This document shows, piece by piece, positions 1 through 64,000 of a stretch of DNA of 64,000 bases. Position numbers and translations under genes: made by a program. The DNA lies in NCBI RefSeq assembly GCF_021631985.1, contig NZ_CP070225.1, positions 6,448,001 to 6,512,000 of the forward strand. Direction: 5' to 3'. Within the stretch, counting starts at the first letter, position 1. Every line of letters begins with the position of its first letter. The notes beneath the pieces are model-generated. The model ran no database searches and was not told the DNA's origin. It saw only the letters and a list, made by a program, of their open reading frames with translations. This DNA comes from Sandaracinus amylolyticus (GTDB lineage Bacteria > Myxococcota_A > Polyangia > Polyangiales > Sandaracinaceae).

Positions 1-765
1 GCCGCGGTGGCGCGTCGCGTAGCGGTGGGCCTGGGTGCTCGGGTGCATCGTGTACGCGCCGCCTTCGACGGCCTCGTGGCCCAGCGCGCGGTACGCGGTG
101 ATCAGCGACTCGGGCATGCCCTCGGGCGCGAGGAGCTCGCCCTCTGCCGTGCGTGTGATCAGATCGATCTCGGGGCGCACCGGCCAGCGCGACCACGCGT
201 CGGGCTCGTGCGCGGCGCGCAGCGCGTGGACGATCTCGTCGTCGATCTTCGCGATGCCCATCGTGCGCGGGCCGTAGGTGTGCGGAGTGAGCGCGAAGCC
301 GCCCGCGCCGCAGACGTGCTCGTACGCGCGATCGATCAGCGCGACGTACGCGCGGTGCAGCGAGAGCAGGAGCGCGACGTCGTCCGCATCGAGCACGTAG
401 GGCGCGACGCCCGCCGTCATGCCCGCCGACTCGGCCGCGTCCTCGAGACGGTTCGCGTCGACGAACGTGCGCGGGATCAGACACCGCACGAGCAGCGCCG
501 ATCGATCCGGGCGCGCCGCGATCACGCGCTCGGCGACGCGACGCCCGTAGTCCCACGCGCCGACGTCGGTGTTGACGTGGAAGAACACGTGGAGGTCCTC
601 GGGCAGCGCGCCTCGCATGCGCGTGCGGAGCGCGTCGTAGTGCGCGCGGCGATCGGCGCCGTGGGGCACCTCGACGAGCAACGCGGGAGCCGCGTGGCGA
701 TCGGCGCGTGGACCGTCGAGACGCTCGACGTGCGCGACGCCCTCCAGAGGAACGAACTGCGTCAT
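1..765 (-). CDS. N-formylglutamate amidohydrolase-like hydrolase, partial (3' end outside window)
   Basis: The reading frame is open from an ATG at 765 down to base 1, giving 255 codons with no stop, so the C-terminus lies outside the window. Near residues 27-37 it has ALLVEVPHGAD, which resembles the metal-binding 'vpH.G' motif of the N-formylglutamate amidohydrolase family. Further in, RTFVDANRLED resembles that family's conserved '(S)R.viDlNR' segment. Members hydrolyse N-formylglutamate (histidine degradation) or related N-acyl amino acids in the cytoplasm. No hut genes are nearby, so the substrate is not established. The family call rests on two motifs recalled from the family, with no full alignment. 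Confidence 0.7.
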   Translation of the reverse strand, partial: MTQFVPLEGVAHVERLDGPRADRHAAPALLVEVPHGADRRAHYDALRTRMRGALPEDLHVFFHVNTDVGAWDYGRRVAERVIAARPDRSALLVRCLIPRTFVDANRLEDAAESAGMTAGVAPYVLDADDVALLLSLHRAYVALIDRAYEHVCGAGGFALTPHTYGPRTMGIAKIDDEIVHALRAAHEPDAWSRWPVRPEIDLITRTAEGELLAPEGMPESLITAYRALGHEAVEGGAYTMHPSTQAHRYATRHRG

Positions 766-822
766 CGCGCTGGAGACTGCCACATGTGGCGGCGCGCCCA
801 CCGCCACACGTGGCGAGCTCGA

Positions 823-1311
823 TCACTCGCAGGTGTCGTCCACCTCGTTCTCGATCGGTGCGAGGGTCCGCAGGTACTCGGCGATGTCGCAGGCCTGTGC
901 CTCGGTCATCCCGGTGGCGCGATACCGGATCATGATCGAGCAGAGCACGTCGCCGTCGGGCGTGACGCCGTCGAGCGTCGCCTTCGCGATGTCGCCGGTC
1001 GTCCACTCGGCGAGCCCGGTGTCGTCGGGCGTGAGGTTCGATGCCGCGAACCCCGTGCCCCCACGCTGTCCCGCGAAGTCCGCGTTGTGGCAGGACGCGA
1101 TCCCGCACGTGCTCATCGCGGGCGCCTGCCCCGTCTCGGCGCTCGCGCCGGTGCAGTCGATCGCCGCGACCGCCGCGTCGGTGCCCGCTCCGCCGTCCTG
1201 CTGCTGCCCGTCGCCTCCCCCGTCGTCGCCACCACACGCGATCGCGACGACGCCGATCGTGATGCAGCAGAGCGCGATGGCGCAGCGCCTCGTCGATTCG
1301 TTCCGAGTCAT
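823..1311 (-). CDS. Cytochrome c-like lipoprotein
   Basis: 162 residues, ATG at 1311. The N-terminus is a lipoprotein signal (Arg-rich start, hydrophobic core, lipobox VAIAC) followed by a Gly/Asp/Gln-rich linker. The rest looks like a monohaem cytochrome c: CGIASCH could bind haem covalently, a Met in RATGMTEAQ could be the distal ligand, and AEYLRTLAP matches the usual C-terminal helix. The candidate haem motif is CX4CH, not the standard CXXCH. The likely role is electron transfer at the outer or inner membrane surface. The spacer to the MFS gene at 1455 contains a palindromic repeat, so the two are probably separate units. Confidence 0.72.
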   Translation of the reverse strand: MTRNESTRRCAIALCCITIGVVAIACGGDDGGGDGQQQDGGAGTDAAVAAIDCTGASAETGQAPAMSTCGIASCHNADFAGQRGGTGFAASNLTPDDTGLAEWTTGDIAKATLDGVTPDGDVLCSIMIRYRATGMTEAQACDIAEYLRTLAPIENEVDDTCE

Positions 1312-1366
1312 GGTCCTCCTCTCGTGAGCAGGCCGCGTCGGTGCACGAACCGTGACTCCGGAGGTC

Positions 1367-1447
1367 TCTCGAAATCGGCTCGCCCGCAGGTCCCTACCGT
1401 CCGCGCGCTGCGCCCTCCCGTCCGGGTCCTGCGGGACGAGCACTCCC
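1367..1447 (+). repeat. Dispersed palindromic repeat, copy 1
   Basis: This copy starts TCGAAATCGGCTCG and ends GCGGGACGAGCACTCC, with inverted arms (CCCGCAGGTCCC facing GGGTCCTGCGGG) that would fold into a stem. It lies a few bases beyond the stop of the minus-strand MFS gene. Related copies are at 4004-4092, 20330-20397, 20398-20491 and 33461-33550. Confidence 0.75.
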
Positions 1448-1454
1448 GCAAGGA

Positions 1455-2672
1455 TCAGCGCACGTCGTGATCCTCGGGGCGATCGACGTCGCGGAGCTGC
1501 GGGAAGAGGAACGCCCAGATCGCCGTGACGAGCAGCGTGCCGACGCCGCCGATCACGACCGCGGGCACGGTGCCGAGCCACGCCGCGGTCACGCCGCTCT
1601 CGAGCTCGCCGAGCTCGTTCGAGGCGCCGATGAACACCATGTTCACCGCCGCGACGCGGCCGCGCATCTCGGGTGGCGTGGTGATCTGCACGACGGTCTG
1701 GCGGATCACCACGCTGACCATGTCGGCGCCGCCGAGCACCGCGAGCGCGACCAGCGAGAGCGGGAAGCTGCGCGACACCCCGAACACGATCGTCGCGATG
1801 CCGAAGAGCCCGACGCACGCGAACATCGTGAGCCCCGCGCGCCGGCGCAGCGGACGGAACGCGAGCACCAGCGCGACCACGCCCGCGCCGATCGCCGGCG
1901 CCGCGCGCAGGAAGCCGAAGCCGCGCTCGTCGACGTGCAGGATGTCGCGCGCGTAGATCGGCATCAGCGCGACCGCGCCGCCCAACAGCACCGCGAAGAG
2001 ATCGAGCGAGATCGCGCCGAGGATCACGGGGTGCTCGCGCACGTAGCGCACGCCCGCGAGCAAACGCGCGAGCCCGGATCCGCGTCGCTCCTGGCGCTCC
2101 GGCACGTAGCGCATCGCGAGCAGCGAGAGCACGGCGAGCACCTCGAGCACGGCGCTCGTCGCGTACGCGCTGGGCGCGCCGCCCGCCGCGATGACGAAGC
2201 CCGCGAGCGCCGGGCCGGAGATGGTCGCGAGCTGGAACGTGGTCGAGCCGAGCGCGATGCCCTGCGCGAGCTCGGCCGGTGGCACCAGCGCGGGCAGCAG
2301 CGCCTGCGCCGCGGGCCCCGCGAACGCGCGGGCGCACCCGAAGAGCACGAGCACGAGGTAGATCGGCGCGGTGCCGAGCTCGGGGTGCGCCGCGGTCCAC
2401 GCGAGCAGCGCCGCGCACACCGCGATCACGCCGTGACAGACCGCGATCACCGCGCGCCGATCGAAACGATCGGCGACGTCGCCGGTGATCGGCGAGAGCA
2501 GGAAGAGCGGCGCGAACTGCGCGAGCCCGACCATGCCGAGCGCCATCGCGTCCTCGGTGCGCTCGTAGACCTGCCACGCGATCGCGACCGACATCATCTG
2601 GATCGCGACCACCGACATCAGGCGCACGCCCTGGTAGATCAGGAACGCGCGATGTCCGAGCGGGCCCTTCAT
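1455..2672 (-). CDS. MFS transporter (EntS/DHA3-like exporter)
   Basis: 405 residues with about 11-12 hydrophobic segments. The first reads MKGPLGHRAFLIYQGVRLMS, and GDVADRFDRR in the TM2-TM3 loop is the MFS signature (G-x3-D-R-x-G/R-R). Internal loops such as MRYVPERQERR and the absence of large soluble domains fit drug or siderophore exporters of the EntS/MFS_3 type in the inner membrane. The ATG at 2672 overlaps the stop of the upstream MFS gene in an ATGA, so the two are translationally coupled. The substrate cannot be told from sequence. Confidence 0.85.
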   Translation of the reverse strand: MKGPLGHRAFLIYQGVRLMSVVAIQMMSVAIAWQVYERTEDAMALGMVGLAQFAPLFLLSPITGDVADRFDRRAVIAVCHGVIAVCAALLAWTAAHPELGTAPIYLVLVLFGCARAFAGPAAQALLPALVPPAELAQGIALGSTTFQLATISGPALAGFVIAAGGAPSAYATSAVLEVLAVLSLLAMRYVPERQERRGSGLARLLAGVRYVREHPVILGAISLDLFAVLLGGAVALMPIYARDILHVDERGFGFLRAAPAIGAGVVALVLAFRPLRRRAGLTMFACVGLFGIATIVFGVSRSFPLSLVALAVLGGADMVSVVIRQTVVQITTPPEMRGRVAAVNMVFIGASNELGELESGVTAAWLGTVPAVVIGGVGTLLVTAIWAFLFPQLRDVDRPEDHDVR

Positions 2673-3922
2673 CGATCGGAGGGCGACGCGGCGGGGGCCG
2701 GCACGGCGTCGAGCGCGGCGACGGTGCGCTCGCTGCGCGCGACGCGCGCCTCGACCGCGAGCATCAGGATCGGCGTCGCGATCATCAGGACGATCGCGGT
2801 CCACGCGACGCGATCCATGTGGAGCAGCGCGCCGTCGGCGCCCTCCGCGAGGAGCTGCGAGCCGAGGAACGCGCCGGCCGCGGAGCCGAGGTGCTGGACC
2901 ATCGACTGCAGCGACATGAAGCGCGCTCGCTCCTCGGGCGCAGGCACCTTCGAGGTGAGCGTGCTGTAGCTGACGTTGCGCAGCCCGCTCGCGAACATGA
3001 ACGCGACGAACACCGGCATGACGGGCATCGAGGGCGGCGACCACACGAAGCCGATCCACGTGACCACCACGATCAGCGCGGTGCCGAGCGCGGCGACGCG
3101 GAACGATCCGATGCGATCGACGAGCCGGCCGATCGCGCGCGTGGTCGCGAAGCTGACGAGCCCTCCGGCGCCGTAGAGCAGACCGAGCTGCGCGCGCGGA
3201 TAGTGCAGGTTGAGCTGCACGTACGACGCGATGTTCGGGATGAGGATGAAGCCGCCCATCATCGCGACCCACGTCATCGCGTACGAGAGCAGCGTGACCG
3301 GGCGGGTGAGGAGGTGACGGAACCCTTCGAGCGCGGGCTCCTGCGCGATCGCGAGGTGCGTGCGCATCGAGGGCAGGACGATCCACGACGCGATCGACGC
3401 GATCAGCGCGAGCGCGCCGGTCGCGACGAAGGGCGTGTGCCAGCTCCCGCGCTGCGCCAGCTCGAGCGCGACGGGCACGCCGACGATCGACGCGATCGAG
3501 AACGCGATCATCACGGTGCCGAGCGCGCGGCCGCGACGCTCGGCGGGGATCACGTCGGCGAGGATCGACATCGCGACCGACGTCGCGGGCCCACCGAACG
3601 CGCCCGCGACGACGCGCGCGAGGAGCAGCGTCTCGAGGCCGGTGGCGAGCGCGCCGCCCACGGTGCCGATCGCGAGGCCGAGCAGCGAGAGCGCGAGCGC
3701 GGGACGGCGATCGAAACGATCGAGGAAGAACGCGCCGGCGAACCCCGAGATCGCGGCGGAGAGTGTGTACGCGCCGCCGATCGTGCCGAGCTGCGAGAGC
3801 GGGATGCCGAGGTCCCGCGCGAAGTCGGGGCCGAGCGGCATCACGAGCATGAAGTCGAGGATGTTGACGAACTGGACCGCTGCGAGGAGCAGGATGATGC
3901 GTCGTTCGTCCTTCGGGCTCAT
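2669..3922 (-). CDS. MFS transporter (DHA1-like)
   Basis: 417 residues from the ATG at 3922 (MSPKDERR). The frame continues upstream, but that part runs through a palindromic repeat and was excluded. FVNILDFMLVMPLGPDFA in TM1 is typical of arabinose-efflux/DHA1 drug:H+ antiporters, and FLDRFDRRPAL is the loop 2-3 signature. About 12 TM segments are visible. It overlaps the following MFS gene by 4 bases (ATGA). Two different MFS proteins made from one transcript might act on related substrates, which is inference. Confidence 0.88.
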   Translation of the reverse strand: MSPKDERRIILLLAAVQFVNILDFMLVMPLGPDFARDLGIPLSQLGTIGGAYTLSAAISGFAGAFFLDRFDRRPALALSLLGLAIGTVGGALATGLETLLLARVVAGAFGGPATSVAMSILADVIPAERRGRALGTVMIAFSIASIVGVPVALELAQRGSWHTPFVATGALALIASIASWIVLPSMRTHLAIAQEPALEGFRHLLTRPVTLLSYAMTWVAMMGGFILIPNIASYVQLNLHYPRAQLGLLYGAGGLVSFATTRAIGRLVDRIGSFRVAALGTALIVVVTWIGFVWSPPSMPVMPVFVAFMFASGLRNVSYSTLTSKVPAPEERARFMSLQSMVQHLGSAAGAFLGSQLLAEGADGALLHMDRVAWTAIVLMIATPILMLAVEARVARSERTVAALDAVPAPAASPSDR

Positions 3923-4003
3923 GCAGGGTGATCCGGGGAGCGGGATGGTGCTCCGCGGCGATCCCTGGTGCCAGCTCTCGTCGACCGCCAGCTCAGCCCA
4001 GGT

Positions 4004-4092
4004 GGAGTGCTCGCTGGCGGAGGGCCGGCACGGGAGCGTGCGCGGCACGCGGACGGGAGGGCCCTGCGGCGGCGAGCCGATTTGGACACTCT
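4004..4092 (-). repeat. Dispersed palindromic repeat, copy 2
   Basis: On the minus strand it reads GAGTGTCCAAATCGGCTCG at the left and CCAGCGAGCACTCC at the right, with GC-rich internal inverted repeats. It begins only a few bases after the stop of the gene at 4094-4720. It is nearly identical over its length to the copy at 33461-33550. Confidence 0.78.
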
Positions 4093-4093
4093 C

Positions 4094-4720
4094 TCACCAC
4101 ACGCCGGGCACGAGGCGATGCCGGGTGCGCGCGGCGTACGCGCTCCACGCCTCGTCGTGTGCGAGCAACGCTTCCTCGGCGCGGATGCGCGGCACCAGCG
4201 TCAGCAGCACGAGCACGCCGAGCCCGAGGCCGATCCACCACGCGCGCGACGCGCCCGCCGCGATCACCATGACGAGCTCGCACGCGTACGCGGGGTGTCG
4301 CACCACGCGATAGGGCCCACGACCGACGACCTCGCGGCGCGCGGGGAGGATCGAGAACGAGCGACCGAGCGTCAGCAGCGATGCGAGCGCGCCGAGCGTC
4401 GACGCGACGAAGAGCACGATGCTCGCGACGGGCCACTCGCTCGGCGCGACGCGCAGCGCGATGCCGCCGAGCGCGATCGAAGGGACGGCCGAGAGCAACG
4501 CGCCGGTCGCGCCGTGGGTGCGCGCGGGGCCGCGCCAGAGGAAGAGCGCGCCGACGCCGCCGTTGAGCAGCGCGACCGAGGCGCGCACGACGAGCGGCGG
4601 GCCGTCTTCGTGGAGGAAGAGACCGGCGGCCCAGATCCAGACGGAAACGCCGAGGACCGCGTCGAGCGCGAGCTCGGCGCGGTCCCGGTGGGCGACTTCG
4701 TTCGTGTCCGAGGCGCGCAT
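4094..4720 (-). CDS. Isoprenylcysteine carboxyl methyltransferase-like membrane methyltransferase
   Basis: 208 residues, about five TM helices. The diagnostic C-terminal part contains GPYRVVRHPAYACELVM followed by helices and a late charged tail with RAEEALLAHDEAWSAYAARTRHR. This is the RHPxY...E signature of ICMT/PEMT-type SAM-dependent membrane methyltransferases. The ATG at 4720 (MRASDTNEV) was chosen. A GTG at 4756 is in frame but would overlap most of the end of the small upstream gene. The acceptor is unknown: bacterial homologues methylate lipids, prenylated or small hydrophobic substrates. It likely shares a transcript with the 36-residue protein upstream. Confidence 0.8.
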   Translation of the reverse strand: MRASDTNEVAHRDRAELALDAVLGVSVWIWAAGLFLHEDGPPLVVRASVALLNGGVGALFLWRGPARTHGATGALLSAVPSIALGGIALRVAPSEWPVASIVLFVASTLGALASLLTLGRSFSILPARREVVGRGPYRVVRHPAYACELVMVIAAGASRAWWIGLGLGVLVLLTLVPRIRAEEALLAHDEAWSAYAARTRHRLVPGVW

Positions 4721-4734
4721 GGCGCGCGTCGCGA

Positions 4735-4845
4735 TCAGTAGATGATCCAGCCCCACCCGAAGGTGAGCGAGAGGACGTCGAACACGACGATCGCACCGAT
4801 GAAGAGGACCGTCCCGAGGACCTTGCCGCCGCCGTTGTCGCCCAC
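4735..4845 (-). CDS. Small single-pass membrane protein (36 aa)
   Basis: A short frame starting GTG at 4845 with a good ribosome-binding site (GGAGGGAACT) immediately upstream. It encodes MGDNGGGKVLGTVLFIGAI, a hydrophobic run and the aromatic C-terminus TFGWGWIIY. One TM helix is predicted by eye, with a glycine-rich N-terminus. It ends 14 bases before the start of the methyltransferase gene on the same strand. No function is recognised. The RBS, codon use and clean stop suggest a real gene. Confidence 0.55.
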   Translation of the reverse strand: MGDNGGGKVLGTVLFIGAIVVFDVLSLTFGWGWIIY

Positions 4846-4930
4846 AGTTCCCTCCCTTGCGCTCCCCAGAGCCGCTCGAACGAGCGTCCCAGAAAGCTAC
4901 GAGAGGTGGAAGGGGATCTTCCCGCGTGCC

Positions 4931-6373
4931 TCACACGACGAAACGGTCCCAGGCGCCGTATCGCTCGACGGGGCCGGTGCGCGGAAGTGCGAGCAGCGCG
5001 ACGCCGACGCCCAGCGCGATGCCGAGGATGCGCGCGTCGGTCGCGTGCACGCCGAGCACGATCGGGAGGATCGCGATCACGGCGCCGACCACGACGTTCG
5101 CGTAGCGCACCGCGCGGAACACCTCGCCGGTCGCGATCAGCGCGAACACGATCGCGAGCGCACCGCCGACGTGGAGCGCGTCGGCCGCGGCGCCGTCGAG
5201 GCCGATCAGCGCGGGCAGCATCATCACCAGCGCGCCGAGGAGCACCGACGCGAGCAGGTTCCACGTCGCGCTCGCGCCCCACAGCGAGGCCTTCACCACC
5301 TCGCTCGGCCGCTCGCGCACCTCGGCGAGATCGGGCGTGCGCGCGTCGTCGCGACCTTCGCGCAGCGGCTCCTCGATCGCGCCGGCGCGGACGCGCGCCA
5401 GGTGCTGGAACGCGGCGATCACCTCGTCGCCGACCAGCGCGATCATCACCAGCGCGAGCGCCGCCGACACCAGCCGCGGCGTGCTCCACCCTTCGCTCGT
5501 GACCGAGTGCACGAGCGTGATCGCGACGTGCGCGAGCCCGAGCGGGATCACGAGCACGCCCTGGAGCACGACGACCCAGGGCGCGGTGCGCCAGCGCGCA
5601 GGGCCCGAGACGAACGCGACGAGCATCACGAACGTGAAGACGAAGGCGGCGAGCGCCGCGTCGGAGATCATCCACGGGCTCGATGCCGCGGCGTCGGTCG
5701 CGCTCTCGGTCTGGCGCACGAAGAACGGCTCCCACGCGCGCTCGTCGTAGCCGAGCTGGAACGCCGCGAGCGAGCGCGCGACGAGGAACGCCGCGAGCGC
5801 GAGCACGATCGTCACCACGCGCTGCGGCCAGCTCGAGGGATCGTAGGACCACCCGGGAGGGACCGCGGCCGCGCTGCTCTTCGCGAAGATGCCCTCGTCG
5901 ATCGCGCCGGGCACGAGCGCCCCGAGCGCGACGACGAGCATCCCGATCAGCGTGTCGTTCGCGTAGATGCTCGCGCTGGGCGCGGCGAGCACCACCGGCG
6001 AGAGGCTCAGCCACACACCGACCGCGAGCACGATGCGGCGCGCGATCGCCCGGTGCGGCTCGAGCATGCGCCACGCCGCCAGCGTGAGCACCGCGCCGCA
6101 GAGCACCTCGTTCCAGCGCGCGATCGTCGCGCGGGCACTGCTCGACAGCCACGACGCGCGCGCCGTGTCGACCAGCACCTCTTCCCCGAACGCGAGCGGC
6201 GCGATCATCAGCCAGACACCCACCAGGAGCAGTGCGTAGCTCGCCCACAGCGTGCGCGCGTGCTGCTCCTCGCGGATGCGACGACGACGCGCGCTCCCGA
6301 GCGTGCTCTCGTCCGACCGTGTGACGCTGCGCCTCGCGGCGCGGCGTGACTCCTCGTGCTCGTGCTCCGACAT
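4931..6373 (-). CDS. SPW-repeat / VKOR-like polytopic membrane protein
   Basis: 480 residues with about 11-12 TM helices. The N-terminal quarter has two SPW-type repeats: WLMIAPLAFG with RWNEVLCGAVLTL, then WLSLSPVVLA. The middle (about residues 235-345) resembles the vitamin K epoxide reductase-like domain found fused to SPW repeats in other bacteria, including RWRTAPWVVVLQGVLVIPLG and DEVIAAFQHL. The position where such domains carry a Cys-x-x-Cys redox pair instead reads GWSTPRLVS, so no catalytic cysteines are present. The C-terminus has a further SPW-like segment. It probably sits in the inner membrane in a non-redox role. ATG at 6373. Confidence 0.65.
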   Translation of the reverse strand: MSEHEHEESRRAARRSVTRSDESTLGSARRRRIREEQHARTLWASYALLLVGVWLMIAPLAFGEEVLVDTARASWLSSSARATIARWNEVLCGAVLTLAAWRMLEPHRAIARRIVLAVGVWLSLSPVVLAAPSASIYANDTLIGMLVVALGALVPGAIDEGIFAKSSAAAVPPGWSYDPSSWPQRVVTIVLALAAFLVARSLAAFQLGYDERAWEPFFVRQTESATDAAASSPWMISDAALAAFVFTFVMLVAFVSGPARWRTAPWVVVLQGVLVIPLGLAHVAITLVHSVTSEGWSTPRLVSAALALVMIALVGDEVIAAFQHLARVRAGAIEEPLREGRDDARTPDLAEVRERPSEVVKASLWGASATWNLLASVLLGALVMMLPALIGLDGAAADALHVGGALAIVFALIATGEVFRAVRYANVVVGAVIAILPIVLGVHATDARILGIALGVGVALLALPRTGPVERYGAWDRFVV

Positions 6374-6500
6374 GCGCAGCTCCGCGTGCGTGGGCCACGC
6401 GGAGCACCGCTCGTGCCGTCTCGCGGCGCCTGTCCGGGATCTCCGGCTTGCGCCATGTTGGGAGAGACTGCGATCGAATGTCGCGCGGAGGGCAACGTTC

Positions 6501-7775
6501 GTGACCGAGATCTTCCACTACCCCGACGATCTCGAAGCGCTGGTGGCGTCGCAGTGGCCCGCGGATCTGCCGCTCGATCCGCTCGCCGAATCCCGCCGCG
6601 CGTTGCTCGAGGTCGCATACCACGCATCGATGTTGCGCGAGGAAGGACGCCCCGTGAGGGTGCGCGTCGTGCTCGCGCGCCAGCCCGAGCGCGAGGCGGA
6701 GGCGCTGCCGGTGGTGGGCCCGCTGGTGCTGCGCCTCGATCGAACGCGCCCGTTCCACGTCGACGAGCTCCGCCGCATCGCGGTCGCCGCGCCGTTCGAG
6801 ACGGCGGTCGTCGCGGTCGAGCCCGACGCGCGCGGCGAGCTGCGCATCTGGGGGATCATGACGACCGGCGCGCAGTGGCTCGCGCCCACGTGGGGCGGTC
6901 GGACGCGCGCGGTCGTGATGCTGCCGAAGACCATGGTGCACGTGCGAGGCCCGGCGCGCATCTCGGTGCACGCAGGCGATCACTTCGTCGCGGGCCTCGA
7001 GGGAGGACGCCTCGTCACGCTGCGCACCGACGTGTTCTCGTCGCGATGGATGCCCGCGCTCTTCGAGAGCGTGCGCAACGAGCTGGTGCAACAGCACGCC
7101 GCGGAGCGAGCGCCCGACTGGCCCGCGCTCGACGAGTCGCTGGTGAAGTCGATCTCGCAGCAGATGGTGCGCCGCGCGCTCTGGCTGATGCGCGAGGCGC
7201 ATCACGGCGGGACGATCCTCTTCACCGAGCCCGACTCGCACGGCGAGGCGCTCTTCTCGACGCTCTTCCGCGCGAAGTACCGGTTCGCGCGCGAGCCTGC
7301 GCGCGCCCGCTACCGCGCGCTGCTGCGCGTGATCACGTCGGAGCTCGCGCGGGCCCGCGGCAACGGCGCGCGGGCGATCACCGCCGACGACTTCATCGAG
7401 CACTCGCACGATCTCGCGGAGGTCGAGTCCGCGGTGTTCGAGCTCTCGCGCACGCTCGCGTCGCTCTCCGCGGTCGACGGTGCGGTCGTGCTCTCGAAGC
7501 GCTTCGAGCTGCTCGCGTTCGGCGTGGAGGTCGCGCCGCCGCACGGGCGCGTCGTGCACGACGGCCTCCGCGTCTATCGCGCGCTCGACACCGAAGGCGA
7601 GGTGACGATCGAGGACGACGAGGAGAACGTCGGCACGCGCCATCGCGCGGCGTATCGCTTCGTGCAGGCGCACCCGAGCGGGCTCGCGATCGTCGCGTCG
7701 CAGGACGGGACGATCCGCTTCGTCGCCTGCCACGACGGCCGCGTCACCTACTACGAGCAACACGTCGCCGGGTGA
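6501..7775 (+). CDS. DisA-N-like (diadenylate cyclase) domain protein
   Basis: 424 residues from the GTG at 6501, which has GGAGGG upstream. The frame is open further upstream but lacks coding character there. The C-terminal 120 residues match the DAC/DisA_N fold: SAVDGAVVLSKRFELLAFGVEV corresponds to the DGA motif, and VGTRHRAAYRFV to the GTRHRAA motif that contacts ATP, followed by GLAIVASQDGTIRF. Both motifs that make c-di-AMP in DisA/CdaA are intact. The N-terminal 280 residues (IFHYPDDLEALVASQWP; YHASMLREEGRPVRVRV) are a domain seen with such DAC modules in putative sensor proteins. It is soluble. c-di-AMP synthesis, or ATP/nucleotide sensing, is the likely role. Confidence 0.7.
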   Translation: MTEIFHYPDDLEALVASQWPADLPLDPLAESRRALLEVAYHASMLREEGRPVRVRVVLARQPEREAEALPVVGPLVLRLDRTRPFHVDELRRIAVAAPFETAVVAVEPDARGELRIWGIMTTGAQWLAPTWGGRTRAVVMLPKTMVHVRGPARISVHAGDHFVAGLEGGRLVTLRTDVFSSRWMPALFESVRNELVQQHAAERAPDWPALDESLVKSISQQMVRRALWLMREAHHGGTILFTEPDSHGEALFSTLFRAKYRFAREPARARYRALLRVITSELARARGNGARAITADDFIEHSHDLAEVESAVFELSRTLASLSAVDGAVVLSKRFELLAFGVEVAPPHGRVVHDGLRVYRALDTEGEVTIEDDEENVGTRHRAAYRFVQAHPSGLAIVASQDGTIRFVACHDGRVTYYEQHVAG

Positions 7776-7779
7776 GCAC

Positions 7780-8211
7780 CTACCTCTTGCTCGGCGGCCT
7801 CGGTGCGCCTCCACCGATCGTCGACGTCGAGCTCGTCGGCACCGCGGTGTGCCGCGCGTCGGGGATCGTCGGCGAGCGCGGCGTCTCCTCGGGATAGTGC
7901 CGCGCCTCCGCGCCGGCGCCGCCCGTCGTGCCGGGGAGCTTGCCCTGCGCGCGCAGCGCGAGCTCCTGCGCGTTCGGCAGCTTCACGTTCCATCCGTACT
8001 CGATCTGCGCGTCGATCAGCTTCTTCGTGCCCTCGCCGACGAGCCCGTCGACGGTGTATCCGAAGAGCGTCTGGAGCTGATGCACGGCGCGCTCGGTCTC
8101 CTCGCCGAAGATGCCGTCGGCCTTCACGTCGAAGCCGAGCCGATGCAGCTTCGTCTGCAGCTCGCGGACGTCGTCGCCGCGCATCCCGCGCTTCACGATC
8201 TTCGTGCCCAT
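7780..8211 (-). CDS. Peptidoglycan-binding-domain protein
   Basis: 143 residues. Residues 1-70 are a PG_binding_1 repeat: VKRGMRGDDVRELQTKLHRL, then DGIFGEETERAVHQLQ and DGLVGEGTKKLID. The rest is a Pro/Ser/Thr-rich tail. No signal peptide is seen, which is common for phage-, T6SS- or myxobacterial PG-binding adaptor proteins. The ATG at 8211 has AGGAGACGTG upstream and shares one base with the stop of the preceding gene (TGATG), indicating coupling. It probably binds the glycan or stem peptide of murein. No catalytic domain is present. Confidence 0.82.
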   Translation of the reverse strand: MGTKIVKRGMRGDDVRELQTKLHRLGFDVKADGIFGEETERAVHQLQTLFGYTVDGLVGEGTKKLIDAQIEYGWNVKLPNAQELALRAQGKLPGTTGGAGAEARHYPEETPRSPTIPDARHTAVPTSSTSTIGGGAPRPPSKR

Positions 8212-8414
8212 CACGTCTCCTGTCGCGGCGTGCGCCGCGTCTTGCGGGTCTCGTCGGCCTCGCGCGCGGTGCGTCGCCGCTCGCGCTCCCGACGGGCCGC
8301 GTCGTCCTCGGTCGCCTCCGGCTCGTTCGTGAACGCGCCGTGCGTGCCGTGATCCGCCTGCTCACCGGGCCCACCACGCATCCCGCCGGGACCGCGCTTC
8401 TCACGCTCGGGCAT
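8211..8414 (-). CDS. Small charged hypothetical protein
   Basis: 67 residues, very rich in Arg, Glu, Gly and Thr and with no hydrophobic segment, so it is probably disordered. The ATG at 8414 has GAGGAGG upstream. Its stop overlaps the start of the peptidoglycan-binding gene, so they form a two-gene operon. No family is recognised. Confidence 0.55.
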   Translation of the reverse strand: MPEREKRGPGGMRGGPGEQADHGTHGAFTNEPEATEDDAARRERERRRTAREADETRKTRRTPRQET

Positions 8415-8491
8415 CGCGCCCTCCTCTGGCCTCCGCCTTGCTCAGCGCGCCCGTCGACGTGCCGGACGGAATCGGGTTCAATCGAATCGTG

Positions 8492-9634
8492 GTGAGGAAC
8501 GCAGTGTGTTTCTCCATGATCGCGCTCGGGTTCGCCGCGTGCGCGACGGGCGCCGACGTGACCCCACGCGGCCAGGACGGCGGTCGGCGCGATGCCGCCG
8601 GCCCGACGAGCGATGCCGAGACCGGGGTCTGCGATCCCCCTTGCGGGCCCTCGGAGGCCTGCAGCGCGGGGTCCTGTGTCCCCGCCGCCGCCGACTTCGA
8701 CGACGACGGAATCGAGGCGAGCCTCGACTGCGACGACGACGATCCCGCGATCGCGAGCTCCGCCGAGCGCGACTGCGAGGGCACGTGCGGCCCCGGGCTC
8801 CAGCGATGCGAGGACGGCGCGTGGGGCGCGTGCTCCGCGCCGACCAGCTGCGACTGCGTCCCCGGCTCGGCCCCGCGCACGATCCCGTGCGCGAGGTGCG
8901 GGACGCAGCGCCAGGTCTGCGTCGACGGGTCGTGGACGAACGACGGAGACTGCATGGGCGCCGGTGAGTGTTCACCGGGTGACGTCGACACCGGCGGAGG
9001 GTGCGGCAACTGTGGGACCCAGCGCCGCACGTGCAGCGACGCGTGCACGTGGAGCGCGTTCGCGTGCGAGGGCGAGGGCGTGTGCGCGCCGGGCACGACC
9101 TCGAGCGAGTCGCAGAGCTGCGCGTGTGGATCGCAGACGCGCAGCCGCACCTGCGCGTCGTCGTGCACGTGGGGCGACTACGGCGCGTGGGGCGCGTGCA
9201 CCGGCGGCGAGTGCACGCCCGGCGCGACCGAGATGCAGCAGCAAGCGTGCGGCAACTGCTCGCTGGGCCGTCAGACCCGCACCCGCACCTGCTCGAGCGG
9301 ATGCGCGTGGGGCGCGTGGAGCGCGTGGAGCACGTGCAGCGGCGGTGGTGCCTGCGCGCCGGGCGCGACGCGCGCGTGCGCGGCGCCCGCGGGACATCCC
9401 TCGTACACCGATCCCTGCGGCGAAGAGCGCTGTCGCGCCGACTGCTCGTGGAGCACGTGCCAGCCGCGCGTCGCGACCACCTCGGGCGGGTGCCTCTACG
9501 ACAACCCGTCGAACACGACCTACGCGGGCGGCGACAACTACCGCTCGTGCTCGCTCGGCGGCGGCGGGACGGGCCGCCAATACTGCCTTCCGCCGGTGTA
9601 CGGCTGCGTCTGGAGCGACATGTGCGCGCCCTGA
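8492..9634 (+). CDS. Cys-rich lipoprotein with thrombospondin-type-1-like repeats
   Basis: 380 residues from the GTG at 8492 (an adjacent GTG at 8489 is possible). The signal ends at the lipobox GFAAC. A linker (GGRRDAAG) and an Asp-rich DFDDDGIEASLDCDDDD segment, resembling a calcium-binding loop, follow. The remainder has about five Cys-rich modules of the form C..GxxTRxRTCssgCxWGxWs.W..C, close to thrombospondin-1 repeats, with the pattern GECTPGATE / GVCAPGTT between them. Such proteins are common on myxobacterial outer membranes. The likely location is outer-membrane anchored and disulfide-stabilised. The binding partner is unknown. Confidence 0.72.
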   Translation: MRNAVCFSMIALGFAACATGADVTPRGQDGGRRDAAGPTSDAETGVCDPPCGPSEACSAGSCVPAAADFDDDGIEASLDCDDDDPAIASSAERDCEGTCGPGLQRCEDGAWGACSAPTSCDCVPGSAPRTIPCARCGTQRQVCVDGSWTNDGDCMGAGECSPGDVDTGGGCGNCGTQRRTCSDACTWSAFACEGEGVCAPGTTSSESQSCACGSQTRSRTCASSCTWGDYGAWGACTGGECTPGATEMQQQACGNCSLGRQTRTRTCSSGCAWGAWSAWSTCSGGGACAPGATRACAAPAGHPSYTDPCGEERCRADCSWSTCQPRVATTSGGCLYDNPSNTTYAGGDNYRSCSLGGGGTGRQYCLPPVYGCVWSDMCAP

Positions 9635-9689
9635 TCGCCGCGCCGTGACCGCGTGCTAGCCTCCCGACCCTTTTCGTAACGGAGGCGGT

Positions 9690-11567
9690 GTGGCGCGGTT
9701 CATCGACGAGCTGAAGCGGACTCATTCGTGCGGGGCGCTGCGCGAGGGGAACGTCGGCGACGAGGTCGTGCTCTTCGGGTGGGTGCACTCGCGGCGCGAT
9801 CACGGCGAGCTGATCTTCGTCGATCTCCGCGATCGCGACGGCATCACGCAGGTCGTGTTCGATCCCTCGGTCAGCAAGGACGCGTTCGCGGTCGGTGATC
9901 GCGCGCGCAGCGAGTGGGTCATCGGCGTGCGCGCGAAGGTGCGCTCCCGCGGCGGCAACGTGAACGACAAGATCGCGACCGGCCGCATCGAGGTCCTCGC
10001 GCTCGAGGCGACGGTCTTCAACAAGGCCGAGACCCCCGTCTTCCCGATCGAAGACGACATCGACACGAACGAGGAGAAGCGGCTCGAGCACCGCTATCTC
10101 GACCTCCGCCGCGCGAAGCTGCAGCGCAACATCATGACGCGCTCGCGCATCTACCATCACACGCGCAGCCACTTCCACGAGAGCGGCTTCGTCGAGGTGG
10201 AGACGCCGATCTTCGTGAAGTACACGCCCGGCGGCGCCCGCAATTTCCTGGTGCCGGCGCGCCTCAACCCCGGCCTCTTCTACGCGCTCGCGGAGAGCCC
10301 GCAGCTCTTCAAGCAGCTGCTGATGGTCAGCGGGTTCGATCGCTACATCCAGATCGTGAAGTGCTTCCGCGACGAGGATCTGCGCGGCGATCGCCAGCCC
10401 GAGTTCACGCAGATCGACGTCGAGATGTCGTTCGTCAACCAGGACGACATCTTCGGGATCATCGAGAAGCTCGTGGTGCGGCTCTGGAAGGAGCTGCTCG
10501 GCGTCGATCTCACGCAGCGTTATCCGGGCGGCGTCTTCCCGCGCATGAAGTTCGAGGAGTCGATGCGCCGCTTCGGCAACGACAAGCCGGACATGCGCTT
10601 CGGGCTCGAGCACGTCGAGCTCACCGATCTCGTCATCACGCACGGCGGCGGCGGCGTGCCGCTGCTCGAGCCGATCGCGAAGAAGTTCGCGGACGGGACC
10701 TACCGTCGTGATCTGCCGGACGAGATCGTGAAGGCGATCCGCGTCCCGGCGCAGCACGCGACGGCGATGTCGCGCACCGAGATCGACAAGCTCGAGGCGT
10801 TCGTGAAGCAGATGGGCGCCAAGGGCCTCGCGCGCGCGAAGGTCGGCCCTGCGTCGTCGGGCGGCAGCGGCGAGTGGCAGCAGTCGCCGATGGCGAAGAG
10901 CGCGACGAAGGAGTTCGTCGCGGCGGTGAACGCGGCGTGCGGCGCGGAAGAGGGCGATCTGCTGCTCTTCCAGTTCGGCCCCGAGGCGATGGTGCACACG
11001 GTGATGGCGAACCTCCGCCTCCACCTCGGCAAGAAGCTCGGGATGATCCCGCAGGTCGGCGCGGGCGGAGACTGGAACCTGCTCTGGGTCGTCGAGCCGC
11101 CGCTCTTCGAGCGACACGAGGACGGCAAGACGTGGGTCGCGGCGCACCACCCGTTCACGCGCCCGCACGACGACTCCGTGCCCCTGCTCGATCGCGATCC
11201 CGGCAAGGTGCTCTGCTACCGCTACGACCTCGTGCTCAACGGCGTCGAGCTCGGCGGCGGCTCGATCCGTCTCCACGATCCCGACGTGCAGAAGAAGGTC
11301 TTCGAGGTGCTCGGCATCGGCGAGCAGGAGGCGACCGAGAAGTTCGGCTTCCTCCTCTCCGCGCTGCGCCACGGCGCGCCCCCGCACGGCGGCATCGCGC
11401 TCGGCCTCGATCGCCTCGCGATGCTGCTCACCGAGAGCGAGTCGCTGCGCGACGTGATCGCGTTCCCGAAGACCGGCAAGGGCAGCGATCTGATGACCGG
11501 CGCGCCCGGCCCGGTGATCCCGGAGCAGCTCGCCGAGCTGAAGGTCCGCTCGACCGCGGGCACCTGA
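9690..11567 (+). CDS. aspS: Aspartate-tRNA ligase
   Basis: 625 residues, GTG start with GGAGGCGG upstream. It has an OB-fold anticodon-binding domain (GWVHSRRDHGELIFVDLRDRDG), class II motif 2 (FRDEDLRGDRQPEFTQ), the flipping loop ESPQLFKQLLM, the GAD insertion domain typical of bacterial AspRS, and motif 3 (GGIALGLDRLAML). It charges tRNA with aspartate in the cytoplasm. His in RRDHGEL, where E. coli AspRS has Leu, is the residue linked to non-discriminating enzymes that also make Asp-tRNA(Asn). A TAGCCT hexamer about 25 bases upstream could be the -10 element. It is the clearest core gene in the window. Confidence 0.97.
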   Translation: MARFIDELKRTHSCGALREGNVGDEVVLFGWVHSRRDHGELIFVDLRDRDGITQVVFDPSVSKDAFAVGDRARSEWVIGVRAKVRSRGGNVNDKIATGRIEVLALEATVFNKAETPVFPIEDDIDTNEEKRLEHRYLDLRRAKLQRNIMTRSRIYHHTRSHFHESGFVEVETPIFVKYTPGGARNFLVPARLNPGLFYALAESPQLFKQLLMVSGFDRYIQIVKCFRDEDLRGDRQPEFTQIDVEMSFVNQDDIFGIIEKLVVRLWKELLGVDLTQRYPGGVFPRMKFEESMRRFGNDKPDMRFGLEHVELTDLVITHGGGGVPLLEPIAKKFADGTYRRDLPDEIVKAIRVPAQHATAMSRTEIDKLEAFVKQMGAKGLARAKVGPASSGGSGEWQQSPMAKSATKEFVAAVNAACGAEEGDLLLFQFGPEAMVHTVMANLRLHLGKKLGMIPQVGAGGDWNLLWVVEPPLFERHEDGKTWVAAHHPFTRPHDDSVPLLDRDPGKVLCYRYDLVLNGVELGGGSIRLHDPDVQKKVFEVLGIGEQEATEKFGFLLSALRHGAPPHGGIALGLDRLAMLLTESESLRDVIAFPKTGKGSDLMTGAPGPVIPEQLAELKVRSTAGT

Positions 11568-11714
11568 CGCGCGAGGGCTCGCGCACGTCGCGTCACATCG
11601 ATGCGACGTGCGCGAGGACATACCGAGCACGAGCGCCGATCGCGTCGAGATCGACGTTGACGAGGTGACGTGCTCCCGGGCGAGCATCGCGCTCCGGAGC
11701 GAGGAGGAGCGGGG

Positions 11715-12383
11715 ATGCGCAGGACGATGTCGGCGGTGCTGATCGCCTTCGCGTGCGGATGCGGTGGCGCGACGAGCGCGACGGAAACCACGAGCGCGGC
11801 GCGCGTGGTCGACACCACACCGCACGATCCATGCGACGGCGCGGATCTCTCGCTCGGTGAGGCGGCCGAGCACTGTCGGGTCGCGGGCGACGCGAGCGCG
11901 CCGCCGGCGAGCGACGTGATCGAGGTCGCGATCGCGACGCGCACGCTTCGGAGCGGCGCCGACGGAGTGGTCGACGTCGCGCTGCGCAACCTGAGCGACG
12001 CGCCGGTGGTGCTCGACTTCCCGGGCACGCTGAACTTCGACGCGTCGCTGATGCAGGGCGAGCGTCGCGTCGACGAGCGCTGGGAGATCTCGGGGATCGC
12101 CGGCGGCTCGGTGCAGTGCCGGCCCGGTGCGGACTGTCGCACGGTGCGGGTGCGGCTCGCGCCGGGCGGACGCCTCGTCGCGTCGCTGCCGATGAGCGGG
12201 CGAGTGAGCGTGCTGCGCGACGGACCGCGCGCGGGGACGATCGAGCGCAGCGACGGCGGGCCGATCCCGCCGGGCGTGTACGAAGTGCAGGTCGTCCTGC
12301 CGTGGATGGACGAGGTCGCGGGCTCGACCACCGGCGCACGTCGCGCGCGGGTCGTCCGCGGGGCGATCGACGTCACTCGGTGA
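11715..12383 (+). CDS. Hypothetical lipoprotein
   Basis: 222 residues. The ATG at 11715 has GAGGAGGAGCGGGG upstream. A short signal ends in FACGC (lipobox-like) and is followed by a Thr/Ser/Ala linker. The body has a beta-sandwich look (DVALRNLSDAPVVLDFPGTLNF; VRLAPGGRLVASLPM; PPGVYEVQVVLPW), reminiscent of intermediate-filament-like or Ig-like periplasmic domains, but no named family was recognised. A CRPGADC pair could form a disulfide. It stands alone between aspS and the VOC gene. Confidence 0.68.
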   Translation: MRRTMSAVLIAFACGCGGATSATETTSAARVVDTTPHDPCDGADLSLGEAAEHCRVAGDASAPPASDVIEVAIATRTLRSGADGVVDVALRNLSDAPVVLDFPGTLNFDASLMQGERRVDERWEISGIAGGSVQCRPGADCRTVRVRLAPGGRLVASLPMSGRVSVLRDGPRAGTIERSDGGPIPPGVYEVQVVLPWMDEVAGSTTGARRARVVRGAIDVTR

Positions 12384-12425
12384 TCGGCGGGCGCGCGGGC
12401 TTGATCGATGCTTCGAGCAATTGAA

Positions 12426-12453
12426 TGCTATGAGCATGTATATGCTAGAAGCA
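12426..12453. promoter_or_regulatory. Tandem palindromes, candidate operator
   Basis: Two 11-base palindromes of the form TGCT-N3-AGCA (12426-12436 and 12443-12453) lie 17 bases apart centre to centre in an AT-rich patch that overlaps the possible start codons of the VOC gene. Such spacing suits two dimers of a winged-helix or TetR-like repressor. The MarR gene just downstream is a plausible binder, but this is inference. Confidence 0.4.
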
Positions 12454-12801
12454 TGCGATTGGCGCGTGGATCACGTCGGGCTCACGGTGCGCGATCTCGC
12501 GCGCAGCGTGGCGTTCTATCGAGACGTGATCGGGCTCGAGCTCGGCGTGGCGCCGAAGGGCCCGCCCGGCGCGACGTTGCGCGCGGGCGCGGTCGAGATC
12601 GTGCTCTCGACGTGGAGACCGGGCGAGGCCGAGCCCGGCGTGGTGCCGCGTGGGGATCACCTCGCGCTGCGCACCACGACGTCGCTCGATCCGTTCGTCG
12701 CGCGGCTGCGCGCCGCGGGCACCGAGCACGCGGTGGTCGACGGTCGCGTGTACCTGCGCGATCCCGACGGTCACACCGTCGAGGTGCTCTGCGCCGGCTA
12801 G
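12430..12801 (+). CDS. VOC (glyoxalase/bleomycin-resistance) family protein
   Basis: About 123 residues, one vicinal-oxygen-chelate module: VDHVGLTVRDLARSVAFYRDVIGLEL at the start and VYLRDPDGHTVEVL at the end. His and Glu of these motifs are the usual metal ligands. ATGs at 12430, 12436 and 12442 and a GTG at 12466 are all in frame. The palindromes over the ATGs suggest that a later start, or regulation by steric block, is possible. The family includes glyoxalase I, dioxygenases and antibiotic-sequestering proteins, and the substrate is unknown. The convergent MarR gene ends 12 bases away. Confidence 0.8.
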   Translation: MSMYMLEACDWRVDHVGLTVRDLARSVAFYRDVIGLELGVAPKGPPGATLRAGAVEIVLSTWRPGEAEPGVVPRGDHLALRTTTSLDPFVARLRAAGTEHAVVDGRVYLRDPDGHTVEVLCAG

Positions 12802-12813
12802 CGACGACGTTTG

Positions 12814-13311
12814 CTAGTCCTGCTCGTCGTCGGGACCGAGGAGCGCGTCGAGATCGCCGGTGAAGCGCGTGAGCAGCGCCGCGAAGGTCTCGCGATCACC
12901 ACGCGACCACGACGCGGTCGCGTCGGCGAAGAAGCGACGTCGCGACGTGCGCACCTTCTCGATCAGCGCGCGGCCTCGGGCGCTGAGCTCGAGACAGCTC
13001 CGGCGCCCGTCGTCCTGATCGGCGGAGCGCCGCACCAGCCCGGCCTCGACCGCCTGCGCCACGGCGCGGCTCGCGCGCGACGGATCGCTCTGCATCGCCT
13101 CCGCGACGTCGCCGACGGTCGGCGATCGCACGCCGCGCGACGCGAGCTCGTCGAGCGCGTCGACGACCGCGATCACCGCGGGCTGCACGCCGCGCGGGAG
13201 CTGTCCCGACGCGGCACGACCGAGCCGGCGACGCTGCTGGCTGCGACGGATCGCGACCATCGCGCGCTCGATCGAGGCCACGGCGGGATCGCTCTCGGGC
13301 AGACGGGCCAT
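12814..13311 (-). CDS. MarR family transcriptional regulator
   Basis: 165 residues, ATG at 13311. The winged helix is visible in the middle: TVGDVAEAMQSDPSRASRAVAQAVEAGLVRRSADQDDGRRSCLELSARGRALIE, with the DxR(R)S wing typical of MarR. The flanking helices form the dimer interface. It probably binds a palindrome and releases it with a phenolic or other ligand. It is convergent with the VOC gene. Upstream (13312-13440) no gene or clear operator was seen. Confidence 0.85.
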   Translation of the reverse strand: MARLPESDPAVASIERAMVAIRRSQQRRRLGRAASGQLPRGVQPAVIAVVDALDELASRGVRSPTVGDVAEAMQSDPSRASRAVAQAVEAGLVRRSADQDDGRRSCLELSARGRALIEKVRTSRRRFFADATASWSRGDRETFAALLTRFTGDLDALLGPDDEQD

Positions 13312-13446
13312 AGGTAGCGCGGAGCTACCCCGGCCCGATCGATGGAGCAACCACGCGGTCACGCGATCCCGACGACATCTCGGCCCCGAGCGCCGAACGA
13401 GCGCAAGCGGGGCTGGGGCCCCGCGCGCAGCGTTTGGGGAGGGGGG

Positions 13447-13498
13447 CCCCGATCCGGCTTTGCCGGTCGGGGGGGAGGGGTCTTCCAAGACCCCTCCC
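13447..13498. terminator. Double hairpin terminator
   Basis: A 12-bp perfect stem (GGGAGGGGTCTT with a CC loop, 13473-13498) and an adjoining stem CCCCGATCCGGC/GCCGGTCGGGG (13447-13472) lie just beyond the stop of the minus-strand lipoprotein gene at 13505. There is no U-tract, as is common in this GC range. Confidence 0.6.
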
Positions 13499-13504
13499 GC
13501 CAAC

Positions 13505-14326
13505 TCAGATCAGCTCGCTGAGGCAGCACCCGAGCTGGCAGTAGTAGCCGGGCGCGCACGTGCCGTCGGGGCACGGCACCTGATCACCGTCGCACTGCCA
13601 GATCGGCGGGCCGCCGTCGGGGAAGCAGTCCGCCGGGAGATCCTCGACCGTGCGACCGAGGCAGAGCTCGCAGCGACCGCAGTCGTTCGCGCACTCGGTG
13701 TCGGGGATGCAGCGCGGGCACGCGGTCTCGTCCTCGATGTTCTCGAGCGAGCACGCGCCGCCGAGCAGGATGTTCACCGTCGTGTCCCCGTCGACGTGCA
13801 CCTCGCAGCAGCCGAAGCAGTCGCAGCCGTTCGGCGTCGCGTCGAGACAGCCGCCCTCGAGGCACTGCGTGCTCGCCTCGCACGTCGCGCACGAGCCCGA
13901 GCCGCTGGTCGGCGTGCCGTCGGTCAGACAGGTCGTCGCGTAACGACAGCCGTCGTTGCCGGAGCCCGAGTTGCCGTCGAAGAAGCAGTCCTGACAGTCG
14001 GGGTCGCGGTTGTCGCCGGGGATGCCGGTGCCGAACGTGCCCTCGTCGTTGTCGGTCGGGCCCGTGCACTCGCGATCGAGGCCGTCGATCTCTCCGTCTC
14101 CGTCGTCGTCGACCCCGTTCGTGCACTGGGTGAACGACGTCGAGCCGTCGGGCAGGCGCGCATCGGGGCCCGGCGTGTCACCGCCGTCGCCTGGCGTGGT
14201 CGCGTCCATCCCACCGCCGGGGCCCGCGTCGGAGCCCCCTCCGGGATCACCGCCGTCGTCGTCGCCGCACCCAGGGAGCGCGGCGAGCGCGAAGCACGCC
14301 GCGAGAACGAAGAGGCTACGGGTCAT
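13505..14326 (-). CDS. Cys-rich, Asp-rich lipoprotein
   Basis: 273 residues from the ATG at 14326. The signal ends at the lipobox LPGC and is followed by a long Asp/Gly/Pro linker. Then come CTNGVDDDGDGEIDGLDREC, a calcium-binding-loop-like segment common in myxobacterial surface proteins, and about 24 cysteines in the C-terminal two-thirds (CDCFGCCEVHVDGD, CGRCELCLG, CAPGYYCQLGCC). It is probably anchored in the outer membrane and disulfide-rich. No catalytic motif is seen, and an adhesin or structural role is possible. Confidence 0.7.
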   Translation of the reverse strand: MTRSLFVLAACFALAALPGCGDDDGGDPGGGSDAGPGGGMDATTPGDGGDTPGPDARLPDGSTSFTQCTNGVDDDGDGEIDGLDRECTGPTDNDEGTFGTGIPGDNRDPDCQDCFFDGNSGSGNDGCRYATTCLTDGTPTSGSGSCATCEASTQCLEGGCLDATPNGCDCFGCCEVHVDGDTTVNILLGGACSLENIEDETACPRCIPDTECANDCGRCELCLGRTVEDLPADCFPDGGPPIWQCDGDQVPCPDGTCAPGYYCQLGCCLSELI

Positions 14327-14401
14327 GACGGGTGCATGACCGCACCCGTCGTGGGCCTTCACGAAACGGTGATGCCGCTTTTTTCGCGGCACACGAGATC
14401 G

Positions 14402-14818
14402 TCAGAGCACCTCACCGCGGATCGCGGCGACCATCGGCCAGGTGTCCGCGATCTGTCGGAACCGCACGATGCGCCCGCCGCGCGTCTCGACGACGTGCGC
14501 GAACTGCACGCGCATCGCGAGGCCGGTCTCGGCGCGCGTGCCCGAGTAGGTGCCGAGCGCGACGACGGTGTCGCCGCTCTCGAGGAGCTCCTCGACGTCG
14601 GCGCGGAAGCCGATCCAGCGCCCCGAGTTCCCCGCGAGCACCTTCTCGAACACCTCGTCGACCCCGCGGCGATGGCCGCCTCCGGGGAAGCCCGCGCACT
14701 GGATCCACTCGATCTCGGGATCGAGCAGGGCGCGCAGCCGCGCTTCGTCGCGCGTCGACGTGGCGGCGTAGAGCGCGCGCGCGAGCGCGATCGGTGTCGT
14801 GTCGTCGGGGTCGGTCAT
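14402..14818 (-). CDS. SnoaL-like / NTF2-fold protein
   Basis: 138 residues from the ATG at 14818. The pattern (LARALYAATSTRDEARLRALLDPEIEWIQC, then GVDEVFEKVL, VVALGTYSGTR and a final HVVETRGGRIVRFRQIADTW) is that of the ketosteroid isomerase-like SnoaL superfamily. These proteins form a cone-shaped pocket for small hydrophobic ligands or lack activity. It is a single gene, divergent from the small membrane protein at 14902. Confidence 0.82.
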   Translation of the reverse strand: MTDPDDTTPIALARALYAATSTRDEARLRALLDPEIEWIQCAGFPGGGHRRGVDEVFEKVLAGNSGRWIGFRADVEELLESGDTVVALGTYSGTRAETGLAMRVQFAHVVETRGGRIVRFRQIADTWPMVAAIRGEVL

Positions 14819-14901
14819 GGGTCGCGATGCTCCTCGGTGCAGGGCTCTTGTGGCAGGTGGTCGCGATCGTAAGGGCACGAGCGTTGCGACGCAGGTCGGA
14901 C

Positions 14902-15201
14902 ATGGCCCAGCAGCGAACCATCGATCGTGATCTCGCGCGCTCGGACGGCGAGCTCGTCGCGTCACCGCCCGACGACGGCGGGCACTCGGGCAACTTCACC
15001 GTCGACGCCGACACGATGCAGATCGCGAAGGCCGAGCAGCGCAACTACCTGACGCCCGAGACCAACGTGGATCCGACGCTCACCGGCACGCTCGGCCGCA
15101 TCGAGCCGGAGCAGAGCGTCAACGTGGTGACCGGCACCCTCGCGGTGATCGCGCTCGTCGCGGTCTCGATCGTGATCGTGCTGCTGGTGGCGGGAGGCTG
15201 A
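14902..15201 (+). CDS. Small tail-anchored membrane protein
   Basis: 99 residues. The ATG at 14902 has AGGTCGG upstream. It has a polar N-terminus (MAQQRTIDRDLARSDGEL) and one C-terminal TM helix (LAVIALVAVSIVIVLLVAGG). It precedes the GNAT gene by 2 bases and is probably co-transcribed with it and the two small acidic genes that follow. No family is recognised. Confidence 0.6.
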   Translation: MAQQRTIDRDLARSDGELVASPPDDGGHSGNFTVDADTMQIAKAEQRNYLTPETNVDPTLTGTLGRIEPEQSVNVVTGTLAVIALVAVSIVIVLLVAGG

Positions 15202-15203
15202 GC

Positions 15204-15815
15204 GTGGCGACGCGCATCGATTCCGCACGAGGCAACGGGCCGCACGTCGCCAACGGAGGCGCGGCACGGCGCAGCGATCGCACCGCACCGCTCCCGGCGC
15301 GCGAGCTCGATCGACGTCACGTCGCGCTCTCGCTGGCGATCCGCGAGGCGTCCGCGACCGACCTGCACGCGCTCTCGTGGCTCGGGCTCGCGCAGGAGCA
15401 GGTCGACGTGATCGACGCGACGCTCGAGCGCTGCGCGCGAGGCGAGGAGGTCGTGCTGGTCGCGGCGTCGCGCGGCGCACCGCTCGCGATGATCCGGGCG
15501 CGGGTCGCGCGGCGCAGCGAGCCCGACGTCGCGGTGATCGAGGCGGTGCGTGTGATGCCCGGGCTGCAGGGGCTCGGGATCGCGAGCGCGCTGATCGTCG
15601 CGATCGAGCGTGTGCTGCGCGAGCGCGGGCGCACGATCATCGAGGTCTGCATCGGACGGCACGACGAGCGCGAGCTCGCGCGCTACGCGCGGCTCGGGTA
15701 CGTGCGCACCGGCACTGCGTGGGACGGACGCAGCGTGATGCGGAAGTCGCTCGATCTCCTCGCGGCACGACCGCTGCAGATCCTCGCGTCCGAGGCGCGA
15801 GGGAGGACGCGATGA
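15204..15815 (+). CDS. GNAT family N-acetyltransferase
   Basis: 203 residues. GTG at 15204 with GGGAGG upstream. The acetyl-CoA-binding motif A is VRVMPGLQGLGIASALIVAIE (R/Q-x-x-G-x-G/A), followed by YARLGYVRTGTAW, the usual beta-6/7 region. The N-terminal 40 residues are low complexity. The C-terminus overlaps the next gene (ATGA). The target amine is unknown, and members acetylate proteins, antibiotics or small molecules. Confidence 0.8.
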   Translation: MATRIDSARGNGPHVANGGAARRSDRTAPLPARELDRRHVALSLAIREASATDLHALSWLGLAQEQVDVIDATLERCARGEEVVLVAASRGAPLAMIRARVARRSEPDVAVIEAVRVMPGLQGLGIASALIVAIERVLRERGRTIIEVCIGRHDERELARYARLGYVRTGTAWDGRSVMRKSLDLLAARPLQILASEARGRTR

Positions 15816-15982
15816 CGCAGCCGCAGGAGCAGCAGCGGGAGAAGGAACGGCCGGCGAAGGCCGACGAGCGCAAGCAGCCGGAGCGGCATCCGCACATGCG
15901 CGACGAGCAGGCGCCCGCCACCACGCCGCACCAGGGCGCGCCGCACGACGTGGAGGAGATGAACCCCGACGATTTCGAGTGA
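15812..15982 (+). CDS. Small charged disordered protein (56 aa)
   Basis: ATG at 15812 overlapping the GNAT stop, with GGGAGG upstream. The 56 residues are Gln/Glu/Lys/Pro-rich (QPQEQQREKERPAKADER) and end DVEEMNPDDFE. No hydrophobic segment is present. The overlap and RBS support a real gene. Function unknown. Confidence 0.5.
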   Translation: MTQPQEQQREKERPAKADERKQPERHPHMRDEQAPATTPHQGAPHDVEEMNPDDFE

Positions 15983-16018
15983 CGCGAGCGAGGGCTTCGC
16001 AAGGACGGAGAAGCGGTC

Positions 16019-16372
16019 ATGGGTGAGCGCGATCTTGGACCGAAGGTTTCGGAGATGGCCGACCGCGACGAGCACGCGCCCCGCCGCGCCGCGCCGCTCG
16101 GTGACGCGGGCGACATCGACGGCACGATCGCCGAGGTGCTGCCCGAGGACGCGATCGAGGATCAGGAGGACGAAGCCCTCGCGGAGGCGCTCCGGACCGA
16201 TCGCCACGACGTGCCGGAGGACGACTACGTGCAGGACGACGAGGTCCGCGCGTCGCTCGATCCCGTGGTCGATCCCGAGCCCGAGGTCGCGGCCGAGAAG
16301 ATCGACGCGGACGAGCGGGCGGCCCACCCGCGCCCGAAGATCCGGCGCGCCGAGCCGCCGGGCCCGAGGTGA
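16019..16372 (+). CDS. Acidic hypothetical protein
   Basis: 117 residues. The ATG at 16019 has AAGGACGGAGAA upstream. It is very rich in Asp/Glu (IEDQEDEALAEALRTD; PEDDYVQDDEVRASL; DPEPEVAAEKIDADE) with no hydrophobic stretch. It is probably an intrinsically disordered cytoplasmic protein. It follows the small charged gene at 15812 by 36 bases and may be the last gene of that unit. Confidence 0.55.
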   Translation: MGERDLGPKVSEMADRDEHAPRRAAPLGDAGDIDGTIAEVLPEDAIEDQEDEALAEALRTDRHDVPEDDYVQDDEVRASLDPVVDPEPEVAAEKIDADERAAHPRPKIRRAEPPGPR

Positions 16373-16419
16373 CCCGTTCGCGCTTCTAAGCGCGTCCTTC
16401 CTCGGGTACGCTCCTCGGC

Positions 16420-18276
16420 GTGCAGCGGTCCGCCTCGGATGCGGGAACGCCCGAGGTCGGGCGCATCCTCGACGGACGCTATCGCCTCGATGCACCGCTG
16501 GGCGAGGGCGGGCTCGGCGTGGTGTGGCGCGCGTTCCACGTGCGCCTGGGCAAGCACGTCGCGGTGAAGCTCATGCAGCGCGAGCACGTCGCGCGCGAAG
16601 GGCTGCGGGCGCGGTTCGAGCGCGAGGCGCGATCGCTCGCGGCGCTCACGCACCCGAACATCGTCGACGTGATGGACTTCGGCGTCGACGACGGCGCGCC
16701 GTTCCTCGTGATGGAGCTGCTCGAGGGGCGCTCGCTCGATCGCGCGATCCGCGACGGAATCGCGCCGGAGCGCGCGCTGGCGATCGGGCGCGACGTATTG
16801 CGCGCGCTGGCGCACGCGCACGCCCAGGGGATCGCGCATCGCGATCTGAAGCCCGCGAACGTGTTCCTGCAGCGCATCGACGACGGGCACGAGATCGTGC
16901 GCGTGCTCGACTTCGGGCTCGCGAAGTTCCTCCACGAGGACGGGAGCGCGGGCGACGCGCAGATCACGCGTCAGGGCATGGTGCTCGGGACGCCCGCGTA
17001 CATGGCGCCCGAGCAGGCGACCGGCGGCAACGCGGACGCGCGCGCGGACGTGTACTCGTTCGGGGTGGTGCTCTTCGAGCTGCTCACCGGGCAGCGGCCC
17101 TTCGTGGGCGAGGGCGCGGAGCTCGTGCGGCAGCACCTGCTCGTGTCGCTCCCGACGATCGCGAGCGTGCGGCCCGATCTCGAGGTCGCGCCCGAGCTCG
17201 AGGCCGCGCTGCAGCGCGCGACGGCGAAGTCGGTGTCGCAGCGTTACGCGAGCGCGCGCGAGCTGATGGAGGCGCTCTACGCGCTGCCGGCGAACGCCGT
17301 GCGGGTGCGCGCCGGCGTGCCGCGGCCGGCCCCGTCGCCCGCGCGCGAGGCGGTGTCGGGCGATGCGCCGACGCTCGCGAGCGGCGGTGGTGCCGCGACG
17401 ATGACACCGCCCGTTCCGCCGCCGTCGCACGCGGTGCCGCCGGTGGCGAGCGCGGTCCTTGCGGACGGCACGGTGCCGGCGCGGCCCGGGCTGCGCCGTG
17501 CGGCCGAGAGCGGTGCGGCGAGCGCGCCCTCGTCGGCGATCGTGCCGCCGATCTCGTCGACGATGTCGACGACGAGCGCGATCGTCGCGTCGACGATCAA
17601 GCCCTCGCGCGGACCGCTCTTGCTCGCGATCGGCGGGCTGCTCGGGCTCGGTGTGATCGGCGCTGCGATCACGATCGCGCTCGTGCTCTTCTCGTCGTCG
17701 GACGACCCGGGCGCGGCGAGCGAGACGACACCCGGCACACCTCCGGTCGCGTCGGCTGCGACGACACCCGAGCCTGCCGCCGATCCCGCGCCGACGACGT
17801 ACTTCGCGCCCGATCCCGATCCCTGGGCCGCTCCGATCCCCGCGCCGCTCGGCGCGATCCGCGAGCGCCTCGAGCGCAGCGGTCGGCTCTCGCAGCGCGA
17901 CGCGAACGCCCTGCGCGACTACGCGCGCGCGCACCGCGACGATCCCCGCGCGTGGCTCCTGCTCGCGCACGCCGACTTCCTCGCGGGCCACCGTCCCGAC
18001 TCCTGCGAGCGCTACTCGCTCGCGCTGCGGACCGACGAAGCGCGCGCGCGCGGCGACGCGCACGCAGTGAACGATCTCGCGCGCATGGCAGCCCACCATC
18101 GCTCGGGGGACACCGCCGCCGAGCTGCTGCGCCGTCACTGGGGCGCGCGCGCGATCGACGCGCTCGATCGCGCGATGACCGAGGTCGATCGGCGCAGCGA
18201 TCGCGAGGACGTCGCGCGCTTGGTGCGGCTGCGCGACGAGCTGGTGCGGGGATCGAGCGCGCGCACCGAGCGCTGA
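16420..18276 (+). CDS. Hanks-type Ser/Thr protein kinase with one TM helix
   Basis: 618 residues, GTG start. The kinase domain (about 20-290) is complete: G-loop GEGGLG (28-33), Lys50 (VAVKLM), HRDLKPAN with Asp142, DFGLAKF with Asp164, and GTPAYMAPEQ. A Pro/Ala/Thr linker and a TM helix (about 397-421, LLLAIGGLLGLGVIGAAITIALVLF) follow. A C-terminal extracytoplasmic part (about 450-618) has helical-repeat-like segments (ALRDYARAHRDDPRAWLLLAHADF). The architecture is typical of myxobacterial signalling kinases. Substrates are unknown. Confidence 0.93.
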   Translation: MQRSASDAGTPEVGRILDGRYRLDAPLGEGGLGVVWRAFHVRLGKHVAVKLMQREHVAREGLRARFEREARSLAALTHPNIVDVMDFGVDDGAPFLVMELLEGRSLDRAIRDGIAPERALAIGRDVLRALAHAHAQGIAHRDLKPANVFLQRIDDGHEIVRVLDFGLAKFLHEDGSAGDAQITRQGMVLGTPAYMAPEQATGGNADARADVYSFGVVLFELLTGQRPFVGEGAELVRQHLLVSLPTIASVRPDLEVAPELEAALQRATAKSVSQRYASARELMEALYALPANAVRVRAGVPRPAPSPAREAVSGDAPTLASGGGAATMTPPVPPPSHAVPPVASAVLADGTVPARPGLRRAAESGAASAPSSAIVPPISSTMSTTSAIVASTIKPSRGPLLLAIGGLLGLGVIGAAITIALVLFSSSDDPGAASETTPGTPPVASAATTPEPAADPAPTTYFAPDPDPWAAPIPAPLGAIRERLERSGRLSQRDANALRDYARAHRDDPRAWLLLAHADFLAGHRPDSCERYSLALRTDEARARGDAHAVNDLARMAAHHRSGDTAAELLRRHWGARAIDALDRAMTEVDRRSDREDVARLVRLRDELVRGSSARTER

Positions 18277-18313
18277 TGGCGCGGCACGCGCGCGTGTGTA
18301 CGTGCGCCCTCGC

Positions 18314-18949
18314 ATGAGCGATCCGCGCTGTCCCTGCACCGCCGTCCACGACGCACCTCGCGTGGTGCTCACCGGCGGGCCGGGCGCAGGCAAGACCGCG
18401 GTGCTCGAGGTGGTGCGGCGCCGCTCGTGCGATCACGTCGTCGTGCTCCCCGAGGCCGCGACCATCGTGTTCGGCGGAGGGTTCCCGCGGCGCAGCACGC
18501 CGCTGGCGCGCCGGCGCGCGCAGATCGCGATCTTCCACGTGCAGGACCAGATGGAGCGCCTCGAGGTCGACGAACGATCGGCGGCGCTCGTGCTCTGTGA
18601 TCGCGGCGTCGCCGACGGGCTCGCGTACTGGCCCGGCGCGCCCGACGAGTACTGGCGCGCGGTGGGCACCACCGAGCGCGACGCCTTCGCGCGCTACGAC
18701 GCGATCATCCACCTGCGCACGCCGACGCGCGAGAACGGCTACGACCGCATGAAGAACCCGGTGCGCATCGAGAGCGCGGAGGAAGCGGCGCGCATCGACG
18801 CGCGCATCCTCGAGGTCTGGGCGGCGCACCCGCGGCGCTTCGTCGTCGACAGCAGCCTCGACTTCGTCGACAAGCTCACGCGCACCCTCGCGCTGATCGA
18901 GTCGCTGACCCCTGCTTGTTGTCGCACGCGCGCCGTCGCGGGAGGTTGA
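18314..18949 (+). CDS. AAA_28-like P-loop ATPase/kinase-like protein
   Basis: 211 residues from the ATG at 18314. Walker A is VVLTGGPGAGKTAVLEVV near the N-terminus. ALVLCDRGVADGLAYW supplies the acidic Walker B-like segment, and IIHLRTPT follows. This set is that of the AAA_28 family (NadR-kinase/TTD14-like P-loop proteins), which bind ATP or GTP with little helicase character. It is immediately upstream of the MBL hydrolase (5-base gap), so probably in an operon with it. Substrate unknown. Confidence 0.75.
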   Translation: MSDPRCPCTAVHDAPRVVLTGGPGAGKTAVLEVVRRRSCDHVVVLPEAATIVFGGGFPRRSTPLARRRAQIAIFHVQDQMERLEVDERSAALVLCDRGVADGLAYWPGAPDEYWRAVGTTERDAFARYDAIIHLRTPTRENGYDRMKNPVRIESAEEAARIDARILEVWAAHPRRFVVDSSLDFVDKLTRTLALIESLTPACCRTRAVAGG

Positions 18950-18953
18950 TCCG

Positions 18954-20309
18954 ATGCAGCTCGCGTTCTACGGCGCCGCCGAGACCGTCACCGGCTCGAA
19001 GATCCTCGTCACCTCGGGCGACACGCGCGTGCTCGTCGACTGCGGCCTGTTCCAGGGCGTGAAGAACGAGCGCCTGCGCAACCGCGAGCCCTTCCCCTTC
19101 GACCCGACGACGATCGACGCGCTGCTGCTGACGCACGCGCACCTCGATCACTCGGGGCTCGCGCCGCTGCTGGTGAAGCGCGGCTTCGACGGGCCGATCC
19201 GGTGCTCGCGCGGGACCGCCGCGCTCTTGCGCGTGCTCTGGCTCGACGCCGCGCGCTTGAACGAAGAGGACGCGCGCTGGGCCAACCAGCGTGGATACTC
19301 GAAGCACCATCCCGCCGAGCCGCTCTTCACCGTCGACGATGCGAACCGCGCCCTCGATCACGTGGAGCCGATCGCCGATCACGAACCGCTCGTGATCGGC
19401 GCGCTGCGCGCGCGCTGGACCCCGGTGGGCCACATCCTCGGTGCGTGCGCGGTGCACCTCGCCGACGCGACGACGTCGGTCCTGTTCAGCGGCGACGTCG
19501 GGCGCCCCGAGGACCCGATCATGCGTGCGCCCGAGGTCCCGCCGCCCGCCGAGCACCTCGTGATCGAGTCGACCTACGGCAACCGCGTGCATCCGCCGAT
19601 CGACGTGCTCGAGGCGCTCGCCGGCATCGTGACGCGCACCGCGCAGCGTGGTGGCGTGCTGCTCGTCCCCGCGTTCGCAGTGGGCCGCGCCCAGCTCCTC
19701 GTGCACCTGCTCGCGCAGCTCCGCACCACGCAGCGGATCCCGAAGCTGCCGATCACCCTCGACAGCCCGATGGCGATCGACGTCTCCGAGATCCATCGCG
19801 CGCACGAGGGCGATCACCGGCTCACCCGCGCGGAATGGGAGCGCGACGCGAAGATCGTCGAGCTCCTGCGCGACCCCGAGGACTCGCGTCACCTGCTCGA
19901 TCGCGGCGGCCCGCGCATCGTGATCTCGGCGAGCGGGATGGCGACCGGAGGGCGCGTCCTGCACCACCTCGCGCGCCTCTTGCCCGAGCCGCAGCACACC
20001 GTGCTGCTCGCAGGGTTCCAGGCGGCGGGCACGCGCGGCGACGCGCTCGCATCGGGCGCGGAGTCGGTGAAGATCCACGGCGAGCACGTGCCGGTGCGCG
20101 CCGAGATCGTGAAGCTCGACGGGCTCAGCGCGCACGCCGATCGCGACGAGCTGCTCGGATGGCTCGCGCGCTTTCCTCGCGCGCCGCGCAGCACCTACGT
20201 CGTGCACGGCGAGCCCGCCGCGGCGGACGCGATGCGCCGCGCGATCGCCGATCGATTCGGATGGCGCGCGGTGGTGCCGCGTTACGGGATGATCGTCGAG
20301 CTCGACTGA
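18954..20309 (+). CDS. MBL-fold / beta-CASP metallo-hydrolase
   Basis: 451 residues. The ATG at 18954 has GGGAGG upstream. The metallo-beta-lactamase signature THAHLDHSG is at about 61-69. The beta-CASP module follows with ESTYGNRVHP, the serine-rich motif ISASGMATGGRVLHHL, GFQAAGTRGDAL and the final LSAHADRDELLGW. This is the RNA-processing subfamily (CPSF73/YsaA-type ribonucleases) found in many bacteria. It is cytoplasmic, uses two zinc ions, and probably degrades or trims RNA. In other bacteria these genes often sit beside stress genes. Confidence 0.88.
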   Translation: MQLAFYGAAETVTGSKILVTSGDTRVLVDCGLFQGVKNERLRNREPFPFDPTTIDALLLTHAHLDHSGLAPLLVKRGFDGPIRCSRGTAALLRVLWLDAARLNEEDARWANQRGYSKHHPAEPLFTVDDANRALDHVEPIADHEPLVIGALRARWTPVGHILGACAVHLADATTSVLFSGDVGRPEDPIMRAPEVPPPAEHLVIESTYGNRVHPPIDVLEALAGIVTRTAQRGGVLLVPAFAVGRAQLLVHLLAQLRTTQRIPKLPITLDSPMAIDVSEIHRAHEGDHRLTRAEWERDAKIVELLRDPEDSRHLLDRGGPRIVISASGMATGGRVLHHLARLLPEPQHTVLLAGFQAAGTRGDALASGAESVKIHGEHVPVRAEIVKLDGLSAHADRDELLGWLARFPRAPRSTYVVHGEPAAADAMRRAIADRFGWRAVVPRYGMIVELD

Positions 20310-20329
20310 CGCGCGCGCTGCGCAAGGCC

Positions 20330-20397
20330 GTCGAAAGATCGGCTCGTCCCGCCGGTCCCTTCCCGGGACCTGCGGGACGAGCACTCCGGCAGAGGCT
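20330..20397 (+). repeat. Dispersed palindromic repeat, copy 3 (short)
   Basis: A short version (GTCGAAAGATCGGCTCG to CACTCCGGCAGAGGCT) whose middle is compressed. It adjoins copy 4 as a tandem pair downstream of both the MBL hydrolase and the hemerythrin gene. Confidence 0.72.
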
Positions 20398-20491
20398 GTC
20401 GAAAACATCGGCTCGCCCGCCGGTCCCTACCGTCCGCGCGCTGCGCGCGCTCCCGTCCGGGACCTGCGGGACGAGCACTCCGGCAGAGGCT
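20398..20491 (+). repeat. Dispersed palindromic repeat, copy 4
   Basis: A full-length unit with the same ends as copy 3 and arms GCCGGTCCC / GGGACCTGC. It ends exactly at the stop codon of the minus-strand hemerythrin gene. The tandem arrangement with copy 3 fills the convergent intergenic region. Confidence 0.72.
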
Positions 20492-20994
20492 CACCGCGTC
20501 GCGTGGTGGGGCATGCGACCGATGCCGTTCTTCTTCGACGGCTGGGCCTTCACGAGATCGGCGCCGTAGCCCGACTCGACGATCTCCATGAAGCGCGCCT
20601 CGAGCTCCTCGCCCATCGTCTCGAGCTCGTCGGGCTCGATCTCCCCGTCGATCTTGGGGAACATCTCGCTCTCTTCCTCCTCGACGTGGTGCTTCACGAG
20701 CTCCTTGAGCGCCTTGCACTTGGCCTCGAAGCTCGGGTGCCCCGGATCGATCTCGGCGAGGCGCTTCAGCGCGAACGCCGCGAGCGTGTGCTCCTCGAGG
20801 CTCTCGTAGACCATGTCCTCCATGACCTCGCGCGCCTTCGGATAGAAGAGCTCCTCCTCGATGCGCATGTGCGCGGCGAGCTTCGACGCGAGCTCGCGGA
20901 GGTTCTCGACGCGGTCGCCTTCGTCGTTCTCGAGGCGATCGAAGATCTTCTCCACCTCGCGGTGCTGCTGCTCCAACAGGTCCGTCGCCTTCAT
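20491..20994 (-). CDS. Hemerythrin-like HHE-domain protein
   Basis: 167 residues, ATG at 20994 with GGAGGAG upstream. Helical metal-ligand pattern: EQQHREVEKIF, AAHMRIEEELFYPKA, LEEHTLAAFALKRL and VKHHVEEEESEMFP (H...HxxxE...H...HHxxxE). This fits an HHE/hemerythrin four-helix bundle binding a di-iron centre. In other bacteria such proteins sense O2, NO or peroxide or protect against them. It is divergent from glgE with a 226-base intergenic region. Confidence 0.9.
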   Translation of the reverse strand: MKATDLLEQQHREVEKIFDRLENDEGDRVENLRELASKLAAHMRIEEELFYPKAREVMEDMVYESLEEHTLAAFALKRLAEIDPGHPSFEAKCKALKELVKHHVEEEESEMFPKIDGEIEPDELETMGEELEARFMEIVESGYGADLVKAQPSKKNGIGRMPHHATR

Positions 20995-21220
20995 GGGTCT
21001 CCTCCGGTGCCCTCGACACAGCAATCACCGCGCCCGGACCGCACTGCGTGCGACGTGCGCGCGAGAGACGGTGCGAGACGTCGCCTCGCGCCTCGCGCGT
21101 GGCATCGCGCATCGATCGCGCTCCGGGGTTGTGGTCCCCTCCGAGGGGGCTACGACAGTTCATTGCCGCGGCGTCGTCGAGGCCTCCGGCGGGCCCAGCT
21201 CGCCCGGTGGAAGGACCCCG

Positions 21221-23275
<2,055 letters not shown>

Positions 23276-23306
23276 ATCCCTCCTCGAGACGACGAGGCAC
23301 TCCCCG

Positions 23307-26300
23307 ATGTCACCGCGCAATCCCGAGGGTGAGCCCGATGGCTCCGGAGCCACGATCACCGACGATCCGCTCTGGTACAAGGACGCGATCATCTACGAGA
23401 TCCCGATCCGCGCGTTCTACGACTCCGACGGCGACGGAATCGGCGACATCGAAGGACTGATCCAGAAGCTCGACTACGTCGCGGATCTGGGCGTCACCGC
23501 GATCTGGATCCTGCCCTTCTATCCTTCACCGCAGCGCGACGGCGGCTACGACATCGCCGACTACCGCAGCGTCAATCCGCGGCTCGGAACGCTGAACGAC
23601 TTCAAGCGCTTCATGAAGGAGGCGCACGCGCGCGGCCTGCGCGTGATCACCGAGCTCGTCATCAACCACACCTCGGATCAACACCCGTGGTTCCAGCGCG
23701 CGCGCCGCGCCCCGAAGGGGAGCCGATATCGCGACTTCTACGTGTGGACCGACGACCCCCAGAAGTACCGCGATGCACGCATCATCTTCCAGGACTACGA
23801 AGGATCCAACTGGACCTGGGATCCGGTCGCGCAGCAGTACTACTGGCATCGTTTCTATTCGCACCAGCCGGATCTCAATTTCGACAATCCGGAGGTGCGG
23901 AAGTCGGTGCTCGAGCTCCTCGACTTCTGGCTCGCGATGGGCGTGGACGGGATGCGCCTCGACGCGATCCCCTATCTCTACGAGCGCGAGGGCACGAACT
24001 GCGAGAACCTGCCCGAGACACACGCGTTCCTGAAGGAGATGCGCGCGCACATCGACGCGCGGTTCCCGAATCGCATGCTCCTCGCCGAGGCCAATCAGTG
24101 GCCCGAGGACGCCGCGGAGTACTTCGGCAAGGGCGACGAGTGCCACATGAACTTCCACTTCCCGCTGATGCCGCGGATGTTCATGTCGCTGCAGCTCGAG
24201 AACAGCTTTCCCATCCTCGACATCCTCGCGCAGACGCCGAAGATCCCCGAGACCAGCCAGTGGGCGCTCTTCCTGCGGAACCACGACGAGCTCACGCTCG
24301 AGATGGTCACCGACGAAGATCGCGACTTCATGTACCGCGTCTACGCGCACGACCCGCAGATGCGCGTGAACCTCGGCATCCGGCGCCGCCTCGCGCCGCT
24401 GCTCAAGACGCGCGCGCGCATCGAGCTGATGAAGGCGCTCCTGCTCTCGATGCCCGGGACTCCGGTGCTCTATTACGGCGACGAGATCGGGATGGGCGAC
24501 AACGTCTATCTCGGCGACCGCGACGCGGTGCGCACGCCGATGCAGTGGAGCGCGGATCGCAACGCGGGATTCTCCAAGGCGAACCCCCAGCGACTCTTCC
24601 TGCCGGTGATCATCGATCCCGAGTACCACCACGAGACGGTCAACGTCGAAGCGCAGCAGCTCAATTCCGACTCGCTCTTGTGGTGGACCAAGCGGCTGAT
24701 CGAGCTGCGGAAGAAGCACCACGCGTTCTCGCGCGGCGAGCTCGAGCTACTGCAGCCGGACAACGGCAAGGTGCTGGCGTTCTTCCGGACCTACGGAGAC
24801 GAGCGCATCCTCGTGGTCGCGAACCTCTCGCGCTCGCCGCAGTACGTGCAGCTCGATCTCTCGGCCCACGCCGGCGCGGTGCCGATGGAGCTCTTCGGGC
24901 GCACGCCCTTCCCCGCGGTCGGCGAGCTGCCCTATCTGCTCACGCTCGGCCCCTACGCGTTCTATTGGTTCCAGATCGATCGCCCGCGCGGCGAGCGACT
25001 GAGCGCGACCGGGCCCTTCCACATCACCGTTCGTGGCGACGTCGGCTCGCTGCTCGCGAAGCGGGGTCGCGAGCGGCTCGCGCCCGCGCTGACCGAGTGG
25101 CTTCGCAACCGCCGCTGGTTCCGCGGCAAGGCGCGCATCCTCGAGCGCATGCAGATCATCGACGTCCTGCCCGCGGCGGAGGCGCACGTCGTGCTCGCGC
25201 ACGTGTCGTACTCCGAGGGTCCGGCCGAGACCTACGTGATGCCGATCGCGATCGTGTCGAGCGAGCGCGGCGATCAGCTCACGCGCGAGGCGCCGCACGC
25301 GGTCATCGCGCGGGTGCGCGGGACCGACGGAGAGCACGTCGTCGTCGACGCGCTCACGACGGACGGGTTCGCGAACGAGCTCCTCTCGCTCCTCCTCGAG
25401 CGCGGTGGAACGCTGAAGTCGGACGAGGGAGTCATCCGCGCGCGCTCGACGAAGGCGCTCTCCGCGCTCGTCGACAAGTCGCTGCACGCGCGTGCTGCAC
25501 GCGCGAAGCGCCTCGAAGAGCTGCCTCCGCGCGTGAGCACCGCGGAGCAGAGCAACAGCAACGTGTTCTTCGGGGACAAGCTGATCCTCAAGCTCTTCCG
25601 CGCGATCGAGCCGGGGCACCACCCCGAGGAGGAGATCGGTCGCTTCCTCACCGAGCGCAATCGCTTCGGGCACGTGCCGCGGATGCTCGGCACGCTCTCG
25701 TACGAGCCGGCGAGCGGCGAGCCGCGCGCGCTCGCGGTGATGCAGGAGCTCGTCGCGAGCCAGGGCGACGGCTGGGAGTTCACGCTCGACGCGCTGCAGC
25801 GCTACTGCGAGCACGCGTGGGAGTACGTCGACAAGGAGCCGGTGCCGCGCGCGCCGGGCCGCTGGATCGATCGCGCGCAGCTCCACGCGCCCGAGCTCGC
25901 CATCGAGGCGATCGGTCCGTACCTCGGCCTCGCGCGCCTGCTCGGCGAGCGCACCGCCGAGCTGCATCGCGCGCTCGCGAGCGACGCGGAGGATCCGGAC
26001 TTCGTGCCCGAGCCGTTCTCGCTCCTGCACCAGCGCTCGCTCTATCAGTCAGCGCGCACCCAGCTCGGACAGACGCTGCAGCTCCTGCGCAAGATGCGCG
26101 TCGGGCTCGACGAGCGCGCGGTCACGCTCTCGGATCAGCTGACCTCGCGACGCGACGAGGTCGACGCGCGCCTCGCCGAGATCCATCGCGAGAAGATCGA
26201 CGCGGTGCGCACGCGCACCCACGGCGATCTCCACCTCGGCCAGGTGCTCTACGCGGCGGGCGACTTCGTGTTCATCGACTTCGAGGGCGAGCCGGCGCGC

Positions 26301-26672
26301 GCGCTGGTCGAGCGGCGTCGCAAGCGCTCGCCGCTGCGCGACGTCGCAGGGATGCTGCGCTCGTTCCACTACGCCGCGGCCGCGGCGCTGCACAGCGATC
26401 GCGTGCGCGCACAGGACGAGCCGCGACTGCATCCCTGGATCGACGCGTGGACCGACTGGGTCTGTGCGGCTTGGCTGGGCGGATGGCTCGAGCGCGCGGG
26501 CGACGCGCCGTTCGTGCCGCGCGATCGCGCGGCGCTCTCTCGGATGCTCGACTTCTACCTGCTCGAGAAGTGCATCTACGAGGTGCGCTACGAGCTCAAC
26601 AACCGACCGGAGTGGGTCGAGATCCCGCTGCGCGGGCTTCTCGATCTGATCGACGCTCCCGAGGCAGGATGA
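23307..26672 (+). CDS. treS: Trehalose synthase-maltokinase fusion
   Basis: 1121 residues. Residues 1-557 are TreS (GH13_16): DPLWYKDAIIYEIPIRAFYDS, nucleophile Asp219 in MRLDAIPYL, acid Glu261 in LLAEANQWPED and Asp327 in RNHDELTLE. Residues from about 600 form a maltokinase (Pep2/Mak): RVSTAEQSNSNVFFG, KLFRAIEPGHHPEEEIGRFL, catalytic RTHGDLHLGQVLY near 973 and FVFIDFEGEP near 990. TreS converts trehalose to maltose and Mak phosphorylates it to maltose-1-phosphate for GlgE. The fusion ties both steps together. Confidence 0.96.
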   Translation: MSPRNPEGEPDGSGATITDDPLWYKDAIIYEIPIRAFYDSDGDGIGDIEGLIQKLDYVADLGVTAIWILPFYPSPQRDGGYDIADYRSVNPRLGTLNDFKRFMKEAHARGLRVITELVINHTSDQHPWFQRARRAPKGSRYRDFYVWTDDPQKYRDARIIFQDYEGSNWTWDPVAQQYYWHRFYSHQPDLNFDNPEVRKSVLELLDFWLAMGVDGMRLDAIPYLYEREGTNCENLPETHAFLKEMRAHIDARFPNRMLLAEANQWPEDAAEYFGKGDECHMNFHFPLMPRMFMSLQLENSFPILDILAQTPKIPETSQWALFLRNHDELTLEMVTDEDRDFMYRVYAHDPQMRVNLGIRRRLAPLLKTRARIELMKALLLSMPGTPVLYYGDEIGMGDNVYLGDRDAVRTPMQWSADRNAGFSKANPQRLFLPVIIDPEYHHETVNVEAQQLNSDSLLWWTKRLIELRKKHHAFSRGELELLQPDNGKVLAFFRTYGDERILVVANLSRSPQYVQLDLSAHAGAVPMELFGRTPFPAVGELPYLLTLGPYAFYWFQIDRPRGERLSATGPFHITVRGDVGSLLAKRGRERLAPALTEWLRNRRWFRGKARILERMQIIDVLPAAEAHVVLAHVSYSEGPAETYVMPIAIVSSERGDQLTREAPHAVIARVRGTDGEHVVVDALTTDGFANELLSLLLERGGTLKSDEGVIRARSTKALSALVDKSLHARAARAKRLEELPPRVSTAEQSNSNVFFGDKLILKLFRAIEPGHHPEEEIGRFLTERNRFGHVPRMLGTLSYEPASGEPRALAVMQELVASQGDGWEFTLDALQRYCEHAWEYVDKEPVPRAPGRWIDRAQLHAPELAIEAIGPYLGLARLLGERTAELHRALASDAEDPDFVPEPFSLLHQRSLYQSARTQLGQTLQLLRKMRVGLDERAVTLSDQLTSRRDEVDARLAEIHREKIDAVRTRTHGDLHLGQVLYAAGDFVFIDFEGEPARALVERRRKRSPLRDVAGMLRSFHYAAAAALHSDRVRAQDEPRLHPWIDAWTDWVCAAWLGGWLERAGDAPFVPRDRAALSRMLDFYLLEKCIYEVRYELNNRPEWVEIPLRGLLDLIDAPEAG

Positions 26673-26702
26673 GCGCGCGATGGGCCTAGAGAGGGGGTAG
26701 CC

Positions 26703-28625
26703 ATGATCCAGGTGCGCAAGGAGCGACGCGATCCGCGGCTCGGCGAGATCGACGTCCATCTCTTCAACGAGGGCACGCACGCGCGGCTCTACGAGCGGCT
26801 GGGCGCGCACCTCACCGAGGAGGACGGCCAGCGCGGCGTGCGCTTCTCGGTGTGGGCGCCCAACGCCGACTTCGTCGGCGTCATCGGCGACTTCAACGGA
26901 TGGCACGGCGAGGCGACGCCGCTCCGGCCCTGGGGCAGCTCGGGAATCTGGACCGGGTTCGTGCCCGGGCTCGGGCAGGGCACGATCTACAAGTACCGGG
27001 TCCACTCCCGCCTCCACGGATATCGCGTCGACAAGGCCGATCCCTACGGGTTCCACCACGAGACTCCGCCTCGCACCGGGTCGATCGTGTGGAACATGGA
27101 AGGATACGAGTGGGGCGACGACGAGTGGATGCACACGCGCGGAGCGCACCAGTCGCTCTCGTCGCCGATCAGCATCTACGAAGTCCACCTCGGCTCGTGG
27201 GCGAGAGTTCCCGAGGACCACAATCGCTCGCTCTCGTATCGTGAGATCGCCCCGCGGCTCGCGGAGCACGTGAAGACGCTCGGGTTCACGCACGTCGAGC
27301 TCATGCCGATCATGGAGCACCCGTTCGCGGGATCGTGGGGCTATCAGGTCACCGGCTATTTCGCGCCGACGAGCCGCTTCGGGACCCCGCAGGACTTCAT
27401 GTACCTCGTCGATCACCTGCACCAGAACGGGATCGGCGTGATCGTCGACTGGGTGCCGGCGCACTTCCCGACGGACGAGCACGGCCTCGCGTACTTCGAC
27501 GGAACACACCTCTACGAGCACGCGGATCCCAAGAAGGGCTTCCATCCCGACTGGAAGAGCGCGATCTTCAATTACGGCCGTCGAGAGGTGAAGTCGTTCC
27601 TGCTCTCGAGCGCGAGATTCTGGCTCGACCGCTATCACATCGACGGACTGCGCGTCGATGGTGTCGCGTCGATGCTCTATCTCGATTACTCGCGCGATGC
27701 GGGCGAGTGGATCCCGAACGAGCAAGGCGGGCGCGAGAACCTCGAGGCCATCCAGCTCCTGCGGGAGATGAACGAGATGGCCTATCGCGACTTCCCGGAC
27801 ATCCAGACCTACGCCGAGGAGTCCACCGCGTGGCCGATGGTCAGTCGCCCGACCTACGTCGGTGGGCTGGGCTTCGGCTTCAAGTGGGACATGGGCTGGA
27901 TGCACGACACGCTGTCGTACTTCTCGAAGGAGCCGGTCCACCGCAAGTTCCACCACGATCAGCTCACGTTCCGCAGCATCTACGCGTTCCACGAGAGCTT
28001 CGTGATGCCGCTCAGCCACGACGAGGTGGTGCACGGAAAGGGCTCGCTCCTCTCGAAGATGCCGGGCGATGCGTGGCAGAAGCGGGCGAACCTGCGCCTG
28101 CTCTATGCGTACATGTTCGCGCAGAGCGGCAAGAAGCTGCTCTTCATGGGCGCCGAGCTCGGTCAGTGGAGCGAGTGGAACCACGACGGCAGTCTCGACT
28201 GGCACCTCGTGCACGACGAGGGGCACGCCGGGATCATGCGCTGTCTGGCGCACCTCAATCGCACCTATCGCACCCTGCCCGCGCTGCACGCGCGCGACGC
28301 GAGCCCCGAGGGCTTCCACTGGGTCGATGCGCGCGACGTGGATCAGAGCGTGTTGTGCTTCGAGCGGGTGGGCGCCGATCCGCGCGACCGCGTGCTCTGC
28401 GCGTTCAACTTCACGCCGGTGCCCCGGCACAACTATCGAATCGGCGTCGACTTCGAAGGTCGCTGGCGAGAGATCGTCAACACCGATGCGACGGAGTACG
28501 GCGGGAGCGGACAGGGCAACATGGGCGGCGTGGAGTCGACGCTGGTGCCGGGCCACGGCCGTCGCGCATCGATCCTGGTGACGCTGCCGCCGCTCGGCGC
28601 GGTGTTCTTCCAACCTGAACGGTGA
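26703..28625 (+). CDS. glgB: 1,4-alpha-glucan branching enzyme
   Basis: 640 residues. It has a CBM48 N-terminal domain ([22 protein letters not shown]) and a GH13_9 barrel ([29 protein letters not shown]). Nucleophile Asp319 ([10 protein letters not shown]) and acid Glu372 (TYAEESTAW) have the E. coli GlgB spacing, and [14 protein letters not shown] is present. Compared with E. coli GlgB the extra N1 domain is missing, as in many bacteria. It creates alpha-1,6 branches in the glucan made by GlgE and is the last gene of the operon. A large hairpin follows its stop. Confidence 0.96.
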
Positions 28626-28650
28626 CTGAGCCGCCTGAGGAAGAGAGAAG

Positions 28651-28745
28651 ATTTCTAAGGAAGGCAGGAAGGAAGGAGAGCAGGAGAGAATCGCTTCGTC
28701 GTTCTTCTCTCCTGCTTTCCTCACTTCCTGCTCTCCTCAGAAATT
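28651..28745. terminator. Long purine/pyrimidine hairpin between convergent genes
   Basis: Imperfect arms of about 43 bases (AGATTTCTAAGGAAGGCAGG... facing ...TTCCTGCTCTCCTCAGAAATT) flank a short loop at about 28691-28702. One arm is almost all purine, and GC is well below the neighbourhood. It separates glgB from the convergent glycosidase gene, whose last codons run into the right arm. It is probably a bidirectional terminator. Confidence 0.65.
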
Positions 28746-30041
28746 CTCCTGCTCTCCTCGGAGGATCGGGGTCTCTCCTCGCGCCATCGTGAGCGCGAGG
28801 ACGTTCCACGAGATGAACGTGCCGCGGCGCGGCCACAGGCCGCGGGCGCTGTCGTCGTAACACTCGTGGAGCGCGCCGGTGTCGCGGAGGTCGTCGTCCA
28901 GGAGTCGCACCGTTCGTCGTGCGAGCTCGCGCGCCTCTTCGGCGCGGCCGTAGCGCTGCAGCGCGCGGTATGTGTAGTAGTTGGCGAGCACCCAGATCGG
29001 GCCCGACCAATTCGACACCGGACGCCGCTCGCTGCGGCGCGGGTCGTAGACCATCACGCGCGGCGCTTGGTGGAAGTACACGTCGTCCGCGGGGACGGTG
29101 CGCACGCCCGAAGGGCTCCAGTGCTGCGCGGGATCGAGCACCGCGTCGAACATCGCGGCGGCGCGATCGGGTGCGGCGATGCCGGCGTAGAGCGGCAGCA
29201 TCGAGATCCAGCTGCGCAGCGGGCGCTGCACGCCGCGCTCGTCGCGGTGTCCGACGATCTCGTCTCGCCGGCCCGATGCGCCGTGCTGCCAACGCAGCGC
29301 GACGTAGGTGCGCTCGGCGTCGTCCCAGAGCAGCGTCTCGATGCGCTCCGCGAGCGCCTCCGCCTTCTCGGCATGCACGCGTGCGATCGCGTCCTCGCCG
29401 AGCAGGCGCGCGAGCTCGGCGATCGCGCGGAGCTCGAGCACCATGAACGTGTTGGTGTCGGGGCCTTCGACCGAGAAGTCGGGCAGACCCGCGGTGAGCA
29501 CGTCGGAGTCGAACCCGCTCGCGCGCGCGGAGGGCGTCAGCAGGAGGCCGTGCATGCCGGTGGTCTCGCGCTCGAGGTACTCGGCGAACGCGACGACGCG
29601 CGGCAACACGCGCGCTGCATCGGCGCGCGCGAGGCCATCGTCGATGCCGTCGATCGCGCGCAGCGCGAGCTGCGCCATGCACGGCTTCGCGGGCTCGGGG
29701 TCGCGCGTGCGGAACGGCATCTCGATGCGGCGCACGCACCCGTTCGGCGCGGCGTTGTCGAGGAAGCAGAGCAGCGACCCGAAGCACGCCTCGGCGAGCT
29801 CGGGATCGCGCGCGAGCTCGATCGCGGCCTCGCTCACGTCGTGATGGAAGAGCGCGTTCGCGTAGTCGCCCGACGCGAAGCGATCGTCCTCGCTCGACGT
29901 GGCGTCGCGCTCTTCGACGCGCGGCATCGGCGCGAGCCAGGGGTGACGGAATCGACCGATGGGCGCGCGCACCGAGCGGCGCGCCCCCTCGATCAGATGT
30001 GCGCGCAGGGCCTCGCTCACGCGGATCTCGACGGACGACAC
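28737..30041 (-). CDS. GH63/trehalase-like (alpha/alpha)6 glycosidase
   Basis: 434 residues from a GTG at 30041 (a GTG at 30080 would add 13 residues). The pattern of alternating helices with PFRTRDPEPAKPCMAQLAL, FDSDVLTAGLPDFSVEGPDTN, VYFHQAPRVMVYDPRRSERRPVSNWSGPIWVLANYYTYRAL and WPRRGTFISWNVLAL fits the MGH1-like/GH63 and trehalase clan. Asp and Glu residues in these stretches are the likely acid/base pair. It is soluble with no signal seen. It is convergent with glgB, so it may act on trehalose or glucan made by that operon. Activity is not assured. Confidence 0.72.
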   Translation of the reverse strand: MSSVEIRVSEALRAHLIEGARRSVRAPIGRFRHPWLAPMPRVEERDATSSEDDRFASGDYANALFHHDVSEAAIELARDPELAEACFGSLLCFLDNAAPNGCVRRIEMPFRTRDPEPAKPCMAQLALRAIDGIDDGLARADAARVLPRVVAFAEYLERETTGMHGLLLTPSARASGFDSDVLTAGLPDFSVEGPDTNTFMVLELRAIAELARLLGEDAIARVHAEKAEALAERIETLLWDDAERTYVALRWQHGASGRRDEIVGHRDERGVQRPLRSWISMLPLYAGIAAPDRAAAMFDAVLDPAQHWSPSGVRTVPADDVYFHQAPRVMVYDPRRSERRPVSNWSGPIWVLANYYTYRALQRYGRAEEARELARRTVRLLDDDLRDTGALHECYDDSARGLWPRRGTFISWNVLALTMARGETPILRGEQENF

Positions 30042-30115
30042 GGCACGCGAGGATAGCGGGCCTGCGCGCGCGGCCACCACGTCCGATCAGGCGGGGCCGC
30101 GCGCGCTCGTCACGG

Positions 30116-30631
30116 TCACGTCGGGACGACGGGCTGCGCGCCGTTGCTCTTCGCCTCGGTGCGCGCGCCGCCCTCGAGGCCGAGCTCTTCGATCGGATCG
30201 CCGCTCCAGAGCTGGCCGCGCACCATGTGGCTCCACATCCGCAGGTCCGACACGAACGACCAGAGCGGGTACTGGAACGTCGCGGGCTTGTTCTTCTCGA
30301 GGCCGAAGTGCCCGCCCCACGCGCACGCATACGCGAACACGACGCCCGCCGGGAAGAAGACCGGCGACGCGAGCGTGGGCAGCGCGACCATCCCTGCGAT
30401 GTGGCCGAGCGCGGGCTTCTCGCCCTCGCCCTTCTTCGTGCCGTGCGCGGCGAGCGCGGCGAAGCCGGCCATCGCCGCGGGGAACGTGAGCGGTGCCGTG
30501 ACCGCCGACGCTGCGCACGCCGCGAGCCACCCGGTGGTCCCGACGAAGTGCAGTCGGCGCGAGCTCGGATTGCGATGCTCGCGCAGGTAGTGAGGCCAGA
30601 ACTCTTCGTATGACTGGATGCGCTCGCTCAT
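30116..30631 (-). CDS. Mpo1-like (DUF962) membrane protein
   Basis: 171 residues, ATG at 30631. SYEEFWPHYLREHRNPSSRRLHFVGTT is the DUF962/Mpo1 motif with conserved His residues in the first part. A second His-containing segment ACAWGGHFGLEKNKPATFQYPLWSFVSDLRMW ends the domain. About three to four TM helices. Eukaryotic Mpo1 is an Fe2+-dependent dioxygenase of 2-hydroxy fatty acids, while the bacterial function is largely untested. A single gene. Confidence 0.88.
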   Translation of the reverse strand: MSERIQSYEEFWPHYLREHRNPSSRRLHFVGTTGWLAACAASAVTAPLTFPAAMAGFAALAAHGTKKGEGEKPALGHIAGMVALPTLASPVFFPAGVVFAYACAWGGHFGLEKNKPATFQYPLWSFVSDLRMWSHMVRGQLWSGDPIEELGLEGGARTEAKSNGAQPVVPT

Positions 30632-30710
30632 GGCGGCATGGTACCTCGCGGCGTGCGGCGCGTGCTCCCCGCGGTCTCGGACGGCGAGAAGGCACGCGCC
30701 CGACGTCGGA

Positions 30711-31475
30711 TCAGCGGGTGGCCGGCGCGCCGGCGCGGGCCGTCTTGCTCACCGCGAGGGTCGACGCCTTCACCCACCCGCGCACGTCGCGCAGGTGCTG
30801 CGCTTCCTGCTCCAGCGCGACCTCGAAGCGTGTCGCGAGATCCTCGTGCCCCAGCGAGCGCGCGAGCTCGATCAGCACCGCCCATCCGTCGTTGTCGGCG
30901 AGCTCGGCGAGGAGGATCGCCTCGAGCGACTGGTGCACGTCGGTGCGCGCGTCGTGCAGCACCTGCGGCACGCCCATCGAGAGCGTCGCCTCGACGTCGG
31001 CCGACGGCGTGACCGCGGTCGGATCACCGCCCATCGACTCCATTGCCTCGCGGAGGAGCTCGAAGTGCTGCTGCTCCTCTCGCATGATCTGCGTGAGTCG
31101 CTCGAGCGTCGGTCCTCCCTCGAAGGGCGTGCCGCTCTCGACCTTGCCGATGATCGCCTGGTAGAGGCGCGTGCCAGTGCGCTCGAACGCGAGGCGTGCG
31201 CCGATCTTGTCGAGCAGCACGGCCATGCGCTCGACGGTGAACACCTTCGCCGCGCTCTTCACGTTCGTCGGCGGCGGGATCGATCCGATCGGCTCGGCGT
31301 CGCGCATGTACGCCGCGCGCACCGTCGCGATGCCCGTCTCGTCACCCGACATCGACGGATGCGTGTGGGCCGCGCCCTCGATCAGCTCCTTCGCGTGCAC
31401 CGGAGAGAGCGCGATGCCGGTGCGATTGACGTGCTTCTCGGGCTTGCCCTCGAGCGTCTTCTTCGAGCCCTTCAT
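30711..31475 (-). CDS. Ferritin-like domain protein
   Basis: 254 residues from the ATG at 31475, which overlaps the stop of the upstream gene (ATGA). The central helices have metal-ligand spacing (REEQQHFELLREAMES, then LAELADNDGWAVLIELARSLGHEDLATRFEVALEQEAQHLRDVRGW), i.e. repeated E...ExxH. This fits a ferritin-like four-helix bundle (DUF892/rubrerythrin-like group). A possible role is iron or peroxide handling. The N-terminal 80 residues (GSKKTLEGKPEKHVNRT) are polar. Confidence 0.75.
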   Translation of the reverse strand: MKGSKKTLEGKPEKHVNRTGIALSPVHAKELIEGAAHTHPSMSGDETGIATVRAAYMRDAEPIGSIPPPTNVKSAAKVFTVERMAVLLDKIGARLAFERTGTRLYQAIIGKVESGTPFEGGPTLERLTQIMREEQQHFELLREAMESMGGDPTAVTPSADVEATLSMGVPQVLHDARTDVHQSLEAILLAELADNDGWAVLIELARSLGHEDLATRFEVALEQEAQHLRDVRGWVKASTLAVSKTARAGAPATR

Positions 31476-32683
31476 CGGCGTGCCTCCTGCTGCGCGCCCC
31501 GCGCCTTCTTGCGATCCGTGCCGGTGGGCTTCGGCGTGAGCTCGCCCGCGGGCGACCACACCCATCCCGCCGCGACGATCTCCGACGGCGATCCCTGCGC
31601 GTTCATCCGCTGTCGGTACGCGAGCGACGCCTCGCTCTCCTCGTCGGGCTCGACGATCTCGCTCCCGTTCGCGCGCAGGTGCACCTCGCGCGCGAGCACC
31701 TCGCGCACGTAGTCGCGCTGGCTCTCGAACTTGATCGGCTTCGGCAGCGACTTCGGGAGGATCGACTGCACGTCGCGCTTCTCGTTCTGCTCGAACAGGT
31801 GCACGACGTGATGGAGATGACCGAGCTCGTAGGACAGGAATCGCTCCCAGATGTCCTTGACCCTCGGGTTCCCCTCGGCGTTGTAACAACACCAGTAGTT
31901 CCAGACCTCGGTGAGCTCGTGGAGGAGCCACTTCTCCAGCCACGTCTCGTACGGATCGGACAGACACTCGTACTGCGTGACGTGCTGCTCCTCGATCGCC
32001 GCGATCTCCGCGTAGAGCTGGCGCGCGAGTGGATCGGCGAACGTGGGCCCGATCGTCATGTAGTAGTCGTGCGTCATCTGCTCCGCCGCCGTGATCGTCG
32101 TGGCGTGGATCTTCGTGAGCACGTCGGCGCGCGCGCGATCGTAGGGCAGGCGCAGATCGTCCTCGGGCGCACGGTGCTCCACCGACGTCGGACGTCCCGG
32201 CAGCACGTCCGTGTAGCACTGGAGCAGCGTGTTCGCGTCCTTGCCGTGGAGACGATCGTAGAGCGCCGAATATCGATAGAGATGATCGAAGTCCTCGAGC
32301 AGACCGAAGTGATAGACCTGCTTCATGTAGGGATCGGGCTCGTTGCGCGCGACGTTCGCGGTCACCTCGATCGCGACCTGCTCGAATCCGATCGTGGTCT
32401 CGAGCGCGTTCTGGTCCGGCGGGTTGAGCCAGTTGACCATCGTCTGCTGGAAGTGCTCGACGCGGCGGATGCGCGCGAGCGAGAGCTGCAGCGGCTTGTT
32501 CACCCGCGCGGCGGCGTGGCCGAAGCGCACGGCCTCGGACTCGATGCCGTTCATCAGGATCACGCGCACCCGCGTGAACGCGTCGTCATCGAGCTTCGAG
32601 TAGGGGATCCGCACGAGGTCCCGCCAGTCGAACTCCTGCTTGTCGAGCGAGGTGCCTCGCTCCGTGAGCACGTCGAGCGCCAT
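31472..32683 (-). CDS. Larger ferritin-like protein
   Basis: 403 residues, ATG at 32683. Repeated carboxylate/His pairs in long helices: ILMNGIESEAVRFGHAAARV, EHFQQTMVNWL, GLLEDFDHLYRYSALYDRL, AEIAAIEEQHVTQYECL, LLHELTEVWNYWCCYNAE and SYELGHLHHVVHLFEQ. The pattern fits a di-iron ferritin-like domain, larger than usual. The C-terminal 60 residues are polar. It is the first gene of a two-gene unit with the 254-residue protein, so they may form a hetero-oligomer. No exact family name was recognised. Confidence 0.6.
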   Translation of the reverse strand: MALDVLTERGTSLDKQEFDWRDLVRIPYSKLDDDAFTRVRVILMNGIESEAVRFGHAAARVNKPLQLSLARIRRVEHFQQTMVNWLNPPDQNALETTIGFEQVAIEVTANVARNEPDPYMKQVYHFGLLEDFDHLYRYSALYDRLHGKDANTLLQCYTDVLPGRPTSVEHRAPEDDLRLPYDRARADVLTKIHATTITAAEQMTHDYYMTIGPTFADPLARQLYAEIAAIEEQHVTQYECLSDPYETWLEKWLLHELTEVWNYWCCYNAEGNPRVKDIWERFLSYELGHLHHVVHLFEQNEKRDVQSILPKSLPKPIKFESQRDYVREVLAREVHLRANGSEIVEPDEESEASLAYRQRMNAQGSPSEIVAAGWVWSPAGELTPKPTGTDRKKARGAQQEARR

Positions 32684-32905
32684 CCAATCCTCCAGTCCGG
32701 GACCCTCGACGTCGCAACCGATGTGCCTCGCCCGGAGCCGCGCGCGAATGGGTCCGCGCTCGCGCGTCGCGCGAAGCCGGCGCGCTCCCGCCAGTCACAC
32801 GCGAGGCGCGCGATCGTTCGAGGCGAGCGACCACGGCGCGACCGGGCTCACCCAATCGGGGGATCCCGCTGTTTTCGACGGCCCACTAGCATCGCGCCAG
32901 GACGC

Positions 32906-33457
32906 ATGGATCGCTCGGCTGCGACGCCTTTCGGTGAGCGCTCGGACGGCGACGGGTCGCCGGCGCTCTCGTCCGCGCGCCCGCTCCGCTCGCCGGAGCA
33001 GCTCGCGCATGCGTCGCTCGCGTGGCGTCTCACGCCGCGACAGGCGGAGATCCTCGAGCACGTCGCGCGCGGCTCGAGCAACGCGCGCATCGCGACGCTC
33101 GTGGGCTGCAGCGCGGCGAGCATCGAGGCGCACGTCGGTCAGCTGCTGCGCAAGGCGGCGGCCGAAGGCCGAGGCGCGCTGGTCGCGCGGTTCTGGACCC
33201 TCCCCTCGTCGATCGAGACGTCTCCCGCGGCCACGCGGGCCCTCGAGCGCGCGCGCGAGGTCTGGGCGCTCACGCCGATGCAGGCGCGGGTGCTCGAGCA
33301 GGTCGTGCGCGGCGCGTCGAACAAGGACGTGATGGCCGAGCTCGGATGCGCGAAGAGCACCGTCGAGGCGCACGTCACCGCGCTGCTGCGCAAGAGCGGA
33401 TGCGCCAATCGCGCGGAGCTCATCGCCTGCTTCTGGTGGGGTGCGACGCGCGGCTGA
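32906..33457 (+). CDS. Tandem LuxR-type HTH protein
   Basis: 183 residues, ATG at 32906 with a TAGCAT hexamer about 20 bases upstream. It has two consecutive GerE/LuxR helix-turn-helix units: LTPRQAEILEHVARGSSNARIATLVGCSAASIEAHVGQLLRKA, then LTPMQARVLEQVVRGASNKDVMAELGCAKSTVEAHVTALLRKSG, each followed by a short R..L.A.FW tail. There is no receiver or autoinducer domain. The two domains could bind a direct repeat as one molecule. A palindromic repeat starts 4 bases after its stop. Confidence 0.85.
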   Translation: MDRSAATPFGERSDGDGSPALSSARPLRSPEQLAHASLAWRLTPRQAEILEHVARGSSNARIATLVGCSAASIEAHVGQLLRKAAAEGRGALVARFWTLPSSIETSPAATRALERAREVWALTPMQARVLEQVVRGASNKDVMAELGCAKSTVEAHVTALLRKSGCANRAELIACFWWGATRG

Positions 33458-33460
33458 GAG

Positions 33461-33550
33461 AGTGTCGAAAATCGGCTCGCCGGCGCAGGGTCCTCCCGTC
33501 CGCGTGCGCCGCACGCTCCCGTGCGGGCCCTCCGCCAGCGAGCACTCCAG
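33461..33550 (+). repeat. Dispersed palindromic repeat, copy 5
   Basis: GAGTGTCGAAAATCGGCTCG at the left and CAGCGAGCACTCC at the right, with GC-rich inverted arms between them. It lies 4 bases after the HTH stop and is closely similar to copy 2 at 4004-4092. Confidence 0.78.
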
Positions 33551-33590
33551 CTGGACTGAGCGCGTGCTTGATGGCGGCGCGGCGGGGCTC

Positions 33591-34055
33591 ATGTGCCGCA
33601 ACGTCGTGCAAGAACGCCGTCACGATCTCGGGCTCCCAGCGCGCACCGACGCGCGGCCCGCGGTCGTGTTGGTCGTCAGCGATCGACCCCGCGAGCGCCA
33701 CGCGCTGCTGACGAGCGTCGAGGCCACGGGAGCACGCGCGGCGAGCGCCGACAACGTGCACGACGCCGTCGCGCTCCTGCGCTGCATGGTGTTCGACCTC
33801 GTGATCGCCGACGAGCCGCAGCGCCCGGTGATCGACGCGATCCGCACCGACGATCGGACCGCGGCCGTGCGCTGCGTGCTCGCGACGTCGAGCCCGCATC
33901 ACGAGGACGCGGAGCGTCCGGTCGCGGTCGACGTGCTCGCGCTCCCGTTCGCGCCCGACGACGTCGCGCGCATCGTGCGTCGCGTCGTCGCCGACGTGAC
34001 GAGCGAGCTCGCTCAGCGCGAGCGCGCCACGAACGCCGCGAAGCCCGCGACGTAG
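33591..34055 (+). CDS. Degenerate response-regulator receiver-like protein
   Basis: 154 residues from the ATG at 33591 (a GTG at 33564 is in frame). VVLVVSDRPRERHALLTSVEATG, then MVFDLVIADEP with the Asp at the usual phosphorylation position, then VRCVLATSSP and DVLALPFAPDDVARIV. The fold matches a receiver, but the acidic pair after beta-1 is reduced and the conserved Lys is Leu (LALPF), so phosphotransfer is doubtful. No output domain. Its 3' end overlaps the convergent FMN reductase gene by 43 bases. Confidence 0.62.
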   Translation: MCRNVVQERRHDLGLPARTDARPAVVLVVSDRPRERHALLTSVEATGARAASADNVHDAVALLRCMVFDLVIADEPQRPVIDAIRTDDRTAAVRCVLATSSPHHEDAERPVAVDVLALPFAPDDVARIVRRVVADVTSELAQRERATNAAKPAT

Positions 34056-34567
34056 TCGGTGAGCAGCCTGCGGATGGTCGCGTCGACGAGCGCGCCCTGC
34101 GCGTCGAACACCTTGCTCGCGCCCGACACGTAGAGCGACTTGCCGAAGAACGGCTGCATCCCGAGCGCGCGGATCACCGGCAGCCACGCGTTCTGCGAGA
34201 GGCGCGTGCCGCCCATCCCGGGCGTGGCGCCGATCAGACCGACCGGTCGATCGCCGAACACACGCTCGATGTCGGTCGCGGGGCGCGAGCACCAGTCGAT
34301 CGTGTTCTTCAGCACGCCGGGGAGCGCGCCGTTGTACTCGGGCGTGACGATCAGGACGCCGTCGGCGCGCGCGATGCGCTCCTTCAGATCCTGCACCGTC
34401 GCCGGAATGCCCTGCGCGCTCTCGACGTCGCCGTCGTAGAGCGGCACGCCGTGGATGTCGGCGGGCTCGATCACGCACCCCTCGGGGGCGACCTCGATCG
34501 CCGCACGGAGCAGCGCGGAGTTGAACGAGCCGCGCCGCAGCGAGCCCGAGATGCCGACGACGTTCAC
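34013..34567 (-). CDS. NADPH-dependent FMN reductase
   Basis: 184 residues, GTG at 34567. NVVGISGSLRRGSFNSALLRAA is the flavodoxin-like phosphate-binding loop (GSLRxxSxN), and PEYNGALPGVLKNTIDWCSRP is the signature of the FMN_red family (ArsH/ChrR/azoreductase-like). KVFDAQGALVD follows. It probably reduces FMN, quinones or metal oxyanions. Start GTG overlaps the upstream GNAT stop (GTGA), so the two are coupled. Confidence 0.93.
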   Translation of the reverse strand: MNVVGISGSLRRGSFNSALLRAAIEVAPEGCVIEPADIHGVPLYDGDVESAQGIPATVQDLKERIARADGVLIVTPEYNGALPGVLKNTIDWCSRPATDIERVFGDRPVGLIGATPGMGGTRLSQNAWLPVIRALGMQPFFGKSLYVSGASKVFDAQGALVDATIRRLLTDYVAGFAAFVARSR

Positions 34568-34866
34568 GCGAGCACGTCGCGGATCGAGGGATCCTTGTCG
34601 AACTGCGACTTCGCGTAGGGGCAGGTCACGCTCACGCGCGTCTTCGTCTCGCGCGCCCACGCCACCGCGGTGTCGAGCAGCCGTCGCGCGACGCCGAGGC
34701 CGCGCAGCGCGTCGTGCACCTCGGTGTGATCGATGATCACCTGGTCCGGGCCGGTGCGCGAGTACGTCATCTCCGCGAGCCGCACGCCCTGGCGTGCGAC
34801 GAAGAACGCGCCGCGCCCGTCCGCCTCGTCGTGCTCGATCTCGATCTTCGGCTTCGCCTCGTCCAT
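34564..34866 (-). CDS. GNAT-fold acetyltransferase-like protein (YjdJ/GNAT-like, 100 aa)
   Basis: 100 residues from the ATG at 34866 (GGAG upstream; another ATG at 34875 has poor spacing). DGRGAFFVARQGVRLAEMTYSRTGPDQVIIDHTEVHDALRGLGVARRLLDTAVAWARE matches the short YjdJ-like Gcn5 acetyltransferase-related family with its GxGxA loop. Cytoplasmic. Coupled to the FMN reductase downstream. The substrate is unknown. Confidence 0.85.
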   Translation of the reverse strand: MDEAKPKIEIEHDEADGRGAFFVARQGVRLAEMTYSRTGPDQVIIDHTEVHDALRGLGVARRLLDTAVAWARETKTRVSVTCPYAKSQFDKDPSIRDVLA

Positions 34867-34953
34867 CGCACGCATTCTCCACAGCGGCGCGGCGAGCACC
34901 AGAGCGAATCGGGAGCACCGGCGCGATCGACGCGCAGGTGCTCCCGCAGGACC

Positions 34954-35289
34954 TCAGTCGACCTCGACGTAGACGACGTTGCCGCCGTCGTACGCCTGCT
35001 GATAGCGGACCGCGCCGCAGTTGTAGTAGGCGCCCGCGGCCACACAGCCCGCCGGCAGCGTCGTCATCGCCGCGGTGGTGTACGCGACGGTGCGGCGCGC
35101 GGTGCGGCGCGACGTCCGCCGCGCCACGCCCGCGTAGCTCACCGGCGTGAGGGGCCTGCCGACGACCGCGTGGGCCGTCGAGGGCGCGATCAGCGCGCCG
35201 GTGGCGGGCAGCGCGAGCGCGCCGATCGCGATCGCCATCGCGGCGATCCCGGCGCGAGCACGACCCGAGAGATGCTCGATGATGTCCAT
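34954..35289 (-). CDS. Small secreted hypothetical protein
   Basis: 111 residues, ATG at 35289. A Sec signal (MAIAIGALALPATGALIAPSTAHA) with cleavage after AHA, then a Thr/Arg-rich part and two cysteines (LPAGCVAAGAYYNCGAVRYQQ) that could pair. It is likely periplasmic. The gene follows a DUF2092-type gene by 14 bases on the same strand, so it is probably co-transcribed. No family named. Confidence 0.65.
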   Translation of the reverse strand: MDIIEHLSGRARAGIAAMAIAIGALALPATGALIAPSTAHAVVGRPLTPVSYAGVARRTSRRTARRTVAYTTAAMTTLPAGCVAAGAYYNCGAVRYQQAYDGGNVVYVEVD

Positions 35290-35303
35290 GATCCTCGTCC
35301 TCC

Positions 35304-36155
35304 TCAGCGCGCGCCGGGCGCGCGCGTGCGCTGCTGTCCGCGTTGTGCCTCGAGCGTTCGGCGGAATTCGATCTGCCGCGCGCCCGGCGGCGGCTCGAAT
35401 TGGAACTCTGCGTCCGACATCGCCGCGGTGGTGTTCCAGTCGTGCAGCTCGACCTCGAACTGCGGCTGCGAGCGGACGTCGGTGCTGACGACGACGTAGC
35501 GCATCGGGAGCGGCGTCGCGCCCTCCTGGACCCAGAGCTGCCAGTCGCTGCCGCTGCGCCCGCGGAACGCGAGGTGGTGGCAGCGCACGCCCTGGACCTC
35601 GGCGGTGCCGACGTACGTGCCCGACGCGGCCTCGGCGCTCAGCGTCCGATACACGTCGCTCATCAGCAGGTCGGCTGCGGGCGCCTCGAGGTCGAGCTCG
35701 TCGCGCGCGAAGTCGATCGCTGCATCGAGGTTGCGCGGCGCATCGGTCGTCGCCCAGACGTTCTGACCGCGTCCATGGAGCGTGATCGAGTCGCCGTCGT
35801 AATACATCACGAGATCGGAGAGCTCGCCGCGGCGCTCCGAGCGCAGTCGATCGGGCCGGCGCACCGACACCTGCGAGCTCGCGAGGTACTGCAGCTTCTG
35901 TCCGTTCTCGAGCACGACCTCGGTCGCGCTGTCGGCGTCGACGCGGAACGAGCGCAGGCCCGCGAGGTACTGGCTCATCGCGCGGAGGTGGCGATCGGCC
36001 TCGGGATCGATCGCAGGACGCGCTCCGCGCGCGGCGGGCTGCTCACCCCGCGGCCGCTGCTGCGCGTCGCTGGTCCACGACGCGACAGAGATCGCGGCGA
36101 TCGCGGCGAGAGCCCCCGCGACGATCCGCAACTTCGTTCCATTCGCTCGAGCCAC
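35304..36155 (-). CDS. DUF2092-type periplasmic protein
   Basis: 283 residues. The GTG at 36155 has AGGAGG at ideal spacing; a GTG at 36161 is too close. The signal ends near TSDA. The body (HLRAMSQYLAGLRSFRVDADSATEVVLENGQKLQYLASSQVSVRRPDRLR, then ADLLMSDVYRTLSAEAASGTYVGTAEVQGVRCHHLAFR and PLPMRYVVVS) matches the DUF2092 family of LolA/LolB-like fold proteins, possibly binding lipid or hydrophobic ligand in the periplasm. First gene of a pair with the 111-residue protein. Confidence 0.8.
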   Translation of the reverse strand: MARANGTKLRIVAGALAAIAAISVASWTSDAQQRPRGEQPAARGARPAIDPEADRHLRAMSQYLAGLRSFRVDADSATEVVLENGQKLQYLASSQVSVRRPDRLRSERRGELSDLVMYYDGDSITLHGRGQNVWATTDAPRNLDAAIDFARDELDLEAPAADLLMSDVYRTLSAEAASGTYVGTAEVQGVRCHHLAFRGRSGSDWQLWVQEGATPLPMRYVVVSTDVRSQPQFEVELHDWNTTAAMSDAEFQFEPPPGARQIEFRRTLEAQRGQQRTRAPGAR

Positions 36156-36320
36156 GCTCACCTCCTCACGGCGACTGCCGTTGTGCAGGCGCGCTGCATC
36201 GCGTGCGCCACGGAGCTGCGTGCTCTCGCGTCGAGCGTGGCCGCGCGTCACCGCGGCTCGTCGTGCGTCGCGCAGCGCCTCCCGACGACGCTGGCTCATC
36301 GCTCGCAGCGCACGCGCGAC

Positions 36321-37226
36321 GTGGACCTCCAGCACGCATTCGCGCTCTCGTTCAAGATCGCGATCGCCGCGATGACCGTCGCGACCGGTCTGGCGACGAC
36401 CACCAGCGATCTCGCGTACCTCGCGAGGAACCGCGGGCTGCTCGCACGCTCGCTGCTCGCGACGATGATCGTCGCGCCGCTCGTCGCGATCGCGCTCTGC
36501 CGTGCCTTGCACGTCGGCGCCGCGGCCACGATCGCAATCGTCGCGGCCGCGCTCGCGCCCGGTCTTCCCTCGGTCCCGCGCACCGGGATGAAGCTCGGCG
36601 GCAACGCGGCGTTCGCGTGCAGCCTGCTCGTCGTGACCAGCGTGCTCGGGGTGATCACCGTGCCGTTCTGGCTCTCGATCATCTGGCGCATCGTCGGGAC
36701 GGCCCCCGCGATCGCTCCGCTCGCGATCGCGAGGACGCTCGTGCTCGGCATCCTGGTGCCGCTCGGCGTCGGTCTCGCGATCCGGCGCCTCGCGCCGGCG
36801 CTCGCGGGTCGGCTGGCGAAGCCCGTGGGCGCGCTCGCGAACGCGCTGCTGCCGGGGCTCGCGCTGGTGTTGCTGCTCGCGGAGATCGACGTGCTGCGCC
36901 GGCTCGAGTGGCCCGCGTTGCTCGCGATGATCGTCGCGCCCGTCCTCGCGCTCGCGGTGGGGCACGTGCTCGGCGGGCCCGATCCGCGGGATCGCACGGT
37001 GCTCGCGATCGCGAACGCGACGCGCTTCCCCGCGCTGGCGGCGCTGATCGCGGCGACGGGCTTCCCCCAGAGCCACGCAGTGCCGGTGGTGATCGCCTAT
37101 CTGATCGTCGCGCTCGTGATCGCGTTGCCGTACGAGCTCTGGCGCAAGCGCGTGCACGGCAGCGCCGACGTCGAGCGCCCGGAGCAGCTCCCCGCGGGTG
37201 TGATCGCGGGAGAGCCCGCGACCTGA
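36321..37226 (+). CDS. BASS-family bile acid:Na+ symporter-like transporter
   Basis: 301 residues, GTG at 36321 without a strong RBS. Nine to ten TM helices. The first is ALSFKIAIAAMTVATGLATT. ALAPGLPSVPRTGMKLGGNAAFACSLLVVTSVLGVITVPFW and ANATRFPALAALIAATGFPQSHAVPVVIAYLI are the two crossing-region segments of the SBF/BASS fold. Homologues import bile acids, pyruvate or other organic anions with sodium. The substrate is unknown. A single gene. Confidence 0.83.
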   Translation: MDLQHAFALSFKIAIAAMTVATGLATTTSDLAYLARNRGLLARSLLATMIVAPLVAIALCRALHVGAAATIAIVAAALAPGLPSVPRTGMKLGGNAAFACSLLVVTSVLGVITVPFWLSIIWRIVGTAPAIAPLAIARTLVLGILVPLGVGLAIRRLAPALAGRLAKPVGALANALLPGLALVLLLAEIDVLRRLEWPALLAMIVAPVLALAVGHVLGGPDPRDRTVLAIANATRFPALAALIAATGFPQSHAVPVVIAYLIVALVIALPYELWRKRVHGSADVERPEQLPAGVIAGEPAT

Positions 37227-37576
37227 TCGATCGCGCCATCGCGAGGATCGTCGCGGCGCGGACGACGCGCCGCGCGGTCGTCTCGTTCTCTCTCGCGCGC
37301 GACGCCAGGTACGGAGGCCGAAGATCCCGCACCGGCGAGCGCTGGACGATCGCGCGCCCCAGGTCGCCCTCACGACGTTGCGCGGGACGCGGCGCGCGCA
37401 GCGACAAGCACCGATCGACGCCGTGGCTCATCGCGTCGAGTCGGGGGCTCACGCGTCGTGATCGAGGCACTTCGCCGTCGATCGACCCGCTCGCACGTGA
37501 GCGGCACGCGCGCTGCTCGGGCCCTCGCCCACGGCCAGCTCCCATCCCGGAGCGGGCGATCGTGGAGGTGGAATCG
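37227..37576. other. Intergenic region of 350 bases, no gene seen
   Basis: Both strands were read. No frame with coding character and a start was found. The stretch has ordinary GC and no clear hairpin or repeat. It probably contains the end of the BASS transcript and the promoter of the lipoprotein gene at 37577, whose ribosome-binding site GGAGGTGG sits near its end. Confidence 0.5.
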
Positions 37577-38305
37577 ATGCGAATGCGCACGTCGGGAGTC
37601 GTCGGTCTCGCGCTGCTCGCGGCAGCGTGCGGCGGAGGAGGAGAAGAGACGTCGAGGGCCACCACGCCGGCCCCGACGGCGGGCGCGACGGTCGGCACCG
37701 AGCGCGTCGTCGCGGCGCAGGCTCCGGGGCCTCCGCGCGCGCCGACCATCGTCGAGGTCGACGAGTCGCGCCTGCCCTCGTCCACGCCGCGCATCTCGGT
37801 CGCCAGGGTGAGCGAGGTCGACATCCAGCCGCAGCCCGGAGCGCAGGCGGCGATGGAGGGCGAGACGCTCGCCGCGATCGAGGAGGAGATCGCGATGCCG
37901 GCGATCTGTCCGAGCGACATCGAGTCGCTGCGCGTGCGCGCGCGCAACGTGTCGCGCGGGGCCGCCATGGTGCTCACCGCGCGCGGCGACGACGACGTCA
38001 CGCGACTGCGCGATCACATGCGCGCGTTCGCGCTCGCGCACTCGCGCACGCATGCGGAGCAGTGCCCCGATCCGAGCCATGGGGAGATGACGAGCGCGCC
38101 GCGACACGAGCTCGCGGATCCCGCGTCGCCGATCCTCTCGGTGCACGAGCTGCGGCTCGTCGAGATCCCGAACGGCGTCCGGGTGGAGCTGCGCCACGAC
38201 GCCGGCGTCGAGCGCGCGAGCATCCGCGAGCTGCGCACCCGCGTGCGGGAGGACGCCGCGTCGCTCGACGAGGGCGTCTGTCCGCTCGCGTTCCAGATGA
38301 CCTGA
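37577..38305 (+). CDS. Hypothetical lipoprotein
   Basis: 242 residues, ATG at 37577 with GGAGGTGG upstream. Signal MRMRTSGVVGLALLAAAC with the lipobox LAAAC. A Thr/Ala/Pro linker follows. The body has ALAHSRTHAEQCPD and helical segments (DDVTRLRDHMRAFALAHSRTH; ELRLVEIPNGVRVELRHDAGVERASIRELRTRVRED). A similar arrangement occurs in other myxobacterial lipoproteins, but no named family was identified. The outer-membrane protein gene begins 18 bases after its stop. Confidence 0.65.
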   Translation: MRMRTSGVVGLALLAAACGGGGEETSRATTPAPTAGATVGTERVVAAQAPGPPRAPTIVEVDESRLPSSTPRISVARVSEVDIQPQPGAQAAMEGETLAAIEEEIAMPAICPSDIESLRVRARNVSRGAAMVLTARGDDDVTRLRDHMRAFALAHSRTHAEQCPDPSHGEMTSAPRHELADPASPILSVHELRLVEIPNGVRVELRHDAGVERASIRELRTRVREDAASLDEGVCPLAFQMT

Positions 38306-38323
38306 GAGGAGAGGAGGCGAGCC

Positions 38324-39202
38324 GTGGAGAGGACTCGGATCTGGGTGATCGTCACGACGGCGATCACGCTCGGAATCGCGGCGCCGGTCTCGGCGCAGAT
38401 CGAGCAGGGTGACGTCGTGTACATCGAGGGCGCGGACGGCGGGCTCGAGCTCTATCGTCGTCTCGATCGCCCCAACGAGCCCGATGGGCGCGCGCAGTTC
38501 GTGCGACTCGGCGCGAGCGAAGCGGAGGCGTTCGTCGGTGGAGGAGGCATCAACGTGGTGCCGGTGGTCGATCGAGACGCGGTCGTGATGCCCGCGGCGA
38601 CGACCGAGGTCGCGGTGCAGCCGCCGCCGGGCGGCGAGGTGGTCGTCGGGTCGGAGACTGCGGTCGCGCAGCCGATCGAGGTGGGCGCGGCAGCCGAGCC
38701 CGAGCGCCCGTTCGGACGATTCCGCTTCGGGATCAGCGGGTTCGGCGGCATGACGCTCGGCGACGACGCCAACGATCCCGAAGGATGGATGGGCGGCGGC
38801 GCGCTGCGCCTCGGCATGCAGCTCGGCGACTGGTTCTCGGTCTATTACCAGCCTTCGGGGATCGCGACTGGCCTCGACACGACCGGCGGCGACTCCGAGC
38901 TGGTGTTCACGCTGTGGAACTCGCTGCTCGCCGAGGCGACGCTGTTCGACTTCCTGTCGATCGGCGCCGGCCCGTCGGTGGACTTCTACTTCGGGTGCGA
39001 GGCCTCGGAGCAGAGCCAGGCGAGCTGCGCCGACGAAGGCGCGTTCTTCGGTCTGCACGGCCGCGTCGCGATCAACATCGGCGGTCTGCTCTTCGGTCAG
39101 CGCGGCGCGGTGAACGTCTCGTTCGACGTCCACCCGACGTGGTTCGAGGACGACACCGAGACGGTCGCGCTGCTCGGCGGTCTGGGCCTCGAGCTCTACT
39201 GA
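38324..39202 (+). CDS. Outer-membrane beta-barrel protein
   Basis: 292 residues, GTG at 38324, 18 bases after the lipoprotein gene. Signal IAAPVSAQ with cleavage after VSA. Residues 25-120 are a periplasmic/linker region (DVVYIEGADGGLELYRRLDRPNEPDGRA). The C-terminal part is alternating polar/hydrophobic beta-strands with Gly turns (FGRFRFGISGFGGMTLGDDA, GWMGGGALRLGMQLGDWFSVYYQ, VALLGGLGLELY). The last residue is aromatic, as for BAM substrates. It is probably an 8-strand barrel, ligand unknown. Confidence 0.75.
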   Translation: MERTRIWVIVTTAITLGIAAPVSAQIEQGDVVYIEGADGGLELYRRLDRPNEPDGRAQFVRLGASEAEAFVGGGGINVVPVVDRDAVVMPAATTEVAVQPPPGGEVVVGSETAVAQPIEVGAAAEPERPFGRFRFGISGFGGMTLGDDANDPEGWMGGGALRLGMQLGDWFSVYYQPSGIATGLDTTGGDSELVFTLWNSLLAEATLFDFLSIGAGPSVDFYFGCEASEQSQASCADEGAFFGLHGRVAINIGGLLFGQRGAVNVSFDVHPTWFEDDTETVALLGGLGLELY

Positions 39203-39217
39203 GATCGCGACGACACC

Positions 39218-39254
39218 GACGCTCTCTCGCGCGGCCATCGTGCGAGAGAGCGTC
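39218..39254 (+). terminator. Perfect-stem intrinsic terminator
   Basis: A 13-bp perfect inverted repeat (GACGCTCTCTCGC with an 11-base loop and GCGAGAGAGCGTC) 15 bases after the beta-barrel stop. The stem extends a few bases with a bulge. A U-tract is absent. It probably ends the lipoprotein/OMP transcript. Confidence 0.62.
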
Positions 39255-39382
39255 GTCGCGAACGGGCTCGCAGACGTCGACCTGTGGATGCGCGACGACA
39301 GGCGCCGCCACTGTGGTGCGAGCGCGTCGACGCGATGCAGCTGCATCACGATGAACGTCGAGGCGCGCACGAACGCTTCGCA

Positions 39383-39748
39383 CTACCACCCTCGCCAATG
39401 AGCTTGGCGGAAGGCCGAGTCCTCGACGATCTGCTGCACGATCGTCGCGACGTTCAGCACGTCCAGGTATCGCTTCCGCTCGCCGTCTCCGTCGTCCATC
39501 GCGATCGACACGAACGCGACGCTGGCTGCGGGCGGGCTGGCTCGTATGCGCGCCAGCAGCTCCGCGCCGCACGTGCTCGCGATCACGACGTGCGGGGGGC
39601 GTTCCACGATCGCCGTCCACGCGGACTCGGCGTCCGCGAATGCCCGAGCGCGCCAGCCGAAGCACGCGAATGCCTCACAGAGCACGTCGAGCGTCTCCGA
39701 GCGATCTCCCACCACGACCACATCGAGCACGTGATTGAAGCACTGCAT
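39383..39748 (-). CDS. Degenerate receiver-like protein
   Basis: 121 residues, ATG at 39748. VLDVVVVGDRSETLDVLCEAFACFGWRARAFADAESAWTAIVERPPHVVIASTCGAELLARIRASPPAASVAFVSIAMDDGD gives the receiver pattern of hydrophobic strands, but the phospho-acceptor Asp is replaced by Ser (VIAST), and no Lys in the usual place was found. No output domain. It is on the opposite strand to two other small signalling-like genes nearby. Role probably non-catalytic (partner binding). Confidence 0.55.
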   Translation of the reverse strand: MQCFNHVLDVVVVGDRSETLDVLCEAFACFGWRARAFADAESAWTAIVERPPHVVIASTCGAELLARIRASPPAASVAFVSIAMDDGDGERKRYLDVLNVATIVQQIVEDSAFRQAHWRGW

Positions 39749-39922
39749 TTCGCCCCACCTCGTGCTTGCGCTCCTAGCGACGCGAAAACGCGCCTGAAAG
39801 CCCGCGGGGGCGGTCTCTCCGCAACGAGCTCGCGGCGTCCTATCCCCTCGCCCCCCAAGCGTGAGGACACGCTCAACACTGGCTCCGACCGCGGGCAGTG
39901 GGGCCTAGGTGCTGGCGCTCGG

Positions 39923-40165
39923 ATGACCGACGAGGAGTGGGAGCGAGCGTTCCGTTCGATCGCGGAGACGGCCGGGGTCGACTCGATGTTGCCGGAGGGT
40001 TGGGGATCGCGCGCAGCGCGTGCGCGGCACGTCGCCCGCGTGTTCGCGTCGCAGCTCGATGCGACGGACGAGGGCGACCCGCTCCGGAAGGCGCTCGCGC
40101 GCTCCTATGCGCGCGCGTTCTCGCTGTTCATCGACGCCGGGAAGCGGAGCGATCGAGAGCGCTGA
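39923..40165 (+). CDS. Small helical hypothetical protein
   Basis: 80 residues, ATG at 39923. WERAFRSIAETAGVDSMLPEGWGSRAARARHVARVF and LRKALARSYARAFSLFID suggest two to three amphipathic helices. No membrane segment or signal. It lies between two receiver-like genes, but no function is known. Confidence 0.55.
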   Translation: MTDEEWERAFRSIAETAGVDSMLPEGWGSRAARARHVARVFASQLDATDEGDPLRKALARSYARAFSLFIDAGKRSDRER

Positions 40166-40298
40166 AGCATCGCAATCACGCGTCGCGACGGGTCGATCGG
40201 CGCGCGAGCTCCTCGACCCGCGCGTGCTCGCGCGCCGTCCGTCTTTGTGAGCACCCGAACGGGACCGATATCACGACGGATTCCGACCACCGCGCGCC

Positions 40299-40838
40299 AT
40301 GACGTCGTATCTCTCGCGGTTCTGCCCCACCGTCGTCGCCCCTGCTGTGCTGGTGGTCGACGGTCCGTCGTCCAGCTCGATCGCGCTCGCCGCTCACCTC
40401 CGCGCGTCGGGCACTCGTCCGATCCAGGTGTCCACCCCGACCGAAGCGATCGCGGTCCTGGGCAGCTTCCACGTCGACGTCATCGTGATCGGGTACGGGA
40501 TGACGTTCGCCGAGGCACTCGCTCTCGCGCGCCGATTGCGAGCCCTCGCGGACCAGCCCCACGTGCCCGTCGTCGTGGTGACGTCTGCCGATGTCGAGCG
40601 CGCGGACGCGAACGCGGCGCGCGTCCTCGGCGCCCGCATCGCGTCGATCGTCGCCGGCTTCGACTCGCTGGCGAGCGCGGTGCGCTCGGCGATCGGCGGG
40701 GAGATCGTGCCGCTCGAGCGAACGGTGGAGGTCGAGAGCGTCACACGAGCGCGGGCCTCGTCCGTGCCACCGAGGGCGACCGTCGTGGAGATCCAGCAAC
40801 CGCGCGCGCGGCGCGACCCTCGCACCGACCCCGAGTGA
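40299..40838 (+). CDS. Degenerate receiver-like protein
   Basis: 179 residues, ATG at 40299. PAVLVVDGPSSSSIALAAHLRASGTRPIQVSTPTEAIAVLGSFHVDVIVIGYGMTFAEALALARRLR resembles the receiver fold. The conserved aspartate after beta-3 is missing (VIVIGYG), with PVVVVTSADVE, the beta-4 analogue, still visible. The C-terminal 60 residues are polar (TVVEIQQPRARRDP). Third protein of this kind in the window. Probably a stand-alone signalling adaptor or a relic. Confidence 0.55.
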   Translation: MTSYLSRFCPTVVAPAVLVVDGPSSSSIALAAHLRASGTRPIQVSTPTEAIAVLGSFHVDVIVIGYGMTFAEALALARRLRALADQPHVPVVVVTSADVERADANAARVLGARIASIVAGFDSLASAVRSAIGGEIVPLERTVEVESVTRARASSVPPRATVVEIQQPRARRDPRTDPE

Positions 40839-40970
40839 GCGTCAGTGTCGGGCCTCCATCGGCGCGTCCAGAGTCTGCCCACCGAGTGGAAAGTCAGTGG
40901 GCAAACGGCCGGCAATCACGGGTTCAGTCCGGTCGGGACCGCGAATCGGCCACTTCGAAAGGAAACGGTA

Positions 40971-41055
40971 CGGAGGAGGAGGGATTCGAACCCCCGGTGG
41001 GCGAGCCCACGGCGGTTTTCAAAACCGCTGCCTTAGACCACTCGGCCACTCCTCC
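40971..41055 (-). tRNA. tRNA-Ser(UGA)
   Basis: On the minus strand: acceptor stem GGAGGAG/CTCCTCC, D-arm GCCGAGTGGTCTAAGGC, anticodon arm GCGGT-TTTGAAA-ACCGC with anticodon UGA (serine, UCA codons), a variable arm of class II length (CGTGGGCTCGCCCACC) and T-arm GGGGG-TTCGAAT-CCCTC. The discriminator base is G, and CCA is not encoded. The integrase gene at 41155 begins about 100 bases upstream of the tRNA on the same strand, suggesting an attachment site here. Confidence 0.95.
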
Positions 41056-41120
41056 AAACGAAGCGGAACGATTGCACGAATCGGTGGGGGGCTGCCAGAA
41101 GCCGAGGCGCAGCGGAAGGG

Positions 41121-41141
41121 CCGTTGCCCATCCGTTGCCCA
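41121..41141. repeat. Direct repeat beside integrase and tRNA (candidate arm-type sites)
   Basis: CCGTTGCCCA occurs twice (41121-41130 and 41132-41141) between the integrase stop and the tRNA. A near match, inverted, TGGGCAAACGG, is at 40898-40908 on the far side of the tRNA. Such repeats are typical arm-binding sites of tyrosine integrases. Function inferred from position. Confidence 0.4.
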
Positions 41142-41154
41142 CGCTGTCCGGCGA

Positions 41155-42288
41155 CTACGAGGTCGTCGCGGCGAGAGCCGCGACCGCGCTCTCGAGATCG
41201 ATCGCGGCGACGTGCGCGTACCGTTGCGTGGTGCTGAGGTGCAGATGACCCGCAAGCCGCTGCACCGCGGGCGCTGCCGCCTTCGCCCGGAAGAGGTGCG
41301 TCACGAAGAAGTGCCGCAGGTCGTGGAACCTCCAGCCCTCGAGTCCTGCTCTCCGCTGCGCGCGTCGGAACGCGGCCCCGAGGGAGTGCTCGGTCCACGG
41401 CGTGCCCTTCGGCCCCAGCGACACCCGCGCACTGCGGTCGCGCGGACCGGCCCCACGGAGCACATCCACCAACTCCGGCGTCAGCGGCACGACGCGCTCA
41501 TGCCCGGACTTGGGCGGGGCTTCGACCCCGCTCGACACCGCCCGCCTCACGACGAGCCGTGCCGCATCGAGGTCGACATCGCGCCACTGCAGGCCGCGCA
41601 CCTCGCCCGCCCGCAGTCCCGCGAACGCCGCCAGCGAGATGGCGACGCGCTCGGCGGGCGTCGCGGCCGCAAGCAAGGCGCGCAGATCCTGCACGCTCAT
41701 CGCGTGCTGAATCGACACGCCAACCCGCGGCATACGCGGGAGCGCCGGCGGCACATCGAGCATCCCAGCCTCGACGCAGTACCGGCAGAGGATCGACCGC
41801 AGCACCGCTTGCACGTTGCGACGGGTCGATGCCTTGCTCCCCGCGCGCACCATCTCGCTATCGATGGCGCGGACGCGCCGTGCGTCGATCTGGTCGACAC
41901 GCAGCTCGCCGAGACTCGGGAGCAAGTGCTTTCGCAGCGCCTTCTCGTACCCGGCACGCGTCGAGGGCTTGAGCTGGCTCGGCGCGAACGACGCGAGATA
42001 GTCCTTCACGACGTCGCGGAACAGCTTTGCGACATCGATCGTCGAGCCAGGATTCCCCGCGCTCTCGCCATGCGAAATGCGCGCGATCGCAAGCAGTTCG
42101 GTCGGCTCGTACGGCGAGCCGGTCGATGCGATCAGCGCGAGCCGTCGACGCTCTTCCGCACGTGCTGCGGCCAGCGTCTGCACCTCGGCATCGCGCCGGA
42201 ACCTGTCCAGCTTCCCTTCCCGATTCGTGTATCGAATGTCAACGAACAGTCGCCGCTTTCCGCGGCGCATCACGCTGCGCACCGGCAT
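41155..42288 (-). CDS. Tyrosine recombinase / site-specific integrase
   Basis: 377 residues from the ATG at 42288 with AGGAGTGATCCG upstream. It has an N-terminal arm-binding/SAM-like part (DYLASFAPSQLKPSTRAGYEKALRKHLLPSLG) and then the catalytic domain: Arg in FAGLRAGEVRGLQW, HDLRHFFVTHL, and Tyr in LAGHLHLSTTQRYAHV. All the R-K-H-R-H-Y positions seem filled. It cuts and joins DNA via a 3'-phosphotyrosine. It lies between tRNA-Ser and an excisionase-like gene, so it marks a mobile island. Confidence 0.95.
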   Translation of the reverse strand: MPVRSVMRRGKRRLFVDIRYTNREGKLDRFRRDAEVQTLAAARAEERRRLALIASTGSPYEPTELLAIARISHGESAGNPGSTIDVAKLFRDVVKDYLASFAPSQLKPSTRAGYEKALRKHLLPSLGELRVDQIDARRVRAIDSEMVRAGSKASTRRNVQAVLRSILCRYCVEAGMLDVPPALPRMPRVGVSIQHAMSVQDLRALLAAATPAERVAISLAAFAGLRAGEVRGLQWRDVDLDAARLVVRRAVSSGVEAPPKSGHERVVPLTPELVDVLRGAGPRDRSARVSLGPKGTPWTEHSLGAAFRRAQRRAGLEGWRFHDLRHFFVTHLFRAKAAAPAVQRLAGHLHLSTTQRYAHVAAIDLESAVAALAATTS

Positions 42289-42337
42289 CGGATCACTCCT
42301 TCGCCGACACGTGCTTCCGGCCCGGGCGTAGCACGGA

Positions 42338-42553
42338 TTACTTCCCGGGAGTCGGAGCGTCGTGCTGCCAGCGTGCGTCGAGCGCGACGCGCCACCGGTG
42401 TCCGAGCTTCCGTCCGACGAGCCCCTCGAGTTTCGCCTCGATGGTTCCATCGTTCGCGCGCCGCGCCGCACGCTCGAGCATGCGTCGCAGCGTCACCTGT
42501 GCGATCCCGACGACGCGGGCCGCGTCCTTCGTCCCCATCCAGCGCCCCGTCAT
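42338..42553 (-). CDS. Excisionase-like HTH protein
   Basis: 71 residues, ATG at 42553, overlapping the stop of the next gene upstream (ATGA). MGTKDAARVVGIAQVTLRRMLERAARR is a MerR/AlpA-type winged helix, as in Xis proteins, and is followed by basic residues (RKLGHRWRVALDARW). Next to an integrase, it probably controls excision directionality. No DNA target was identified. Confidence 0.7.
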   Translation of the reverse strand: MTGRWMGTKDAARVVGIAQVTLRRMLERAARRANDGTIEAKLEGLVGRKLGHRWRVALDARWQHDAPTPGK

Positions 42554-43431
42554 CGCGCCTCCTCCGCGAGGATGCGGCGCTGCCGCATCACCGCGTCGTG
42601 CGCGAGGAACCGGAGCTCGTGCATTTCGAGGTCGATTCCCTCCGTCTCGCGGACCGACGGCATGAACAGGCATGCGACCTGGCGCGGATCGGACCCGGGA
42701 AGCGCCCGTGCGAGCTCGTCGATCGTCGTGGCGACCATTGCGCGACGCTGTTCGTACGCATGCAGCGAGCGCCCCTCGAGAACGTCGTCGAGCAGCTGCC
42801 CCAGTCCGACACGGCCGGCTCGCTTCCAGTCGCGCGCGACCCGACAGGCTTTCCACCACGGCAGCTCCTCACCCGCGTCTCGATGTCCGAGCGCGACGAT
42901 GGACGTGAGCTCGAGTTGCGCGACGCCGCCCCGCGCCATCCACGGGTACTCGGGGTCGAGCAGCGCGTCGACGGAGAGGGCGAGGCCACGACTGACGGAC
43001 ACACGTGAGAGCGCGTACCGTCCCGTGCTCGCCCACTCCAGCGGGTCGCGCTCACCCCCGTGTGCGAGCTCGCGGGTCAGAACGCGGCTCGCGGCATCGA
43101 ACACCGCGGGAAACTGATCGAGTGATACGCCGCGGTCGAACGGCACGAGGATCCGGGACTCGATCGCGCCGCCGAACGACGCCTCTTCCGCAACGTGGGC
43201 GATCTGGAGCCGGTCGAACGCCTCGCAGACACGAGCGTGCGAAGCGCGGGTGATCAGGCCGACGTTCAGCACGATGCCCGTGACGGCGGGCTCCGCGGCG
43301 GTCGTTCCTTCGACGAGCCGGAACCGTCGGTCCGAGCTGAACAGCAGCTCTGCAAGCTCGTTGGGCGAAACGCGCTGGGTGTTCGCGGTGCCCTCGAACG
43401 TGACGACGTACTCCGGGGCGAAATCGGACAT
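42550..43431 (-). CDS. Unknown mobile-island protein, weakly primase-like
   Basis: 293 residues. The ATG at 43431 has AAGGAG upstream. ESRILVPFDRGVSLDQFPAVFDAASRVLTRELAHGG resembles a pattern in primase/replicase proteins of phages and integrative elements (R.vvP.dRpv....F..vfdal), but the metal-binding Asp residues could not be confirmed. A helical C-terminal half is rich in Arg (DWKRAGRVGLGQLLDDVLEGR). It is translationally coupled to the Xis-like gene. It may be a replication or regulation gene of the island. Family not established. Confidence 0.5.
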   Translation of the reverse strand: MSDFAPEYVVTFEGTANTQRVSPNELAELLFSSDRRFRLVEGTTAAEPAVTGIVLNVGLITRASHARVCEAFDRLQIAHVAEEASFGGAIESRILVPFDRGVSLDQFPAVFDAASRVLTRELAHGGERDPLEWASTGRYALSRVSVSRGLALSVDALLDPEYPWMARGGVAQLELTSIVALGHRDAGEELPWWKACRVARDWKRAGRVGLGQLLDDVLEGRSLHAYEQRRAMVATTIDELARALPGSDPRQVACLFMPSVRETEGIDLEMHELRFLAHDAVMRQRRILAEEAR

Positions 43432-43532
43432 GTGAGCTCCTTTTCGTTGCGCGCCGATGCGCGGTGGAGCTGGTTCTCCCCGAATTTCGCTAGGCGTCCG
43501 CCCTCTCCAGGCGGACAATCGCGAACCTGCGA

Positions 43533-44309
43533 ATGTCCGCTCGTCGTGGGTTGACAGATCGAACCGCTGCCACGGAGCACCCGATCCGGGAGACGACGGA
43601 GTTCGTCGTCGCGACGGTTGATGGCGGCGGCGAAACATCCGTCGAGGTGCCGGCTGGGTACCTCGACGCGCGAGTGCTCCCGATTGCCTGTGAGCTCATC
43701 GAGCCGCTCTTGCGCTGCCCACCGATCAGCGAGCGGCTCTACGCGATGTACCGGGAGCACGCGAACGCCCGGAGGTGGGTCGATGCGGCCTCGCTCCTGT
43801 GGCTCTCGCGAGCGCGCTCGTGGGCGCGCGAAGCGCTCGCTCACGACGGACTCGACGCGAGCCGTGGCCCCCCGCTGATCCAAGCGCTCGCCCGCTTGCA
43901 CGCGGAACACGCGAGACGCTCGAAGTCGAGCCCGCACGACGTTGCGCGCCTGCAGCAACTCGAACGCGCAGACGCTCTCGTTCGCGGACGCAACGACGTG
44001 CTCGCCTATCTCGGCGGCGTACGCGCGAACGGCGATCGCACGAACAAGCAGCGAGCGTTCGTGGTGGCGGGAGACTCCGTCAAGAAGTTCCACGCGCTCG
44101 AACGCGCCGCGCGCAGAGCTCGTAAGGAGACGCTGGTCTTGCCGCTCCCCTTCGTCTTGATCCTCCATCAGCCGCGCCCTGCAGAAGTTCGCTCCTGCAC
44201 GGAGCCGCGAGAGATCTGGACCCAGCACCCACCGCCGAGCGTCGAGCAGATCGAAGGCGCGCGCGTGCTGTGGGCGGACATGATCGAGCTCGTCGACGAA
44301 CCCCGATAG
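43533..44309 (+). CDS. Unknown mobile-island protein
   Basis: 258 residues, ATG at 43533, divergent from the 42550-43431 gene with about 100 bases between them. Helical, with RSWAREALAHDGLDASRG, ARLHAEHARRSKSSPHDVARLQQLERADALVRGRNDVLAYLGG and a basic segment KKFHALERAARRARKETLVLP. No known domain was recognised. Base composition is less G/C-rich at third positions than core genes, consistent with the island. Confidence 0.55.
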   Translation: MSARRGLTDRTAATEHPIRETTEFVVATVDGGGETSVEVPAGYLDARVLPIACELIEPLLRCPPISERLYAMYREHANARRWVDAASLLWLSRARSWAREALAHDGLDASRGPPLIQALARLHAEHARRSKSSPHDVARLQQLERADALVRGRNDVLAYLGGVRANGDRTNKQRAFVVAGDSVKKFHALERAARRARKETLVLPLPFVLILHQPRPAEVRSCTEPREIWTQHPPPSVEQIEGARVLWADMIELVDEPR

Positions 44310-44448
44310 CGGCCGCCAGCACGCGATCGGGGTAAAGGATTACCGGCAACGGCAGACTCCGCGCGGGGGTACAAGCTCGCGGGAACACGACGTTTTCCGC
44401 GTGTTACCCGCAACGACACCCCACGCGCGGATCGGCCGTGATCACGGG

Positions 44449-44907
44449 CTACGGCGCGCAGAGAGGAGCAGCAGGCCCGATCGGCTCTGTGAGCACGACG
44501 CACCGGAACGGGGTCGACGTCGTCGGATCACCGTCGCAGCCCAGACCGGGTTGACACACGTAGCTCTCGTTGAGCCCACCGCAGGCACCACCTTCTGCGA
44601 CGAGCCCACGGACCGGCAGAGGCGTGAGCGGGTACTGGCAGCTGTCCCCCGCCGCGGCCTGCTCCCGGAGGTAGGCGTCAGCGGGCTCGGACAGGAACTC
44701 GACGCGTGGATCGGTCGCGATGCGCGCGAACGCCGGTTCGAGCGCTGCTTCGCACCCACCGAACGTGCATCCGCAGCGTTCCAGTGCGTCGCAATGTTGC
44801 GCGGCCGCGAGGGACGCCCACCGCGTGCCCGTGAGCGGCTCGTCGCTCCCGCAGCCGACGAAGCCGAGCGAGACCATGACGACGGTGACGAGATCTCGTG
44901 TGTCCAA
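44449..44907 (-). CDS. Hypothetical lipoprotein
   Basis: 152 residues. The start is probably a TTG at 44907, with GGAGGATCCC at good spacing; a later ATG would give MVSLGFVGCG. Signal ends at the lipobox FVGC. Cysteines: CDALERCGCTFGGC, and CGGLNESYVCQPGLGC near the end. Pattern typical of myxobacterial disulfide-rich lipoproteins (a DUF6184-like/Cys-knot style). Function unknown. Confidence 0.6.
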   Translation of the reverse strand: MDTRDLVTVVMVSLGFVGCGSDEPLTGTRWASLAAAQHCDALERCGCTFGGCEAALEPAFARIATDPRVEFLSEPADAYLREQAAAGDSCQYPLTPLPVRGLVAEGGACGGLNESYVCQPGLGCDGDPTTSTPFRCVVLTEPIGPAAPLCAP

Positions 44908-44980
44908 GGGATCCTCCGTGCCGTAATACGTCCTATCGACCGTTATTATTCACACGCCGGCTCGGTACGGGAAGCGGTCC

Positions 44981-45283
44981 ATGCCCGCTCGCGCCGAGGA
45001 GGTCCTCGAGTCGATCGCTGCCAACGTCGTTCGGCTGCGAACGGTGCGTGGATACACGCAGGAAGTGCTCGCCGAGCACGCTGGGCTCGACCTGCGCTAC
45101 CTCCAGCGGGTGGAACGCGCGAAGGTGAACCTCAGCGTCGCGGTGCTCGTGCAGCTCGCGGACGCGCTCGAGGTGGCACCGGGGCGGCTCTTCCGTCCCG
45201 CATCACTGCCACCAGCGCGTCGAGGGCGGCCACCGGCGCGACGATCGCCCGCGGCGCGTCCGAACACCATCTCGCGCCGCTAG
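44981..45283 (+). CDS. XRE-family HTH regulator
   Basis: 100 residues, ATG at 44981. IAANVVRLRTVRGYTQEVLAEHAGLDLRYLQRVERAKVNLSVAVLVQLADALEVAPGRLF is a complete HTH_3 domain. The C-terminal tail is basic and Pro-rich. It is a single-domain DNA-binding protein, a probable repressor of the neighbouring island genes. No operator could be fixed. Confidence 0.85.
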   Translation: MPARAEEVLESIAANVVRLRTVRGYTQEVLAEHAGLDLRYLQRVERAKVNLSVAVLVQLADALEVAPGRLFRPASLPPARRGRPPARRSPAARPNTISRR

Positions 45284-45391
45284 CGAGTGGTGCGATAGCG
45301 GCGAGTGCGCACCCGTGGGCATTCCACGCGCTCCGCATGAGGGCACTCGTGCCTCTTGGCCGCGCCCGCGCGATCTCCCAGAATCAAGCCG

Positions 45392-46215
45392 ATGTCCGGC
45401 GACCTCGGTCCCGCGCTGATCGGCGATGACGATCCCGAGCCGATCCTTCCGGGCTATCGCAACATCGTCATCTACTGCGATGAATCAGGGATGCATCGGG
45501 CGCCATACTACGGGTTCGGTTCGCTATGGACCTCGTGGGGATCGCCGCGGCGACCTGAGCGCTACAATCGGCAAGTTGCGGGCACGACACGGTGAACGCA
45601 CGTAGCTACGGCTTCTACGAAGATCTTGTTTCCGAGTTCTTTTCGAAGTCATGGCTGATGTTCCACTGCATCGTATTTCGCCGCGCCGCCGTGAAGGCTG
45701 AGCTTCACAGCAGCCGCGACATTCAGATACGCAAACACTTCGGGATGCTGCTTCGCAAGAAGATCGCCTACTTTTCGAAGGCGGGTGCCGACCGACGGTA
45801 TCGCGTTCGCGTCGATCCACTCCCAACGCGCTACGCGCGCGAGCACGAGGCTGTCGGGAACATCGTCAATGCCCAGCTTCGGAAGGACCTGGGCGATCTA
45901 CGCGACGATCTGGATACTCCGCTGCTTCACGACATCCGCGCGTGTGACTCGGCACGTACCGTCGGAATCCAGGTCTCCGACGTACTGCTGGGTGCAGTGC
46001 TAGCGGCGTGGCAGCAGCAGGTGAGCTCGGCCCCGAAGCTGAAACTCCTCGCGCACGTCGCCTGGCAGCTGGGATGGAACGACCTGCGCTCCGACACGAA
46101 ACCGCACGTTTGGAAGTTCAACGTCTGGCATTTCCTCGGCGCGGGTGAGCCTCGCGAGGTCGACACTCGACCGGTGAAGCTCCGATATCCGATGCCAGTG
46201 TGGCGACCGCGTTGA
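45392..46215 (+). pseudogene. DUF3800 protein, frameshifted
   Basis: The N-terminus (from the ATG at 45392: PGYRNIVIYCDESGMHRAPYYGFGSLW) and the C-terminus (SYGFYEDLVSEFFSKSWLMFHCIVFRR, then RKHFGMLLRKKIAYFSK, AWQLGWNDLRSDTKPHVWKFNVWHF) match one DUF3800 protein, but in different frames. Between about 45540 and 45595 a third frame carries RRGDLSATIGKLRARHGE, so at least two frame changes, and probably a small deletion, occurred. The family has a nuclease-like Asp near its start (YCDESG). It is probably inactive unless sequencing errors are involved. Confidence 0.7.
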
Positions 46216-46367
46216 AGACACAGAGTCTCGCCGACGGCGAACACCGTCGGCATCGGGCTCTCTTCGGACCGCATGACCGTGCCGGGAGCAACATGTCTCG
46301 GACTCTCGTCGCCGAGAGCTGGCGCAAGGAGGCGCCGGCGCGCGAGACGCTCTACGAACTCGGAGCC

Positions 46368-46595
46368 TCAGACTGCTGAAGCGGCCCTCGGTCGCGACTC
46401 ATTCGCAACCAGCACGACTACACCGGCCTGCTCGCAAATCGCGCACAGCGCCCAACGACCTGTCGTGACGCGGAGAGCGGCGTCCTCGTCATCCTGCGGC
46501 GTGCAGAAAGTTCCGGGAAGTCTACGTTCAGCGTGTGCGGTCGCCGCTCCGATTGCGCAAAGTGCGCCGAGCACCAATATTCCCAGGCGTTGCAT
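46368..46595 (-). CDS. Small secreted protein
   Basis: 75 residues, ATG at 46595. Sec signal MQRLGILVLGALCAIGAATAHA with cleavage after AHA. Mature part 53 residues with three cysteines (GTFCTPQDDEDA, WALCAICEQ). No known family. It is 15 bases after the stop of the lipoprotein gene on the same strand, so it may be co-transcribed. Confidence 0.45.
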   Translation of the reverse strand: MQRLGILVLGALCAIGAATAHAERRLPGTFCTPQDDEDAALRVTTGRWALCAICEQAGVVVLVANESRPRAASAV

Positions 46596-46610
46596 TTGAG
46601 TTGAGCTTTC

Positions 46611-46964
46611 CTATTCTGAAGGCCGATCGAATTGCACAGTGAACAACGTACCGATTAACGAGTTACACTCCGGCGTCAGGGTGACGGTTTCGTTCAGCGT
46701 CTGCGTCTGCCCGTTGAATGTAACTGTAATATCATATTCTCCCGGGCCGTCATCGCAGAAGAAGCGTTGACCATCGGAGTTCACGTCGATCGTTCCTGAC
46801 GCTGTCTCGCAATTGACCGTCACGCCCGCCTCGATCGGACTACCGTCCCGAAACCGCGGTTCGACGACGATCGCATGCTCGGACGCACCGCAGTCTGGGC
46901 CGCACCCTGCGGAGAACAGCAAGAGCGCCCATCCGGCACTCGTCGCCCTCGTCACTGTTCGCAT
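46611..46964 (-). CDS. Hypothetical lipoprotein
   Basis: 117 residues, ATG at 46964. Signal ends at the lipobox FSAGC. Then a beta-rich module with Cys (VVEPRFRDGSPIEAGVTVNCETASG, DVNSDGQRFFCDDGPGEYDITVTFNGQTQ, TLTPECNSLIG), which looks like a carboxypeptidase-regulatory or transthyretin-like fold. GC is lower than core (many ATT/AAT codons), consistent with the accessory region. Confidence 0.65.
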   Translation of the reverse strand: MRTVTRATSAGWALLLFSAGCGPDCGASEHAIVVEPRFRDGSPIEAGVTVNCETASGTIDVNSDGQRFFCDDGPGEYDITVTFNGQTQTLNETVTLTPECNSLIGTLFTVQFDRPSE

Positions 46965-47119
46965 ACGTCCTTGTTATCGCGGGTCGGCCCGAGAACTTCA
47001 AGTCAACTGTCACCGCATTCTCATCGGCCGCGCCGAGATCACCCCTGCGGGTGACGGCGTCTGCGCGGAGCGTTCCTACATGACTTCACAGGTCTATCCG
47101 CGCGGTCCGAGGCCGTCCG

Positions 47120-47665
47120 TGTCAAGCGACAGGAAGACCTGACCCCCTTACGCCACTAAAACTGGCCCCCATCACCAGCGGTCATCGGTTCACTTGGTCG
47201 TGGTCGGTCCGCCGAGCAGACCAGCATGCTGCCGCGCTCGTAGCGCCTGGCGACGAGCTGGAAGAACAGGTGCGCGCTGCGACGCTCGAAGGGCAGGTAG
47301 CCGAGCTCATCGATGATCAGGAGCTTCGGCTTCGCGGAGAAGGTCAAACGCTCTGCGAGCTGCCCCTCCGACTCGGCCTTCGCGAGCGCGGCGAGCAGCG
47401 CGGTCGCGCTGACGAAGAGCACGGAGTTGCCTGCTTCGGCGCACGCACGACCGAGCGCGATCGCGGGGTGCGTCTTGCCGACGCCAGGCGGACCGAAGCA
47501 AGACGTTCTCACCTCCGGTGATGAAGCGCCCGGTGGCGAGCTCGCGCACGAGCTTCTGATCGACCGACGGCTGGAAGCGGAAGTCGAACTCGTCGAGCGT
47601 CTTCTGCGCGGGGAAGTTCGCAATCTGGATCGAGCGTTCAGGTCCGCGCGAGCTCCGATCGGTGC
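47120..47665. mobile_element. Remnant of an IS21-family insertion sequence
   Basis: The left end carries an IS21-type terminal inverted repeat (TGTCAAGCGACAGGAAGACC then TGACCCCCTTACGCCAC). An istB-like gene on the minus strand follows, with no istA and no matching right inverted repeat. The element is therefore truncated and not autonomous. Confidence 0.75.
47187..47665 (-). pseudogene. istB: istB-like ATP-binding protein, truncated and frameshifted
   Basis: N-terminal part in one frame (ERSIQIANFPAQKTLDEFDFRFQPSVDQKLVRELATGRF), then, after about a two-base loss near 47505, the other frame continues with GPPGVGKTHPAIALGRACAEAGNSVLFVSATALLAAL, IIDELGYLPFERRSAHLFFQLV and ARRYERGSML. The P-loop and Walker B are readable, but the last third is missing, replaced by sequence leading into the IS end. 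IstB helps IstA transpose IS21 elements. Non-functional here. Confidence 0.78.
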
Positions 47666-47666
47666 G

Positions 47667-48203
47667 CTAGATGGCCCCACAGACCTCGATCATCAGCGTC
47701 CCGCTACCCTGAACGAGATGTTCAGAAGCCGACTCGGATTCGAAGAGGCCGGGCCGCACCACGTGTTCCTCGCGTCCAGCGCACACGCTGCCCCATCCGT
47801 GCAAAGCACCAACCTCTGAGCACCGGCCTTCCCGCAAATGCCACATGCCCGTGATCGCGCGTCCAGGAGGCCGATCGTCGCAGGGTAGGCGCACACGCAT
47901 CACGGCGATGTCCGTGACCTCCTCCGGTATAAGGACGTGGAGTGAGGTTCCAGCGCCGACGGGTCCAAGCTCCTCATCGAACGTCCCGCTCGCCTCGAAA
48001 ATCGCTGACGCGCACCCTCTCGCTGGGATCTGCAGCACCACATCTGCTGCACGGCAAAAGCGGTCGGACGGCACAGCGCTGTCCGACCGCGAGCCTCCAC
48101 CATCGCGCGCGCTGCCAGCATCGGCCTCCCGCTCATGCGACATGTAGCATCCCGCGAGAATCGCGAAGAGGACGCACGCGACGATGGCCCCGCTTGAGTT
48201 CAT
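47667..48203 (-). CDS. Hypothetical lipoprotein
   Basis: 178 residues, ATG at 48203. Signal ends at the lipobox LAGC. Then a Ser/Asp/Gly linker and a beta-rich domain with cysteines (CRAADVVLQIPARGCASAIF, VTDIAVMRVRLPCDDRPPG, REGRCSEVGALHGWGSVC). The start ATG overlaps the stop of the frameshifted upstream gene (ATGA). Function unknown. Moderate GC. Confidence 0.6.
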   Translation of the reverse strand: MNSSGAIVACVLFAILAGCYMSHEREADAGSARDGGGSRSDSAVPSDRFCRAADVVLQIPARGCASAIFEASGTFDEELGPVGAGTSLHVLIPEEVTDIAVMRVRLPCDDRPPGRAITGMWHLREGRCSEVGALHGWGSVCAGREEHVVRPGLFESESASEHLVQGSGTLMIEVCGAI

Positions 48204-48689
48204 GGAGAGGAGATCTGGTACGCGACGACGTCCGAGTTCGTCGGCACGAACACCCGGATTCCATCACGCTTCTCGCACCCAACACCAACCCCGACGGGAA
48301 CGCGAGATTGAACGTCCGGAAATCCACCGTCTCGGGATTTGTCGTTGCCGAGGGCACGCCGCACGCGTGGTCTCCGTCTTCTTCGGTCACGCAGAAGGAC
48401 GCTTCGACGGAATCAGTCTGCGTACGATCCGTCACGATGATCTCTGCGAGATTGAGATTCGTCGCGCTCGTCTGCGTTGCTGAGCCAGGTGCGTTCAGTA
48501 TGGGACAGAAGAACGAGTGCCTACTTCCGTTGTTTGTAAGGCGTCCGGTACGCGAGACATCCTGCTGGTCCTGCGACGGCATGCACATCGCACCCGGGAA
48601 GCGCATGAACGCTGCTGCATGCGCGTACTCGCAGCGATCAACGAGACAGACGATACTGCGATGGCGGCGATGGAATGCGCCTCGGTCAC
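48200..48689 (-). pseudogene. Secreted protein gene, probably frameshifted twice
   Basis: A GTG at 48689 begins a signal-like segment (AIAVSSVSLIAAS), but the continuing protein (YAHAAAFMRFPGAMCMPSQ, then NLAEIIVTDRTQTDSVEASFCVTEEDGDHACG and VDFRTFNLAF) is in another frame, and the C-terminus (VGVGVGCEKRDGIRVFVPTN, SDVVAYQISSP) in a third. That last frame ends in a TGA overlapping the next gene's ATG, so it is the natural end. A disulfide-rich secreted protein of a type frequent in this group. Probably inactivated. Confidence 0.45.
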
Positions 48690-48826
48690 TGCTCACCCCC
48701 GAGTTCTCCGCCAGAGGCAGCGCGAGCGGCGCGCTCGTCCGCCATGGCATTGAGAACGCGGGAGGTGCACCGCGTAGTCCGCCATCCGGAGCTGTTCGAC
48801 GACAACGCTGCCGCGGGCATCGGCCT

Positions 48827-49600
48827 CTAGGCGCTCTCCGAGTTGGCCTCGCCCGGACTCGAGTCGTCCGGCTCCTTCGGCGGATAACCACCGCGCTCAA
48901 GAAACTCGACGAGCATGAGCCCGAGCCACGTCGGGCTCCACTGGCGCGCACTCCCGCAGCGAACCAACCCGAGTTCCGCCAGTCGAGCCCGATGAGTCGA
49001 ACGCTCGTCCCCCGCGCTGCCCGAGTTATCCGAGTAGACCGAGGAGAACGAGATCCCCTTCGATCCCTGCCGCATCTGCCGGATCTCGCGGTAGGAGAGG
49101 CAGAGCTCGTGAACCTCGGGATAGTCGAGCTCCCTCAGGATGCGGAAGAACCGCTTGGTCATCGCGACGCGATGGCTTTCCGGGTCGAAGGCGCTCACCA
49201 GCGCTGCCATCACGACACGCTGCTTCTTGCCTTCGGAACCAAACCAAGCGGCGCTCCACTCTTGGAGGACAGGCACAACGCCGCTCGCCGCCTCGTGAGC
49301 GCCCACTTCCTCCTCAAGAGCGCCGAGCTTCTCGCGAATCCGCGGTTCCGCCCCTGAAAGCGCCTCAGCAGCAAGCAGTTCCTGCGCTTGCGCGAGTCGC
49401 CGGTCCGCTGGCGAGCGAAAGTGCTCCACAGCAAACCCGACCAGCGTCTCGGCGCATCCCGCGAGAGCTCCCAGCCCCGCACCGAGCACCATCGCTTCGG
49501 GACCACCGGGCAGGCTTGTGATCGCACCCGTTAACGCGCCGACGACCGGTTTGCCGGGGCCGCGGTCGGATTCCGTTCCGTCGTGTTCGCTTTCCGTCAT
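48827..49600 (-). CDS. Unknown protein with a Gly-rich hydrophobic segment
   Basis: 257 residues, ATG at 49600. After a polar start it has PGGPEAMVLGAGLGALAGCAETLVGFAVEHF, which may insert in or associate with a membrane. Then comes a long helical part (LAQAQELLAAEALSGAEPRIREKLGALEEEVGAHEAA), RVAMTKRFFRILRELDYPEVHELCLSYREIRQMRQG and a Ser-rich end. No known domain. Composition suggests an accessory gene, perhaps a toxin/effector or a defence component, which is speculation. Confidence 0.6.
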   Translation of the reverse strand: MTESEHDGTESDRGPGKPVVGALTGAITSLPGGPEAMVLGAGLGALAGCAETLVGFAVEHFRSPADRRLAQAQELLAAEALSGAEPRIREKLGALEEEVGAHEAASGVVPVLQEWSAAWFGSEGKKQRVVMAALVSAFDPESHRVAMTKRFFRILRELDYPEVHELCLSYREIRQMRQGSKGISFSSVYSDNSGSAGDERSTHRARLAELGLVRCGSARQWSPTWLGLMLVEFLERGGYPPKEPDDSSPGEANSESA

Positions 49601-49779
49601 GGCGCGAAGACGATAACAGGCAGAAGCGGTGGCCGTGACGCACCGAACCCCTCGTCACAGTGGGCGTCCGAAGCCAGGGACTCGCGCACCTTCTCCGCGA
49701 TGTAGGTGCCGGACGTCCTTTGCTGAGCACAACCGGGACCTACATCGACGGTACCGTGAGCCCGCCAACGCGACCTCGC

Positions 49780-50079
49780 ATGAGAGCTGTTCCGGAGTCG
49801 TCGTCCGACCACGGCGAGGCGACGCTCGCGCGCTGGAGTGAGTGCGTCGACGCATCGGCCAGAGCCGTCGAAGCGCTGCGCATCGCGATCGACGCGTCAC
49901 CTGCTGCGAACGTCGACGCCGCTATGACGCTCTTCGCTGAGGCGCTCCACGCGATGGCCGAAGCGTATCGGCTTCGGCAGTACGACCTCGGCGTGGCGAT
50001 CGCGCATGCGGAGCGCGCACGCAAGCTCGTGCACGCTGCCGACGAGCTACTCCAAGCAGAACGCGCCAAGGCGGGATAG
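49780..50079 (+). CDS. Small helical protein
   Basis: 99 residues, ATG at 49780, with an extended frame reaching 49660. It is almost all helix: LARWSECVDASARAVEALRIAIDASPAANVDAAMTLFAEALHAMAEAYRLRQYDLGVAIAHAERARKLVHAADELLQAERA. It resembles coiled-coil or four-helix-bundle stand-alone proteins. Function unknown. Confidence 0.5.
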   Translation: MRAVPESSSDHGEATLARWSECVDASARAVEALRIAIDASPAANVDAAMTLFAEALHAMAEAYRLRQYDLGVAIAHAERARKLVHAADELLQAERAKAG

Positions 50080-50160
50080 CGGACGCGACGACTGCGGCCG
50101 GTCCGAACGATGAACCGCACTTGGCCCTGCGCAGCTGCGGCGCGCGCTCGGCGCGCGACT

Positions 50161-50199
50161 CACCCGCTCTCGGAGCTCGATCGGATAAGCCTCAGCCAT
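50161..50199 (-). mobile_element. Possible IS630/Tc1-type transposase N-terminal fragment
   Basis: ATG at 50199 followed by AEAYPIELRERV, close to the start of IS630-type transposases (M..aYs.dLRerVv). The similarity ends after 13 residues. Too short to be sure. Confidence 0.25.
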
Positions 50200-50238
50200 C
50201 GGCCAAGCAGATCACCGCGATCGATGTCGCGCAACGGA

Positions 50239-50412
50239 TCAACCGAGACGCACTCTGGGGTTAGGGCCAACCTCCGTCGTCGGACTGAGCACAAACGAGT
50301 CACCGAGGCGTTTGCGAGCCTCGGCAACCCGCTCAGAGAACTCGGCCGGTGAAACGTGTTCACCACCCGGTGCTGCGAGAACGCCATCGAGCGTGCGCGG
50401 ATCGACTGAGGG
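50239..50412 (-). pseudogene. C-terminal gene fragment, unknown
   Basis: A stretch of about 55 codons with natural-looking composition (DPRTLDGVLAAPGGEHVSPA, EFSERVAEARKRLGDSFVLS, TEVGPNPRVRLG) ends in TGA at 50239. There is no start codon, and an in-frame stop lies just before it. It is probably the relic of an older gene. No family recognised. Confidence 0.3.
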
Positions 50413-50415
50413 ATA

Positions 50416-50739
50416 TCACAGACCGGACTGCCCCCACTTCCCGCAAAGTGGGCAGGCGATGCCCGGCAGGGTCCAGCACGCAGTCGGGATGGGGATGTTG
50501 TCGGATGTCGGACTGATTGCGTAGCAGGTGCTCACGTCAGTGTGGATACCGGCAAAACACAGCCCCGTCCACGAACCCCTCTCAGCCATGAGGCGATACC
50601 CGAACTCTAGAACCTCCTGCATGGTCGCGTTCGGATTCTGATCAGGGAAAGTTTGCCACGCCCGGTTCCATGCCGGATGGATCCTTCGATGCTGCCGATA
50701 CGGAATCGTGATGGCCGAAACTCCGACGCCGCCGATCAC
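50416..50739 (-). pseudogene. Possible polymorphic-toxin C-terminal domain remnant
   Basis: ORF of about 107 residues, starting only from a GTG at 50739. ITIPYRQHRRIHPAWNRAWQ, TFPDQNPNATMQEVLEFGYRLMAERG resembles the C-terminal (toxin/HNH-like) regions of myxobacterial DUF2380/TIGR02269-type proteins. The frame immediately upstream reads NPLRQWLAGG in another phase, so a frameshift is likely. Cys in CPLCGKWG. The resemblance is from memory. Confidence 0.35.
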
Positions 50740-50971
50740 CTCCGGCGAGCCACTGCCGCAATGGGTTCACGCACGCCGGATATACGGCTCCCTCAGGTGA
50801 CCGGTAGGGTTAGTCGGCAAGTACACCGTCAGAAGGACGGATCTCGACCGCCGATGACTGACACCATCAGTGCGGTCCGCTCGCGCCTGGCGCGTCCTCC
50901 TCGACGAGCGTGCCCGTTTCTCGATGGTGCAGCACGCGTTCTGCACCCGGCTGCGCGTCGAGCGATGTCGT

Positions 50972-51145
50972 TCATAGGAGTGCGGTCTCACTGCGCCGCC
51001 AGCGACCGCGGGCGATGACCTGCCGGTTCACCGTGGGACCGACGACATCGTCAACGATGCCGAGCTCAGTGACGTCCTTCACCACGCCGCCTTCCTGGCG
51101 CACGATCTCGAGGCAGTGCCGATCGAGGTGCAGCGCCCGAATCAC
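50972..51145 (-). CDS. Small ORF, possible remnant
   Basis: 57 codons from a GTG at 51145 (LHLDRHCLEIVRQEGGVVKD, VTELGIVDDVVGPTVNRQ), ending TGA at 50972. The codon choice is plausible, but no RBS is clear. It may be a fragment of a larger gene. The rest of 50740-50971 shows nothing convincing. Confidence 0.3.
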   Translation of the reverse strand: MIRALHLDRHCLEIVRQEGGVVKDVTELGIVDDVVGPTVNRQVIARGRWRRSETALL

Positions 51146-51151
51146 ATCATT

Positions 51152-51985
51152 TCACGCTGCGCGTGCGAAATCCCGGCGTCGCGTGGGCGCACGGCATGCT
51201 CGCGAGTACGCACTGGGCGTTGTACCCGTGATCTCGCGAAACGCGCGGCTGAAGTGACTCTGGTCGCAATATCCGATTGCGAAAGCTGCCTCGGTGCAGT
51301 CGACGCCCGAAGCGAGAAGATGTCGGGCTCGTGCAATCCGCAGGTGCGCGCGGAAGCGCAGGGGCGGCATCCCGATCTCGCGCTCGAAAATCCGGCAGAG
51401 ATGGCAGCGGTTCAGCTTCACCGAGATCGCGAGCGTGTCGAGATCGAAGTTCCGTTCGAGGTTGCTCTCGATGTATTCGCGCGTCCGCGCCACTCGACCA
51501 TCGATTCGTCCGGCGAACGGCGGCGCGGCGGTCGTTGACGCCAGGGCGCGTCGGTACACGTCGGACGCTGGCGCCCGCGCGTCGCAGACAGGGCCGCGCG
51601 CGGGCGCCCGAACTCGAACCTGCGGCGAACGGCTCGACCCGTCACCGTCCGGCGGAGAGGGAGTCCCGAAGATCACCCGGAATGCCGCGCCGCGCTCGGT
51701 GCGGACTCGCACATGCGCTGAGAGCGGCTCGACCACCAGCACCGCGCCGGCGGGCAGAGTTGCCTCGTGCTCGGCGCCGTTGATGACGTACACGCCGTCG
51801 CTTGCGGCTTGGATCACGAGGCGCTCGGGCCATATGAACGACCAGCATCGCGCGGGTGCGTCAGAGACCTCGAACACCTCGAGTGAGCAGTCGTCCCGGT
51901 CGACGCGGCTCCAGCGGACGGGCGGCACGGCTGAATCGACGACCCCAGAGCTCCGAGCGGCAATCACGAGCGGATGAGGATGCAT
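51152..51985 (-). CDS. AraC-family transcriptional regulator
   Basis: 277 residues, ATG at 51985. The C-terminal 100 residues have two HTH motifs: NFDLDTLAISVKLNRCHLCRIFEREIGMPPLRF and CTEAAFAIGYCDQSHFSRAFREITGTTPSAYSR. The N-terminal part is a cupin-like effector domain (WPERLVIQAASDGVYVINGAEHEATLPAGAVLVVEP). It probably activates the RND operon nearby (52.5-59.4 kb), but no binding site is assigned. Confidence 0.88.
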   Translation of the reverse strand: MHPHPLVIAARSSGVVDSAVPPVRWSRVDRDDCSLEVFEVSDAPARCWSFIWPERLVIQAASDGVYVINGAEHEATLPAGAVLVVEPLSAHVRVRTERGAAFRVIFGTPSPPDGDGSSRSPQVRVRAPARGPVCDARAPASDVYRRALASTTAAPPFAGRIDGRVARTREYIESNLERNFDLDTLAISVKLNRCHLCRIFEREIGMPPLRFRAHLRIARARHLLASGVDCTEAAFAIGYCDQSHFSRAFREITGTTPSAYSRACRAPTRRRDFARAA

Positions 51986-52551
51986 GACTGTTTTCGTCTC
52001 CGGGCGACACCTTCAGCAGTGTCCGTGCCATGCCCGCGAGCATGCGAAATCGGCCGAAAAAGCTCGCCAGCGCAGCATGGGCGAACGAGCGCGTGACCAA
52101 CCTCCATCACTCGATCTCAAAAAGTGGCCTCCACGAGGTATCGCGGGGAGCGTGACAGTCGCCACCAGCGCCCGCGTGCGGCGCGTCAGCTTCGACCGAC
52201 CGGCTCCCGAGCAGCTCGTGCCGCCAGGCCTGCGCAGCTGCCGCGCGCTCGCGCTGCTCGGGGCGTCGGCTCAGGGCGCGAGGCCATTCGAGGCGGCGAT
52301 CTGCGCGGACGACCCCGACCAAGACCGCCCCCCACGAGCTTCGGCGCGGCGGACCCCTGTAGCTGGCGCTCGTGGCGCTCGTCGTCACCGCTCGGTGATC
52401 GCGGTCGGGTCGCGATCGATGGGCTCCACCCGCCGCTCCGGGCGAAGCGGCGGGTGGAAGGGGTCGGGATCAGGGCTACGCTCGCGCCGCCGACGAGCGC
52501 GCCCGATCGGCTCAGGATCGCGCGCTCCGGCGGATACCGGCACTGCGACGT
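51986..52551. other. Non-coding stretch of 566 bases between AraC and RND genes
   Basis: No convincing gene: the long frames here have repetitive Arg/Ala/Ser composition. A perfect 11-bp hairpin (CCACCCGCCGC, 10-base loop, GCGGCGGGTGG) at 52426-52457 is a possible terminator for the minus-strand RND gene, which ends at 52552. The AraC promoter should also lie here. Confidence 0.5.
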
Positions 52552-55500
52552 TCACTCGGCGGTCTCGGACAACCCTTTCACGCTGTCGCCGGAGCGAGCC
52601 AATCTCGTCACGCGTGCCCTCACGCGCTCGAATGCTCCCACGACCACAACGTACATCACCGGCGTGAGCGCGAGGTTCAGCACGGTCGACGCGACCATGC
52701 CGCCGAGGACCGCAGTGCCGAGCGAATGGCGCGACGCCGCGCCGGCGCCGCTCGCAATCGCCAGCGGGACCACGCCGAGCGCAAACGCGAGTGACGTCAT
52801 CAAGATCGGCCTCAGGCGCGTGACCGAGGCCTCGACCGCTGCGCGGACGAGGCTCCGCCCGTGCTCTGCGCGAAGCTGCTGGGCGAACTCGCAGATGAGG
52901 ATCGCGTTCTTGCAGGCGAGGCCGACGAGCATGAGCAGGCCGACCTGGCAGTAGACGTCGTTCGCGAGCCCGCGAGCGGCTTGCGCCCCGAGCGCTCCCA
53001 CGACCGCCGTCGGCACCGCAGTCAGGATCACGACGGGGACCACAAAGCTCTCGTATTGCGCCGCCATGACGAGGAACGCGATGAGGATTCCCAACGCCAT
53101 GAGCAGTCCGGCCTGAGACCCCGCTTCGCGCTCCTCCAGAGCGAGTCCCGACCACGCGTGTTCGAATCCACGCGGGAGTTGCGCGGATACCTCATCGAGC
53201 GCGGCGATCGCCTCGCCTGAGCTGCGACCCGGCATCGGCGCCGCGTTCACGGTTGCCGACCGGTAGAGATCGAAGTGCGAGATCACCGGCGGCGCGGTCG
53301 CCTCGCTCGTCGAGACGAGACCAGCGAGCGGCACCGCTGCCCCGCGAGTCGAGCGCGCGTAGTACTGCCCGATATCACCGGGGGACATTCGGAAACGCTC
53401 GTCCGCCTGCACGTAGACGCGATACGAGCGCTGCGCGAAGTCGAAGTCGTTCACGTAGGCTGCGCCCATGTAGACCTGCAGCGCTCCGAACGCCTCGCTC
53501 ACCGGCACGTCGAGCGAGCGCGCCCGCTCACGATCGAGCTCCACGACAAGCTGCGGATCACTGGCGCTGAACGTCGTGAACGCCGACGCGAGCTCCGGAC
53601 GCACCGTCGCCCGGCCGATCAGATCGGACGCGGCATTCGCGAGGGCATTGAGTCCGTTCCCTTCGCGATCCAGGAGTTGGTACTCGACGCCTCCGAGGTT
53701 GCCGAGCCCGCGAATGGGTGGCGGCGGAAACGATCGCACGACCGCGCCGGTGATCTCGGTGAGCTGAGCATTGACACGCGCCACGGTGGCATCCGCGCTG
53801 AGTGTCGCGTCGTCGCGCTCATCGCGCGGCCTCAGCATCGACCAGAGCACGGCGCGATTGGGGGCAGTGCCTTCGAGCGAGACTCCGACTCCGGCGAAGG
53901 TGTGATGGATCGCGGGGTCCTCGGCGAAGATGTTCTCCACCTGCTGCACGACGCCGCGCGTCGTCGCGAAGGACGCTCCCGGCGGCGCCTGGACCAGCGT
54001 GATGAAATAGCCGAGATCCTCGTTCGGCACGAAGCCGGTCGGCAGCGAACGGTACAGGACGACACCCGCCGCTGTGAGCGCCGCGAGCGCCAGCACCGAG
54101 ATCCAACGCCGGCGCATTGCGAGCTCGAGCGCTCGCTCGTAAGCCCGCGTGATCGAGTGCATCGATCGATTGAACGCGCCGAATACGCCGCGCTCCGCCT
54201 CGCCGCCTCCCTCGACGAGCAACGCCGCGAGCGCCGGTGCGAGAGTCAGGGCGTTGAACGCCGAGAGCGCCATCGAGAACGCGATCGTGAGCGCGAACTG
54301 CTGATAGAGGATCCCGGTCGTACCTGGAAAGAACGCGGGCGGCACGAATACGGCGACGAGCACGAGAGACACCGACACGACCGCGCCGAAGATCTCCTTC
54401 ACTGCGGATAGAGTCGCGGCCCGCGACCCAAGCTTGCGCTCTCGCGCGTGCCGCTCGACGTTCTCGATTACGACGATCGCGTCGTCGACGACGAGACCCG
54501 TCGCAAGCGTCAATCCGAACAGCGTGAGGCTGTTGATGGTAAACCCGGCGAGCTGCACGAAGAAGAACGTCCCGACGAGCGACACCGGGATCGTGAGCAG
54601 CGGGATCAGCGTCGTCCTCCAGCGTTGGAGGAACAAGAAGATCACGGCTACGACGAGGAGGATCGATCCGCCGAGCGTCCACACGAGCTCGTCGATCGAC
54701 TCCTCCACCGCGGTCATCGGGTCGTAGCCGATCGCCCATTCCACGCCGGGCGGGAAGCGGCTTCCCAAGCGCTCCATCTCTTCGAGCACGGCGTCGTACA
54801 CGTCCAGTGCATTCGAGCCCGGTAACTGGAACACGATGAGGCCGAGTGCATCGCGCTGCTCGAAGCGGCTCAAGGTGTCGTAGCTCTCGGCTCCGAGCTC
54901 CGCGCGCCCGACGTCGCGCAGCCGGACGAGCGTCCCGTCGGGGTCGGTTCGCAGCACGAGATCCTCGAACTGCTCCGGGGTCTCGAGACGACCGAGCGCG
55001 CGCACCGTGATCTCGAAGGTCTGAGAATCGGGCGCCGGAGAGCGCCCCACACGGCCGGCGGCGATCTGCGCATTCTGCTCGCGCAGCGCGTCGACGACTT
55101 CCCTCGGGCTCATATCGCGGGCCGCGAGCCGCGTCGGATCGAGCCAGAGCCTCATCGCGTACCGGCGCTCGCCGAAGATTCGCACTTCGCCGACTCCGTC
55201 GATCCGCTGCAGCTCCTCGCGAACGTAGCGATCGACGAAGTTGCTCAGGAACGACGGCTCGTAGAGCGATTCGTCTGCGTGGAAGCCGAGCCCCAGGACG
55301 ATCGCGTTCGAGGAACGTCGCACGTCCACGCCGATGGTCCGAACCTCCGGCGGAAGCCTGCCGAGCACCGTCGACACGCGGTTCTGCACGTCGACCGTCG
55401 CGAGGTCGAGGTCGCGCTCGCGCTCGACCGTGACCGTGATCTGCGAGACTCCGTCGGTGGTGCTCGTCGACTGCAGAGTGCGCAAGCCCGCGATCCCATT

Positions 55501-55707
55501 GATCGCCTGCTCGAGCGGCGTCGTGACCGTCTCTTCCACGGTCTGCGCCGCGGCTCCCGGATAGACGGCGGTGACCACGACCTGCGGCAACTCGAGGCCG
55601 GGGTACTGTTCGACCGGCAGCTGCGGGATCGACAACGCACCGGCCAGCGTGGTCAGGATCGCGATCACTGCGGCGAACACAGGCCGACGAACGAAGAACT
55701 CGGACAT
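52552..55707 (-). CDS. RND efflux pump inner-membrane component (HAE1 family)
   Basis: 1051 residues, ATG at 55707. Typical AcrB/MexB/TtgB layout: MSEFFVRRPVFAAVIAILTTLAG, LEQAINGIAGLRTLQSTSTTDG, and TM4 with GLTLATGLVVDDAIVVIENVERH (the Asp-Asp of proton relay). FFPGTTGILYQQFALTIAFSMALSAFNALTLAPALAALL, the periplasmic porter/docking domains, and the C-terminal TM set ending TSLAFALGVVPLAIASGAG and MVASTVLNLALTPVMY. It drives efflux with the adaptor and TolC proteins encoded upstream in the same operon. Confidence 0.97.
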   Translation of the reverse strand: MSEFFVRRPVFAAVIAILTTLAGALSIPQLPVEQYPGLELPQVVVTAVYPGAAAQTVEETVTTPLEQAINGIAGLRTLQSTSTTDGVSQITVTVERERDLDLATVDVQNRVSTVLGRLPPEVRTIGVDVRRSSNAIVLGLGFHADESLYEPSFLSNFVDRYVREELQRIDGVGEVRIFGERRYAMRLWLDPTRLAARDMSPREVVDALREQNAQIAAGRVGRSPAPDSQTFEITVRALGRLETPEQFEDLVLRTDPDGTLVRLRDVGRAELGAESYDTLSRFEQRDALGLIVFQLPGSNALDVYDAVLEEMERLGSRFPPGVEWAIGYDPMTAVEESIDELVWTLGGSILLVVAVIFLFLQRWRTTLIPLLTIPVSLVGTFFFVQLAGFTINSLTLFGLTLATGLVVDDAIVVIENVERHARERKLGSRAATLSAVKEIFGAVVSVSLVLVAVFVPPAFFPGTTGILYQQFALTIAFSMALSAFNALTLAPALAALLVEGGGEAERGVFGAFNRSMHSITRAYERALELAMRRRWISVLALAALTAAGVVLYRSLPTGFVPNEDLGYFITLVQAPPGASFATTRGVVQQVENIFAEDPAIHHTFAGVGVSLEGTAPNRAVLWSMLRPRDERDDATLSADATVARVNAQLTEITGAVVRSFPPPPIRGLGNLGGVEYQLLDREGNGLNALANAASDLIGRATVRPELASAFTTFSASDPQLVVELDRERARSLDVPVSEAFGALQVYMGAAYVNDFDFAQRSYRVYVQADERFRMSPGDIGQYYARSTRGAAVPLAGLVSTSEATAPPVISHFDLYRSATVNAAPMPGRSSGEAIAALDEVSAQLPRGFEHAWSGLALEEREAGSQAGLLMALGILIAFLVMAAQYESFVVPVVILTAVPTAVVGALGAQAARGLANDVYCQVGLLMLVGLACKNAILICEFAQQLRAEHGRSLVRAAVEASVTRLRPILMTSLAFALGVVPLAIASGAGAASRHSLGTAVLGGMVASTVLNLALTPVMYVVVVGAFERVRARVTRLARSGDSVKGLSETAE

Positions 55708-55741
55708 GAACCCTCCTGAGCGAGCGTGCGGGCCGTGAGCG

Positions 55742-56977
55742 TCAGTCGGGCGCGCCGGAGCGCCCGGCGGTCGCGACCGTGTCGTCGAGCGGGCTGAGCG
55801 GGCTGCCGTGTCGGATGAGCTGGGTGCCCTCCACTGCGATCTCCTCGCCGACCTCGACGCCGCGCAGCACGAGGTAGCGGTCGCCGGCGATCGGTCCGAG
55901 CCGTACCGGACGCTGCTGCGCGGTCGGCTCTGTGGTCGTGCGATCCACGACGAACACGAACGCCTGGGCATTGAGCCGAGTGACTGCGAGGACCGGGACC
56001 ACCGGACCAGTCCTCGTGCTCCAGCGCAGACGCGCACGCAGGTACTGCCCCACCTCGAGCGTCGGCTCGCCGTCGCCCAGGGCGCACTCGACGAGGACGG
56101 TCTGCGAGCGCTCGTCGACCTGCGGTGAGACGAAGTCGATGCTCGCCTCTCGCAACACGTCTCCGGAAGCGCCCAGGATTTCGACGTGGCCTCCGACGCG
56201 CAGCAGAGGCCGCCGCTCGACGGGCACCTCCACGTGCAGCTCGCTGCCGCCGAGCCCGGTGATCGTCGCCAGCAGCGCGCCGATCTCGACGCGGTCCCCG
56301 ACCCGCACCGGGATGTCGCCCAGGCGCCCGGCAATCGGCGCGGTGACGCGGTGATAACCGAGCGCGACGCGGCCTTGCCTGACGGACGAGCGCGACTCGC
56401 GCACCTGTGACGCCGAGCTGCGGATCGCCGCTTCCTGCATGGCGATCTGCGCGTCGATCGCGGCGAGCTCGGCTTCGGCTCCGCGGAGGCTCGCCGTCGC
56501 CTCGTCGAACGCCTGGCGCGACGTAGCATCGGCGGCGAAGAGCTCTGCCACCCGGTCGCGGTGTGCGCGCGCGTACTCGAGGCGCGCGCCCGCTGCCCGA
56601 CGGCTCGCGCGGTGGAGATCCAGGGTGGCGCGAACACGGTCGAGCTCGGCACCCGCCGTGAGGGCGACCGCCTGGGCTCGGTCGACAGCGGCTTCCTGTA
56701 GCGCAGGATCGATCACCAAGAGAGGCGCGCCCGCAGCGACCGTGTCGCCGGCCCGAACGTCGATCGACACGACGCGGCCAGAGACCTGCGGCCGAACATC
56801 CGCCGCGCTACGCGAGTGCACCGTCGCGACGTACTCGTTGGACTCGTGCACTTCACCTTGCGCGACGAACGCGGTGCGTACCGGCGCCGGCGCCGGAGCG
56901 CTCGCCGCTTGCTCCCCGCCACATGCCGCGAGCGCCAGCGTCACGGCGCATGTGCCGATCCAGATTCGAGTCTCCAT
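55742..56977 (-). CDS. RND periplasmic adaptor (MFP) subunit
   Basis: 411 residues, ATG at 56977 with AGGAGAACG upstream. Signal with lipobox LALAAC. Lipoyl/beta-barrel: VRPQVSGRVVSIDVRAGDTVAAGAPLLVIDP, a coiled-coil hairpin (about 95-215, VDRAQAVALTAGAELDRVRATLDLHR), then VTAPIAGRLGDIPVRVGDRVEIGALLATI and the membrane-proximal domain (VVPVLAVTRLNAQAFVFVVD; LVLRGVEVGEEIAVEG). Anchored to the inner membrane, bridging the RND pump and TolC. The RND gene starts 34 bases after. Confidence 0.94.
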   Translation of the reverse strand: METRIWIGTCAVTLALAACGGEQAASAPAPAPVRTAFVAQGEVHESNEYVATVHSRSAADVRPQVSGRVVSIDVRAGDTVAAGAPLLVIDPALQEAAVDRAQAVALTAGAELDRVRATLDLHRASRRAAGARLEYARAHRDRVAELFAADATSRQAFDEATASLRGAEAELAAIDAQIAMQEAAIRSSASQVRESRSSVRQGRVALGYHRVTAPIAGRLGDIPVRVGDRVEIGALLATITGLGGSELHVEVPVERRPLLRVGGHVEILGASGDVLREASIDFVSPQVDERSQTVLVECALGDGEPTLEVGQYLRARLRWSTRTGPVVPVLAVTRLNAQAFVFVVDRTTTEPTAQQRPVRLGPIAGDRYLVLRGVEVGEEIAVEGTQLIRHGSPLSPLDDTVATAGRSGAPD

Positions 56978-56999
56978 CGTTCGTTCTCCTCTCGCAGAA

Positions 57000-59420
57000 T
57001 CAGCGCGGCCGCTCGGCGGCGCTCTGCGCAGCCGAAAGGCGCCGGAAGAAGTCGGTCCGCTGCTCGGTCGTCGAGCCGATGCTGAACTCCCGAGTCGCGT
57101 GCTCGACGGCGAGGAAGTCGCGCACGAACTCGAACCGCGCATCTGCGGCGCGCAGCGCGCTCACACGCGCCTGGGTCTGCGCGTCGACGACGCGGATCAC
57201 GTCGATCGCGCCGCGCGCGTAGGCTTCCCGAACGAGCTCGAGGCCGGCTGACGCCGCGGTCGCCGCGTCGACAGTGAGCGCAATCGACGCGAACGAAGCG
57301 CCCGCTGCATGCAACGCGGCACGGACGTCCGCCTCGATCATCTGCGCAGCCGCGGTTCGCTCTCGCTCGAGCCGGGCGATCTCGAGCGACGCCTGCTCGA
57401 TCTCACTCACCATCGCTCCGCCTTCGAGGAGGGGGAGCGAAACGACGAGACCCACCGACCAATCGAGCGCGTCAGGCACCGTGAACGGAAGCGGCTCGCC
57501 TTGCCCGCTGCCCGCGCCGTCGGTGGCGAATCGGTGCGTCAGGCCCGCGACGAGCGTCGTCGTCGGGACCCAGAGCCGTCGCTGCGCGCCAGCGTGGCGT
57601 CGCCGGGCAGCGCGGATCCGATCGTCGTAGGCGGCGAGGTCTGGTGCGTTGTCGATCGCCTCCGCGGCGAGCAGCCGCCGCAACGACGCGAATCGCTGCG
57701 GCTCCCCGAGCACGTCGGCGAGGCGATCGTCCGCCGCCATCATCGGCAGGCTCTCGAGGTCGTCATCTCGAAGAGCGAGGGGCTCCTCGAGGTCGCGCGC
57801 GAGCAAACGGTTGAGCTCGATCTCGACGCGATTGCGGAGAGCGACGGCAGCGACGACACGTCGGCGTCCCTCGGCGACCTCGATGCGCCACCGGTGGACC
57901 TCGTCCGCTCCAGCGACCCCTGCCCGGCGGCGGAGCTCGGCGACCGCGAGGTTTCCGTGGACCCGCTCGAGATTCTCGCGCTCCACGCGCTCTACGGTCG
58001 AGGCGCGGAGCACGTCGACGTAAGCGACCGCGACGGCGAGCACGAGATCGATCTCGGCGCGCTGGATGTCGTGCCGTCGAGCGTCCTGCACCGCGCCTGC
58101 CCCGTCGAACGTGGCCCACGCGTCCTCGGCATAGAGGACCTGTGAGGCGACCACCTCCCACGAGAGCTGACGCTCGGCCGGCGGCCCCGGACCTGCGGCG
58201 CGATCGGCGTCGATGAGGTCCGCGCGCGCTCCCACTCGGGCCTGAGGCAAGAGCGCCGCCCGAGCACGCTCGACCTCGCGCTGTCCGATCTCGACGCCCA
58301 AGCGCGAGCTCTGGAGCGCGAAGTTGGCGGCGATCGCGCGTTCGACTGCGTCTTCGAGGCCGACACCGGCGCCTCCGCTCGAGCGCGGGTGAAGCACCGT
58401 GCCTTCGAGCGTGAGCGCGAACGGAACACCGACGCCGATGCGGCGTGCGATTTCCCGGTCGATTGTGAGCCGTTCGCTCGGCTCGAAGACCGTTGTGAGC
58501 TCGCCGGCCGGACGCCCTTCGAGGATCGCCCGCACGTGCAGCGCCGCTGCTCGGCCACGCAGCCTTTCGATATCGGGAGGATCGAGCGTCGCGAGGGCAC
58601 CTGCGCCGGCCATCGACGAGGTTCCGACCACTGCGACGCCGCGGTCGAGCGCGGCGTCCAGGAGCGCTCGCTCCTGAGGAGCGTCGAGCCCGTACAGCCC
58701 CGCCGCGTGTAGTGCCCTGATTCCTTCGGGCAGCCAAATCGCGCCGCGCCGCGGGACCGCCACGACCACCAGCTCGCGTCCCACTCGCTGCGCGACGCCC
58801 TCGATCACGCCGGCGAGCGCGGGAGCGTGCGCGACGAGCTCGGCGTCGATCGCGACGCCCAGCGGTCCATCCGGGAGAGCGGTGGCGACACGCTCGAGGT
58901 CGCGCTCGAGCGTGAGGCCTCCGGAGAGATACGCGATGCCACGAGCGCCTGAGCGCAGGCCGTCCGAGAGCAGGCCGTGCACCTCCGGACTGAGCACGAC
59001 CGGGAGCACGAGGGTCCGACGCGACGCGCCGGCCTCCGCCGCCGCGTGCGCCGCGAGCGGGCCGTTCGCGACGACGACGTCGGCAGGCATCTCGAGCGCG
59101 GTGCGAAGCGCTCGACGAACCGAGTCGTAGTCTCCGTCGAGCTCGGGCGTGACTTCGACGATCTCGACGAGCTCCTCCGCCGAGGTCGCAGCGAGCAGCT
59201 CGGTGTGGAGTCCTTCTTCGATCGCCGCGATCCGCGACGACCGAGACTCGCTCACGATCACCACTCGACGGACGGTCGGTACCTGCGCACGAGCGATGTC
59301 CGATGCGCACGCGAGCAGCGCCGCGCAGATGACGGCGATCAAGTACCTGCCTATATCGCCCGGCGTTCCTCGCGGAGCGCGCGCGCGACGATCCATGCTC
59401 CCCGACTTGGCGTCTTTCAT
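57000..59420 (-). CDS. TolC-family outer-membrane protein with N-terminal solute-binding-like domain
   Basis: 806 residues, much longer than usual TolC (about 450). ATG at 59420. The signal ends near DIARA. Residues about 48-345 look like an ABC-type periplasmic binding protein (VRRVVIVSESRSSRIAAIEEGLHTELLAAT, PADVVVANGPLAAHAAAEAG, GARGIAYLSGGLTLERDL, LYGLDAPQERALLDAALDRGVAVVGTSSM; ABC_sub_bind/LivJ style). Residues from about 370 are a TolC/OEP: LEDAVERAIAANFALQSSRLGVEIGQREVERARAALLPQ, and VGLVVSLPLLEGGAM. It lies 22 bases before the adaptor gene. Confidence 0.88.
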   Translation of the reverse strand: MKDAKSGSMDRRARAPRGTPGDIGRYLIAVICAALLACASDIARAQVPTVRRVVIVSESRSSRIAAIEEGLHTELLAATSAEELVEIVEVTPELDGDYDSVRRALRTALEMPADVVVANGPLAAHAAAEAGASRRTLVLPVVLSPEVHGLLSDGLRSGARGIAYLSGGLTLERDLERVATALPDGPLGVAIDAELVAHAPALAGVIEGVAQRVGRELVVVAVPRRGAIWLPEGIRALHAAGLYGLDAPQERALLDAALDRGVAVVGTSSMAGAGALATLDPPDIERLRGRAAALHVRAILEGRPAGELTTVFEPSERLTIDREIARRIGVGVPFALTLEGTVLHPRSSGGAGVGLEDAVERAIAANFALQSSRLGVEIGQREVERARAALLPQARVGARADLIDADRAAGPGPPAERQLSWEVVASQVLYAEDAWATFDGAGAVQDARRHDIQRAEIDLVLAVAVAYVDVLRASTVERVERENLERVHGNLAVAELRRRAGVAGADEVHRWRIEVAEGRRRVVAAVALRNRVEIELNRLLARDLEEPLALRDDDLESLPMMAADDRLADVLGEPQRFASLRRLLAAEAIDNAPDLAAYDDRIRAARRRHAGAQRRLWVPTTTLVAGLTHRFATDGAGSGQGEPLPFTVPDALDWSVGLVVSLPLLEGGAMVSEIEQASLEIARLERERTAAAQMIEADVRAALHAAGASFASIALTVDAATAASAGLELVREAYARGAIDVIRVVDAQTQARVSALRAADARFEFVRDFLAVEHATREFSIGSTTEQRTDFFRRLSAAQSAAERPR

Positions 59421-59496
59421 CGTGTTCCGTCCTCGGAGTCGTGATCGCCCCACCCCACCCTCGCCTGCGACGAGCGTTCGGTTCGGAGCGCGTGAT

Positions 59497-60295
59497 TCAG
59501 TCGTCGGCGACGTCGGCGAAGAACTTCGCCTTCGCGGCGGTCTCGCGATGGAGCGTCACGCCGCCATCGACCACGAACTCGCCGCCATTCGCGTACGACG
59601 ACTCGTCGGACGCGAGGAAGAGCATCAGGTTCGCGATGTCCGCCGGCGTCCCGGCGCGATCCGGAAGACCCGCGCGTCTCGCGAGCGGGACGTGCCCGAA
59701 CGCCTCGTCGGACGCGACCTCGGCAGTCATCGGCGTGTGGATGAACCCGGGATGCACGGAGTTCACCCGAATACCGAAGCGACCGAGCTCGACGGCGGCG
59801 ACCTTGGTCATTCCGCGCACCGCGAACTTGCTCGCAACGTAGGCGAGCGAATGAACGTCCGAGACGATCCCGTAGATCGAAGAGACGTTGATGATTCGAT
59901 CCGCCCCTCGCCTTTCGCATCGACGGATAGGCCGCCTGCATGCCGAGAAAGACGCCGACCTGATTCACCTCGATGACCTTCCGATAAGTCTCGACGGGCA
60001 GGTCCTTCAGATAACCACCGTCGCTGATTCCGGCGTTGTTCACGAGAATGCTCAGCGGCCCGAACGTCCCCTCTGCCGTACTGACGGCGTCGCTCCACGA
60101 CGCCTTGCGCGTGACGTCGAGGTGCACGTAGGTAGCCCGCGGTCCGAGCGCCGCCGCGAGCGCCCGGCCCTCGTCGTCGAGCACGTCTCCGAGCACGATG
60201 CGCGCGCCCTCGTCGTGCATTCGCTTCGCGGCGGCGGCCCCGATTCCTCGCGCCGCACCGGAGATCAGTGCCACTCTGCCTTCCAGTCGATTCAT
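59497..60295 (-). pseudogene. SDR-family oxidoreductase, frameshifted
   Basis: ATG at 60295 with GAGGAGG upstream. RVALISGAARGIGAAAAKRMHDEGA (Rossmann GxxxGxG), ILVNNAGISDGGYLKDL and VNQVGVFLGMQAAYPSMRKARG are in one frame. INVSSIYG, LAYVASKFAVRGMTK (active Y-x-x-x-K) and VNSVHPGFIHTPMT are in the next. The shift is in a G-run (AGGGGCGG, near 59910). The rest is intact to the stop at 59497. Either a true frameshift or a sequencing/assembly error in the homopolymer. It lies upstream of the TolC gene in the same direction. Confidence 0.85.
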
Positions 60296-60386
60296 ACGTC
60301 CTCCTCGCGAGCTCGGGTGAGGCACACGTGCCTCAGCCGGCGCACTCTCTCGAAACACGTTCATTGGATTCGCGTGGAACCCGCGG

Positions 60387-60890
60387 TCAGATGCCGTAAC
60401 GAACCGCGACGCGCGCGCGGGTCACGGGCCCTCGCACCTGCAGCGCCGCGCTGGACCAACTGGGCGGCGCGAACGGGGTCGGTGCGTCGTTCGAGAATCC
60501 GAAACCCTCGGTCGGAATGCCGAGCCAGTCGCGATCGACCTGTCCGTCGCGATCCTCGTCGTGGAAGAACGCGACGCCGTACACGCCGGGCGCGAGCCCA
60601 CCGAACCGGCACCGCGCACGCCCGCGGACGATCCGAGAGCGGCAGATCGCGAGCTCCTCGCCGTCATGCAGCCAAAGCGACTCGTGATCGAAGAGGCCGG
60701 CCGACAGCACTCCGCGATCGTTCCGCAGACCGGCGATTTCGAGCTCGAGGATGGCGCGCTCACCTTCCTGCGCGCGAACGCCGGACGAGCCGCTGAGTGG
60801 CGTAGCCCAGAGCACCGCGGCGACGAACAGACACACTCGGCGCGTGGCTCTCCCGGTGCCGTGCGTCGGGTCAGTGTCCTCGTTGCTCAT
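60387..60890 (-). CDS. DUF2141 secreted protein
   Basis: 167 residues, ATG at 60890. Signal FVAAVLWATPLSGSSGVRAQ. The mature domain (AILELEIAGLRNDRGVLSAGLFDHESLWLHDGE, GLAPGVYGVAFFHDEDRDGQVDRDWLGIPTEGFGFSNDA and SWSSAALQVRGPVT) is a good match to the DUF2141 family, a beta-sandwich of periplasmic/outer-membrane-associated proteins. It lies 91 bases upstream of the SDR gene, same strand. Function unknown. Confidence 0.9.
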   Translation of the reverse strand: MSNEDTDPTHGTGRATRRVCLFVAAVLWATPLSGSSGVRAQEGERAILELEIAGLRNDRGVLSAGLFDHESLWLHDGEELAICRSRIVRGRARCRFGGLAPGVYGVAFFHDEDRDGQVDRDWLGIPTEGFGFSNDAPTPFAPPSWSSAALQVRGPVTRARVAVRYGI

Positions 60891-60970
60891 GACGTTGGTG
60901 TGCCGCACTCGGCGAGTGCGGACTTGAACGTCGTTGAGACCGCGGCGTGGGAAGCGCTCCAGCTGTTGCG

Positions 60971-61246
60971 TCAGCTCGTCGCGCGCTCGCTCGCCGACCC
61001 GCAGCTCACGGACTGAGCGAGCGTGATCGCCTTGGCAGCTGCGAGGCTCTCGCTCGTGATCTCGCGCAGCTCCGCCGCTTTCGCCCGCGCCCGCGAGGCT
61101 CTGACGTCCTCTGGAAGGAATAGGGTCTGGCGATCGAAGTCGCGATGCGTCGGAGAGCGCGGGTACAGCTTGTGCGGATATCGAGCGACGATCTCGCCCC
61201 GTCCGACCAACGACGCAGCAAGCGCGTGCAAGTGAGCCACGACCAC
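60971..61246 (-). CDS. Possible small protein
   Basis: About 91 residues from a GTG at 61246. VVAHLHALAASLVGRGEIVARYPHKLYPRSPTHRDF, QTLFLPEDVRASRARAKAAELREITSESLAAAK gives natural composition, but the frame continues upstream without a clear start and no RBS is visible. It may be a gene fragment or a real small protein. Function unknown. Confidence 0.35.
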   Translation of the reverse strand: MVVAHLHALAASLVGRGEIVARYPHKLYPRSPTHRDFDRQTLFLPEDVRASRARAKAAELREITSESLAAAKAITLAQSVSCGSASERATS

Positions 61247-61332
61247 CTCAGCTGCTCTTCGCACGCGGGGCGACGAGCTGGAGCTCTCACGCGATGCCCG
61301 CTGACCGATGTTCCGGTGGTGCTGTGGCGGAG

Positions 61333-62304
61333 TCACCTCCCCGAGCGCTTCGCACGCTTCTTCGAGCGCGCGGCGGTCGGCGCCGTCGCCGCGAAGCGTT
61401 CGGCGAAGCGCTCGCGTGCGAACGCCTCGACTACGAAGTCGACGAACGCTCGCGTCTTGCCGGGCAGCATCGAGCGGCTTGCGTAGTAGAGAGAGATCGT
61501 CCCCGCATCGGCGTACCAGTCGGGGAGCAATCGAACGAGCGCACCTCGCTCTAGGTAGGAGAGCGCGTCGGGTACCGTGACGAGTGCGACTCCCAGCCCG
61601 AGCGCCGCCGCACTGCACATGGCCGCGGGGTCGTCGAGCACGACCGTCTCCTCGAGCGTCGTGGCGATCTCCGTGCCCCCCGCGTCTCGCATCGTCCACT
61701 GCCGCACTCGACCCGTGCGCGCCGATCGGAGCACGATGCCGTCGAGCGCGCCGAGCGTCGAAGGATCTGCAGGCAGCGTCCGACGCTTCAGGTAGCCCGG
61801 CGACGCGACGGCGATCACGTGAGCGGGCGCGAGCGTTCGCGCCACCACGCCCGCGGGCAGCTCGAACCCGCCGCCGATCGCCGCGTCGAAGCCCTCGGCG
61901 ATCAGGTCCACCGCGCGGTTCTCGAATCGCCAGTCGATGCGCACGCCGGGATGGCGCGCACGGAACGCGGGCAGCAGCGGGAGGACGTACCCCGTCCCGA
62001 AGGTCACGCTCATGCTGACTTTGAGCACGCCGCCCGGTTCGCCACGATCGCTCCCTGCCTGCGCGATCGCGGCTTGGAGCCCGTCGAGGTGGTCGCCGAT
62101 CGCCCTCAGGAAGCGCTCCCCTTCTTCGGTGAGCGTCAGCTTGCGAGTGCTGCGGTGAAAGAGCCGGACCCCGAGATTGCGCTCGAGCGCCGCCACGTTC
62201 CGACTCACCGCCGCAGGCGTCAGGCCGAGTCGCCGCGCGGCGGCCGAGAAGCTGCCCGACTCAGCGCTACGCACGAACGATTCCAGGTTTCCGAGGTTCT
62301 CCAC
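61333..62304 (-). CDS. LysR-family transcriptional regulator
   Basis: 323 residues from a GTG at 62304 (an upstream TTG at 62334 is possible). HTH: LESFVRSAESGSFSAAARRLGLTPAAVSRNVAALERNLGVRLFHRSTRKLTLTEEGE. Effector domain: GVLKVSMSVTFGTGYVLPLLPAFRARHPGVRIDWRFENR, and so on. Divergent from the SDR gene at 62415, with 110 bases between, so it probably controls it. The inverted repeat at 62327-62391 is a candidate site. Confidence 0.95.
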   Translation of the reverse strand: MENLGNLESFVRSAESGSFSAAARRLGLTPAAVSRNVAALERNLGVRLFHRSTRKLTLTEEGERFLRAIGDHLDGLQAAIAQAGSDRGEPGGVLKVSMSVTFGTGYVLPLLPAFRARHPGVRIDWRFENRAVDLIAEGFDAAIGGGFELPAGVVARTLAPAHVIAVASPGYLKRRTLPADPSTLGALDGIVLRSARTGRVRQWTMRDAGGTEIATTLEETVVLDDPAAMCSAAALGLGVALVTVPDALSYLERGALVRLLPDWYADAGTISLYYASRSMLPGKTRAFVDFVVEAFARERFAERFAATAPTAARSKKRAKRSGR

Positions 62305-62326
62305 GAACGCAATCACCTTCAAGCAG

Positions 62327-62391
62327 CGGTTCAAACTGTTCCCGTAGACTGCCGACTAATCGTGATGAATCGCGGTCCCACAGTCGAACCG
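62327..62391. promoter_or_regulatory. LysR intergenic region with inverted repeat
   Basis: CGGTTCAAACTG (62327-62338) and CAGTCGAACCG (62381-62391) form an imperfect inverted repeat in the divergent LysR/SDR promoter region. LysR proteins often bind such paired sites. The AAAGGAGGAC RBS of the SDR gene follows. Confidence 0.35.
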
Positions 62392-62414
62392 TAGCGAAAG
62401 CAAAGGAGGACCCG

Positions 62415-63167
62415 ATGTCGAAGTCAGCTCGCCCCCTCGAAGGAAAGGTCGCACTCGTCACTGGCGGCTCGCGGTCGATCGGCGCTGCGATCGCCGAGCG
62501 CCTCGCGGCCGATGGCGCCGCGGTCGCGATTACGTACAGCGCATCGCCGGAAAAGGCGCGTGGCGTGGTGCAGTCGATCGAGTCCGCGGGCGGACGCGGG
62601 CTCGCGATCTCTGCTGATGCGGGAGACCCGGACGCGGTGCGCGCCGCGGTCGCGAAGACGGTCGAGGTGCTCGGTGGCCTCGACGTCCTCGTGAACAACG
62701 CGGGCATCGCGCTCGGCGGACCGATCGACCAGATCTCGTTCGACGACTACCAGCGGATGATCGCCGTGAACGTGACCGGCGTGTTCGTCGCGACCCAGGA
62801 GGCCGTGCGCCACATGCACGCGGGCGGTCGCGTGATCCACATCGGCAGCTCGATGGTGAGGTACGCGGCGTTCGGCGGCGCGTCGCTCTACACGCTGACC
62901 AAGGGCGCGCTGAGCGGGTTCAACCGCAGCCTCGCGCGCGATCTCGGGCCCCGGCAGATCACGGTGAACACGGTCCATCCGGGACCCACCGACACGGATA
63001 TGAACCCCGACGGCGGCCCGGTCTCGAAGCTCGTCGGCCCCGGCATCGCGGTCGGTCGCTACGGTCGTCGCGAGGAGATTGCGTCGGCAGTGGCGTACCT
63101 CGCGAGCCCCGAGGCGGCGTTCATCACGGGCGCGGATATCGCGGTCGACGGCGGATTGACCGCGTGA
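62415..63167 (+). CDS. SDR-family oxidoreductase
   Basis: 250 residues. The ATG at 62415 has AAAGGAGGA upstream. Rossmann GKVALVTGGSRSIGAAIAERLAADGA, NNAGIALGG, the catalytic Ser in HIGSSMVRY, Tyr/Lys in LYTLTKGALSG, and VHPGPTDTDM. It is a complete classical SDR with an NADP-favouring loop. The substrate is unknown. First gene of an operon with the reductase-like gene at 63179, divergent from LysR. Confidence 0.95.
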   Translation: MSKSARPLEGKVALVTGGSRSIGAAIAERLAADGAAVAITYSASPEKARGVVQSIESAGGRGLAISADAGDPDAVRAAVAKTVEVLGGLDVLVNNAGIALGGPIDQISFDDYQRMIAVNVTGVFVATQEAVRHMHAGGRVIHIGSSMVRYAAFGGASLYTLTKGALSGFNRSLARDLGPRQITVNTVHPGPTDTDMNPDGGPVSKLVGPGIAVGRYGRREEIASAVAYLASPEAAFITGADIAVDGGLTA

Positions 63168-63178
63168 AGGAGAGAGTC

Positions 63179-63778
63179 ATGAGCATCGGAATCATCGGGG
63201 CGGGCAACATCGGATCGGCGTTCGCGACTGCGCTCGCACGCGCTCAGATCCGTGCGACGATCGCCAATCGGCGTGGGCCGGAGTCGCTGGGCGATGTGAC
63301 CGCCCCGCTGGCCCCGTTCGTGAGCGCGGGCACGATCGAGGAAGCGGCGCGAGCAGACATGGTCTTCGTCGCCGTGCCGTGGTCGAAGATCCCCGACGCG
63401 CTGGCGAAGGCCGGGCCCTGGAACGGCCGGATCGTGATCGACGCGAACAACCCGATCGAAGCACCGAGGTTCCAGGCAGCCGATCTCGGAAGGCGTCTCT
63501 CGACGGAGGTGTTCGCCGATCTGGTGCCCGGCGCCCGGGTCGTGAAGGCGTTCAATCACCTCCCGCCGCCGCTGCTCGCCGGCGATCCCAGGACGAAGGG
63601 CGGCAGGCGTGTGCTCTTCTTCTCCGGCGATGACGCCTCGGCCAAGCGCGAAGTGGCTGCGCTGATCGATCGACTGGGATTCTTCGGGATCGATCTCGGC
63701 TCGATCGCCGTCGGCGGAAAGCTCGTGCAGTTCCCGGGCGGGCCCCTCCCGACGCTCCACCTCGCGAAGTTCGACTGA
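63179..63778 (+). CDS. NADPH-dependent F420 reductase-like (NAD-binding) protein
   Basis: 199 residues from the ATG at 63179 with GAAGGAGAGAG upstream. IGIIGAGNIGSAFATALARAQIRATIANRRGPESL is an NADP-binding Rossmann loop. ADMVFVAVPWSKIPDAL, IVIDANNPI and ARVVKAFNHLPPPLL, with LDRLGFFGIDLGSIAVGGKLVQFPGGPL, match the F420_oxidored family (which also uses other substrates). It follows the SDR by 11 bases. The two may act on the same substrate under LysR control. Confidence 0.9.
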   Translation: MSIGIIGAGNIGSAFATALARAQIRATIANRRGPESLGDVTAPLAPFVSAGTIEEAARADMVFVAVPWSKIPDALAKAGPWNGRIVIDANNPIEAPRFQAADLGRRLSTEVFADLVPGARVVKAFNHLPPPLLAGDPRTKGGRRVLFFSGDDASAKREVAALIDRLGFFGIDLGSIAVGGKLVQFPGGPLPTLHLAKFD

Positions 63779-63792
63779 AGCCTGGCCAAGAG

Positions 63793-63827
63793 ATCGCCCC
63801 GGCGGACCTAAGGTCCCCCGGGGCGAT
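63793..63827 (+). terminator. Strong hairpin terminator
   Basis: ATCGCCCCGG-C-GGACC, loop TAA, GGTCC-C-CCGGGGCGAT: a 15-bp stem with one internal mismatch, followed by TT. It lies 15 bases after the stop of the F420 reductase-like gene. It ends the operon. Confidence 0.75.
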
Positions 63828-64000
63828 TTCTGATCGGCGGGTCGAAGCCGGGGTGGTCCGAGCCGGAGCGTCACTAAGGCGATCCGGTTCGAGGTACCCG
63901 AGAACGCGATCGAGGCGCGTTCGCGTCTCGCCGACGCTGTGGACGGACGCGAGCTCTCGTTAGCGCGATCGACAGCGCTCGAGAGATGGATCGCAGGATG
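63828..64000. other. Window end, no gene assigned
   Basis: No frame with a clear start was found. On the plus strand KAIRFEVPENAIEARSRLAD looks natural, but it has no start codon in the window and may be chance. Nothing is supported here. Confidence 0.3.

Follow-up and report, generated by a model that had tools for sequence, protein, structure and literature searches.

A solute-binding-protein domain fused to a TolC-type exit duct in a pump operon of Sandaracinus amylolyticus and in other bacterial phyla

Introduction

The outer-membrane factors of the TolC/OprM type (PF02321, TIGR01844) are usually treated as passive pipes that are opened by the adaptor of the pump they serve. The ABC_sub_bind family of type I solute-binding proteins (SBPs), represented by TrpX/SP1069 (3LFT), VC_1101 (3LKV) and CD0873 (6HNI), is associated with ABC importers. 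An aromatic amino acid is the ligand of CD0873, of VC_1101 and of SP1069, and all three hold the amino and acid groups of that ligand in a common way (PMC6816091); T108, A127, T129, D152 and N233 are the amino-acid contacts in S. suis TrpX (PMC9382623). Periplasmic modules have also been found on tripartite pumps. The lipoprotein YbjP binds E. coli TolC 3:3 beside the equatorial region (PMC13082787, PMC13095208); it is of importance in some Enterobacterales, and those who described it concluded that it is not allosteric (PMC13082787). In SilB a small, metal-binding CusF-like barrel is fused to the adaptor (PMC4446572).

The protein described here resembles each of these systems in part. With the TolC/OprM factors it shares the complete duct fold (Z 29.8 to 1ek9) and an operon with adaptor and pump, but an SBP domain of 300 residues stands ahead of the point where TolC starts, and the TIGR01844 score (98.5) is below the curated cut-off of 225. 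With the ABC_sub_bind proteins it shares the fold over the whole domain (Z 27–29) and a family profile match, but a duct takes the place of the ABC importer partner and the equivalents of the TrpX contacts are not conserved. As with YbjP, an accessory periplasmic domain would lie at the equatorial region of TolC, YbjP being, however, a separate lipoprotein of another fold; as in SilB, one component of a tripartite pump has a periplasmic binding module fused to it, here an SBP on the duct rather than a barrel on the adaptor. No description of an SBP–TolC fusion was found in the open-licence PMC literature, and binding-protein terms were not found in the accessible part of a review of tripartite pumps (PMC8277102); public domain databases probably display the architecture. 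Both halves belong to known families; what appears to be new is their combination, which is widespread and under selection.

The fusion gene and its operon

The window analysed is a stretch of 64,000 nucleotides from S. amylolyticus (contig NZ_CP070225.1), and the Sandaracinus genome carrying the fusion amounts to 10.96 Mb in two contigs. Between 57000 and 59420 the plus strand is interrupted by stops, and a single 806-residue frame, ending at 57000, occupies the minus strand, so that the coordinates and length given in the initial annotation are exact, and the motifs quoted there (VVANGPLAAHAAAEAG, GARGIAYLSGGLTL and VAVVGTSSM) are all present in this frame. With start sites read from the sequence and families assigned by profile matches, the features are the following.

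57000–59420, minus strand: SBP–outer-membrane-factor fusion gene, 806 residues, ATG at 59420, stop at 57000–57002 (OEP PF02321, 4.1e-31)
59286–59420, minus strand: N-terminal extension and signal peptide, residues 1–45, ending in ...ALLACASDIARA/QVP, Sec/SPI-like as in relatives (read from sequence)
58386–59285, minus strand: type I SBP domain, residues 46–345, divergent ABC_sub_bind branch (AlphaFold, Foldseek, VIA-align, family profile)
58365–58385, minus strand: short linker, residues 346–352 (A340–N366 spacing of 26 in the window)
57069–58364, minus strand: TolC-type outer-membrane factor, residues 353–784, four membrane strands and long coiled-coil helices (model residue 308, which is residue 353, on 1ek9 residue 1)
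55742–56977, minus strand: periplasmic adaptor (membrane fusion protein), likely a lipoprotein (TIGR01730 1.3e-52, HlyD_D23; start METRIW..LALAAC at 56977 read from sequence)
52552–55704, minus strand: AcrB-type RND pump, 1050 residues (ACR_tran 1085 bits; TIGR00915 1176 bits)
51152–51985, minus strand: AraC-type regulator (HTH_18 5.7e-22), downstream of the RND gene

The fusion gene is the first of a tight operon, in which adaptor and RND genes follow on the same strand after gaps of 22 bp and 37 bp, respectively, in agreement with the adjacency of the three genes noted earlier. The RND protein is of the AcrB type (HAE-1), its TIGR00915 score lying above the curated cut-off of 940. The AraC-type regulator may be a further member of the operon. 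Directly upstream of the fusion, a short-chain dehydrogenase gene (59498–60295, minus strand) contains a frameshift near 59910, with the two halves reading well in different frames, and is either a pseudogene or the product of an assembly error. As for the export signal of the fusion itself, a lipoprotein signal (LLAC) was considered, and an SPI-type signal appears preferable given that the corresponding ends in relatives are SPI-like (AEAQ, ALAQ).

Structure of the two halves

Pfam recognizes only the TolC half of the whole protein, in two stretches (PF02321, 4.1e-31, 108.7 bits against a cut-off of 22). The N-terminal half of the window protein, searched alone, gave no Pfam match, PF04392 (ABC_sub_bind) included, and as a lone query reached 3LKV with an E value of only 0.062. 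Residues 46–345 were predicted by AlphaFold with a mean pLDDT of 94.9 and a pTM of 0.92 as the two alpha/beta lobes and hinge of a type I SBP; Foldseek returned 3LFT (7.4e-16), 3LKV (1.4e-15) and CD0873 as the top matches, and VIA-align gave Z values of 29.4 (to 3LKV, over 287 residues), 28.3 and 27.0 for the top three ABC_sub_bind structures, other type I proteins following at 17–18. The same family emerges from sequence once relatives are included: a profile of nine proteins retrieved 3LKV at 8.9e-13, and one of 56 relatives retrieved, from the PDB, 3LKV (6e-14), 3LFT (6e-8) and 6HNI (5e-5), all of them ABC_sub_bind proteins. PF04392 itself matches 13 of 19 relatives (best 4.7e-10), the window protein alone having no match, and a search of the window's own genome with this model found none either; in sequence, the ABC_sub_bind kinship emerged through the family alignment.

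For the whole mature protein (pLDDT 89.8), residues 308–738 of the model match residues 1–414 of E. coli TolC (1ek9) with a Z of 29.8 over 408 residues. The duct half comprises strands 348–357, 372–385, 575–589 and 607–616 and helices 387–494 and 624–730 (model numbering). Since model residue 308 falls on residue 1 of 1ek9, the SBP domain is joined exactly at the mature start of TolC, and the duct is complete. Thus, according to the prediction, a single reading frame yields a type I SBP fold and, behind it, a complete TolC-type duct. The initial annotation had read the N-terminal part as resembling a periplasmic binding protein and the second half as an outer-membrane factor, and had stated that this reading would fall if no type I fold were predicted or if the two parts were separated by an error in start site or frame. 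The model gives the type I fold, and an error is excluded by the same junction and intact two-part frame in 65 proteins with near-complete domains, drawn from 79 loci, several of them in complete chromosomes (L105, L116).

Distribution of the fusion

Full-length fusions occur in Myxococcota, Thermodesulfobacteriota, Gammaproteobacteria, Acidobacteriota, KSB1, Calditrichota and other groups. A scan of one genome collection, in which the alignment of full-length fusions served as the query (conserved stretches being wanting in the N-terminal domain alone), returned 79 loci, mostly with full-length cover, which also include Gemmatimonadota, GN15 and Ignavibacteria. The fusion is thus widespread across phyla rather than the local oddity it had seemed. 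It is present in other families of the window's order and was not found in the sampled genomes of the same genus or the same family.

Per-phylum counts were taken from match tables as strong matches to the N-terminal domain in open frames of at least about 716 residues, the fusion of each not being individually verified. On this basis the domain is found in long frames in about 20 of 377 genomes of the window's phylum, 14 of 297 of the phylum of Desulfuromonas, 15 of 274 Gammaproteobacteria and 14 of 199 of the phylum of Acanthopleuribacter. Strong matches lie almost only in frames of fusion size; weak matches, below about 125 bits, fall for the most part in frames of 310–440 residues, which are free-standing ABC_sub_bind proteins. 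The near confinement of the strong matches to long frames indicates that the N-terminal domain forms a branch reserved, for the most part, for the fusion. Exceptions were seen in Acidobacteriota, as BON-domain fusions, and in genome G912, as a 460-residue frame. In the former (L163:2548–4266, L164:1441–3096 and L165:2191–3840), a domain of the same SBP family is followed, in place of the TolC duct, by a C-terminal part with a BON domain at its end. In the latter (L166:6424–8459), the binding domain stands alone, without the duct half, and adjoins a C-terminal RND fragment; it is a broken or rearranged fusion operon. At L156, L157 and L161, paired free-standing ABC_sub_bind proteins flank a gene with an ABC ATPase domain.

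In the Delta 4 endosymbiont of Olavius algarvensis, the fusion gene contains an in-frame TAG (L097:9324–9326); the binding domain lies ahead of this codon, and reading on past it without a change of frame gives the remainder of the duct. The deltaproteobacterial symbionts of this host are known to use pyrrolysine, so the TAG may be a Pyl codon.

Pump partners

By our own count, an RND gene accompanies the fusion at 57 of the 79 loci, nearly always together with an adaptor gene, and most of the remaining loci are cut by contig ends. The gene order is fusion–adaptor–RND, or adaptor–RND–fusion in loci of the Desulfobacteraceae type. Five gammaproteobacterial loci (L108, L121, L134, L136 and L154) have, in place of an RND gene, an HlyD-type adaptor, an RbbA-type ABC protein (at L108, 1485 bits against a cut-off of 1050) and an ABC-2 permease. 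Genes for ABC importer partners, as expected for TrpX or CD0873, were not found among the neighbours, which are adaptor and RND genes or an RbbA-type exporter. The presence of the same fusion beside RND pumps and RbbA-type exporters argues that its function belongs to the duct or the periplasm and not to one pump class. In Myxococcota, loci L063, L084, L085, L086 and L099 carry two tandem fusions between divergent adaptor–RND pairs, in the order RND< MFP< FUS> FUS> MFP> RND>.

Its AcrB-type partner sets the window's fusion apart from nearly all relatives. Its RND protein is only 23–25% identical to those of the best-matching relatives, which are 49% identical among themselves (median), and only L138 has a similar one (39% identity). 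The duct groups with the fusions of Myxococcota (14 rows, support 100/95) on a long branch. The simplest reading would be that the pump partner was swapped in the window's lineage. An orthologous AcrB-type pair is present in genome G017, where the contig ends just upstream of the pair.

Selection, junction and binding cleft

Between close pairs, dN/dS of the N-terminal domain is mostly 0.06–0.25, near that of the duct half, values that are rough in view of the many dS above 1. At the level of sequence the domain is under purifying selection, from which it follows that it is kept for a function. The junction is constrained in length. Between the conserved A340, which closes the domain, and N366, in the first helix of the duct, the distance is 27 residues in 50 of the 56 proteins; five, the window's among them, have 26, and one has 28. 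The sequence in between varies, and a fixed length despite this variation points to a fixed geometry on the duct rather than to a floppy tether.

The cleft is not that of TrpX. The equivalents of the five TrpX contacts in the 56 fusions are mostly V/I/P/L, F/L/Y, V/L/I, G/S/E and R/Q, and in the window P121, V141, L143, G167 and G244, with the caveat that the mapping was by sequence profile, not by superposed coordinates, and single positions may be off by one. Binding of an amino acid in the manner of TrpX was therefore rejected as the default. The positions are alike within clades and differ between clades; being mostly hydrophobic and clade-specific, they are as expected of differing hydrophobic ligands, and a hydrophobic or aromatic ligand is possible.

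The window's own copy stands apart also in this respect. Its domain/duct identity ratio, 0.67, is the lowest of the 56 proteins; of the 26 domain positions at which at least 85% of the other proteins agree, it departs at 13 (D58E, G59S, W96G, P136T, N161G and N321D, for example), as compared with 14 of 67 in the duct; and its end branch in the tree is 1.75. By these measures it is the most eroded of the 56 and a poor representative of the family, and it may have changed its ligand or be losing its function.

A candidate ligand-responsive exit duct

In TolC-type ducts the N-terminus is situated at the periplasmic equatorial region, so that the three domains of a trimer would form a collar there. 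We tentatively favour, at somewhat short of an even chance, the view that the fusion is the exit duct of a tripartite pump with a ligand-responsive SBP collar. Its base is a fusion whose junction is conserved across phyla, which is found in pump operons, and which has a domain under selection and a link of nearly fixed length. After export, three subunits would form the duct, bearing three SBP domains as a rigid periplasmic collar beside the equatorial belt, close to the peptidoglycan and above the adaptor. The ligand, small and probably hydrophobic or aromatic, would not be an amino acid held as in TrpX; the closing of the domains around it would alter the ease of duct opening or the firmness of adaptor engagement, export thereby responding to a compound in the periplasm. 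In the window, with its AcrB-type RND pair as partner and its eroded cleft, the copy may have changed or lost its ligand. Against such a collar it may be held that the variable pocket positions would fit equally a domain that binds nothing, that the TrpX-type contacts are not conserved, that half of the conserved positions are changed in the window copy, and, by analogy, that the similarly placed YbjP was judged non-allosteric.

It is somewhat unlikely that the SBP fold has been reused as a non-binding stabilizer of the duct, or as its anchor to the peptidoglycan or the outer membrane, in the way of YbjP. The rigid junction and the lack of conservation of the amino-acid contacts would suit such a role, as would the presence of the same domain on the acidobacterial BON-domain proteins, another envelope-associated partner, and YbjP, 3:3 on E. 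coli TolC and judged non-allosteric (PMC13082787), provides a precedent. However, the complete two-lobed fold and the conserved loops (D58-G59, G120, N161, Y164, R290) are kept in most members, and the variation of the cleft from clade to clade exceeds the needs of a mere stabilizer.

It is unlikely that in the window a functional duct carries its SBP domain as a relic in decay: the low identity ratio, the excess of departures over the duct and the long end branch speak for it, but the frame is intact and the fold is still predicted at a pLDDT of 94.9, though aided by the family alignment. Capture of the exported compound in the periplasm and its transfer to the adaptor or pump, as CusF or the CusF-like domain of SilB does for metals (PMC4446572), is improbable, because, in spite of that fused-chaperone precedent and of the operon with adaptor and pump at most loci, the domain sits at the duct N-terminus (TolC residue 1), far from the RND loading sites, on a short link of fixed length, and the same domain occurs with two unrelated pump classes. 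The observation reported in the initial annotation is thus confirmed, and its interpretation partly supported: the proposal that substrate binding feeds efflux finds no support in its present form, in view of the position of the domain on the outside of the duct N-terminus, far from RND loading, of the non-conserved contacts and of the 13 departures in the window copy.

Concluding remarks

The conserved union of two familiar modules bears on how exit ducts are viewed. It can be conceived, as a speculation that we regard as rather unlikely at present, that these proteins form a widespread, so far undescribed class of ligand-gated exit ducts, in which the outer-membrane part, and not the inner-membrane pump, would sense periplasmic compounds through a rigid SBP ring and decide on opening or recruitment. 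The N-terminal domain is tractable, as it is predicted to fold on its own and occurs in cultured species such as those of Desulfoluna, Desulfosarcina and Desulfobotulus. If it binds nothing, the fusion would still be an example of the reuse of an SBP fold as a structural collar. With an SBP fold locked at a fixed distance on the duct of two unrelated pump classes, it may be the outer-membrane part itself that senses compounds or collects them.
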